In this document: positions 1 through 28,399 of the stretch, piece after piece
Layout: each line of letters begins with the position of its first letter
How positions within the stretch are numbered: position 1 is the first letter of the stretch
IMG/VR virus record: IMGVR_UViG_3300032315_000070
Coordinates: 1-28,399 of that record
Strand: one strand, 5' to 3'
Length of the DNA: 28,399 bases
From: a virus
Notes under the pieces: generated by a model
Seen by the model: only the letters and a program-made list of their open reading frames with translations
Told to the model about the DNA's origin: nothing
The model's database searches: none
Program-made: the position numbers and the translations under genes

Positions 1-749
1 CGACCGCCTAATCCGGTTCCAGAAGTGCATCGTCCTGCCCCGCCACCTCCACAGCCGATACCGCCTCTACCGCCAGTTCCTCCAGTAGTAGAAGAACCGC
101 CTCCACCACCAGAACCGCCCACACCTATGAGAATCGGCTGCGTTAAAAAATATCCGTCTCTACCATCGCCGCCTGTTGCGCCAGTTACGCCACCAGCCAA
201 AGTTGGATAGCCATAGTTTGCTGCGACTTGCCCACCAGCGTCAGCAGTTGTGGATGCCCCACCAGAGCCACCACTTAAAAATGTAGTAGTCGATGCAGTG
301 ATAGCCGCTCCGGGACCTACCCCGTTTTGACCAGCAACAGAATTAAATATCCCAGCAGCGCCAAAATAATTATTGCTAAATGCTGCGCCAGCGGTATTGC
401 TTGCAGCACCGTTTGCGGTTAGTAAGTTATAACCAGTTCCGTCTTTTGCTTGGTAAACGATTGTTGTGTTGCCACCAGCGGCATTAGACGCACCACCCGC
501 GCCAACAGAAACTCGCAATACATCTGGGATAAAGATAGCTGGGCCAATCCATTCCGTCACAGCACCAGAACCTCCACCACCACCGCCCGCAGAGGTAGTG
601 CTTGGTCTACCTCCTGCACCACCTCCAATCAGCAGCATCCTGACCATTGACGCGCCGCGAGGCTTTACCCAATCGCGAGCCGTACCGCCGCCGTAGAACT
701 CTTGGTAGTTCGCACCTTGTGGTGTTGGCGTATTAAATATGTCTAGCAT
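1..749 (-). CDS. Glycine-rich tail-tip/adhesin-like protein, copy 3 (3' end off the window)
   Basis: An uninterrupted minus-strand frame starts with ATG at 749 and runs off the left edge, giving at least 249 residues. The N-terminus has the pattern PQGANYQEFYGGG followed by DWVKPRGAS and a hydrophobic strand MVRMLLIGGGAGG. The rest is glycine-rich with segments such as FNSVAGQNG, TASTTTFLSGGS, FLTQPILIGVGG and GGIGCGGGG. The same order of motifs occurs in the next two genes upstream (754-1383 and 1385-2029), so the three are tandem paralogues. Glycine-rich proteins of this kind at the end of tail modules are usually tail-tip or receptor-binding proteins; that role is inferred from family type and position. 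The gene begins 4 bases after the preceding stop, with a GGTGA ribosome-site-like sequence. Confidence 0.85.
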   Translation of the reverse strand, partial: MLDIFNTPTPQGANYQEFYGGGTARDWVKPRGASMVRMLLIGGGAGGRPSTTSAGGGGGGSGAVTEWIGPAIFIPDVLRVSVGAGGASNAAGGNTTIVYQAKDGTGYNLLTANGAASNTAGAAFSNNYFGAAGIFNSVAGQNGVGPGAAITASTTTFLSGGSGGASTTADAGGQVAANYGYPTLAGGVTGATGGDGRDGYFLTQPILIGVGGSGGGGGSSTTGGTGGRGGIGCGGGGAGRCTSGTGLGG

Positions 750-753
750 CGCG

Positions 754-1383
754 TCACCATGTAATTATTACTACGAGGCCATCGCCACCATTACCACTGC
801 CCGGATTAGTCGAACCACCACCGCAACCCCTGCCACCACGACCAGTACCGTTTCCACCAACTCCGGAAATAATCGGTTGTGTTTGAAAAAAACCTTGTAT
901 TGCAGTGTTGTAGCCGTAGTTTCCGACTACTCCCGAGCCATTACCGCCACCACACAAAAAAGTTGTCGCGCTTGGGGGTACACTACCACCTGCTCCAGAC
1001 TGTCCAGCTATTGACTGAAAAAATCCCATACAAGAGAAATAATTCGAAACACTTGCGCTTCCTGCGGTTTGCCCCAATGCAGTTTGTGCTTGCAGTAATG
1101 TATACCCACTTCCATCTTTAGCTTGATATTGAACTTCTGTATCAGTAACTTGGTTATTGGAACCAGCTCTAACTCTTAAAACATCTGGAATAAGAAACGC
1201 AGGCCCCATAAAGTTGGTTACTGCACCAGAACCGCCACCATTATTGCTGTCACCTGTACCTCCAGCACCAATCAAAGTGAACCACACGAAAGATGCACCT
1301 TGTGGTTTTACCCAATCAGAATTCCGGTAAAACATTTGTACATTAGCGCCCTGCGGCGTTGGGTAATTTATTGGGTAGCTCAT
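754..1383 (-). CDS. Glycine-rich tail-tip/adhesin-like protein, copy 2
   Basis: This 209-residue protein opens with PTPQGANVQMFYR, then DWVKPQGASFVWFTLIGAGG, then a segment MGPAFLIPDVLRV, a central AKDGSGYTLL region, and FFQSIAGQSG followed by SATTFLCGGG. The C-terminus is a glycine-rich tract with GCGGGS and ends in a hydrophobic LVVIITW. It is closely similar to the partial protein to its left (shared PQGAN, WVKP, IPDVLRV and QAKDG segments) and more distantly to the one at 1385-2029. The start is 1 base after the stop of the upstream gene, so translation is probably coupled. Likely a virion surface or tail-tip component; no enzymatic motif is visible. Confidence 0.87.
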   Translation of the reverse strand: MSYPINYPTPQGANVQMFYRNSDWVKPQGASFVWFTLIGAGGTGDSNNGGGSGAVTNFMGPAFLIPDVLRVRAGSNNQVTDTEVQYQAKDGSGYTLLQAQTALGQTAGSASVSNYFSCMGFFQSIAGQSGAGGSVPPSATTFLCGGGNGSGVVGNYGYNTAIQGFFQTQPIISGVGGNGTGRGGRGCGGGSTNPGSGNGGDGLVVIITW

Positions 1384-1384
1384 A

Positions 1385-2029
1385 TCACCAACTCGCTATT
1401 AAAACCATGCCGGGGCCACCCGGTGCACCGGCGTTGTTTCCGCCACCACAGCCTATTCCACTTGGGCCACCACCCGCAGTGCCGACTCCAACAATGATAG
1501 GTTGCAACTGAAAGAATCCACTAATATTTCCACCACTATTCGCATATCCGTAATTTGAGCTTCCACCGTTGCCACCGCCACCGCTAAGAAATGTTGTTGC
1601 TGATGGAGTAATTCCACCACTCGTGCCACTTTGTCCAGCGATTGATTGGTAAAATCCTGACGCTGCGAATTGATTTGCAGCCGTTGCTGTACCACCAGTA
1701 CCGGGCGATCCAAATTCCGCCGTTAATAAGACAGTTATTGTTGAAGCAGTAAATCTTGCACCAACTCTAGTGCTATTTCCCGGAATTGGAACGTCAACTA
1801 CTAAAATGTCTGGAACATGTTGCGCTGCTCCATACCAAACAGTCACAGCACCCGAACCACCGCCGGTAGTCCCATCGCCTGTCCCTCCCGGGCCAATCAA
1901 CAGCATATAAACATGGCTGACGCCTCTTGGCTTTTCCCAAGATTTACTGGATGTAGTTAATGCGCCCGATCCATAAAAAATCTGGATGTCGCAGTTCTGC
2001 GGTTGGGCGATGTTAAATAAATCAAGCAT
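1385..2029 (-). CDS. Glycine-rich tail-tip/adhesin-like protein, copy 1
   Basis: This 214-residue protein has the family pattern: MLDLFNIAQPQ, an IFYGSG segment, WEKPRGVSHVYMLLIGPGG, VPDILVVDVP, FYQSIAGQSG followed by SATTFLSGGG, FFQLQPIIVGVG, and a terminal Gly-rich tract with GCGGGN ending MVLIASW. It is the most divergent of the three tandem copies in its middle (residues about 75-120), while the ends are conserved. That is the pattern expected if the ends are structural and the middle varies. The start overlaps the upstream stop as TAATG. A tail-tip or adhesin role is inferred from composition and place at the end of the tail module. Confidence 0.87.
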   Translation of the reverse strand: MLDLFNIAQPQNCDIQIFYGSGALTTSSKSWEKPRGVSHVYMLLIGPGGTGDGTTGGGSGAVTVWYGAAQHVPDILVVDVPIPGNSTRVGARFTASTITVLLTAEFGSPGTGGTATAANQFAASGFYQSIAGQSGTSGGITPSATTFLSGGGGNGGSSNYGYANSGGNISGFFQLQPIIVGVGTAGGGPSGIGCGGGNNAGAPGGPGMVLIASW

Positions 2030-2214
2030 TACTCAGCCCATGACGGTTTTGTAGCGTTATCGTTGACGCAGGTGTATTCCACAATCTCTTCACCAATCAA
2101 AACACCGTCAGCGCGATACACGCCGATGTAGCTACCGTTAGCGTCAAGATGTGCATACCCCTGTGAGCCATCAGAAAACTGAAGCTCAAACCAGCTATCA
2201 GTCTCGCGCCACAT
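2029..2214 (-). CDS. Small phage protein, 61 aa, unknown function
   Basis: A short protein starting MWRETDSWFELQF, rich in aromatic and acidic residues. It has a run of probable beta strands (GYAHLDANG, YIGVYRADG) and ends KPSWAE. An ATG 18 bases further upstream would overlap the preceding gene by 17 bases. I prefer the ATG at 2214 because GGAG lies about 9 bases before it and it clears the upstream stop. It sits between short tail-fibre genes and overlaps the next gene by TAATG, so it is probably a small virion or fibre-associated protein. I do not recognise a named family. Confidence 0.75.
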   Translation of the reverse strand: MWRETDSWFELQFSDGSQGYAHLDANGSYIGVYRADGVLIGEEIVEYTCVNDNATKPSWAE

Positions 2215-2215
2215 A

Positions 2216-2653
2216 TTAGTAATCTCCTGCAACGCAAACCACCGAGTAACCAGTACCGGCTGAACCCGTCGATGTACCGAATGTCACATACAGCAGGTAG
2301 TTTGCATTGAGAGCGAAGTTGATCGGCAACTCAAAAACAGAAGTCGCAGCAGTCTGCGAAACTGTCACCGCAGGCAGCGTAATCTCATCGTACAGCCAAG
2401 TGTTCGTGGCGTTAGTCGTAGTGCTTGACGAGACAAAAATACGGCACACAGTCGCTGCAGGTGAACCCACAGGACGGAAGCGAACCTTCTGAATATACGA
2501 GCCGTTCGAACCTGCCGTGAACAGCTTGTAATTTGTACCAGTACCGTCGAGCGCGGTATTAGCGGTAGGGCCTACGATGAGGCCTGAGTTGTTCTGGGCT
2601 ACCGATTGAACGTCACCGGTAATCGAATAAATAGGTGCTGTATTTGCTGGCAT
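2216..2653 (-). CDS. Small virion/tail-fibre-associated protein, 145 aa
   Basis: The protein starts MPANTAPIYSITGDVQ and is rich in Thr, Ser, Ala, Asn and Gly, with alternating hydrophobic residues throughout. This suggests an all-beta, jelly-roll-like domain (for example VRFRPVGSPAATVCRIFVSS and NYLLYVTFGTSTG). A strong ribosome site (AAGGAG, 7 bases before the ATG) supports the start. It lies in a run of short fibre-type genes, so it is most likely a decoration or fibre domain on the tail. No catalytic motif is visible and the exact family is not recognised. Confidence 0.8.
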   Translation of the reverse strand: MPANTAPIYSITGDVQSVAQNNSGLIVGPTANTALDGTGTNYKLFTAGSNGSYIQKVRFRPVGSPAATVCRIFVSSSTTTNATNTWLYDEITLPAVTVSQTAATSVFELPINFALNANYLLYVTFGTSTGSAGTGYSVVCVAGDY

Positions 2654-2663
2654 GATTTACTCC

Positions 2664-2933
2664 TTAAGGAAGAATACAGTTAATTGCGATGGCTCTGACG
2701 AGACCAAGTGGTGTTCCTGACGCAGAAGGTGCAGAGGATACCCAAGCCGAACCATTTGACGTAAGAAGGTTCCCCGCAGTTCCGGGGCTTGTTAGCCCAG
2801 TACCACCATTGGCTGCGGACAATGCGCCAGTAAACGTATTGCTTGCAAATGCAATCGTCTTGTTCGTCAGCGTTGCCGTACTGGTTGCGGTCAGTACGTT
2901 AGTTGGCGTAATGATTGAAGATAGTGTAGTCAT
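2664..2933 (-). CDS. Short tail-fibre-like protein, 89 aa
   Basis: This short Thr/Ala/Gly/Ser-rich protein contains LTNKTIAFASNTFTGALS followed by ANGGTGLTSPGTAGNLLTS and NGSAWVSSAPS. The same 'GGTG...NGN/GNLLTSNG..W' module occurs in the 393-residue protein at 4171-5352 and in the long fibre at 5363-7660, and is typical of phage tail-fibre repeats. The gene has a GGAG site 7 bases before ATG. It looks like a single fibre module made as a separate polypeptide, possibly a detached piece of a longer fibre. Confidence 0.8.
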   Translation of the reverse strand: MTTLSSIITPTNVLTATSTATLTNKTIAFASNTFTGALSAANGGTGLTSPGTAGNLLTSNGSAWVSSAPSASGTPLGLVRAIAINCILP

Positions 2934-2936
2934 GTA

Positions 2937-3290
2937 TTACTCCGGTTTAACCCAAGATGTCGTTGCTTCGTCCCATGAATACATACCACCATCTGTGGGC
3001 ATAGGCGTTGGAGGTTGCCAGTTAGCATCATCGTCCAGCGTCCAGCTTTGGTATGGCTGTGGAGGTATGAACGCATCGCGTACAGCGTTGTAGGTATAGC
3101 CAACACCAGCGTAGTGCTTACGAATATTGCCGTTGTAGCTAGTTTGTTTCCAAGTGCCGCCGAACAGTGACTGACAGAATGCGATGCCCTTCGCTTCAGA
3201 CTCCACGCCGTTGTCCATAAGTTCGTTGTTGTTCACCACGATCACCTGCGTGACCACGTTGTTCTCATCAAGTTGAGCAAAATGAGCCAT
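2937..3290 (-). CDS. Conserved small phage virion-region protein (cyanophage-type family), 117 aa
   Basis: The sequence MAHFAQLDENNVVTQVIVV, then an EAKGIAFCQSLFGGTWKQTS segment, then IRKHYAGVGYTYN and IPPQPYQSWTLDDD, ending in YSWDEATTSWVKPE. I recognise this as a conserved small protein common in marine T4-like cyanophages and other aquatic phages, usually near tail-fibre or structural genes. Its function is not known to me. It is 117 residues with no signal peptide or membrane segment. It lies between the glycine-rich protein and the short fibre gene. Confidence 0.87.
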   Translation of the reverse strand: MAHFAQLDENNVVTQVIVVNNNELMDNGVESEAKGIAFCQSLFGGTWKQTSYNGNIRKHYAGVGYTYNAVRDAFIPPQPYQSWTLDDDANWQPPTPMPTDGGMYSWDEATTSWVKPE

Positions 3291-3298
3291 GTTTTACC

Positions 3299-4174
3299 TT
3301 AAAACGTGATGGAACCGGAACCTGTCCAAGTATATATTTTGTACCCGCCGGTATTGGTAAAAGTTGGTGATCCTGTTGTTGATGCCGCATTAGCAAAAAT
3401 GTCGGGGTAGCTTATGATGACAATACCGGAGCCGCCAGTGCCGCCTGATGAATGACCGCCACCACCGCCGCCTCCTCTATTTACGGTTCCTGCTGTTCCA
3501 GCGCTAGAATGAACAGCACCGTTACCACCACCGCCAGAGCCGCCTGCGCCACCTGTTTGGTTAAACGTACTACCACCACCACCGCCAGCATAGGTAACGG
3601 ACGATCCAGATATTGAGGACGCAGTGCCGTCTCCACCTTTACCGCCAGCGTTGGTTTGACCACCTTGACCAGCTTGACTTGCGCCACCACCACCGCCAGC
3701 GTTCAGGTTGCTGTCCGTGCTTTGATGAGCGCGACCAGCACCGCCATTTGTACCCTGCGCGGGTGATGTAGAAGGCGTGTTGCCGCTGCCGCCAGCGCCG
3801 CCGGGGCTTGAGCCGCTTTGCCATACGTTGCCGCCGCCGCCAGAGCCACCATTACCACCCGCAACACCGCCTGCGGATTGATCGACAGTAGTCGCACCAA
3901 AACCACCCCCGGCGGATGTAATCGTGCTAAAAACAGAGTTCGATCCAGAACCACCAGCAACCCCACCTGCGCCAACGGTAATCGTATAGGAAGTACCAGC
4001 CGTTACTGACAATCCAGTTCCAGTTCTAAATCCACCAGCGCCGCCGCCGCCACCGCCGTATCCAGCAGAACCGCCACCACCGCCACCACCACCAGCAACA
4101 ACAAGGTATTCGACTGTTGACGGGCTTATCGCAGCGCCTACTGACGCAACAACACCTAGAAGAATGCCGCTCAT
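3299..4174 (-). CDS. Glycine-rich tail-tip protein, 291 aa
   Basis: The preferred start (ATG at 4174) overlaps the upstream stop as ATGA. A start 27 bases earlier would overlap the upstream gene by 31 bases. The protein begins MSGILLGVVASVGAA, continues with TVEYLVVAGGGGGGGG, and is then dominated by Gly-rich segments to about residue 230, ending in IVIISYPDIF and a TNTGGYKIYTWTGSGSITF domain. The 'VEYLVVAGGGG' opening, poly-Gly body and IVIISYP closing strand are typical of the glycine-rich domain of phage tail-tip and receptor-recognition proteins. A host-recognition role is therefore likely but inferred. Confidence 0.88.
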   Translation of the reverse strand: MSGILLGVVASVGAAISPSTVEYLVVAGGGGGGGGSAGYGGGGGGAGGFRTGTGLSVTAGTSYTITVGAGGVAGGSGSNSVFSTITSAGGGFGATTVDQSAGGVAGGNGGSGGGGNVWQSGSSPGGAGGSGNTPSTSPAQGTNGGAGRAHQSTDSNLNAGGGGGASQAGQGGQTNAGGKGGDGTASSISGSSVTYAGGGGGSTFNQTGGAGGSGGGGNGAVHSSAGTAGTVNRGGGGGGGHSSGGTGGSGIVIISYPDIFANAASTTGSPTFTNTGGYKIYTWTGSGSITF

Positions 4175-5352
4175 GTCAGACCCGTACCAGAAATGATCCA
4201 CTCAGTGCTAGTGACTTTTATGCAAGTCGCTATGCCATTCGCCGCTAGTGTTCTTGATCCAGTTGTGCCTGCACCAGCTAAACGCATCGTGTCTGTCGTA
4301 ATTGCGATTGTTACGACACCCGCGCCGTTTTGGTTAATAAAGGTAATTGCAGTTCCGATTGCGTATGGAACGCTGCTATTTGCGGGGATTGTGAAAGTTC
4401 TAGCTGTCGTATCAGCGGATGGGTGGAGGACATGTTTACCAGAGTCAGTCGCCACCAGTGTATAAGCAGCAGATTGTGAGTTCTGAGGAATATTTAGGTA
4501 ACCAACCGTGACGTTCTCACCGGGATCAGGCAGCGTAAAAGTACGGCTTGCGCTCAATGTGGCTGGAGTCAAAGTCACCGCATAAGATGACGAGCCACCT
4601 GCACGACCTGCAACCACAATCGCATCCTGCGTCGAGGCTGCTTCTGAGCGAATTGCATTAGCTGCTCTGAAGGTCTGAGCCGCAGTAAAGATGTTCGATG
4701 CGTTAGTTACCGCAGCAATACCACCATTACCGCCTACCTGAGCATAAACTTCCCAAGTCGTGCCGTCGTAGACTAGCTGAACGCTAACGCCTGAAATGTC
4801 GCAAACTAAGTCTTGAGCGACGTTAGAAATTGTCGATCCATTCCGACCAACGGTCAGATTATTCGTGCCCCAAACCCCACCAGCATCTGCCACGACAACT
4901 TGCGCTCCGGTGGCAGGGGTTGCAGGCAAAGTAACAGTAAACGCCCCGCCAGTCGTATTGGCAAGAACACCCTCTTTATCCTGCGTTGTGTAGTTGGCAG
5001 TCTTAACAACATAAGTCAGACCGCCCGCAGGCAGAACTGCCGATGTCCACGTTGTGCCGTTCGAGGTCAGAACATTTCCGTTCGTGCCGGGTGCCACAAA
5101 CTGAACAGCGCTAGTTCCGTTGCCAAGGATGACGTTATTCAGAGTCAGGCTAGTCTGACCCGTACCGCCAGCACTCGCAGGCACTGTCTTCCAGCCGATT
5201 ACTTGGACCGCGTTCGTATTATCCTTGTAGAACAGCTTGCCGTCGGTGATGTTTATCGCAAGTTCACCACTGGCTAGATTGCCAGCCGTAGGCGCAGCCG
5301 CTGCGGTCGTGCTGTTGTAAAGTTGGATCGGCGTAAATCCGGCTTGTGCCAT
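4171..5352 (-). CDS. Tail-fibre protein, 393 aa
   Basis: The N-terminus MAQAGFTPIQLYNSTTAAA followed by LASGELAINITDGKLFYKD is a familiar phage tail-fibre start: GELAIN/DGKLFYKD marks the head of many fibre proteins. Then come GGTGQTSLTLNNVILGNGT repeats, and a ligand- or trimer-type beta domain with KTANYTTQDKEGVLANTTGG. A second copy of the 'AYTLVATDSGKHVLHPSAD' type follows near residues 295-315. It ends ITSTEW-like (VTSTEWIISGTGLT). A strong AAGGAG site precedes the ATG. It is probably a trimeric fibre on the tail. Confidence 0.88.
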   Translation of the reverse strand: MAQAGFTPIQLYNSTTAAAAPTAGNLASGELAINITDGKLFYKDNTNAVQVIGWKTVPASAGGTGQTSLTLNNVILGNGTSAVQFVAPGTNGNVLTSNGTTWTSAVLPAGGLTYVVKTANYTTQDKEGVLANTTGGAFTVTLPATPATGAQVVVADAGGVWGTNNLTVGRNGSTISNVAQDLVCDISGVSVQLVYDGTTWEVYAQVGGNGGIAAVTNASNIFTAAQTFRAANAIRSEAASTQDAIVVAGRAGGSSSYAVTLTPATLSASRTFTLPDPGENVTVGYLNIPQNSQSAAYTLVATDSGKHVLHPSADTTARTFTIPANSSVPYAIGTAITFINQNGAGVVTIAITTDTMRLAGAGTTGSRTLAANGIATCIKVTSTEWIISGTGLT

Positions 5353-5362
5353 TTCTTACTCC

Positions 5363-7660
5363 TTAGAACGTCCCGCCGGATATTCCGGCAGTAATCGCAT
5401 TAGTTGATGGATTGTAGGTAATACCGGCGTCTACTCCAAGTGCCTGATTGCCAGTCGTGGAGGCACCAACAAAAGGAATGAAAAAGTCAGCATTCGTGCT
5501 AGTTGCCGTTGTAGCTACATTCGTGGCGTTCGTAGCGTTCGTTGCGTTCGTCGCAGAACCCACCGACAAGGCGCTCTGAGACACATATTCAGGCGCTGCA
5601 GCCCCTGCCACTAAGACATTAGTCGTTGTCCCTAAAGCCAGCTTAGACAGCGTTGCCGTACCGGATGCATAGATCAAATCGCCTGCGGTGTAGGTAGTCA
5701 GCCCTGTGCCGCCAGAACCTACCGCTATCGTCGTGGCGTTCCAAGTACCTGCTGTCAGCGTCCCAACACCGGTAATACCAGTGTATGAACCGCTGATACG
5801 TGCAGAATCAACCGTGCCCGAGGTAATTGCACTAGCCGCAATCGCAATCGATACGTCCGTTGCGCTGGTGATCTGACCCTGTGCGTTGATCGCCAGCGTT
5901 ACGGCGGTAGCCGCACCGCCATACGTGCCAGCAGCTACCGTAGTGTTAGCAATATTAAACGTATACGCAGGAGACTCAGAAAGTCCTGTGCCCGCCGAAT
6001 AAGTCAGCGGTGCGCCAAACTGCGTGAAGGTAATGCCGGTCGTGCCTACCGTAATCGGTAGCGGCGTCTGCTGCACCCACGAAGTATTAGCGTTCGCAGT
6101 TCCCGAAATAATCAGGAAGAAGTCGCCCTGATTGATCTGGTCAACTCCTGTACCAGCGGTATCGAAGTCAGTGGCACGAGTCAGAATGTAAGGTGCACCC
6201 GCACTACCCGCTTGGGTCAGAGTGTAAACACCATTACGTGATGAATTCGACTCATTCTTGACCAGTATCCGGGTGCCGTTGTCCGCAGGCGAGGCAAATG
6301 TATAACCGTCAACCGTCAGCGCTCCATTGGCATTACCCGTCAATGTCGCTCCAACACCAGCCGTGCCATTGTTGTAAGTGTTCGCAGCTAGAGCCGCAGT
6401 TGTCGCGTACTTACAAGACTCGTGGAAGTTGATACCCGAGGCAATCGCGTCAGCGTAGGTCTTGTTGACGATGTCGTTGCCACTGCTCGGAGGCGTAGTA
6501 ATCGTCCCCGAAGTCATTGTCACCGAAGTAAATGTACCTGCGGCGGGCACCGATGCCCCTATGGTTACGCCATTGACCGTTCCGCCCGTAATTGCCACAG
6601 AATTTGCGGCTTGCGTAGACATCGTCCCCAAACCGGTAATATCGGTGTTTGGAATAGTCGCCGCAGCCGTAAATGCACTCGATCCGTTACCTTTTACGTA
6701 ACCAGTTAAAGAAGTTGCGCCTGTACCGCCGTTGGCAACTATTAAGGTGCCGCCTAGCGTCAGAGTTCCCGAAGATGTAATCGGGCCACCCGTAAACAAC
6801 AATCCGGTCGTGCCGCCCGATCCATCAACCGAAGTAACCGTACCCGCACCGGCAACCGCACCCCAGATGAATGCCGAGCCATTCCATTTCAAGAACGTAT
6901 CAGCAGCCGTAGGAGCTACGGCGAAACCGGTCGAATTCGGGCCTAGTTGATACAGAATCTGGTTTGCGGCACCGCCAACAATGTTCTCTGAGCCCGTAAT
7001 CGTGACGTTAGCCGCCGAAGTAATCCGACCCTTACTATCAACCGTAAACTGCCCTACCTGCGTACCAGAGCCATAAGTTCCAACCGCTACGCCAGACACA
7101 TCCAAAGAAATCGTAGGGTTACCCAACAAACCATCGCCATTAGCAACCGCAACCTCACCCGCCGTACCCGCAATCTGTACAGCCCCCACAGACGAGCTAT
7201 TTTGCAGGGTTAGAATGCCAGACCCACTAAGGCCATTTATAGAGCCTACAGGGCCATTTAGAGCGATGACTGGGTTACCAGCCACCCCGTCGCCATTCGT
7301 GACTGTAACGCCTGTAGACGAGCCTGTGAGCGTCCTTCCAACAACAGTGCTGCCGCTCGTCTTGGAAATCATCCCGTTAACAGACGTTTCAAGGCTTCCA
7401 GAGGCACCGTTAAGGATGATTGAGATCGAACCCAGAGCGCCAGTATCCGTTAAGCCTACGCCCGTACCACCCTGCAACCTGCGCGAGTTCGGCAGCGTTG
7501 CCTCAGTGTTAACGGTGATGAATGTCTGCTGTTGCGTCGGGGAATTAGCAATCGCCGCGACCGTCGTCTGGACGGTCTGCCCGTTCTGGCTAATAGGAAC
7601 CGACTCAGTGCCGGTAAGCGACTGGGCGGCTGGTAATTGGGTAATCGTGACTTGTGCCAT
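5363..7660 (-). CDS. Long tail-fibre protein, 765 aa
   Basis: The start MAQVTITQLPAAQSLTGTES overlaps the upstream stop as TAATG. The protein is long, Thr/Gly/Ala/Ser/Asn-rich and repetitive: GTVTSVDGSGGTTGL, IVANGGTGATSLTGYVKGNG, and a central IVNKTYADAIASGINFHES segment followed by a beta domain (residues about 400-550) seen in many phage fibres. GGTGLTTYTAGDLIYAS follows, and then an ATNATNATNATN run. No peptidase-type or chaperone C-terminal domain is obvious. It probably forms a trimeric beta-helical or repeat fibre attached near the connector, in keeping with the adjacent connector gene. Confidence 0.9.
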   Translation of the reverse strand: MAQVTITQLPAAQSLTGTESVPISQNGQTVQTTVAAIANSPTQQQTFITVNTEATLPNSRRLQGGTGVGLTDTGALGSISIILNGASGSLETSVNGMISKTSGSTVVGRTLTGSSTGVTVTNGDGVAGNPVIALNGPVGSINGLSGSGILTLQNSSSVGAVQIAGTAGEVAVANGDGLLGNPTISLDVSGVAVGTYGSGTQVGQFTVDSKGRITSAANVTITGSENIVGGAANQILYQLGPNSTGFAVAPTAADTFLKWNGSAFIWGAVAGAGTVTSVDGSGGTTGLLFTGGPITSSGTLTLGGTLIVANGGTGATSLTGYVKGNGSSAFTAAATIPNTDITGLGTMSTQAANSVAITGGTVNGVTIGASVPAAGTFTSVTMTSGTITTPPSSGNDIVNKTYADAIASGINFHESCKYATTAALAANTYNNGTAGVGATLTGNANGALTVDGYTFASPADNGTRILVKNESNSSRNGVYTLTQAGSAGAPYILTRATDFDTAGTGVDQINQGDFFLIISGTANANTSWVQQTPLPITVGTTGITFTQFGAPLTYSAGTGLSESPAYTFNIANTTVAAGTYGGAATAVTLAINAQGQITSATDVSIAIAASAITSGTVDSARISGSYTGITGVGTLTAGTWNATTIAVGSGGTGLTTYTAGDLIYASGTATLSKLALGTTTNVLVAGAAAPEYVSQSALSVGSATNATNATNATNVATTATSTNADFFIPFVGASTTGNQALGVDAGITYNPSTNAITAGISGGTF
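5523..5549. repeat. 9-bp tandem repeat inside the long fibre gene
   Basis: Three adjacent 9-base units of the form GTNGCGTTC, differing only at the third base, with partial units on both sides. On the coding strand they encode the Asn-Ala-Thr run near residue 710 of the long tail fibre. Repeats like this expand and contract by slippage in steps of three codons without breaking the frame. Confidence 0.75.
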
Positions 7661-7995
7661 TATGGTGCCGTGCTAATAACATCCAGATTCCCGTTGTTCT
7701 CAGGATCATCTGTGTTTTGGTTAGTCGATAGTACAAACCCAGTTGTCGTCACAATATCATTCGGATCTACCGCCACGCTAACATCAGGGCGCGGGAACCG
7801 AATCGTGATCCGCTCAGTCTTTCTAGCCGGCAACCGATACGGGTCAAATTGGTCTTTACAGTTATGACTACAAACCATCAGCCCCGGAAAGTTCGGGTCT
7901 TTTGACAGGTCGGCGTGCGGACGCTTCATCTTACAGCGATCACAGACTGCAATCGCTATGTCCGAGTAACCTAGTGTGTCAAGAAACCTCGGCAT
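7660..7995 (-). CDS. Zinc-ribbon-like conserved phage structural-region protein, 111 aa
   Basis: The sequence starts MPRFLDTLGYSDIAIAVCDRC. It carries a CDRC pair (about residues 18-21), then DLSKDPNFPGLMVCSHNCKD (second Cys pair about 42-46), then FDPYRLPARKTERITIRFPRPDV. This Cys-X2-C/Cys-X3-C layout suggests a small metal-binding domain. The 'DPNFPGLMVC...DPYRLP' pattern is one I know from uncharacterised small proteins in phage tail modules. The start overlaps the stop of the HNH gene as TAATG, and its own stop overlaps the fibre start. A virion or tail-assembly role is likely from position only. Confidence 0.85.
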   Translation of the reverse strand: MPRFLDTLGYSDIAIAVCDRCKMKRPHADLSKDPNFPGLMVCSHNCKDQFDPYRLPARKTERITIRFPRPDVSVAVDPNDIVTTTGFVLSTNQNTDDPENNGNLDVISTAP

Positions 7996-8606
7996 TAGTG
8001 CGTCCTTCCTTGAGCAAGTAAAGTCGCCTTACGAGCTGCAACTCTCTTCGCAATCTGCTCGGGAGTCTGCTTTCTACCTTTTGCAGCCAATGACAGTTTT
8101 TCTTTAACCTCTTGAGAAACAGGCCGTCCTTTATTGGTTGGCTCCCGCCCAATTAACCACGGAGTTGAGCGCGGCCTCCCCTTCAAAGGGCTTACATATC
8201 CCTCTGGGCGAGTTCTGCCAAGCGCCAGACACTCAAGTTGCTTCTGAGTTGCCTGCCTTCCTGTCAAAGATTTTTGCATCTTTTTTATGGATTCTGGAGA
8301 CTTTTTCTTGCCTTTTGCGGCAGCAGACATCTTGGCTTTAGTCTCCTCAGACTTCGGCTTTCTCATGTACGGCCTTGGGATGCCCTTTTTGTTTGGGATT
8401 AAATCATCCTTCAGACCGTTGATGATGCGGTTGTACGCCCATCCATCAGCCGGATTCCCATACATTTTGAAGCGCACCCAGTGGGCAATCGCATGATCAA
8501 TCGGATGCAACAGCACAAGATTTTCCGGCGAATCATCCCCTCCCTTGTGCCTCGGGACAATGTGATGATTGTGGAAGCCCTCCAACAATTTCATAATTGT
8601 TGTCAT
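7995..8606 (-). CDS. Free-standing HNH homing-type endonuclease with NUMOD3 repeats, 203 aa
   Basis: Residues 11-43 hold an HNH signature: FHNHHIVPRHKGGDDSPENL followed by VLLHPIDHAIAHW, with the paired histidines, the Asn and the downstream His in place. The C-terminal two thirds is Lys-rich and has NUMOD3-type modules (KPKSEETKAKMSAAAKGKKK at about 83-102, a second with KKMQKSLTGRQ at about 108-118, and RPVSQEVKEKLSLAAKGRK at about 161-179). These are DNA-binding helices of phage homing endonucleases. It starts as ATGA over the stop of the connector gene and ends as TAATG over the next start, so it is cleanly embedded in the operon and needs no promoter. It probably cuts DNA of competing phages and spreads its own gene; that is known for the family and inferred here. 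Confidence 0.92.
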   Translation of the reverse strand: MTTIMKLLEGFHNHHIVPRHKGGDDSPENLVLLHPIDHAIAHWVRFKMYGNPADGWAYNRIINGLKDDLIPNKKGIPRPYMRKPKSEETKAKMSAAAKGKKKSPESIKKMQKSLTGRQATQKQLECLALGRTRPEGYVSPLKGRPRSTPWLIGREPTNKGRPVSQEVKEKLSLAAKGRKQTPEQIAKRVAARKATLLAQGRTH

Positions 8607-9661
8607 CTTGTATATACGGAAATATTTGGGCTGATAAAAATTGGCGACTTATCCCGCTCTTCAGACTCAGCCAGAGACAGATACTTCTCCGCCTGCATCT
8701 CAAGATACTGAATCCGAGCCATATCAATACCCGGCAACTCCATCGACATCTGGTGCGCCAACATGTTCTGTACCGCTAAATACCAGCGATCAGGGATCTC
8801 TAGCTGCCCATCTAAGGCACCTACGTCCATCACCTGACGCGAATACCACACCACCATCTGCACAAACGGATCAGAAGGCGTAGGCCATAGGTTAATCTGC
8901 GGTCTAGGAATCGTCCGGTTGAACCAGAATTGGTACGGCTGGTTCGCAGTAAAGTTCTTGTTCGGCAAAGACACGTAGTCATCCCGGTTCAGACGCGCCA
9001 TCGGGACTTCTCGGCTGTTATTCCCTACGTAGAACTCGCGCACCTGCAGCGTATTGCCACCAGTCTCACGCATCCGGTAATACTGCTTACTCGCACCCGG
9101 ATCAATCTGATACCAAACCCACTCGTTATTGACCCAAGTCGTTACTCCGGTGTCTTCAAGTAACGTCCAGCTTGCACCGTCGTTGGAAACTTCCAAAAGA
9201 ATGTCAAAGTTTCCTGATACGCCCGGAAGGATACCAATAGAGCCAGCGTAAATTGGGTTATTAGTGCCATAGTTCACCGAGATGTTGCCATTAGGCGATG
9301 TTTGAACGCAAACCGTGTCAATGTTGCTGTCAAACGCATTATTTGCTATGCCAGAAGACGCCGAATACCCCCCTGTTGGACGGTTCATCGTGCGGTAATT
9401 GGCATTTAGGACATCAATTGAGCCCAAAGGAAGCTCATAAATGAACTGTTCAGCCTTCAGACCAAAGACTTTTTGCCCAATCGCCCAATAATTGATGCCA
9501 ATATTGGAAAGATTGGATAAAAGATAGAAAAGCGACTGCTTGGCTGAGTAAACTTGCTCCGAAGTCAGTTCTTCAGCCAGCTTCCCAGCGCGTCGAGCAC
9601 CGTGGTCGATCAAATCTTGCACTGAAATGACCGTTTGACCGACTGTTCCAGAGTAAGCCAT
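8603..9661 (-). CDS. Head-tail connector/tail-tube-like protein with inserted discoidin-like domain, 352 aa
   Basis: Residues 1-95 are mostly helical (SVQDLIDHGARRAGKLAEEL, SAKQSLFYLLSNLSNIGINY), and then ELPLGSIDVLNANYRT leads into a different domain. Residues about 98-213 look like an F5/8 type C (discoidin) carbohydrate-binding fold: AFDSNIDT, ILLEVSNDGASWTLLED, KQYYRMRETGG and VREFYVG are in the usual order. From about 214 the first fold resumes (SREVPMARLNRDDYVSLPNK, WFNRTIPRPQINLWPTPSDP) and ends in helices. The outer part resembles adaptor or tail-tubular proteins of short-tailed phages. The start has a ribosome site (GGAAAG). The exact connector class is uncertain. Confidence 0.82.
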   Translation of the reverse strand: MAYSGTVGQTVISVQDLIDHGARRAGKLAEELTSEQVYSAKQSLFYLLSNLSNIGINYWAIGQKVFGLKAEQFIYELPLGSIDVLNANYRTMNRPTGGYSASSGIANNAFDSNIDTVCVQTSPNGNISVNYGTNNPIYAGSIGILPGVSGNFDILLEVSNDGASWTLLEDTGVTTWVNNEWVWYQIDPGASKQYYRMRETGGNTLQVREFYVGNNSREVPMARLNRDDYVSLPNKNFTANQPYQFWFNRTIPRPQINLWPTPSDPFVQMVVWYSRQVMDVGALDGQLEIPDRWYLAVQNMLAHQMSMELPGIDMARIQYLEMQAEKYLSLAESEERDKSPIFISPNISVYTR

Positions 9662-9670
9662 GTGCTTTCC

Positions 9671-9970
9671 TTACCATGAAGGACATTTAGACGATCTCTT
9701 ACCGCCTGAAGACATCTTGCAAGTCGCCTTACCACCACTCTTCATCGCCTGACCTGTCGCCTGCGAAGTGGGCTCTGCAGCCTCTTGCGAGTATTCAGAG
9801 TAAGGACGGAAGTCATTCGCAGCAGGAGCAAAAGAACTCGCCTGACTCATCATGTCCGTCATAGCGCCTGCGTTACCAGTAGTGCGACCGGGGATCGTGA
9901 CCGACGATTGCTCACCCTCAGTAATGAGGCTGCTCAAACCACCAACAGCCATCTTCTTGCCTTTTTTCAT
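9671..9970 (-). CDS. Small Lys/Gly/Ser-rich virion-region protein, 99 aa
   Basis: The protein starts MKKGKKMAVGGLSSLITEG, is low in hydrophobic residues, and ends with a basic Gly/Cys tract (SGGKATCKMSSGGKRSSKCP). Its opening KKGKKMAVGG matches the 'K-K-x-A-x-G-G' motif repeated in the 476-residue protein at 11211-12641 and near the C-terminus of the protein at 20337-22034. A ribosome site (GAGGA) precedes the ATG. Its function is unknown. It may be a minor virion protein that binds DNA or another structural protein through the basic glycine motif. Confidence 0.78.
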   Translation of the reverse strand: MKKGKKMAVGGLSSLITEGEQSSVTIPGRTTGNAGAMTDMMSQASSFAPAANDFRPYSEYSQEAAEPTSQATGQAMKSGGKATCKMSSGGKRSSKCPSW

Positions 9971-9977
9971 ATTTTCC

Positions 9978-10382
9978 TCACCAACCGGGACAATTCCAAC
10001 GCTTCATCGAAGCCCTTGCGCGTGATCCACGTTCGCTCTTCTCAGCTACAGGCCCCATACGCGCACAGAATGAGTCCCTACGTTTACCACCCTCCGGTTG
10101 CGGAGCCTTCAAGTCACTACCCGTCTCACGGTTGTACTTCGCCCGACCCTTTGCTGTCAATCCGGCACCCTGATCCGCAGGCAGTTTTTCGCCCCTGCCT
10201 ATAGCCAGACTCACACCACCCTCTTTCATCGTCTCTGGGAGCTTTTTATAGGCCTTCTTGCCGACGTTTGACTGAGTGTACTCTTTGGCGACATCCTCTG
10301 ATATGCCAACTTTCTTAGCAATCTTAGGGTTGTATTCAACCGCCTTCATCAGACGGAACTGAGCTTTAGACTTGGCGGGCAT
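9978..10382 (-). CDS. DUF3008/DUF6321-like small phage protein, 134 aa
   Basis: The N-terminus MPAKSKAQFRLMKAVEYNP with SEDVAKEYTQSNVGKKAYKK resembles the short 'KSKAQ..F' family of phage proteins (DUF3008-like). The C-terminal half, GAGLTAKGRAKYNRETGSDL, KAPQPEGGKRRDSFCARMGP and ARASMKRWNC, matches the pattern I know as DUF6321. Both are small basic proteins of unknown function in phage structural regions. The two parts form one chain here. The ATG overlaps the upstream stop as TAATG. Basic character and invariant Cys/Trp suggest binding to nucleic acid or to another virion protein, but this is not shown. Confidence 0.85.
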   Translation of the reverse strand: MPAKSKAQFRLMKAVEYNPKIAKKVGISEDVAKEYTQSNVGKKAYKKLPETMKEGGVSLAIGRGEKLPADQGAGLTAKGRAKYNRETGSDLKAPQPEGGKRRDSFCARMGPVAEKSERGSRARASMKRWNCPGW

Positions 10383-11161
10383 TACGGCCCCTCTTTCACC
10401 AAAAGAATGATGAACATGGATGAAACGGCATTGTTGTTTGCACTGGCAATCGCAGTTGCCTCAATCGTGGTCTTCTCTGGAACTGCCAGAGGGTACTCAA
10501 ACACATAGTTTGCAACACCGTTGTTGATCGTGGTAAGCGCTGCAGTCATGCGAATGTTGTTCGTACCACGAGTCAGCAAACGACCTTGGACTTGAGTTGA
10601 CCCGCTAGGCTGACCAGCCGAAAACAGACCCTGAGACACATATCCCGTATACCCTGCTGGGATGGTGTAACTACCTGTGGTCGTGTTGTTGTAATCAACC
10701 TTGATTATGTCGTACACGGTCGCAGGAACGCCAGCAGTCACAGTACCTGTACCAATGTAAATGTCACCAGCCGCACTGTTTCCAGAGCCTGCGGTCGCCA
10801 CATAGGCGTAGTTCACACGACGAAGCGACGCAGTCATAGTGACGGCTGTTTGCCCGTTCAGCGTGACGGTCTCTGTGACTTCGTTGTAGTTTGCATCAAG
10901 ACCCTGTACAACGACCGTGCGGGCTCCTGTGCCTGCTGACGTATCGTTCGCGCTTGTCGAACTGACGGTCATTTGAATCGCAGACGCAGGGAAAGTAATT
11001 AAACTAGCCAGAGGCCAAACCGAGACCTGAGTTTGGTCAACATCAGGGTTGAATCCAAAGACAGTAACATTTCTGTGCCCCTGAATTTGACCGCGAGAGA
11101 CTTGCAACTCGAACGGTTCATATGCGCCTTGACGCGAAATAGATGAAATTACGGTTGCCAT
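10382..11161 (-). CDS. Beta-rich virion structural protein, 259 aa
   Basis: I choose ATG at 11161 (MATVISSISRQGAYEPFELQ) because GGAG lies 8 bases before it; the open frame continues 12 bases further to a TTG. The protein has long alternating stretches: VTVFGFNPDVDQTQVSVWPL, RTVVVQGLDANYNEVTETVT and NGQTAVTM, then DIYIGTGTVTAG, and a C-terminal EYPLAVPEKTTIEATAI segment. The 'GLDANYNEVTETVTLNGQT' part is an Ig-like pattern also present in the 415-residue protein at 12653-13900 (VTVSGFDVYGQAMSEAITSS). A tail, collar or decoration role is likely from fold and position. Confidence 0.83.
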   Translation of the reverse strand: MATVISSISRQGAYEPFELQVSRGQIQGHRNVTVFGFNPDVDQTQVSVWPLASLITFPASAIQMTVSSTSANDTSAGTGARTVVVQGLDANYNEVTETVTLNGQTAVTMTASLRRVNYAYVATAGSGNSAAGDIYIGTGTVTAGVPATVYDIIKVDYNNTTTGSYTIPAGYTGYVSQGLFSAGQPSGSTQVQGRLLTRGTNNIRMTAALTTINNGVANYVFEYPLAVPEKTTIEATAIASANNNAVSSMFIILLVKEGP

Positions 11162-11170
11162 GCGGCTCTC

Positions 11171-11205
11171 CAAAATAAATTAAAAGTGGGAGCCGAAACC
11201 CCCAC
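11171..11205 (-). terminator. Intrinsic terminator after the Lys/Gly-repeat gene
   Basis: Reading leftward, the stem GTGGGGG (11205-11199) pairs with CTCCCAC (11192-11186) around a six-base loop, with one G-U pair, and is followed by TTTTAATTTATTTT. It lies directly after the stop at 11211 and ends 10 bases before the ATG at 11161. Some read-through is likely, because no promoter is visible before the next gene. Confidence 0.8.
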
Positions 11206-11210
11206 CTTAT

Positions 11211-12641
11211 TTAACACGCACCGCCAGAACGCTTTTTAGCCGGTGTTACTGTCCGACTTACTTCGCGCTCAGTAGTTGTTACCGAGCCAGAACCCTTTAG
11301 ACCTTTGCTGATTGCTTCGTAGCCCTTTCTCAAGCGCTCTGGCAACCCTCTCATTGCATCTAAAGGATTCTTCATTGCCTCAATAAAAGCCTCACGCTCG
11401 GCTTTATTTTGAGCCGTTTCATCTGCGTAAAACCTGTCGTAGGCTTTAGCTTGCTCTTTGTCAGACATGCCACCTTCTGCGTACTTTCGTACTTTGCCAC
11501 CCTTTTTATAGGTGCCAGACAGTTGGTTGATGCTGACAGGAGTGGGCGGCTTTTTGTAACCCTGAGGCATAGCAACCGCTTTGCCCGAGTCATTTACCGA
11601 TCCACCCCTAGCAAACTTTTTTGGGGCACCGCCCTTCTTAAAGCCGCCTGCATTGCCCTTGCGAACACCGCCCGTAGTCGTGTTAGTCACGCCCGGACGA
11701 GAGCTGCTGACGTTACCTTCAACGCCGCCACCCTTTGCCATCTTACGAGGCAACGGCATAGGACCGGGATTATTCGGTCTTAACGGGTTATTTGGACCAC
11801 CGGGCATATATTTTTCGTATTCTGCAGCATCCACAAAAGGCAGACTTGAATCACGACCCGGTTTTAATGGGTTGTTTGGACCACCGGGCATGTACTTATC
11901 ATAATCTGCGCCACTCAAGGTAGGCGGGTTCGATTTCAATGGGTATCTAGCCCGCGCATTATCCAACCTTTCTTTATTCATTTCTTTTATGGTACGGGTT
12001 GGCTGTGCTGGATTTTTAGTACCGCCGCCGGTCATAGGCTTAGATGGCGGTCTCGACACCGGATTTGGAAGCATCGGTTTCGGAGGCAACGAAGTACCCA
12101 TCGTTCCACCCATCGCCATCTTCTTGATCTTGCCACCCTTCTTGTAGCCACCGCCGTTGCCCATCTTTACTTCGCCAGTTTTAGCTGGTGAACGATCAGG
12201 CGTAGCAGTGTGCATCAAGGTCTCTTCGTACTTTCCAGCACCACGCTTTGATGCGCTCACAGGAATGACGCTGCCGCCATTCTTGTAGCCACCTTGACCC
12301 ATAGCAACACCGCCGGTCTTCAGGCCTTTGTGAGCCTTGGAAGCAGGCATGTCAGCGTGCTTTTTGAGAGCCTCGCCACCGTCTGCCTTCTTACGACCCA
12401 TCATCGCCTTACGACGCGCAGACATCGAAGGAGCAGCCGGCGATGCACCACCAACAGGCCCCGGAGGCAGGCCAGCGCGAGAGAGAACGCCTGACATACC
12501 GCCGTCAGCCATCTTCTTGCTACTCGTACCGTGATCTTTAGCCTTCATCTTAGGCATAGCTACATGCCCACCCTTTTTGAGCTTTAACTCAATGCTAGGC
12601 TCCGTGGTCATCATTTTGACCATCGGTTTAAATTGTCCCAT
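11211..12641 (-). CDS. Lys/Gly-repeat protein of the virion region, 476 aa
   Basis: A low-complexity, very basic protein with repeated glycine-lysine blocks: ELKLKKGGHVAMPKMKAKD, SKKMADGGMSGVLSRAGLPP, GGGYKKGGKIKKMAMGG, GGFKKGGAPKKFARGG and YKKGGKVRKYAEGG, separated by Pro-rich linkers. Two copies of a DYDKYMPGGPNNPL / EYEKYMPGGPNNPL unit (about residues 249-288) are encoded by a near-identical DNA repeat. The C-terminal 90 residues become acidic and helical (SDKEQAKAYDRFYADETAQN), ending KKRSGGAC. A ribosome site (AAAGGAG) precedes the ATG. I know no function. It could be a virion DNA-binding or internal protein; the composition is unlike its neighbours. Confidence 0.82.
   Translation of the reverse strand: MGQFKPMVKMMTTEPSIELKLKKGGHVAMPKMKAKDHGTSSKKMADGGMSGVLSRAGLPPGPVGGASPAAPSMSARRKAMMGRKKADGGEALKKHADMPASKAHKGLKTGGVAMGQGGYKNGGSVIPVSASKRGAGKYEETLMHTATPDRSPAKTGEVKMGNGGGYKKGGKIKKMAMGGTMGTSLPPKPMLPNPVSRPPSKPMTGGGTKNPAQPTRTIKEMNKERLDNARARYPLKSNPPTLSGADYDKYMPGGPNNPLKPGRDSSLPFVDAAEYEKYMPGGPNNPLRPNNPGPMPLPRKMAKGGGVEGNVSSSRPGVTNTTTGGVRKGNAGGFKKGGAPKKFARGGSVNDSGKAVAMPQGYKKPPTPVSINQLSGTYKKGGKVRKYAEGGMSDKEQAKAYDRFYADETAQNKAEREAFIEAMKNPLDAMRGLPERLRKGYEAISKGLKGSGSVTTTEREVSRTVTPAKKRSGGAC
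11781..11894. repeat. Direct repeat encoding a duplicated PGGPNNPL unit
   Basis: Two 30-base copies (11781-11810 and 11865-11894) differ at only a few positions and lie exactly 84 bases (28 codons) apart in the same frame. They encode the duplicated KYMPGGPNNPL segment of the Lys/Gly-repeat protein, so the protein has grown by an internal in-frame duplication. Confidence 0.75.
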
Positions 12642-12652
12642 GTCACTCTCCT

Positions 12653-13900
12653 TTAGGCTTGAGTCACACCGAGAGCGCCAACGCGAGTAGCGTTAGGGCC
12701 GACAGCGATTGCTGGCAACAAGATTCCCACTACGGTGCGAACAAGACCGTTCGACGCAGTAGCAGGGGTGTAAGTACCGCGCACATCACCAGTAGTGGTC
12801 GTAGCAGTTGCAGTGTCAGCAGCCACAAACGTACCAGTGTCTTGCGCCAAAGTGTTGTTGCTCTTGACGCTTGCCACATAACCGATGTTAGGAACGCGAA
12901 CTGGACAGCCCAACACGTTGGTTGTGCCAACAGTCAGAGCAGTACCAGTAGCGCCACTTACGCTCACAGAGGTGATGAGGTAGAAGGCCTTCAACCCACT
13001 TACAGCAGTGCTTACAGCAGCGCTAGAAGTGATTGCTTCGCTCATCGCTTGACCGTAAACATCAAAACCAGATACGGTCACAGTCACAGGAGCCACACCC
13101 AAGGTGTAGGTCAAACCTGTTGGTGTACCTGCGGTAGTCACAACCGCTGCGCCTGCTGTAGTAGTCAGAGTCGCAGAAGTCGCCGTTACAGCGGTCAGGA
13201 CGTAGGTTGTTGGGTCTGTGTAACCAGTGATGCTACCTGTGCCACCGAAAGTGCCAGAGATAGTCAAACGCTGACCATTAACCAAACCAGCTTGAGAACT
13301 GAATGTAATACCGCCAGTTGAGTTGGCAATTACAACGGTTGACAATGTTGCAACAACAGCTGTTGCAGTCGTAACACGAACACCGCGAGGCATATCAACC
13401 TGCAAAGCAGAAACACCGCCGACTGTGATGATTGACTTCACATTGGTTCCAGCCGTTAAGGTCAACGCACCAGCGCCAGCAGGGGTTTGTGAAGCGGCGA
13501 TGTTGTTTGCAACAGCAGCTTGAGGAACCATATCCCACACATAAATGCGACCCACAGGGCCAACACCAAGGCTCATCGGGGACGGATTGTCAAAAGGCTC
13601 TAAGTCATGCAAAGTTAACGCAACAGTGTTTGCGATGTTGATTGCTTGGTTCAGGATATAAGTACCAGCGCCACCAGTACCAGTGCCCAAGGCAGTGATA
13701 AAAGTACCGTCAGTTACGCCAGCACCATCGACATACATACCAACCACGATTGGAGCACCAAAGCCCACAGAAGTGATTGTCAAAGTTGTGGAAGAAACAC
13801 TACCCGTACCACCAATTGCGGTAGTAGAGTAGTTGCGTAGACCCAAACCCATGTCCGTTTGGGCTGAGCCTAAAAATAAATCATCTGAAAACTGAGGCAT
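12653..13900 (-). CDS. Thr/Ala/Gly-rich structural protein, probable head decoration or collar, 415 aa
   Basis: The protein starts MPQFSDDLFLGSAQTDMGLG and is almost entirely Thr, Val, Ala, Gly and Ser with alternating hydrophobics, as in all-beta virion proteins. SVSSTTLTITSVGFGAPIVV-type segments near residue 40 and the ISGTFGGTGSITGYTDPTTY stretch near 220 look like repeated beta modules. VTVTVSGFDVYGQAMSEAIT (about 280) is an Ig-like strand pair. It comes directly after the capsid-gene terminator and has a strong ribosome site (AAGGAG). A decoration, collar or head-fibre role is likely; the precise one is not determinable here. Confidence 0.83.
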   Translation of the reverse strand: MPQFSDDLFLGSAQTDMGLGLRNYSTTAIGGTGSVSSTTLTITSVGFGAPIVVGMYVDGAGVTDGTFITALGTGTGGAGTYILNQAINIANTVALTLHDLEPFDNPSPMSLGVGPVGRIYVWDMVPQAAVANNIAASQTPAGAGALTLTAGTNVKSIITVGGVSALQVDMPRGVRVTTATAVVATLSTVVIANSTGGITFSSQAGLVNGQRLTISGTFGGTGSITGYTDPTTYVLTAVTATSATLTTTAGAAVVTTAGTPTGLTYTLGVAPVTVTVSGFDVYGQAMSEAITSSAAVSTAVSGLKAFYLITSVSVSGATGTALTVGTTNVLGCPVRVPNIGYVASVKSNNTLAQDTGTFVAADTATATTTTGDVRGTYTPATASNGLVRTVVGILLPAIAVGPNATRVGALGVTQA

Positions 13901-13935
13901 TTTGTCTACTCCTTGAAAAGCATGACAAATTAAGG

Positions 13936-13965
13936 AAAAAGGGGCTGGGTTTTATCCCAACCCCC
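13936..13965 (-). terminator. Intrinsic terminator after the major capsid gene
   Basis: On the minus strand GGGGTTGGG pairs with CCCAGCCCC (nine pairs, one G-U) around a six-base ATAAAA loop, followed by TTTTT. It begins about 12 bases after the capsid stop codon (13977). A strong terminator directly after the most highly expressed gene is common in phages and sets the amount of capsid protein relative to downstream genes. Confidence 0.9.
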
Positions 13966-13976
13966 TATAGCGTGGT

Positions 13977-14891
13977 TTAGACGCCCGGTGTGCCGTACAT
14001 GGCACGTGGGTCAGTAAAGCCAACGTCGTAACGCTCGGTCGCCTTGTAGCGCATCGAGTCAGTTTCAAAGTCACCTTCCATCGTCTTCTCCAGACCACGG
14101 CGCATCATCAGTTTCATGCCTTCTGGAGCGTCAGTCTGCACCCACCAAGCGGTCGAAGAAGTCAGACGCGACAGAACTGCAGCGCCTTCATCCAACAGGC
14201 CGATTGACTTGACTGGGTTGACGTCATTGTTCGCGCTACCAGAACGCAGAACCGACTTCAGCAGAACTTCTGCTTGGAAGATGTTGCCGGGGGCAACAAC
14301 AAGCTGACGAGGAACCAGACGGATCTTCTTGCCGTTGTTGTCAACTGCCTGACGAATCTGGATCAACATCTGTTCCAAAGAAGTCTGCGACAGGTTTGCA
14401 GCAGTCGTCAGCAGGTTGCTGAAGGTGCCGTTGACAATCGGATGCGAAGCGGAGTTCAGAGGAACGCCGTCACCACCCGGATAGGCTGAGTTGAACGCAC
14501 GGTTCAGCACGTTTGCAGACAGCGTCTCTTTCGTCTCGATCAGCGACTGTGCCAAGTGCTTGGCATAGACTTGACCGATACGGATGTGATCACCATCTTC
14601 TACCAGCACTTTGGTCAGAGCAAATGCCAGACCAAACACCGAGTAGACATAGCGCTTTAGGAACAGCACGCCGCCCTGCTGATAGGTAACAGGAGTACCG
14701 TCAGGCAGTTGCGGAGCAGCGCCGAAACCATACAGCACTGGCTCTTCGTGGTAGTTACGTGGGATACCTTCTTGCTCACGGAATACGCGAGACCATTCAT
14801 CAGTACGCTGATCGTAGACACCGTCAAAACACTCATTCAGAATCGGTTCGACTATGCTACGAAAGTCGGTACTTCTCATTGGGGCTGCCAT
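13977..14891 (-). CDS. Major capsid protein (Mu gpT-like/HK97-fold), 304 aa
   Basis: The N-terminus MAAPMRSTDFRSIVEPILNE is followed by KRYVYSVFGLAFALTKVLVE and LAQSLIETKETLSANVLNRA. Then come SHPIVNGTFSNLLTTAANLS, a long helix LEQMLIQIRQAVDNNGKKIR and LVPRQLVVAPGNIFQAEVLL. It ends with the EGMKLMMRRGLEKTMEGDFE segment and a beta-strand tail YDVGFTDPRAMYG. The succession of a spine helix after 'ANLSQTSLEQM' and the 'LVPRQLVVAP' strand is the pattern of gpT-like capsid proteins. Its length (about 300 residues), location after scaffold and small assembly genes, a strong ribosome site and a downstream terminator all fit. It probably assembles into the icosahedral shell. Confidence 0.93.
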   Translation of the reverse strand: MAAPMRSTDFRSIVEPILNECFDGVYDQRTDEWSRVFREQEGIPRNYHEEPVLYGFGAAPQLPDGTPVTYQQGGVLFLKRYVYSVFGLAFALTKVLVEDGDHIRIGQVYAKHLAQSLIETKETLSANVLNRAFNSAYPGGDGVPLNSASHPIVNGTFSNLLTTAANLSQTSLEQMLIQIRQAVDNNGKKIRLVPRQLVVAPGNIFQAEVLLKSVLRSGSANNDVNPVKSIGLLDEGAAVLSRLTSSTAWWVQTDAPEGMKLMMRRGLEKTMEGDFETDSMRYKATERYDVGFTDPRAMYGTPGV

Positions 14892-14906
14892 GATTCATGC
14901 CCTCCT

Positions 14907-15506
14907 TTAAATAGCGTTGATCGCAGCAACGTACTGGCTGAGAGCAACCTGTACTTGCACGATAGGAAAGCCATCACCCCAAGCATTGTCCGGATACGGA
15001 GCAATGTTGATGACGCGCAGTTGGTTAGTCGCACCGCTACCAGCACCCGAGGTGCTCATAGAAGCAGACGAAAGACCGGTCGATGACGAGCCAGCAGTTG
15101 GGTTGGTGAAATCGAACTGATCACCAATAGCACCCTGAGTCAGGTTGCCAGCAGCTTGGATCTCATAAACGATGTTCGGGTCTTGGTAGTAATACGCAAT
15201 GACCGAACCAACTTGGAACGACTCGTTCGCAGGCCAGAAGTTCGACACGCGACGACGACCTGTGGCGTCAGTCCACTCAACGCCAGCAAAGGCACCGAGG
15301 AACGCTTCAGTCGAAGCAATGTTTTCAATATAGCCAGCCGTGTTCATCTTAACGGGCGCACCCTTGAAGATGTTCGAGGCATAGCCAAGCGAGGTGTTTC
15401 CACTGGTGGAAACGGTTTCGATACCGTTAGCAAGAGCAACTGCACGATCCAGACCGGAAGGATGGAATGCAGGGCGCAGGCCAAACGGAGCAGCAGCAAC
15501 AGTCAT
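14907..15506 (-). CDS. Head structural/decoration-like protein, 199 aa
   Basis: The protein starts MTVAAAPFGLRPAFHPSGLD and continues with SLGYASNIFKGAPVKMNTAG, a FAGVEWTDATGRRRVSNFWP segment, SVIAYYYQDPNIVYEIQAAG and a C-terminal VQVALSQYVAAINAI. The 'YYYQDPNIVYEIQA' strand with acidic turns is typical of small beta-barrel head proteins that lie next to capsid genes. A good ribosome site (TGGAG, 6 bases before ATG) supports the start. It sits immediately before the capsid gene. It is most likely a cement or decoration protein, or a small head-assembly protein. Confidence 0.83.
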   Translation of the reverse strand: MTVAAAPFGLRPAFHPSGLDRAVALANGIETVSTSGNTSLGYASNIFKGAPVKMNTAGYIENIASTEAFLGAFAGVEWTDATGRRRVSNFWPANESFQVGSVIAYYYQDPNIVYEIQAAGNLTQGAIGDQFDFTNPTAGSSSTGLSSASMSTSGAGSGATNQLRVINIAPYPDNAWGDGFPIVQVQVALSQYVAAINAI

Positions 15507-15531
15507 GATTCACTCCATTAGGTTTCAAAAC

Positions 15532-16071
15532 CTACCCATGAAAAATAGGGGCAGGAATCGGTTTGTCAATTTGCTCCAACCCGTCGCCTTCGACTTGACC
15601 GAGGGATTTACCTCGGCTATCGCGTCCAAGTTGAGATTCCGCTTGTACCTTGATCTTGTTCGCCTCTTCCAACGGTTGATCGTGGTGGAAGTGCGCCATG
15701 ATGTCTTGGTACGTATCCATAGGGATCTTAAACAGCAGCATCTCATTGCACGCGACATAACCGCTATGTTCGCCAGCCTTTACGCGCCAATTCTCGTAAC
15801 CTTTAACTTCATCCGCCATTACTGGGGTGTAGCCAAGGCGCAAGCGCTTATCAATACTGTCGTAACTGTTGGTTGTCGAAAGCCAGCAAACGTGCCATCC
15901 GGGCATGTCAGGGGCTGGCGGCAATGCGCTTTGTACCCATTCTTCCTTCCACATCTTGCGACGTTCTTCGGCGGATACAAACATTTCCTCCGGTGCCTCT
16001 CGACTTGAGTCAAGACTAGCGCGTGATTCGCGCCCACCAGTGTTGAGGGATTTCTTTAAACGGCTGTCCAT
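15532..16071 (-). CDS. Conserved head-module protein, 179 aa, unknown function
   Basis: Starts MDSRLKKSLNTGGRESRASL, then APEEMFVSAEERRKMWKEEW, then PDMPGWHVCWLSTTNSYDSI and KRLRLGYTPVMADEVKG. A helix-strand mix follows with YVACNEMLLFKIPMDTYQDI and a charged C-terminus. The C-terminal half (EANKIKVQAESQ) is helical. It lies between scaffold and decoration genes with a ribosome site (AAAGGAG) at the proper distance. I know similar proteins from phage head modules, but no function is established. It may help in assembly or form a minor head component. Confidence 0.82.
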   Translation of the reverse strand: MDSRLKKSLNTGGRESRASLDSSREAPEEMFVSAEERRKMWKEEWVQSALPPAPDMPGWHVCWLSTTNSYDSIDKRLRLGYTPVMADEVKGYENWRVKAGEHSGYVACNEMLLFKIPMDTYQDIMAHFHHDQPLEEANKIKVQAESQLGRDSRGKSLGQVEGDGLEQIDKPIPAPIFHG

Positions 16072-16073
16072 AA

Positions 16074-17057
16074 TTAGCTCCTTTGTCCATTTTTACGTGC
16101 TTCAATTGCGTAGCGCTTAATCATGCGAGCCCGTTTCTCCGGGTTATCCCACATGCCAGCCTCTTTCATCGCCCGGACTTGGTCTGGGTTCAAAGTGAAG
16201 GTGCCTCGACTGGCACCCGCACTAGAGACTGATTCGCGCCCTCCGCCTGTCACCACATTCCTTGGACGGCTTTTCTGGGGTCGTTCATGTATAACATCAG
16301 TATAACGATGCGGTAGCACTTTTGACAAGCGTTTGTCAAGTTCGTCCCAATATTCTTCTGTTTTGGGATTCCAGCCCTCTTCAGCCAAGGATGCGTCTAC
16401 CGCCAAGGCGATCTTTGAGTCGGTATTCCCACCCATCGGGTCGTACCAATCGCCGTGACTTTCCATCCACTCATGCGCGTACCGCTGCATCTGTGGATCC
16501 TGCTGAATCGGCTGCTGGGCAGGCTCCTGCACAGACCGACGCTTAAACTGCTCAAGCGCTTCAGCCTGACGACGAGCCTCGTACACCATCTCTTCAGCCG
16601 CAGTCAGCAGATCACCGTCACCAGCCTCCGCCGCCTCCTTCATCTTGGACTTGGCGTACTGGATACGCATCTTCTGGTCTTCAATCGCCTTGTCAATCCG
16701 AGCGAGATCCGAACCAGTCTGCTTGCGCTCCAAGGTTGACAGACGCTCCATCAGCTCACTGTTCTGCCGCTGCAGGTTTTGCAGGCGAACGTCTTTCTCG
16801 GCAGAAACTTGTTTGTGGTATTCCTTACGCGCTTTACGCTTGGCTCGACGCGCAGAGCGCATGGCCTCCGCTTCAGGGTCTACCGCACCACCCTCGGCAA
16901 TCTCAGCCGCAGCAGCAGCGTCATCCGCCTCGTCAGAGCCCTCATCCTGCGCTTGCTGATCAGGAATCTCTTCATCTATCAAATTAGCAGGCATATCAAT
17001 CGTTGCCGATCCATCGCTTGCTTCTTTGACAATCAATTCGTCTTTATTCTCACTCAT
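16074..17057 (-). CDS. Capsid scaffold-like protein, 327 aa
   Basis: An acidic N-terminal 60 residues (MSENKDELIVKEASDGSATI, then an Ala/Glu/Asp-rich stretch) is followed by a long charged coiled coil (about 70-190: SARRAKRKARKEYHKQVSAE, NLQRQNSELMERLSTLERKQ, then LDLLTAAEEM-type heptads). The C-terminus is basic (MWDNPEKRARMIKRYAIEAR). High charge, helical content and a place between portal and capsid genes are what phage scaffolding proteins show. It starts as ATGA over the stop of the GroES-like gene, and its own stop is 3 bases before the next ATG. It probably directs capsid assembly and leaves or is degraded; no protease is visible. Confidence 0.83.
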   Translation of the reverse strand: MSENKDELIVKEASDGSATIDMPANLIDEEIPDQQAQDEGSDEADDAAAAAEIAEGGAVDPEAEAMRSARRAKRKARKEYHKQVSAEKDVRLQNLQRQNSELMERLSTLERKQTGSDLARIDKAIEDQKMRIQYAKSKMKEAAEAGDGDLLTAAEEMVYEARRQAEALEQFKRRSVQEPAQQPIQQDPQMQRYAHEWMESHGDWYDPMGGNTDSKIALAVDASLAEEGWNPKTEEYWDELDKRLSKVLPHRYTDVIHERPQKSRPRNVVTGGGRESVSSAGASRGTFTLNPDQVRAMKEAGMWDNPEKRARMIKRYAIEARKNGQRS

Positions 17058-17488
17058 ACAAAAGCCCTCATGTCGAGAGGATTGCCTGTCACTTTGGCAA
17101 TTACCTCATGATCATTGAACACTGCAAAAAGCGCAGGATCTTCATCTGGCTCGTTCTCAACGAAAACTTCCCAGCGGTCGCCGCCCCACTTAGGGACGCG
17201 AATGAAGTCACCCTCCTCGCACCACGAGCCCTCAGGCCACGGTTCCATTGTGTCGCGCTTCTTGAAGGCCAACGGGCCTACTGCGATAACCTTAGCCACC
17301 ATGTTCTGCCACTTCTCGGTCTCCTTCGTCTCTGAGACTAGGATAATTCCCGCAGAAGTTGCCTTCTTTTTGGCACGGCGTAACTGAACTAAGATTCTTG
17401 CTCCAAGAGGTTTGGCACCGGGATCAACCGTGGGAAATGCCCACTCGATTTCAGCTTGGTCAAAAGCTACCGGCTCATTCATCTTCAT
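17054..17488 (-). CDS. Phage-encoded GroES-like co-chaperonin, 144 aa
   Basis: Residues about 26-135 follow the GroES (Cpn10) layout. PLGARILVQLRRAKKKATSA gives the first strand and mobile loop, with AGIIL at the place of the GroEL-binding hydrophobic tripeptide. Then come VAKVIAVGPLAF and a loop rich in Pro and acidic residues, GDFIRVPKWGGDRWEVFVEN, and a final AVFNDHEVIAKV strand. It is longer than bacterial GroES (about 97 residues) at both ends and in the middle loop, as is known for phage versions such as T4 gp31, which help fold capsid protein through the host GroEL. The place next to scaffold and capsid genes supports that role. ATG at 17488 has AAGGAAG before it; ATG at 17482 is an alternative. 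Confidence 0.88.
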   Translation of the reverse strand: MKMNEPVAFDQAEIEWAFPTVDPGAKPLGARILVQLRRAKKKATSAGIILVSETKETEKWQNMVAKVIAVGPLAFKKRDTMEPWPEGSWCEEGDFIRVPKWGGDRWEVFVENEPDEDPALFAVFNDHEVIAKVTGNPLDMRAFV

Positions 17489-17660
17489 CTGCTTCCTTTA
17501 ACAAGTTGTTAATAATATCCAAGGCATCCTGCAAGCCTTGGTGATTGCCTACCAGCCGTTGATACGAGTCAAACGTAGGGGCGTGCCCTTGTGCAAGGCT
17601 TAGCTGAATCTTCGCCTGCTCGCTCTTCAGCGCGTCAATCAAGTCAGACACATACCTCAT
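17475..17660 (-). CDS. Small helical protein, 61 aa
   Basis: Starts MRYVSDLIDALKSEQAKIQL and is wholly helical (SYQRLVGNHQGLQDALDIIN) with an acidic C-terminus (LLKEADEDE). Its ATG overlaps the stop of the preceding gene as ATGA, and its C-terminal acidic codons overlap the start of the GroES-like gene. This small leucine-rich coiled-coil protein is a common type between portal and scaffold genes in such phages. Function unknown; an assembly factor or small head protein is plausible. Confidence 0.8.
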   Translation of the reverse strand: MRYVSDLIDALKSEQAKIQLSLAQGHAPTFDSYQRLVGNHQGLQDALDIINNLLKEADEDE

Positions 17661-17833
17661 GCGTTCGACTTGTCGATGCCCTTACCACTAAAATTACCGT
17701 GGTCGCTGTTAGCCTCTGGCATCGTCGCAGAGCCCTGCTCCTTGAGCGTTTCGCCAGTTACCCACGCGCCCGCAGCCATGCGCTGATGTTGCTTAACCAG
17801 CTCTGACTGTTGATCCTTATCAGTTGTCGCCAT
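17657..17833 (-). CDS. Small hydrophilic head-module protein, 58 aa
   Basis: A short frame starting MATTDKDQQSELVKQHQRMA, then AGAWVTGETLKEQGSAT and a polar C-terminus ending KGIDKSNA. The ATG at 17833 overlaps the portal stop as TAATG, and the stop overlaps the next ATG as ATGA, so it is cleanly chained in the operon. It is highly polar and probably disordered. No family is recognised. The tight coupling on both sides is the main evidence that it is real. Confidence 0.77.
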   Translation of the reverse strand: MATTDKDQQSELVKQHQRMAAGAWVTGETLKEQGSATMPEANSDHGNFSGKGIDKSNA

Positions 17834-20325
17834 TACAGACTCCCTAAAGTGCGTTGTGCTGCTTCTTGCAGCGAAATAGCAGTGTCTTCCTGCTCCTTAC
17901 GTAGCCGGTCTGCATCGAAGCTAATCTTTGCAGTGGCAATACGTTCTTTCGTGAGGTTGTCCTCAGCATTCTTGGCTATGTCGATCTTCTGCTCGTCTTT
18001 CTTCAGAGCAATGTCAGCCTGATCTCGTGCAGCTCGGCGCTGTGTCTCAGCCAGCGACGACTCCAGTACCGCCTGAGCCTGCGGGTCAGCCAGCATCCGC
18101 TTCTGCATCTCAGCCTGCGCCTGCGTCATCTGCTGCAACTGCTGACTCAACTGCTGCAGAATTGGCAACACCTGCGCAAACACCTGCTGGCTGTCCATCG
18201 CCACGTGCTGAGAAGCCACCGCCACAGTCCGATCAATCTCTTTAGGCGTATCAATGTCCGCATACTTCTGCAGATTGATCTCAGTGCCAGATGTTGCGTA
18301 TTGGTTAATCTGATTCGTGTACCAGAGCATCATGTGCTGCTTGGCGTGCTCGATCACCTGAGGGATGAACTTCTGAGCGAACAGCGGATTGGAACCAAAG
18401 ATCGGATCCTTAGCAAAATCTAAATGCGCTTGGATGTGCGCTAGGTGGTCTTGGCGGGGATAAGCGAACGCAGGCTTCCCCAATGCCATCGCAGCGTTTT
18501 CGTCGCTTGCAGCGGCCTCTACGGGCTTCGCAGAGGCAGGCATGAGCTCGTTTACGTTAGGAATCTTCGCCTGTTTCAGAATCCTAGTGATCACCGCCGC
18601 CTGATCGAACATCTGCGGGTACTTATCCATCAGCGAAATGACCATCTGGGTCTGCGCCATACGCTGGGATTCGCTAAAAATATGCGGATCCGACACCGGA
18701 ATAACGTCAGAATTCCGGTTAAAGTCGTCTCGGCTGATCTCTAGGTCGGCAACAACGTCGCCTTTCGTCTGATCGTCCAGATACCAACGGTTAATCCGAC
18801 CCAAAATCATCAAAACGCGCTTCTGAGACTCATGTAGACGCGCATGGATCGCCGAAAACACCGCCGCGCCCTGCTCAATCATCGCCAAAGTCGTGCCAAC
18901 AGGCGCTTGTGAGCTCACATCAGCGATTTTTTCCTCAGAAGTGCTAATCACACCCTTCGCAGCCTGCGTCAGCCACCCCAAAAGCTCGAAAAGTACCGGG
19001 CTTGGCGGGTTAAATGGCAACGGCATCGCTACTTTGCGGATGTCGTCCACCCCCGGAGCCGCTTCAATCTCCTTAACCTCAGTAACTTCGATCTGATCCG
19101 ACTGTCCAGAGACCTTCGCCCCCTTCAGTTTGATCATCGTCGCCGAGTTATTGATGTGCGCGGTGTCTAAAAGCGCCCGTAAAGCACCCGTTAACGCCGC
19201 AGACAAGCCACCAATCAGATGTGGCAGGCCAATCGCATACGCGCCACGCCAAGGGATGAACTTAAACTCGACGATCCAGTCCAACTTGGTCATCGTGTCG
19301 TCGCCCTCTTCCCAGTTCCGGTACAAGCCGACGACCTCTGAGTCCAACTCGTCGATCATCAGGATGTACGGAGCCGACTTGCCCTTCGTCCGAGGGTCGT
19401 CTTCCAGCTCAAGGTACGTATAGCAGTGGTAAACGCGACGCAACCCATCGATATTCTCGCCACGCTTACGGCCTTCGATCTTGTCGTTCGCCTTCTCAGG
19501 GCCTGTAGGCTCAGGATCCATGCTGGCACGGATCAAGTCCACATCCTTGTACAGCCCGCGATCAATACGCGCACGGAACTCGTACTCGGTAATGTCCTGC
19601 ATCTCAGTCGCACGCTGCGCCGTATAGAAGTTCGAGGCAGCAAACGGCAACAGAATGTTGTCAATCGGCACGAACTCCGAGCACGGACGCTTCTTCTGCT
19701 CGTCGTACCACATCTTCATGTACTGAGAGCCACCCATCGGAAGCTGGGTAAACATCTGCTCTTGCTCATCCCGATACTCTTCGATCTGCTCGGTCAACTG
19801 CCAGTTCATATAGTCGCGCTTGCGCTCAGCCCTGTCAGTCTTCTCAGGCGTAACCTCGCCCACGATCTTGGTGCGAGTCGGGCCATCAGGTGGGAACAGC
19901 TCTTTGATCGCCCGCGCAGCAAAGTCTACGCAAGCCTCAGCCATGATTGGATGCACCACCTTCGAGGCACCGTTGAAGTTCGCACCACCCGGCGCATCGT
20001 TCCCCAAGCCTGTACGACGCAATCCATCCTCGTACTGCTTGTCGCGCTCTTTGCGGTCTTCCTTATCCTTATCGAACATCCCCAGATACTTGGTCGCAAG
20101 GACGTTTAGATCAAGGTCGTCAACCGTCTCGGCAAGGTTAGAGTAGAAGTCTTCGTCTTCTTCAGGGCCTTTGAACTCAGACTCACGGACAATCGCAGAG
20201 CCATCCTCCAGCTCTTCAACTTCCATCTCATCGTCTTCCATCTCAACTAAAGCACCACCGTCTTCAGTCTCCGTGATCCCCGCGATGAAACGACCAAACT
20301 CAGGGTCGATAGGCATTTCAGGCAT
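17833..20325 (-). CDS. Portal protein, 830 aa
   Basis: An acidic N-terminus (residues 1-70, with EMEDDEMEVEELEDGSAIV) is followed by LKFNVLATKY-like DLDLNVLATKYLGMFDKDKE and then the ANFNGASKVVHPIMAEACVD segment. Next come RDYMNWQLTEQIEEYRDEQE, GGSQYMKMWYDEQKKRPCSE, and EFVPIDNILLPFAASNFYTA, a pattern of long portal proteins of short-tailed phages. A central LDWIVEFKFIPWRGAYAIGL / LPHLIGGLSAALTGALRALL region follows. The last 150 residues are Gln-rich and helical (ILQQLSQQLQQMTQAQAEMQ), as expected for a barrel. Its position right after terminase and size (usual for the group) support it. It forms the dodecameric DNA gate at one vertex. Confidence 0.92.
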   Translation of the reverse strand: MPEMPIDPEFGRFIAGITETEDGGALVEMEDDEMEVEELEDGSAIVRESEFKGPEEDEDFYSNLAETVDDLDLNVLATKYLGMFDKDKEDRKERDKQYEDGLRRTGLGNDAPGGANFNGASKVVHPIMAEACVDFAARAIKELFPPDGPTRTKIVGEVTPEKTDRAERKRDYMNWQLTEQIEEYRDEQEQMFTQLPMGGSQYMKMWYDEQKKRPCSEFVPIDNILLPFAASNFYTAQRATEMQDITEYEFRARIDRGLYKDVDLIRASMDPEPTGPEKANDKIEGRKRGENIDGLRRVYHCYTYLELEDDPRTKGKSAPYILMIDELDSEVVGLYRNWEEGDDTMTKLDWIVEFKFIPWRGAYAIGLPHLIGGLSAALTGALRALLDTAHINNSATMIKLKGAKVSGQSDQIEVTEVKEIEAAPGVDDIRKVAMPLPFNPPSPVLFELLGWLTQAAKGVISTSEEKIADVSSQAPVGTTLAMIEQGAAVFSAIHARLHESQKRVLMILGRINRWYLDDQTKGDVVADLEISRDDFNRNSDVIPVSDPHIFSESQRMAQTQMVISLMDKYPQMFDQAAVITRILKQAKIPNVNELMPASAKPVEAAASDENAAMALGKPAFAYPRQDHLAHIQAHLDFAKDPIFGSNPLFAQKFIPQVIEHAKQHMMLWYTNQINQYATSGTEINLQKYADIDTPKEIDRTVAVASQHVAMDSQQVFAQVLPILQQLSQQLQQMTQAQAEMQKRMLADPQAQAVLESSLAETQRRAARDQADIALKKDEQKIDIAKNAEDNLTKERIATAKISFDADRLRKEQEDTAISLQEAAQRTLGSL

Positions 20326-20336
20326 GATGCTTTCCT

Positions 20337-22034
20337 CTATGTTCGTTCAGGAATGATCTGACCAGAATCAGTGATGTCAGGATCAGTGTTAAATACGCCG
20401 CCACCAAAGGCTTTCTGCTTTACGGCACTGTTCTTCTTCATCTTGTGGTTGTGCTTAGCCACCGCCCACTTCAGCATGTCATCTAGATTGGCAGGGCCAC
20501 CGTTCGCCTTACGCACCGCCTTCTCAAGCAAGCGGTCAAGGTTGATCGGGCCACCTTCTTTCACGCCAATCAATGCACGCGCATCGTTCAGCACATTCGT
20601 CTCTAGCTGATCGCGCCAGTTCTGTGGGGTGACATCGTCAGGGAGTTCGTAGCTCACAGTGCCGCCTTCGGCTTTCTTTACAGCGCCGCCTTTCTTCTTG
20701 CCAGCGTAAGCCTCGCCGGTCAGCACTAAGTCTCGAGCCTTCTCAAGCGGAATGTTTAAGCGACGCGCCGTCTCAGCAATCTTGTCTGCAATCAGCTCGA
20801 GCTTCGGCGCTCCGATTGGCGTCGTCACGCCCGTCTGACCGGAGAACGTACCCCATGCCCGTGCCTGCGCTGGAACTGACTCTAAGCCTAACTGCGCCGC
20901 GATCTCATCTCTCCACCATGGGGCAAGCATCGTCATCTCGGGATTCGTGACGCTGGCTCCGGGCACCACCTCTTTGCCTTTGAGAGTCTTCTTGCCTCGA
21001 GTGTCTGCAAGACCAACAGCTCGGCTCCAGTGCGCGTCACCCACCGGTGTAACGGTTTGAAAGCCCGTCTCTGGCACACCGGACGCCTCAATGTATAGCG
21101 GCACCTTCGGAGAGTCCATCTGCAGTTCGCCGGTCTCCAGATAGCGCTGCATCGGCAAAGCCTGCGACGTCTTGTGGTACATGTGCCCCGGCACGTTGCG
21201 AATGTCTGCCGGGAAATTAGCGCCGCGCTTTGCTTCAGGCAAACCAGCAAATTCAATAAACTCAGGGAACCGCCCTTGCTTTTGCAGGTAATAGGCGGAA
21301 GTGCCTCGAGGTATCTCGGTCAGCACCTCGCTGCCGGGAGAGGCCATGCCCATCAAGGTGTTGAACTTGGTGTACTCCTCAATTGCCCGCTCACGCCCTA
21401 ACAGCTTCTCCATCCGCTGAAACAATGGATCCATCACGTACCAAGGATCCATGCCGCGAACTAGTTCTGGGTGTTGCTCAGCCTCTGCCATCGTGTCTAG
21501 CAGGCGCTGCTCGTTCTTTCTGGTCATTACTCGAGCCGCCGCCTCGGAGCCCCGTGGCTTCTGTGCAGCTCCGGGAAGCGCACCCGGCAAGTTACCTTTC
21601 CTGCCCTTACCCATCTCGTAGAGGTCGTCGCGGGTCACGCCAAAGATAGCTTTGAGATTCGGGCTCTCTGGTGCCACGCGACTCGCAGCCTCCGCAGCAA
21701 TGACATCAGGCCGCTGGTAGATACCGGGGAATGCCATGCGATCTGGATCTTTTACGGTCGAGCGGACTTTGACGTTGCCGACCTTGCCGATAGTAGTGCC
21801 AGCAAAGCCCATCGCTAAGTCTTCGAGCTTCCGCATCCGCTCTTCAGGCGAGTCACTCTTCTTCGGCAGGTACTGCTCAAGGATGCGCTGCAGCTCCGCC
21901 TCAGGCTCAGTCGCCAAGCCCTTCAGGCGCGACTTCGTGCGCTCGTACTGCTCACTGATCGCCTCTTCCCACGGAAACGGCTTAGCAGGCCCGCCAGCCC
22001 GAGTCTTACCGCTTGGTTTCTTGTCGTCTGCCAT
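20337..22034 (-). CDS. Conserved phage protein between terminase and portal, 565 aa, unknown function
   Basis: Starts MADDKKPSGKTRAGGPAKPF; a GTG 6 bases upstream, overlapping the terminase stop as GTGA, is an alternative start. It contains helices (ISEQYERTKSRLKGLATEPE), a SEVLTEIPRGTSAYYLQKQG segment, HMYHKTSQALPMQRYLETGE, and ARAWGTFSGQTGVTTPIGAP followed by ADKIAETARRLNIPLEKARD. The last 120 residues carry the basic glycine motif (KKKGGAVKKAEGG), then RDQLETNVLNDARALIG and a tail with KQKAFGGGVF. I know similar proteins next to phage terminases but no function. Its size and place suggest a virion or packaging-associated protein. Confidence 0.85.
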   Translation of the reverse strand: MADDKKPSGKTRAGGPAKPFPWEEAISEQYERTKSRLKGLATEPEAELQRILEQYLPKKSDSPEERMRKLEDLAMGFAGTTIGKVGNVKVRSTVKDPDRMAFPGIYQRPDVIAAEAASRVAPESPNLKAIFGVTRDDLYEMGKGRKGNLPGALPGAAQKPRGSEAAARVMTRKNEQRLLDTMAEAEQHPELVRGMDPWYVMDPLFQRMEKLLGRERAIEEYTKFNTLMGMASPGSEVLTEIPRGTSAYYLQKQGRFPEFIEFAGLPEAKRGANFPADIRNVPGHMYHKTSQALPMQRYLETGELQMDSPKVPLYIEASGVPETGFQTVTPVGDAHWSRAVGLADTRGKKTLKGKEVVPGASVTNPEMTMLAPWWRDEIAAQLGLESVPAQARAWGTFSGQTGVTTPIGAPKLELIADKIAETARRLNIPLEKARDLVLTGEAYAGKKKGGAVKKAEGGTVSYELPDDVTPQNWRDQLETNVLNDARALIGVKEGGPINLDRLLEKAVRKANGGPANLDDMLKWAVAKHNHKMKKNSAVKQKAFGGGVFNTDPDITDSGQIIPERT

Positions 22035-22036
22035 CG

Positions 22037-23470
22037 TCACACCGCGTAAGGATTACCCTTCTTGCGTCCGTAATATTCAACTTCCCGATCTTCCTCAACG
22101 TATGGGTCAATGTCAAGGAAACCCGCATCCCTCAAGTACCGTAGTGCTTGCGTGCAACTGTCTACAAAGTCATCGTGCGTTGACTCAGGGAAGCTGCAGA
22201 TCTGACTCACAAACCCTTCAGCCCAGTCGCGGACGAACCCCTTCTTGTTTGAGCTCTCAGGGATCCACACGCGCTTGTGGGCGATGATGTTCGCCACGAT
22301 CGACAGCCGCTGAATCTTGTCAGCCCGCCCGGGGTTGTACGCCCTCACAGGCAGGTGCGCCCGCTGCAAGTCTTGGATAAGGCTAATCCCAGCAGCCTTG
22401 TCTTCAATAAGGACAAGATCCACCTTCTTTCCACCGACAAAGTTTCCTCGCTCTTCATCCTCGGGGTCAGCGCCATACGAAACTTTGAACTCCTCAAGAA
22501 CCTTCGGACGGAGATCCGGGTACTGTAGGCGGTCTTGCCACGCATCGATGAGCATGACAGACATCGGGCCGTCTTGAGGCTTAAAGACTCCCCAAGTGGT
22601 GGCGGCGGTTGGGTCATTGACAGTCTTTTCGGTATACGCGCAGTCATAGGATTGGATGATGTACTCGAACTTAGGAAAGGGTTTGTTAGCAGGCCACAAA
22701 CGGAAGTGCTCACGCTTGACCATCCCACCCTCTTCGGGGTCGATCAGTTCAGCGTAGATCTCTTGCCTGCCGAGCTTAGTGCCCTCGTACTGGAGGATCT
22801 GCTTCCTGAAGTTGTCAGCGAGGTTGTCGAGGTTCTCGTAGGTCGAGGCGGTCACCAGCGCCACATCGTCGCCCGACCTGTCCACCAGATCGAGGATCAA
22901 GTCCTTCGGCCTCGGAGTCGTGGTGCAGATCAGCCGCACCTTCTTACCCAGACGCAGGCCGAACTGCATCATGTCCCAAGCGTCTTGCAGGTACTCCCAT
23001 GCGGCTAACTCATCGCACCAGCCACCGTGGAACTGCGGGCCTCGAAAGCGCTCAGGCTCGGATGCCGGGATGCCCTTGATCAGGCTACCATTGATCAGCA
23101 CCAACTCATGCAGCGCCTTGTTGTAGTCCTTGATCAGCACACTAGGGATCACTGAGAGCAGGCCGGAGTCGCCCTCAAAGCAGGTCGAGCGGACATCGGA
23201 GGAGGTCGGCGCAGCCACCACCCAGCGGGTCTCAGGATGCTGCCACGCCCACCAGCCAAGCTGTTCCGCAGCCGTCCTTGTCTTGCCAGCGCCTCGACCA
23301 GCCAGCAGCAGCCAGATGTCCCACCAGTCGCCCGAGGGCAGGATCTGGTATCGGTGCGCCTTCAGCAGCCATCTAGTGCGCCACTCGAATGCAGCCCGAT
23401 ACTCCGCAGGCAACTTGGCGTACTGAGCCCGAGTCGCAGGGTCTTTGAGGATCTCGACTAAGTCGCTCAT
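22037..23470 (-). CDS. terL: Terminase large subunit, 477 aa
   Basis: The packaging motor ATPase and nuclease. Walker A is LAGRGAGKT at about residues 56-64, Walker B is HGGWCDE at about 148-154, and the coupling motif CTTTPRP lies near 182. The C-terminal RNase-H-type nuclease has its acidic residues at SYDCAYT (about 276), LVLIEDKAAG (about 356) and HDDFVDS (about 433). All expected catalytic residues are present and the length is usual. The start MSDLVEILK (ATG at 23470) is preferred because it overlaps the upstream stop as ATGA; a GTG/ATG frame further upstream would overlap that gene by 46 bases. It works with the small subunit at 24165-24671 and docks on the portal. Confidence 0.96.
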   Translation of the reverse strand: MSDLVEILKDPATRAQYAKLPAEYRAAFEWRTRWLLKAHRYQILPSGDWWDIWLLLAGRGAGKTRTAAEQLGWWAWQHPETRWVVAAPTSSDVRSTCFEGDSGLLSVIPSVLIKDYNKALHELVLINGSLIKGIPASEPERFRGPQFHGGWCDELAAWEYLQDAWDMMQFGLRLGKKVRLICTTTPRPKDLILDLVDRSGDDVALVTASTYENLDNLADNFRKQILQYEGTKLGRQEIYAELIDPEEGGMVKREHFRLWPANKPFPKFEYIIQSYDCAYTEKTVNDPTAATTWGVFKPQDGPMSVMLIDAWQDRLQYPDLRPKVLEEFKVSYGADPEDEERGNFVGGKKVDLVLIEDKAAGISLIQDLQRAHLPVRAYNPGRADKIQRLSIVANIIAHKRVWIPESSNKKGFVRDWAEGFVSQICSFPESTHDDFVDSCTQALRYLRDAGFLDIDPYVEEDREVEYYGRKKGNPYAV

Positions 23471-23700
23471 CGCCGGATCTTCAGGTAGATCGCCAGCAGC
23501 AGGCCAACGCACGCAGCCTCAGGCTTACCAGCCACCGCAAACATCAGGGCTACGAATACAGATAGGAACTCAATACATAAGATGGCGATGTCTACACCAT
23601 CCCAGAGCGCCGTCTCATGCTGGCGCTGGGCTAGAGCGGCTTTGCGCTCGGCGATGCGGATTTCGAGGTCGTTGATCACCAGAGTCGGTGCTTGCACCAT
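23467..23700 (-). CDS. Small membrane protein with coiled-coil N-terminus, holin-like, 77 aa
   Basis: After ATG at 23700 the frame reads MVQAPTLVINDLEIRIAERK, then a charged helix AALAQRQHETALWD, a membrane segment DIAILCIEFLSVFVALMFAV (about 37-56), a short GKPEAA turn, and a second hydrophobic stretch CVGLLLAIYL (about 64-73) before KIRR. Two membrane helices with a basic end are typical of small class II holins, so a lysis role is possible. Alternative starts are a GTG at 23679, which overlaps the previous stop as GTGA and may be the true start, and an ATG at 23730. Function inferred only from topology. Confidence 0.75.
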   Translation of the reverse strand: MVQAPTLVINDLEIRIAERKAALAQRQHETALWDGVDIAILCIEFLSVFVALMFAVAGKPEAACVGLLLAIYLKIRR

Positions 23701-23825
23701 GTGCGCGTCTCGTAGATCGTAGCGCTGCATACAGGCTTGGCAGGCAGATCAAGAGTCAAGACGGCGGCGTAAATAGACAGGATCGCAACGATCCCCCAGT
23801 AGATAGCTAAGATAGGCCCGGTCAT
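23676..23825 (-). CDS. Small single-span membrane protein, 49 aa
   Basis: The frame begins as ATGA over the previous stop and reads MTGPILAIYWGIVAILSIYA, then AVLTLDLPAKPVCSATIYE, and stops after a Trp/Arg/His-rich end. Residues about 4-24 form one clear membrane helix or uncleaved signal anchor. It is followed by a two-helix holin-like protein, with a short overlap, so both could act in the membrane together. Its function is unknown. Chained overlaps on both sides support it as a real gene. Confidence 0.72.
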   Translation of the reverse strand: MTGPILAIYWGIVAILSIYAAVLTLDLPAKPVCSATIYETRTWCKHRLW

Positions 23826-24007
23826 TCCCCACCCTTTCTAATCATCGCGGCAATCGCCAGCGTCCCGTAGCCCTCAGCCCCCAGCTTCTCAACCAACAGG
23901 GCGCAGGCTTCGCGCTCAGCAATCACCGCAGCGTCAACCGGGAACCACCAGCGCTCGAATGCGGCATCGAGGACTTCGGTCAGATCGGCTTTCTCTTGAT
24001 CAGTCAT
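23822..24007 (-). CDS. Small helical protein, 61 aa
   Basis: Starts MTDQEKADLTEVLDAAFERW, then WFPVDAAVIAEREACALLVE and GYGTLAIAAMIRKGGE. Mostly helical and neutral to acidic. The 'AIAEREACALLVE..AIR' pattern is typical of small phage proteins of unknown function often placed near replication or packaging genes. Both ends overlap neighbours as ATGA, so translation is coupled through the cluster between terS and terL. Confidence 0.75.
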   Translation of the reverse strand: MTDQEKADLTEVLDAAFERWWFPVDAAVIAEREACALLVEKLGAEGYGTLAIAAMIRKGGE

Positions 24008-24168
24008 CTCAGCTCCCGCACCTTCTCAGGCTCGTCGTGCTTCTGATATTTACTTTGGGTCTGCTTGTTCAGGCAGGCTTTGCAGATCCACCGTCGGATC
24101 GTCCCTCGCTGCTGCTTCTCACCGCCCTCTTCTGCCCTTGTGTACTGGCAGGATGTGCAGAATCTCAT
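24004..24168 (-). CDS. Small zinc-ribbon-like protein, 54 aa
   Basis: The short frame reads MRFCTSCQYTRAEEGGEKQQ then RGTIRRWICKACLNKQTQSK and stops after RELR. Two CxxC pairs (residues 4-7 and 29-32) separated by a charged loop would fold around one zinc ion. It begins as ATGA over the terminase small-subunit stop and ends as ATGA over the next start. Between the two terminase genes it may be a packaging accessory factor; that is inference. Its strict coupling on both sides supports it as real. Confidence 0.8.
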   Translation of the reverse strand: MRFCTSCQYTRAEEGGEKQQRGTIRRWICKACLNKQTQSKYQKHDEPEKVRELR

Positions 24169-24671
24169 TTTGATTGCTTAGTCAGCTCGATGTTCTTCAG
24201 GACGGCATCGAAAACGCTGGTGTCTACCGTCATCGCCAGTGGGTTCTCTGCGTCGCCAGCGAGGATCTGTCTCTCGCCATACACTTTCGGCAGGTACTTC
24301 GCTGCCAGCCACTTGCGACCATCCATCCTCAGGCGCTTATGGGCGATGCTGCCACTGTCGTACTTCTTGTTGCCATGCTCATCGTGAATGGCTAACGGCT
24401 CCTCATCGATGATCTCTGCGATTTCTGCAGCGTAAGTATGCGCCCCGTCTGAGCGGGCTGTCTCGTAAAGCTGACGAAATTCCTCATCGACTCTTAGCCA
24501 TTTGTAAACATTTACGATGTCTGGCATGTGATCGTCTTTAGCGATGCGGCTCATTGGCTCACCCTTGGCTAGACGCGCACATATCTCCTCTACTAGCTCG
24601 GGAGTCTTTTTGCTTGGCCTGCCCACCTTCTTTCGGGGCTTTGCTTGCTCAGCGGAAACAGAGTCAGACAC
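24165..24671 (-). CDS. terS: Terminase small subunit, 168 aa
   Basis: Starts with GTG (24671), 1 base after the previous stop, with a GGAAG ribosome site overlapping that stop. The N-terminus is basic (KPRKKVGRPSKKTPELVEEI), followed by a helix-turn-helix ARLAKGEPMSRIAKDDHMPD and VYKWLRVDEEFRQLYETARS, then a helical body with AEIAEIIDEEPLAI and HKRLRMDGRKWLAAKYLPKV, and a C-terminal tail. This is the pattern of Sf6-like small terminase subunits that bind the packaging start site and bring DNA to the large subunit. The large subunit follows five genes downstream, with four small genes in between. Confidence 0.92.
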   Translation of the reverse strand: MSDSVSAEQAKPRKKVGRPSKKTPELVEEICARLAKGEPMSRIAKDDHMPDIVNVYKWLRVDEEFRQLYETARSDGAHTYAAEIAEIIDEEPLAIHDEHGNKKYDSGSIAHKRLRMDGRKWLAAKYLPKVYGERQILAGDAENPLAMTVDTSVFDAVLKNIELTKQSK

Positions 24672-24672
24672 G

Positions 24673-25068
24673 TTACTTCCTCTCTTTGACTGGCGTTGTC
24701 TCTAACTTGTCGGCAAGTCTCTGTGCTAATTCTGATAACTTGTTCTTCAAGAGGATTGTGTTGCCCTGTTCTTCCGTTGTCATTGAGTTGTTGCTGTAAA
24801 AATTTAGCTCGAAAAATAGATCGATCAAATGATCAAGGCTACATTGCAAAACAATCTCGTCGTAGTCGCTGAAAGTGACTGATGTCTCTAAAACAATCTT
24901 ATCGTCTTTAAAGTTCAGGAATACGTGCTGCAACCTTTCCAGCGCTTCTTTTTTCAGAACTTCGAAAATTCTTTCGGTTATTTGCGCCTCTAAGTCCTCT
25001 AGCAGGTCTCCAAAGCAAAAATTCCAATCCTCTCCGCTTAGCGTGTACCGACTTATCTTTGTTTCCAT
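24673..25068 (-). CDS. Acidic helical phage protein, 131 aa, unknown
   Basis: Starts METKISRYTLSGEDWNFCFG, then LLEDLEAQITERIFEVLKKE, VFLNFKDDKIVLETSVTFSD and LDHLIDLFFELNFYSNNSMT, ending in a helix NKLSELAQRLADKLETTPVK. It has a strong ribosome site (AAGGGGGAA, 8 bases before ATG). Base use is more A/T-rich than neighbours. No motif identifies it, and no membrane segment is seen. Its place is directly before the small terminase gene. Confidence 0.82.
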   Translation of the reverse strand: METKISRYTLSGEDWNFCFGDLLEDLEAQITERIFEVLKKEALERLQHVFLNFKDDKIVLETSVTFSDYDEIVLQCSLDHLIDLFFELNFYSNNSMTTEEQGNTILLKNKLSELAQRLADKLETTPVKERK

Positions 25069-25094
25069 TATCTTTCCCCCTTACAGGTAGTCGA

Positions 25095-25289
25095 TTATCC
25101 GAAGAACTTCTTGATGAACTCAGCCGCCACGCCGGGGCCGAGCATTACTAGAATAATCACGCCATACAGCAGCATCTCTATACGCTGCATACGGGCTGAT
25201 CCTTTGTCGAGGCTGTCCGTAATGTGCTTAGCGCGTTCTTCGCAAACGGCCTCATGTACGGCAAATCGAGTCTCTAGATCCTTTTCCAT
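25095..25289 (-). CDS. Small membrane-anchored coiled-coil protein (XhlA-like topology), 64 aa
   Basis: ATG at 25289 gives MEKDLETRFAVHEAVCEERA, a charged helix (HITDSLDKGSARMQRIE), and then one membrane segment MLLYGVIILVMLGPGVAA (about 39-56) before EFIKKFFG. A charged N-terminal helix followed by a C-terminal membrane helix is the layout of XhlA-type phage membrane proteins that act with a holin. A TTG 15 bases upstream is an alternative start. It joins the other small membrane proteins of this region (23467-23825) as a possible lysis set. Confidence 0.8.
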   Translation of the reverse strand: MEKDLETRFAVHEAVCEERAKHITDSLDKGSARMQRIEMLLYGVIILVMLGPGVAAEFIKKFFG

Positions 25290-25304
25290 AGTGCATCTCA
25301 GCAA

Positions 25305-25490
25305 TTAAGTTGTCGTTGCTGGTTGCTCGGTCGCAACTTCTTGTATGGGTAACTGCGGTAGCGCCTGCTCTCGGATATTCGCAATCATCTGGGCTGACTG
25401 ATTGAAGGGCAGGCTACCTAATAAGGTTAATAGTACGTTAACCTCATCCAAATTGTAAAGCAGGCTAATCTTGATGTCCTTGTTGTCCAT
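25305..25490 (-). CDS. Conserved small phage protein, 61 aa
   Basis: Starts MDNKDIKISLLYNLDEVNVL, then LTLLGSLPFNQSAQMIANIR and a Pro/Thr-rich C-terminus. 'YNLDEVNVLL.LLG.LP' followed by a helix is a conserved small phage pattern I know, with no established function. A strong AAGGAG ribosome site precedes the start. The gene overlaps the previous one by 26 bases. Confidence 0.85.
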   Translation of the reverse strand: MDNKDIKISLLYNLDEVNVLLTLLGSLPFNQSAQMIANIREQALPQLPIQEVATEQPATTT

Positions 25491-25617
25491 CTCTCTCTCC
25501 TTGTTCTTTCAGTTTTCTTTCCAACTGAACCAGCTCTCTTTGCAGAGGAATTGTTTTCTTAATTGGCAATAGGGGAATCAGTTCTTTAAGATGCTTGATT
25601 CTCTGTTCTGTATCCAT
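25465..25617 (-). CDS. Small helical protein, 50 aa
   Basis: From ATG at 25617 the protein reads MDTEQRIKHLKELIPLLPIK, then LQRELVQLERKLKEQGERD, and ends HQD. It is charged and helical, probably coiled coil. ATG at 25650 would extend it by 11 residues but has no ribosome site. It is the first gene after the non-coding region, so its transcription depends on read-through or a promoter I cannot identify. It overlaps the next gene by 26 bases. Function unknown. Confidence 0.68.
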   Translation of the reverse strand: MDTEQRIKHLKELIPLLPIKKTIPLQRELVQLERKLKEQGERDGQQGHQD

Positions 25618-25836
25618 CTTCACACCCACCCTTGGTGAATCTCTGAGCATAGCAAGCCCTTACCGTACAGCACGGGCTCGCTTTCCCACCCTCGGAGCCA
25701 TCCCGTCGCGTAGCATCCCAGACTTGTTTCAACCACCCGGCTCTAGGATTCGCCCACCGTCCCTGCTCTGGCTTGCTCGTGTAGCAGGGTAGTCATCAGA
25801 CACCACCGACGTACCGCATGTCTAAGGCAGCAAGCC
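25618..25836 (-). other. Gene-free structured stretch between the ncRNA and the packaging operon
   Basis: No credible frame exists here on either strand. On the minus strand it holds a 9-bp stem (25674-25682 with 25651-25659, one G-U pair) and a perfect 7-bp stem (25783-25789 with 25761-25767, 15-base loop). No sigma-70-like promoter with proper spacing is clear. It may be the leader of the following operon, or a continuation of the structured RNA if the T8 tract at 25837-25844 is not its end. Confidence 0.5.
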
Positions 25837-25936
25837 AAAAAAAAGCCCTGCAAAGGAGGCTTTAGGCTTGGTTTGCCGCATGTAGAGGGTGCTAGGCCAC
25901 CTTTCTACAGCTTTGACGAAGCCGCCTTTGCAGGGC
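25837..25936 (-). terminator. Terminator-like closing stem and U-tract of the ncRNA
   Basis: GCCCTGCAAAGG (25936-25925) and the following six bases pair with the mirrored arm 25862-25845 in 17 of 18 positions, and T8 follows on the minus strand (25844-25837). The arms are separated by a 56-base branch with its own hairpin (25882-25908). The U-tract exists only in leftward orientation, which fixes the direction of the RNA. Confidence 0.78.
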
Positions 25937-26427
25937 GTTCTATCGCTAACCTAGAGCTACTGTCCGGCACCACCCGTCAACAGATGACTGGATTAGACCA
26001 GACTTTCACGGACGATGCAAGAGGGTGTTGGGCTCGATTTGGTCTTCAACTAGGCAAACCAGAAAGCCAGAAAACAGTCTGCGTTGACATCCTCGATTGC
26101 TGGCTTAACACCCAACACGGATGAGGACTGGTACCCGGCTAGGCCTATGGCTAACCGGCGCAGGCTTGAATTGCATCTCCCAATCCTCATGCGTGTGGGG
26201 GTCGGTACTCGCTGCGTCCAACAAGGCGAAGGGGAGAAGCCCTGCCAGCATCCGCTTTCCCGACTGGTATGGAGACCGACTCTCTCCGTAGAGTTCCCGT
26301 CTACGGGGGCGGGGGTGGTGCCCAGCCGATCTCCATGCCACTCGGTGCTGTACGCAGTCGGCTCAGCCGCCGTCCTTGACGTCTCATTGTTAAGGCACTG
26401 CGCTTGCCCAATGAGATGCCAGTTTAC
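25837..26427 (-). ncRNA. Large structured non-coding RNA (about 590 nt), GOLLD/ROOL-like candidate
   Basis: No credible gene exists in either strand here, yet the minus strand folds into many nested helices. From 5' to 3': 26382-26389 with 26409-26416 (8 bp); 26324-26345 with 26260-26281 (20 of 22 positions pair) capped by a 10-bp hairpin at 26283-26309; 26121-26131 with 26180-26190 (11 bp, one G-U) enclosing 26135-26142 with 26151-26158 (8 bp, one G-U); 26111-26118 with 26025-26032 (8 bp) enclosing 26100-26106 with 26064-26070 (7 bp); 26009-26013 with 25962-25966; and a closing stem 25919-25936 with 25845-25862 followed by eight U. A loop-to-strand pairing (25892-25897 with 25949-25954) could be a pseudoknot. 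Length, setting in a phage and complexity fit the large ornate phage RNAs GOLLD or ROOL; the class is inferred, not shown. Confidence 0.65.
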
Positions 26428-26619
26428 CTACTTTTCAGCATTCACGAGTTTCATCGCGTATTCGGCTATTTCCTTGATACTCGCCGAGCAAGTACCATCC
26501 TCAATGATGTCCTCCATCGCAGCCATGAGGATCATCTTGCTGCAATACTCCTCATACGCCATGTCAGCTACCCGGTTAAAGTCTTTTTCTATTTTGTCAA
26601 TTACTTGTAAGTCATTCAT
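26428..26619 (-). CDS. Small helical protein, 63 aa
   Basis: Starts MNDLQVIDKIEKDFNRVADM, then AYEEYCSKMILMAAMEDIIE and a C-terminal helix KEIAEYAMKLVNAEK. Acidic, all helical. A strong AAGGAG ribosome site stands 7 bases before ATG. It is the last gene before the non-coding RNA, whose first hairpin starts 12 bases after this stop. No family recognised. Confidence 0.82.
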   Translation of the reverse strand: MNDLQVIDKIEKDFNRVADMAYEEYCSKMILMAAMEDIIEDGTCSASIKEIAEYAMKLVNAEK

Positions 26620-26629
26620 GTTTTTCTCC

Positions 26630-26929
26630 TTATTTGCATTTCGCTAATACGTTGCTCACAAGCTGCGCTAACTGCACCGCTTCTGAAACATCCCCACCAA
26701 GGCCTTTAAACGAGCTCAGGAACGCTTGAACGTCTTCAAGCACCCTGACTACCTCCTCGCGTGGAAAATCGCTCATATCCTCTCCTATCAATTCCTTGAG
26801 GGCTTCAATGGCCTCCTCGGGAGTTCCACCGTAGGCGCACACATCTTCAGCGCACCCACCCTTTGGTACAGCGATGTACCAATGATCGGGCAGGTGCAGC
26901 GGGTTGTCGGTTTCCCAGACCTCGTACAT
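26630..26929 (-). CDS. Small acidic protein, 99 aa, unknown
   Basis: Starts MYEVWETDNPLHLPDHWYIA and has VPKGGCAEDVCAYGGTPEEA followed by IEALKELIGEDMSDFPREEV, then a helical C-terminal half. The first 50 residues, strand-strand-helix with 'TPEEAIEALKELI', faintly recall HicB-like or DUF1902-type small folds, but key features are not clear enough to name it. The start overlaps the previous stop as TAATG. Confidence 0.78.
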   Translation of the reverse strand: MYEVWETDNPLHLPDHWYIAVPKGGCAEDVCAYGGTPEEAIEALKELIGEDMSDFPREEVVRVLEDVQAFLSSFKGLGGDVSEAVQLAQLVSNVLAKCK

Positions 26930-27171
26930 TACTCGTCTCCGTAGCGGTCGTCGTACATTGCATCGAGCCGGGTTTCCTCGCGGTCTTCATACCGCTCCAG
27001 CTTAGCGATGGCGGTCTCTAAAGCCTTGATCATGCGCTGAGCCTCGACAGGCGTGATGCACATGTAGCAGGAGCCGTTAGGTACGTGCATGTTGACCCAG
27101 ACATCCTCGCCCTGCGTGTCCACCCAAATGGTTTGATGACGCTCTGCACCGTTGATTCGAATTGATTCCAT
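26929..27171 (-). CDS. Small phage protein, 80 aa, unknown
   Basis: Starts MESIRINGAERHQTIWVDTQ, then GEDVWVNMHVPNGSCYMCIT, then PVEAQRMIKALETAIAKLER with an acidic, Asp/Tyr-rich tail. Strands followed by a single long helix. It has GGGGGAAA before the ATG, and its stop overlaps the next start. No named family known to me; it belongs to the set of small early-type genes behind the promoter at 27513-27541. Confidence 0.8.
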   Translation of the reverse strand: MESIRINGAERHQTIWVDTQGEDVWVNMHVPNGSCYMCITPVEAQRMIKALETAIAKLERYEDREETRLDAMYDDRYGDE

Positions 27172-27184
27172 GATTTCCCCCTGA

Positions 27185-27472
27185 TTAACGTGAAGTAACT
27201 TTGACTGAGAACACGGCGCTGGTCTTGGTGTAGCCAGCCAACTGCTCTTCAGTGATGCCCAGATCAGCAGCCAGACGCTTCCAGTCGATGACGCTGCGGT
27301 TTGACTCGACGACAGTAGCTTTGAACAAGCCGCCCTCGAACACTTTGCTGCCGCCGGGTGCGGTAGCTGCGTCTTTGAGGTCGTCTTTGATTGCAGTAGC
27401 CTGCGCCTCCAGATCAGCGATCTGTGCCAGCAGTGTGCCTAGTGTGTCGATGGTGTTGATGTCGTTCTTCAT
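27185..27472 (-). CDS. Small coiled-coil plus beta protein, 95 aa
   Basis: ATG at 27472 has GGAG 8 bases before it; an in-frame ATG 18 bases further upstream is less likely. The sequence MKNDINTIDTLGTLLAQIAD continues as a coiled coil (LEAQATAIKDDLKDAA), then KVFEGGLFKATVVESNRSVI and DWKRLAADLGITEEQLAGYT, ending in a strand KTSAVFSVKVTSR. The layout 'coiled coil, then EG..F.ATV.E..R, then SV.V..R' is a common uncharacterised phage protein type. It is the first gene downstream of the promoter. Confidence 0.83.
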   Translation of the reverse strand: MKNDINTIDTLGTLLAQIADLEAQATAIKDDLKDAATAPGGSKVFEGGLFKATVVESNRSVIDWKRLAADLGITEEQLAGYTKTSAVFSVKVTSR

Positions 27473-27512
27473 GTTTCGCTCCGTTCGCATCCGATCAAGT
27501 GACCGTAGACAG

Positions 27513-27541
27513 ATAGTAGTAAAGGCAGGCTACCTTGTCAA
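27513..27541 (-). promoter_or_regulatory. Sigma-70-like promoter, leftward
   Basis: A perfect -35 TTGACA (27541-27536) and a -10 TACTAT (27518-27513) are separated by exactly 17 bases on the minus strand. Transcription would start near 27506 and read the four small genes from 27472 and then the structured RNA. It lies in the only intergenic gap of the right part. Confidence 0.8.
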
Positions 27542-27560
27542 ACCTTTTGTTAAACAATCT

Positions 27561-27857
27561 CTAGAAATCTTTTGTATTGGAATCCTCAAGCTGATAGCCA
27601 TCCTCTATGAGCCTGCGGATAGTGACATCAAGGGCATCCAGCTCATCCATCTTGCGGATAGCCCACGCCCGCTTCTGCCCGTGCCAGCCCATCATCGAGC
27701 CTTGGTGGCAGTCATAGCACAGGGCTACCGTGGTGTACTGCTGGCCTTGGTTGATGTGGTGGGCTGAGCTGGGCGGCGGGGCATTGCAGACCGAGCAGGG
27801 CAGGCTCTTGACCCGAGCCAGATGCTTACGCTCTGCTGCGGTCAGCTTGTTGTTCAT
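27561..27857 (-). CDS. Ref-like/HNH-type nuclease, 98 aa
   Basis: A treble-clef zinc nuclease layout: C21-S-V-C24, HH at 33-34 (SAHHINQGQQ), then ALCYDCHQG with C47, C50 and H51. The C-terminal helix has RKMDELDALDVTIRRLIE. This matches the small Ref (recombination enhancement function) type known from phage P1, a RecA-dependent nuclease, and related HNH proteins common in phages; the MDELDAL segment is typical. It is shorter than P1 Ref and lacks its long N-terminal basic extension. It may act in recombination or host DNA degradation, inferred. The ATG overlaps the upstream stop as ATGA. Confidence 0.88.
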   Translation of the reverse strand: MNNKLTAAERKHLARVKSLPCSVCNAPPPSSAHHINQGQQYTTVALCYDCHQGSMMGWHGQKRAWAIRKMDELDALDVTIRRLIEDGYQLEDSNTKDF

Positions 27858-28186
27858 ATCGTAATCTTATCCATTGCCCGGTTACTAGCCTCTTGTGAGC
27901 GCCAGACCTCGACCCTTGCCTGAGCCGCCACCATCTCCCAACGCAGGCGCTCTTCAGTCTCTACGGCTTCTCTCAAGCCCTCTAGCAGCTTGATGTACTC
28001 GGCATGGCTGTACGCTTCTCTTTCTTGTGCATTCACCGCAGTCTCTAACGATTGCTTCATCAGGATCGCCTTGAGACTCTTGCGGTACTCTTCCATGTAG
28101 ATTCTATCGGCCTTGGCTTTGGCGTACACCTTGCCGTTATCCCGAATAAAGTCTACTGCTCGGTTTGGGTCAATCTCTCTGTCCAT
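27854..28186 (-). CDS. Small charged helical phage protein, 110 aa
   Basis: I choose ATG at 28186 because a clear AGGGAGAG ribosome site stands before it. The in-frame extension to 28285 lies over another real small gene. The sequence MDREIDPNRAVDFIRDNGKV continues with YAKAKADRIYMEEYRKSLKA and a long helix, ending RLRWEMVAAQARVEVWRSQE. 'ERLRW..VAAQAR...WRS.EASNR' is a family I know from phages near recombination and replication genes, with no established function. It is next to the Ref-like nuclease and coupled to it, so a common role in DNA processing is plausible. Confidence 0.85.
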   Translation of the reverse strand: MDREIDPNRAVDFIRDNGKVYAKAKADRIYMEEYRKSLKAILMKQSLETAVNAQEREAYSHAEYIKLLEGLREAVETEERLRWEMVAAQARVEVWRSQEASNRAMDKITI

Positions 28187-28317
28187 TCTCTCCCTTTCGC
28201 AACTTTGTTTAAGATGTTTCTTATGTGCTGCTTTTCCACTCTGTACTTCTTCGCTAACGATCCTATCGACGCTCCAGACATCCACGCCTGATAGATTTCA
28301 ATGTCTGGCAGTTGCAT
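28153..28317 (-). CDS. Small helix-turn-helix-like protein, 54 aa
   Basis: From ATG at 28317 the frame reads MQLPDIEIYQAWMSGASIGS, then LAKKYRVEKQHIRNILNKVA, and ends TQTEQ. The central part (residues about 8-38) is a helix-turn-helix pattern: a helix, a 'SGASIGSLAKKY' turn, then a recognition-type helix VEKQHIRNIL. Proteins like this act as small phage regulators or as DNA-binding adaptors. It overlaps the next gene by 34 bases, and it starts within the end of the upstream gene. GGGAG stands before the ATG. It is probably real, but small. Confidence 0.7.
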   Translation of the reverse strand: MQLPDIEIYQAWMSGASIGSLAKKYRVEKQHIRNILNKVAKGREWTERLTQTEQ

Positions 28318-28399
28318 TCCGAACTCCCATCATCATGTCTGCCATGTCAAAACAAGTCTCCGCAATAAATCTCATGTGATGCTCACTCTCTAAAGCCTC
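28298..28399 (-). CDS. C-terminal end of a gene that begins outside the window
   Basis: The frame is open from the right edge and stops at TGA (28300-28298), giving 33 residues: EALESEHHMRFIAETCFDMA then DMMMGVRNATARH. It overlaps the next gene start by 20 bases. Only the tail is visible, so the product cannot be named. The internal ATG at the Met of HHMRF could be a separate start preceded by GAGAG, giving a 25-residue peptide, but a partial gene is more likely. Confidence 0.6.
   Translation of the reverse strand, partial: EALESEHHMRFIAETCFDMADMMMGVRNATARH

Follow-up and report, generated by a model that had tools for sequence, protein, structure and literature searches.

A three-gene cassette of TNF-like, glycine-rich fibre-tip proteins as a candidate heterotrimeric receptor-binding head of phage tail fibres

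Background

Phage fibre tips are usually regarded as homotrimers encoded by single genes. The virus DNA described here carries three similar glycine-rich genes in a row at the end of a tail module, and the question is what a phage makes of three. The initial annotation proposed that such tandem copies broaden host range or act as a reservoir for recombination. Here we ask how constant the array is in related phages, how its members vary and exchange, and which genes accompany it.

Three paralogous subunits in one head are known from C1q, an animal immune protein in which three paralogous TNF-like subunits build a heterotrimeric recognition head carried by a fibrous stalk. This would be an analogy to the array only. 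Among viruses, the TNF-like/glycine-rich (TG) fold is found in the tip of the Pam3 fibre. In Pam3 gp24 the TNF-like and the glycine-rich domain make up the distal end of a homotrimer, which faces the receptor, and diversity rises toward the tip (PMC9608196). Heterotrimeric tails are described in two other sources. In the virophage DSLV2 three consecutive tail genes are reported to encode a 1:1:1 heterotrimer, as judged by native PAGE, EM and AlphaFold3, and a homotrimeric counterpart exists in a Synechococcus phage (PMC12724248). DSLV2 resembles the array in its three consecutive tail genes but differs in that these are gp37-like fibre proteins of a virophage. The consecutive genes gp35/36/37 of mycobacteriophage Mysterious encode beta-sandwich proteins of 203-209 aa that form a heterotrimer by cryo-EM (PMC13252515, preprint). 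In this case six heterotrimers line the baseplate bowl, and the part available makes no mention of a glycine-rich tip. No description of the present cassette was found in the literature searched, including the available parts of PMC9608196, PMC12724248, PMC13252515 and PMC13033339.

The array and its neighbours

The window is the whole stretch of DNA analysed, 28,399 bases. It is an entire virus record, so the window edge is the contig edge and the sequence beyond the last array gene is visible only in relatives. ORFs were called by simple start/stop rules. Transcription runs in the order g1, g2, g3, and the array therefore begins at 2029. The features are as follows.

4171-5352: fibre-like protein
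3299-4174: Gly_rich_2 protein whose C-terminal extension differs (54.9 bits against the Pfam family, cut-off 24.3)
2937-3290: 117-aa protein, phrog_7759
2664-2933, minus strand: 89-aa tag-carrying fibre protein
2664-2705, minus strand: C-terminal tag GLVRAIAINCILP plus stop, the end of the 89-aa fibre protein
2216-2653, minus strand: 145-aa beta-sandwich protein, the putative adaptor
2029-2217, minus strand: 62-aa protein, one-base overlap with g1, candidate hetero-assembly factor
1385-2029, minus strand: g1, first TNF-like/glycine-rich adhesin subunit, 214 aa, the most variable of the three
754-1383, minus strand: g2, second subunit, 209 aa (single-chain model pLDDT 89.6, pTM 0.86)
3-749, minus strand: g3, third subunit, 249 aa read; stop and last residues missing at the contig end

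The three paralogous genes that the initial annotation recognised are real. All three ORFs are present, and a search of the record with g2 recovers g1 with 50% identity (E 8.7e-41) and g3 with 55% (E 3.9e-29). Class profiles score the other two array genes at 313 and 363 bits (HMMER); composition correction was on, so the kinship exceeds mere glycine composition. The common N-terminus, the W-x-KP-x-G and LIG-x-GG motifs and the pattern of conserved ends are present. The tail-tip or adhesin character first suggested is backed by the fold match of g2 and by the fibre context.

Against Pfam PF21722 (Gly_rich_2) the g3 protein of the window scores 13.9 bits, below the cut-off of 24.3, and g1 and g2 have no match. 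Across the array family a match at E<=0.1 was obtained for 24 of 33 members, the best at 3.3e-11, a count based on E-values. Neither g2 nor one g3 relative found a tblastn match in 50,697 phage records. The same collection contains a distant relative, Rhodobacter phage RcOceanus gp23, so that search misses distant kin.

The 62-aa, 145-aa and 89-aa genes follow one another upstream of g1 with hardly a gap. Neither Pfam nor PHROGs gave a credible match for the 62-aa or the 89-aa protein of the window, or for relatives of the adaptor; the window adaptor itself reaches phrog_19291, of unknown function, at E 0.012. Many beta-sandwiches match the adaptor model (pLDDT 75) with Z 6.7-8.8, and for this reason no specific structural relative is claimed.

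A second fibre module (2937-5352) stands directly upstream of the cassette, comprising the genes at 4171-5352, 3299-4174 and 2937-3290. The protein at 3299-4174 had been pointed out as a fourth glycine-rich protein close to the array. It is nearby and distantly related, but it is not an array copy. With composition correction it falls below zero against all three class profiles (45, 53 and 104 bits without it), and four genes separate it from g1. The negative corrected scores and the separate fibre module rule it out as a fourth copy; by its sequence it is a distant relative and a putative separate adhesin of the other module.

Copy number and order are constant

Viral contigs were scanned with g2, g3 and g1 as queries and one locus per contig was kept; after removal by hand of duplicate loci of one contig, 79 of 111 sources were retained, the window included. 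Three copies were found in 62 sources, two in 7 and one in 10. Three consecutive paralogous genes, in the same direction and fixed order, occur in 57/57 arrays with both ends more than 60 bases inside the contig, a set chosen as three-copy arrays with both ends inside; the 17 lesser sources were then checked individually and all are cut within 103 bases of the end where the missing copies are expected. At 98% over all three genes, 51 of the 57 complete arrays are distinct. The scans with adaptor queries kept the best 80 of 127, 429 and 313 relatives, and the copy-number counts are samples. A scan that used the adaptor as query in place of the array genes gave 14 new loci, and all seven with enough downstream room have three genes.

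Position in the array mostly predicts class. Exceptions are the first gene of L034-L036, which ties between g1 and g3, and that of L067 and L068, which scores best as g3. In five of the seven adaptor-found loci at least one gene scores best with the profile of an unexpected class.

The first two genes after g3 (107 genes) were scored in the focal arrays as possible hidden fourth copies. Five encode long, mildly glycine-rich proteins with 61-72 bits without composition correction. Two pass 100 bits, in L094 (389 aa) and L067 (503 aa), each with another gene between it and g3. In L147 a 505-aa glycine-rich gene stands one gene past the array, and an incomplete one is found at the corresponding site of L149, both behind a fibre-like gene. 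These longer genes of L067, L094, L147 and L149 probably belong to a separate adhesin module, and the ceiling of three applies to the uninterrupted run only. The gene right after g3 is of 31 kinds among 56 loci.

Variable copy number is not supported, since all 57 complete arrays have three genes. Constant number without diversification had been named in the initial annotation as evidence against its reading; the number is indeed constant, yet diversification is strong.

A conserved putative adaptor lies between different fibres and variable subunits

In the set made up of the 57 arrays and the window, a full-length adaptor could be placed in 53. In 53/53 focal loci the protein just before it ends in a tag of the pattern G-[LTI]-[VSTA]-[RK]-A-x(2,3)-N-x-[IV]-[LF]-[PC]. 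The fibre proteins that bear this tag are diverse: the 52 of 53 that were cleanly called range from 59 aa in L034, where a contig end is close, up to 1426 aa. N-terminal BLAST linkage places the fibres in 16 groups. A 62-aa-type gene was detected by motif in 52 of the 57 focal arrays. Mean pairwise identity over the 53 loci is 85% for the adaptor, 52% for g1, 55% for g2 and 61% for g3.

Fold and variation of the subunits

The best solved match of the g2 model is chain Qb of the Bxb1 tail tip (9D93; Bxb1 is a siphovirus), at Z 13.9 over 153 aligned residues with rmsd 2.6 and 28% identity. The Pam3 fibre (7YPX, 7YFW) follows at Z 12.6 and 12.3, ahead of ALK and LTK, whose TNF-like/glycine-rich domains match at Z 7.2-10.3. 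Among the matches listed, those outside the phage-tip and ALK/LTK group have Z 3.4 or less. The phage matches (Z 12.3-13.9) cover 153-158 of the 209 residues, and the g2 model can confidently be read as a TNF-like plus glycine-rich fibre tip. Adhesins of the T4-superfamily gp38 type, as in S16, have a polyglycine lattice tip borne on gp37; glycine-rich motifs are present in the array proteins, and S16 gp38 was not among the fold matches listed. A PDB sequence search with focal profile A5 gave one match at E 0.39.

The likeness to Pam3 gp24 extends to the TNF-like and glycine-rich tip and the variable distal loops. The differences are that Pam3 gp24 is a single gene and a homotrimer, with its own helical shaft and a separate chaperone, gp25. 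The array has three genes, an adaptor and a tag instead, and the g2 model is without the N-terminal helical shaft of the Pam3 type, the sole helix listed being at 116-119.

Sequence entropy in the array family is low in the first strands and in the C-terminal strand. It peaks in loops at about 73-92, 103-115, 129-137, 159-164, 176-185 and 191-199, the last two peaks not being seen in g3. This bears on the proposal that only one or two subunits contact the host and that g3 is a scaffold, cap or chaperone. The highest mean identity of the three (0.61 against 0.52 and 0.55) is that of g3, and its entropy is low at 176-199, where the g1 and g2 loops are very variable. All three classes nevertheless carry the shared motif set and the variable loops 73-92 and 103-115, and we consider a purely supporting role for g3 quite improbable.

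The classes differ in a patterned way. Class-specific residues lie at 32/34/36, 57/59/61/63 and 203/205/207 and alternate with shared residues at 33/37, 56 and 206, the pattern that one face of a few strands would give. Of the positions that every class conserves, 7 of 8 class-specific ones are in strands, versus 13 of 51 shared ones (p 0.0014). Enrichment of class-diagnostic positions in strands is found in the focal family (p 7e-5) and in a second array family (p 0.003), while a third gave p 0.20. The comparison families comprise 9 and 8 related loci. Seven diagnostic positions overlap between the three families (p 8.5e-5), under a uniform null that ignores conservation, and we give this overlap little weight as evidence.

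Subunits are exchanged between phages, rarely between copies

Among 1378 pairs of 53 genomes, 15 combine one array gene of 85% identity or more with another of 65% or less; merging near-identical genomes leaves 10. In L008 and L062 g1 is 93% identical and g2 47%. Even so, the three subunits have correlated distances (Mantel r 0.40-0.49). The phages that swap subunits have partner subunits only about 45-72% identical, so any interfaces between subunits must be tolerant. L018 and the window share a capsid protein at 94% identity, yet their g1, g2 and g3 are 62%, 61% and 73% identical.

Seven near-duplicate genomes were dropped before a sliding-window comparison of the copies. Only 42 of 6678 sliding windows (some were skipped for gaps) were nearer another class than their own, and one had a donor in the same genome. 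Half of the foreign-looking windows (21/42) fall in L067 g1 and L013 g2.

These results bear on the reservoir role assigned to the array at the outset, in which copies would recombine locally or change number and so broaden host range. Such a reservoir could account for the g3-like distal part carried by both L013 g2 and L067 g1. It is opposed by the three copies in every complete array and by the small share of foreign-looking windows, which also counters frequent gene conversion between copies. A reverse transcriptase (PF00078), which the genome of a diversity-generating retroelement would carry, was matched in 0/26 records, many of them fragments, against 3 of 14 controls. The positions are largely separate lineages, and we judge the reservoir reading very improbable. 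What stands of the recombination claim is that single genes are exchanged between phages, and this exchange is mostly position for position.

Repeated origin of the three-gene state

A tree of 38 members separates into three position clades of 12, 13 and 13 rows. In a tree of 75 proteins, which uses 10 focal arrays and omits 3 duplicates and 8 loci whose rows were divergent or very long, the focal genes group in a single clade (100/98), separate from every other protein. Tree tests reject all first copies as one clade (p 8e-6) and likewise all third copies (p 5e-54). A single ancient triplication for all arrays is thereby rejected, and three genes must have been attained more than once. A quick tree of 158 proteins (7 focal arrays used, 9 loci omitted) keeps the focal clade (95) and unites the three copies of L295 (97); other triple arrays share positional clades in it. 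The copies of L188 form their own clade in the smaller tree but are partnered with other arrays in the 158-protein tree, and L188 is therefore not counted, which lowers the number of independent triplications. Judged from these trees, the three-gene state was reached at least twice, and probably more often. Positions appear to have been mostly fixed once three was reached.

One, two or three TG genes behind the adaptor

Scans with wider adaptor profiles, together with the annotated records L111 and L112, gave 151 loci, of which 120 were counted after 8 cut loci and 23 duplicates had been set aside. TG genes were called with a purpose-built profile at 100 bits or more without composition correction and at least 19-20% glycine, a lax rule that lets other glycine-rich proteins pass as well; the window protein at 3299-4174, for example, scores 137. 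So defined, the genes directly after the adaptor include no TG gene in 48 loci, one in 28, two in 14, three in 30 and four or more in 0. The gene after the adaptor is thus of another kind in 48/120 loci, and other head types may dock there in the same way.

A 62-aa-type gene stands ahead of the first TG gene in 1 of 28 loci with one TG gene, in 10 of 14 with two and in 26 of 30 with three (Fisher p 1.3e-11). The focal and wider sets of 62-aa proteins are homologous (hhalign 96.5%, E 7e-10); 46/46 distinct focal proteins match the wider profile at E<=0.01, and 23/37 do so in reverse.

A cultured single-gene relative is RcOceanus gp21-gp23. Its fibre has a tag-like end, as judged by eye, followed by an adaptor homologue (gp22, 41% identity) and the TG protein gp23. 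Unlike the array, it has just one TG gene, of 296 aa, and lacks a 62-aa gene between gp22 and gp23. RcOceanus gp23 aligns to focal profile A5 at hhalign E 2.4e-17, where composition bias is possible, and passes the Gly_rich_2 cut-off at 34.6 bits.

Several individual loci deserve mention. The adaptor family is common in viral contigs, with 429 and 313 relatives in two scans. A genome scan yielded two adaptor loci. Adaptor modules with one TG gene each also occur in the bacterial records of Zavarzinella formosa DSM 19928 (L308) and a Geobacteraceae MAG (L307), and are possibly prophages. Of the single-gene loci, L307 alone carries a 62-aa-type gene. In Pseudanabaena phage Pam2 (L112) the genes next to the adaptor bear implausible animal-toxin or receptor product names, which are probably automatic mislabels of fibre proteins. 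One middle TG gene in the pair L191/L192 has 464 aa against about 300 usual, which suggests that just this subunit of the triple array has a further domain.

The carrier phages

Genes of portal, terminase and capsid type occupy other parts of the window. The identity of the portal is 61% with that of a Manatee Spring phage, 50% with those of Caulobacter phages RW, KcrB, RLK and GB2A, and 31-32% with those of pelagiphages HTVC023P and HTVC027P. Of 18 portal-matching records 16 are about 50-65 kb, from which it follows that roughly half of the genome is probably absent from the window record. The window capsid protein has a relative in 5 of 16 other carriers, four at 33-40% identity, many of the records being fragments. 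The window portal was matched in 3/16 carrier records and PF03354 in 1/16. The sheath family PF04984 was matched in 0/25 carrier records, as was PF12236, which no control matched either. At 7995-8606 the window has a 203-aa ORF with an HNH-like start (HIVPRHKGGDDSPENLVLLH); we take this motif to mark perhaps a homing endonuclease inside the structural module.

A proposed heterotrimeric head

The best-supported reading, and one that we hold to be somewhat probable, is that g1, g2 and g3 together make up a single heterotrimeric head with which a tail fibre binds its receptor. The fibre trimer would end in the short tag, onto which the 145-aa adaptor would dock. The 62-aa protein may help to build or orient the asymmetric head. 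One each of g1, g2 and g3 would then pack through their TNF-like sandwiches, probably 1:1:1, with the glycine-rich loops pointing outward to contact the host. Physical contact, the 1:1:1 stoichiometry, receptor binding and the roles of tag, adaptor and 62-aa protein are what we infer from the genomic arrangement and the models. The heterotrimer is favoured by the ceiling of three, which would fit the threefold symmetry of a fibre, by the class-specific residues that alternate along strands and by the 62-aa-type gene found with most multi-gene arrays, and it is supported by the three-gene precedents DSLV2 and Mysterious gp35/36/37.

Several observations weigh against this reading. The 14 two-gene loci would need a 2:1 head or another arrangement. 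The swapping of subunits between phages with dissimilar partners would call for tolerant interfaces. The strand enrichment was not significant in the third array family, and clean position classes are contradicted by L034-L036, L067/L068 and the five deviating adaptor-found loci. For the 62-aa protein in particular, 36/44 multi-gene arrays have the gene but 8/44 lack it, and one single-gene locus carries it.

Alternatively, each gene may encode its own homotrimeric adhesin, set on different fibres or stacked serially, with different receptors. The TG-type relative Pam3 gp24 is a homotrimer, and each class diversifies alone and is swapped alone between phages. However, only one tag carrier and one adaptor gene precede the array, and none of the 57 focal and 120 wider loci has an uninterrupted run of more than three. 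The class-specific residues alternate along a few strands, and the g2 model is without the N-terminal trimerising helices of Pam3 gp24. We consider three homotrimers unlikely.

The heterotrimeric head can be extended to a broader picture, which we hold to be nearly as likely as not. The array would be a widespread and transferable plug-in adhesin for any tag-ended fibre, the 62-aa protein would break the threefold symmetry, receptor diversity would come from subunits being swapped singly and position for position, and separate lineages would have halted at three genes because a fibre offers three seats.

Conclusions

The array proteins appear to bring a known fibre-tip fold into a three-gene cassette that, with its tag, adaptor and 62-aa gene, is more orderly than first thought. 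If the heterotrimeric head is true and common, one virion would present a combinatorial binding surface, and prediction of host range from a single receptor-binding gene would fail for such phages. The versions with one, two and three genes around a shared adaptor would offer a natural series from homotrimer to heterotrimer, and the 62-aa gene is a testable candidate for a symmetry-breaking factor. That shafts with different starts share one C-terminal tag suggests a general rule by which fibre modules dock.

Follow-up and report, generated by a model that had tools for sequence, protein, structure and literature searches.

Structured RNA modules and a candidate promoter, pseudoknotted leader, and D unit ahead of the packaging operon of an environmental phage

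In lambdoid phages, a promoter, a short leader, and a terminator lie ahead of the late genes. A trait of ROOL RNA is its homo-oligomeric nanocage. GOLLD is a single large RNA, and many of its members are over 800 nucleotides in length (PMC12286853). The put RNA of phage HK022 is approximately 70 nucleotides long, is composed of two stem-loops, and has two copies per genome (PMC9378689). The HMP-PP (thiS) riboswitch has a conserved sequence embedded in the stem of an intrinsic terminator and a possible pseudoknot (PMC6478431). The locus described here shares individual traits with each of these systems, and its sequence is most readily described as a series of separate RNA elements.

The window is the whole 28,399-nucleotide stretch of viral DNA that was analyzed. 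The initial annotation placed in it, at positions 25837-26427, one ornate RNA of approximately 590 nucleotides with at least ten helices, lying in a gene-free gap between the early-type genes and the packaging operon. The placement agrees with the PHROG matches of the small and large terminase subunits. The minus strand of this interval folds at −250.6 kcal/mol, against −209.9 ± 6.5 kcal/mol in dinucleotide shuffles (z −6.2; no shuffle among 100 folded as well), and the plus strand has a z of −4.2. No tRNA or tmRNA was found in the window. One minus-strand frame is open for approximately 125 codons within the window. Among the 12 homologues of module A, no conserved frame runs through the first 168 or so nucleotides: lengths vary by 1-2 nucleotides, stops occur in every frame of nearly all, and only one other homologue keeps any stop-free frame. 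A conserved protein in 25837-26427 was rejected because the homologues change frame. Together, the fold z-score and the lack of a shared frame argue that the helices are real RNA structure and not a gene.

The absence of a gene and the strong minus-strand structure are thereby confirmed, with compensatory changes in many helices. The two comparisons proposed in the initial annotation, for compensatory changes and for a conserved frame among homologues, found the former and not the latter, and the structure was not refuted. The closing stem and U8 described at the end of the interval are also real. The extent was correct in that the interval is structured and non-coding, but the block is longer, about 25632-26427 on the minus strand, because further conserved RNA (module D) comes after the U8. 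Likewise, many of the helices carry compensatory changes, but they belong to several RNAs, as indicated by the promoter inside the interval and by relatives that have only some of the modules. The features are listed in Table 1.

Table 1. Predicted features of the structured block and the flanking genes, in window positions.
Feature	Positions	Strand	Description	Basis
Upstream flanking gene	26428..26619	-	63 aa, function not assigned; stop codon a few nucleotides before module A	Kept in relatives (alignment A1)
Module A	26265..26427	-	Structured RNA, two main hairpin domains	12 homologues, RNAalifold
Module X	26201..26264	-	Outer stem GUCGG/CCGAC, internal loop GAAAGCGGAUG / ACGCAGCGAGUA, hypervariable payload hairpin	
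Module Y	26116..26194	-	ACGCAUGAGGAUUG - payload - CAGUCCUCAUCCGUG hairpin	At least 171 distinct copies
Module Z	26028..26115	-	Second arm after Y, closed by GUUGGG/GCCCAAC	10 distinct near-identical homologues
Sigma-70-like promoter	25992..26020	-	−35 TTGCAT 26020-26015, 17 bp, −10 TCTAAT 25997-25992, start near 25985	Inspection, 11 loci
Leader RNA	25837..25985	-	Approximately 149 nt	Alignment A5
Leader P1	25983-25979/25964-25960	-		
Leader pseudoknot strands	25954-25949 and 25897-25892	-		
Leader terminator stem	25936-25925/25856-25845	-	Followed by U8, 25844-25837	
Module D	25632..25828	-	Conserved RNA, approximately 200 nt, ends UUCACCA, between terminator and next gene	Comparative
Direct repeat, copy 1	25685..25692	-	AGGGTGGG, inside D	
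Direct repeat, copy 2	25625..25632	-	AGGGTGGG, 3’ end of D, near start codon of next gene	
First gene after D	25465..25617	-	Start codon at 25617; packaging operon next	ORF list
TerS	24165-24671		Packaging operon	PHROG match
TerL	22037-23512		Packaging operon	PHROG match

Homologues were drawn from relatives of the terminase large subunit, which gave 80 viral loci. All relatives are metagenomic contigs. By nucleotide comparison, the flagged region is present in part of the 80 loci, often piecewise. In the interval bounded by the same pair of flanking genes (alignments A1 and A2), one locus contains modules A and X only (L014), another A, X, Y, and Z (L010), a third A, X, and the leader (L003), and a fourth A, X, Y, Z, and the leader (L008); a fifth has two Y modules (L016). 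Because these combinations differ, the region can be regarded as a series of elements gained and lost independently. Across 38 records (34.7 to 98 kb), the exact patterns of X, Y, and D each have at most one match per record, counts that are lower bounds because exact patterns miss variants. Nucleotide searches of the phage collection for related annotated phages returned no match, and phage MW202545, which has the nearest terminase, contains none of the searched motifs. The exact-pattern search of bacterial genomes matched one contig.

A cmscan of the window against all 4227 Rfam families, the check proposed in the initial annotation, returned no match at E ≤ 1, and the covariance models of GOLLD, ROOL, HEARO, and OLE were all without a match at this threshold. 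Membership of, or kinship with, GOLLD or ROOL was therefore not borne out, as the region is also composite, with an internal promoter and modules in differing combinations. The suggestion of a new class of similar kind survives in a loose sense, since new structured phage RNAs are present, but they do not make up one giant RNA. An Rfam scan of six related loci returned only one real tRNA and two sub-threshold matches at chance level. Judged by Rfam and the open-access literature, the RNA families of the region are probably undescribed, and an earlier description elsewhere is possible. Integron attC-like sites, suggested by the GTTGGGT/GCCCAAC ends, were considered and dropped because the interior sequence is conserved and G-U pairs are common.

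The RNAalifold consensus of module A from the 12 homologues has 52 pairs, and in 10 of these both partners show compensatory changes. All helix pair counts given here take the rows as they stand, with kinship between sequences ignored. The X-closing strand GUCGG also pairs with CCGA of module A (26201-26345, minus strand), and the observed changes fit both pairings. In the predicted structures, modules A and X may be competing, mutually exclusive folds.

Copies of module X were gathered using an exact 16-base pattern of its 5’ strand, which returned at least 120 stretches of viral contigs. The invariance of this strand is partly by construction, as the same strand was used to gather the copies. 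The 3’ strand, absent from the search pattern, was found in range in 105 of 119 among the matches listed. Across at least 148 distinct copies, the outer four pairs are formed in 100, 100, 99, and 90 percent, respectively, compared with 85, 96, 61, and 49 percent with shuffled partners. The covariation score of the outer stem in the counted alignment (n = 33) is 0.561, against 0.128 when shuffled, and 0 of 500 shuffles scored as high. The payload is hypervariable, yet folds better than shuffles (mean z −0.8).

Module Y has an inner stem with compensatory pair types and many G-U pairs in at least 171 distinct copies. X and Y each consist of a constant frame around a hypervariable, structured payload. 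We know of no precedent for such frame-plus-payload modules. Among the matches listed, the sequence UUGG...CCAAC follows Y in 130 of 171 copies (control, 18 percent), a pattern that suggests a two-arm unit made up of Y and Z. Homologues of the window’s own Z (10 distinct sequences) are nearly identical to it, and the case for Z is one of similarity and of the UUGG...CCAAC count.

Among the matches listed, 319 X and Y payloads sort into 214 clusters, of which 147 are singletons. The comparison of X payloads with Y payloads gave one weak match. T-arm-like hairpins are present, among the matches listed, in 6 of 148 X payloads and 10 of 171 Y payloads, compared with 0.1 and 0.3 in shuffles. By eye, some X payloads resemble tRNA bodies, with a D-arm, an anticodon arm, and a T-arm, and with the X frame replacing the acceptor stem (L112, L137, and L176); ARAGORN called no tRNA in the tRNA-like payloads. 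Two loci with nearly the same flanks (L131 and L160) differ completely in their X payloads, as would be expected after a payload exchange.

Among the matches listed, X usually lies approximately 11 nucleotides past a stop codon and is in the sense orientation. Of the genes preceding X, 48 percent encode an acidic tail (for example, in L084, L089, L094, L099, and L194), compared with 11 percent of control ORFs. An acidic tail is a trait of single-strand DNA-binding proteins, and one acidic-tail gene ahead of X has a match to the Enc34 ssDNA-binding family. In L022 (5035-5182), L023, and L095, X and Y modules have as neighbors small genes for cysteine-rich peptides whose first residues resemble a signal sequence (MKYLIALWL...).

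The promoter-like site lies downstream of Z on the minus strand. Across the 11 leader-family loci, aligned by eye, it is composed of a TTG-type −35, a spacer of approximately 17 bp, and a TA-rich −10, with 6-7 nucleotides to the conserved start of the leader. The −35 is a perfect TTGACA in L364, L366, L391, and L419. A general consensus promoter scan did not list the promoter of the window, because its −35 hexamer matches only three of six positions.

The leader alignment (A5) supports six helices with 37 pairs, 94.8% of cells paired, and both-sided changes in 20 pairs. Its covariation score is 0.525, against 0.220 when shuffled; 0 of 500 shuffles scored as high, and all slid versions were far lower. 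The pseudoknot is 6 bp long and joins the strand ahead of the terminator to the tip of the terminator hairpin. It is formed in 62 of 66 pairs across 11 loci, whereas 2000 shuffles gave 33 pairs on average and a maximum of 53. The four absent pairs are all in one row, which is apparently shifted by one column. The internal loops of the leader (GGCUUCGUCAAAGCU / AUGCGGCAAACCAAGCC) are conserved. A covariance model of the leader from which the pseudoknot was left out detects four loci outside its alignment (L344, L347, L348, and L037; E 1e-18 to 1e-21), and on inspection all four keep the pseudoknot; the first three are nearly identical to one another and thus amount to few independent cases.

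A second leader family, of other sequence, is also located upstream of D. In 23 of 23 sequences, 6 or 7 of the 7 bases of its terminator-tip heptamer can pair with the 5’ part, compared with 30 percent when shuffled, in an anchored test that was designed after inspection of those sequences. The signal is present only in this anchored test; an unanchored search, open to any leader-terminator complement, gave no informative signal in this family. A third leader type before D (L440, L452, L461, and others) is marked by two conserved words, TGTGGTCTTG and GCTCTCGCCAAGAGCCAAGACC, along with a terminator-like hairpin.

The D anchor pattern returned at least 120 stretches in the collection scan, and at least 115 copies were extracted. 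The alignment (n = 45), folded with RNAalifold, has 14 pairs changed on both sides. The minimum free energy of the D of the window, taken alone, is no better than that of shuffles (z −0.8), so the case for D rests on comparison. Among the matches listed, a T-run precedes D in 81 of 86 cases; a promoter-like site does so in 45 of the 86, compared with 11.5 percent of random windows that contain such a site. Outside this phage group, the leaders upstream of D are other sequence families, and D in other phages also precedes non-packaging genes. By exact pattern, D occurs once per record, in 9 of the 38 records searched. In L003 (3200-3440) and L008 (5190-5420), a different, structured-looking stretch follows the terminator in the place of D.

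Module D contains an internal hypervariable word of 6-10 nucleotides that recurs at its 3’ end. The two copies co-vary over 61 unique pairs, with a mean shared length of 7.5, compared with 4.3 with shuffled partners. The complement of this direct repeat, sought in cis as an alternative pairing partner, was not above chance. To our knowledge, a co-varying direct repeat of this type is without precedent.

We give slightly better than even chances to a reading, drawn from sequence comparison, in which the region comprises several RNA elements and the promoter, terminator-like leader, and D gate transcription before the packaging operon as an RNA-embedded switch. The aligned sequences themselves show the helices and the pseudoknot, the pattern of the promoter, and the succession of promoter, leader, terminator, D, and gene. 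Modules A, X, and Y-Z, the first 400 or so nucleotides on the minus strand, would be structured elements lying between cistrons, at the 3’ terminus of the early-type transcription unit upstream, and would shape or mark the end of its transcript. The sigma-70-like promoter would start a second transcript inside the region. Its leader would fold into the terminator-like hairpin, with the strand just 5’ of the hairpin pseudoknotted to the tip, and the hairpin would terminate transcription. Expression of the packaging operon from this promoter would then need regulated read-through of the terminator, followed by D. Termination would be conditional, with the pseudoknot and the conserved internal loops as a putative site that a ligand, a protein, or RNA polymerase might occupy, and the occupant of this site would decide between stop and read-through and hence the timing of the packaging operon. 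Because D precedes non-packaging genes in other phages, such a gate would not be specific to packaging.

The leader could instead be the gene of a free-standing, trans-acting small RNA of approximately 149 nucleotides, with D following by chance as a separate RNA or a 5’ UTR. The promoter, the compact fold, and the terminator-like hairpin would delimit a complete gene of this type, and the single D in those few records that have one is consistent with it; the frequent T-run, or terminator-like leader end, before D suggests coupling to what lies downstream, and we consider this alternative possible but unlikely. One large ornate RNA of the GOLLD or ROOL kind over the whole 590 nucleotides would account for the strong fold across the entire stretch in a phage setting, and a relative (L037) carries Y and X modules next to a tRNA. 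The lack of an Rfam match, the internal promoter, and relatives with only A and X, with A to Z, or with A, X, and the leader make this the least probable of the explanations weighed here.

For X and Y, a further explanation is that they are mobile or recombining cassettes whose constant frames serve payload exchange, with RNA function secondary. The differing payloads between like flanks in L131 and L160, the many payload clusters and singletons among the matches listed, and the tRNA-like bodies read by eye all fit this view, but compensatory changes and G-U pairs in the stems point to selection on RNA structure, and the payloads are themselves more structured than shuffles. We consider it quite improbable. 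A view of some modules as novel self-cleaving ribozymes or as remnants of introns is very improbable: conserved internal loops do lie between variable stems, and the invariant UUCACCA that ends D is succeeded by the copy of its internal word, but no Rfam ribozyme or intron family matches, and in the inspected cases no gene was interrupted by X.

A broader reading is doubtful. Environmental phages might share an RNA toolkit composed of constant frames with one hypervariable, exchangeable payload per genome (X and Y-Z) and a unit of promoter, pseudoknotted terminator, and D, with the repeated word inside D taken from the sequence that flanks its 3’ end. Through this direct repeat, the D RNA could base-pair with the DNA template strand immediately downstream and might, for instance, prime or direct some process at that site. 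We are aware of no phage RNA with such a design. X, Y, and D are abundant in environmental phages, with at least 120 stretches for each in the collection scan, and have no Rfam model. The frame-plus-payload modules and the direct repeat of D give precise, checkable predictions. The leader would be a directly testable new form of phage transcription control, in which a pseudoknot links the terminator tip to the preceding RNA.

By the tests made, the region does not appear to belong to the HMP-PP, lambdoid Q leader, or put classes, and the parallels would be functional ones. Like GOLLD and ROOL (PMC12286853), it contains structured phage RNAs, which are sometimes near tRNAs; unlike them, it is composed of separable short modules with an internal promoter and no Rfam match, and not of one large RNA. 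The put RNA of HK022 (PMC9378689) is likewise a structured phage RNA that emerges near a promoter and might, as a nascent transcript, act on RNA polymerase. The leader (approximately 149 nucleotides) and D (approximately 200 nucleotides) differ from its 70-nucleotide, two stem-loop form in size and fold, and D follows a terminator. As in the HMP-PP riboswitch (PMC6478431), where the pseudoknot is a possible one, the leader combines conserved sequence with a pseudoknot in a terminator, here involving the tip of the hairpin. It is larger, is found in phages before packaging or other phage genes, and is a candidate switch; no known riboswitch model matches the window, as judged by the Rfam set as a whole. 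The lambdoid pR’-tR’ region with Q antitermination (PMC6606751) offers the same arrangement of a promoter, a short leader, and an intrinsic terminator upstream of late genes, and at this locus a promoter and an intrinsic terminator precede the packaging genes as a sequence pattern. The difference is that the leader RNA at this locus is itself conserved and pseudoknotted.
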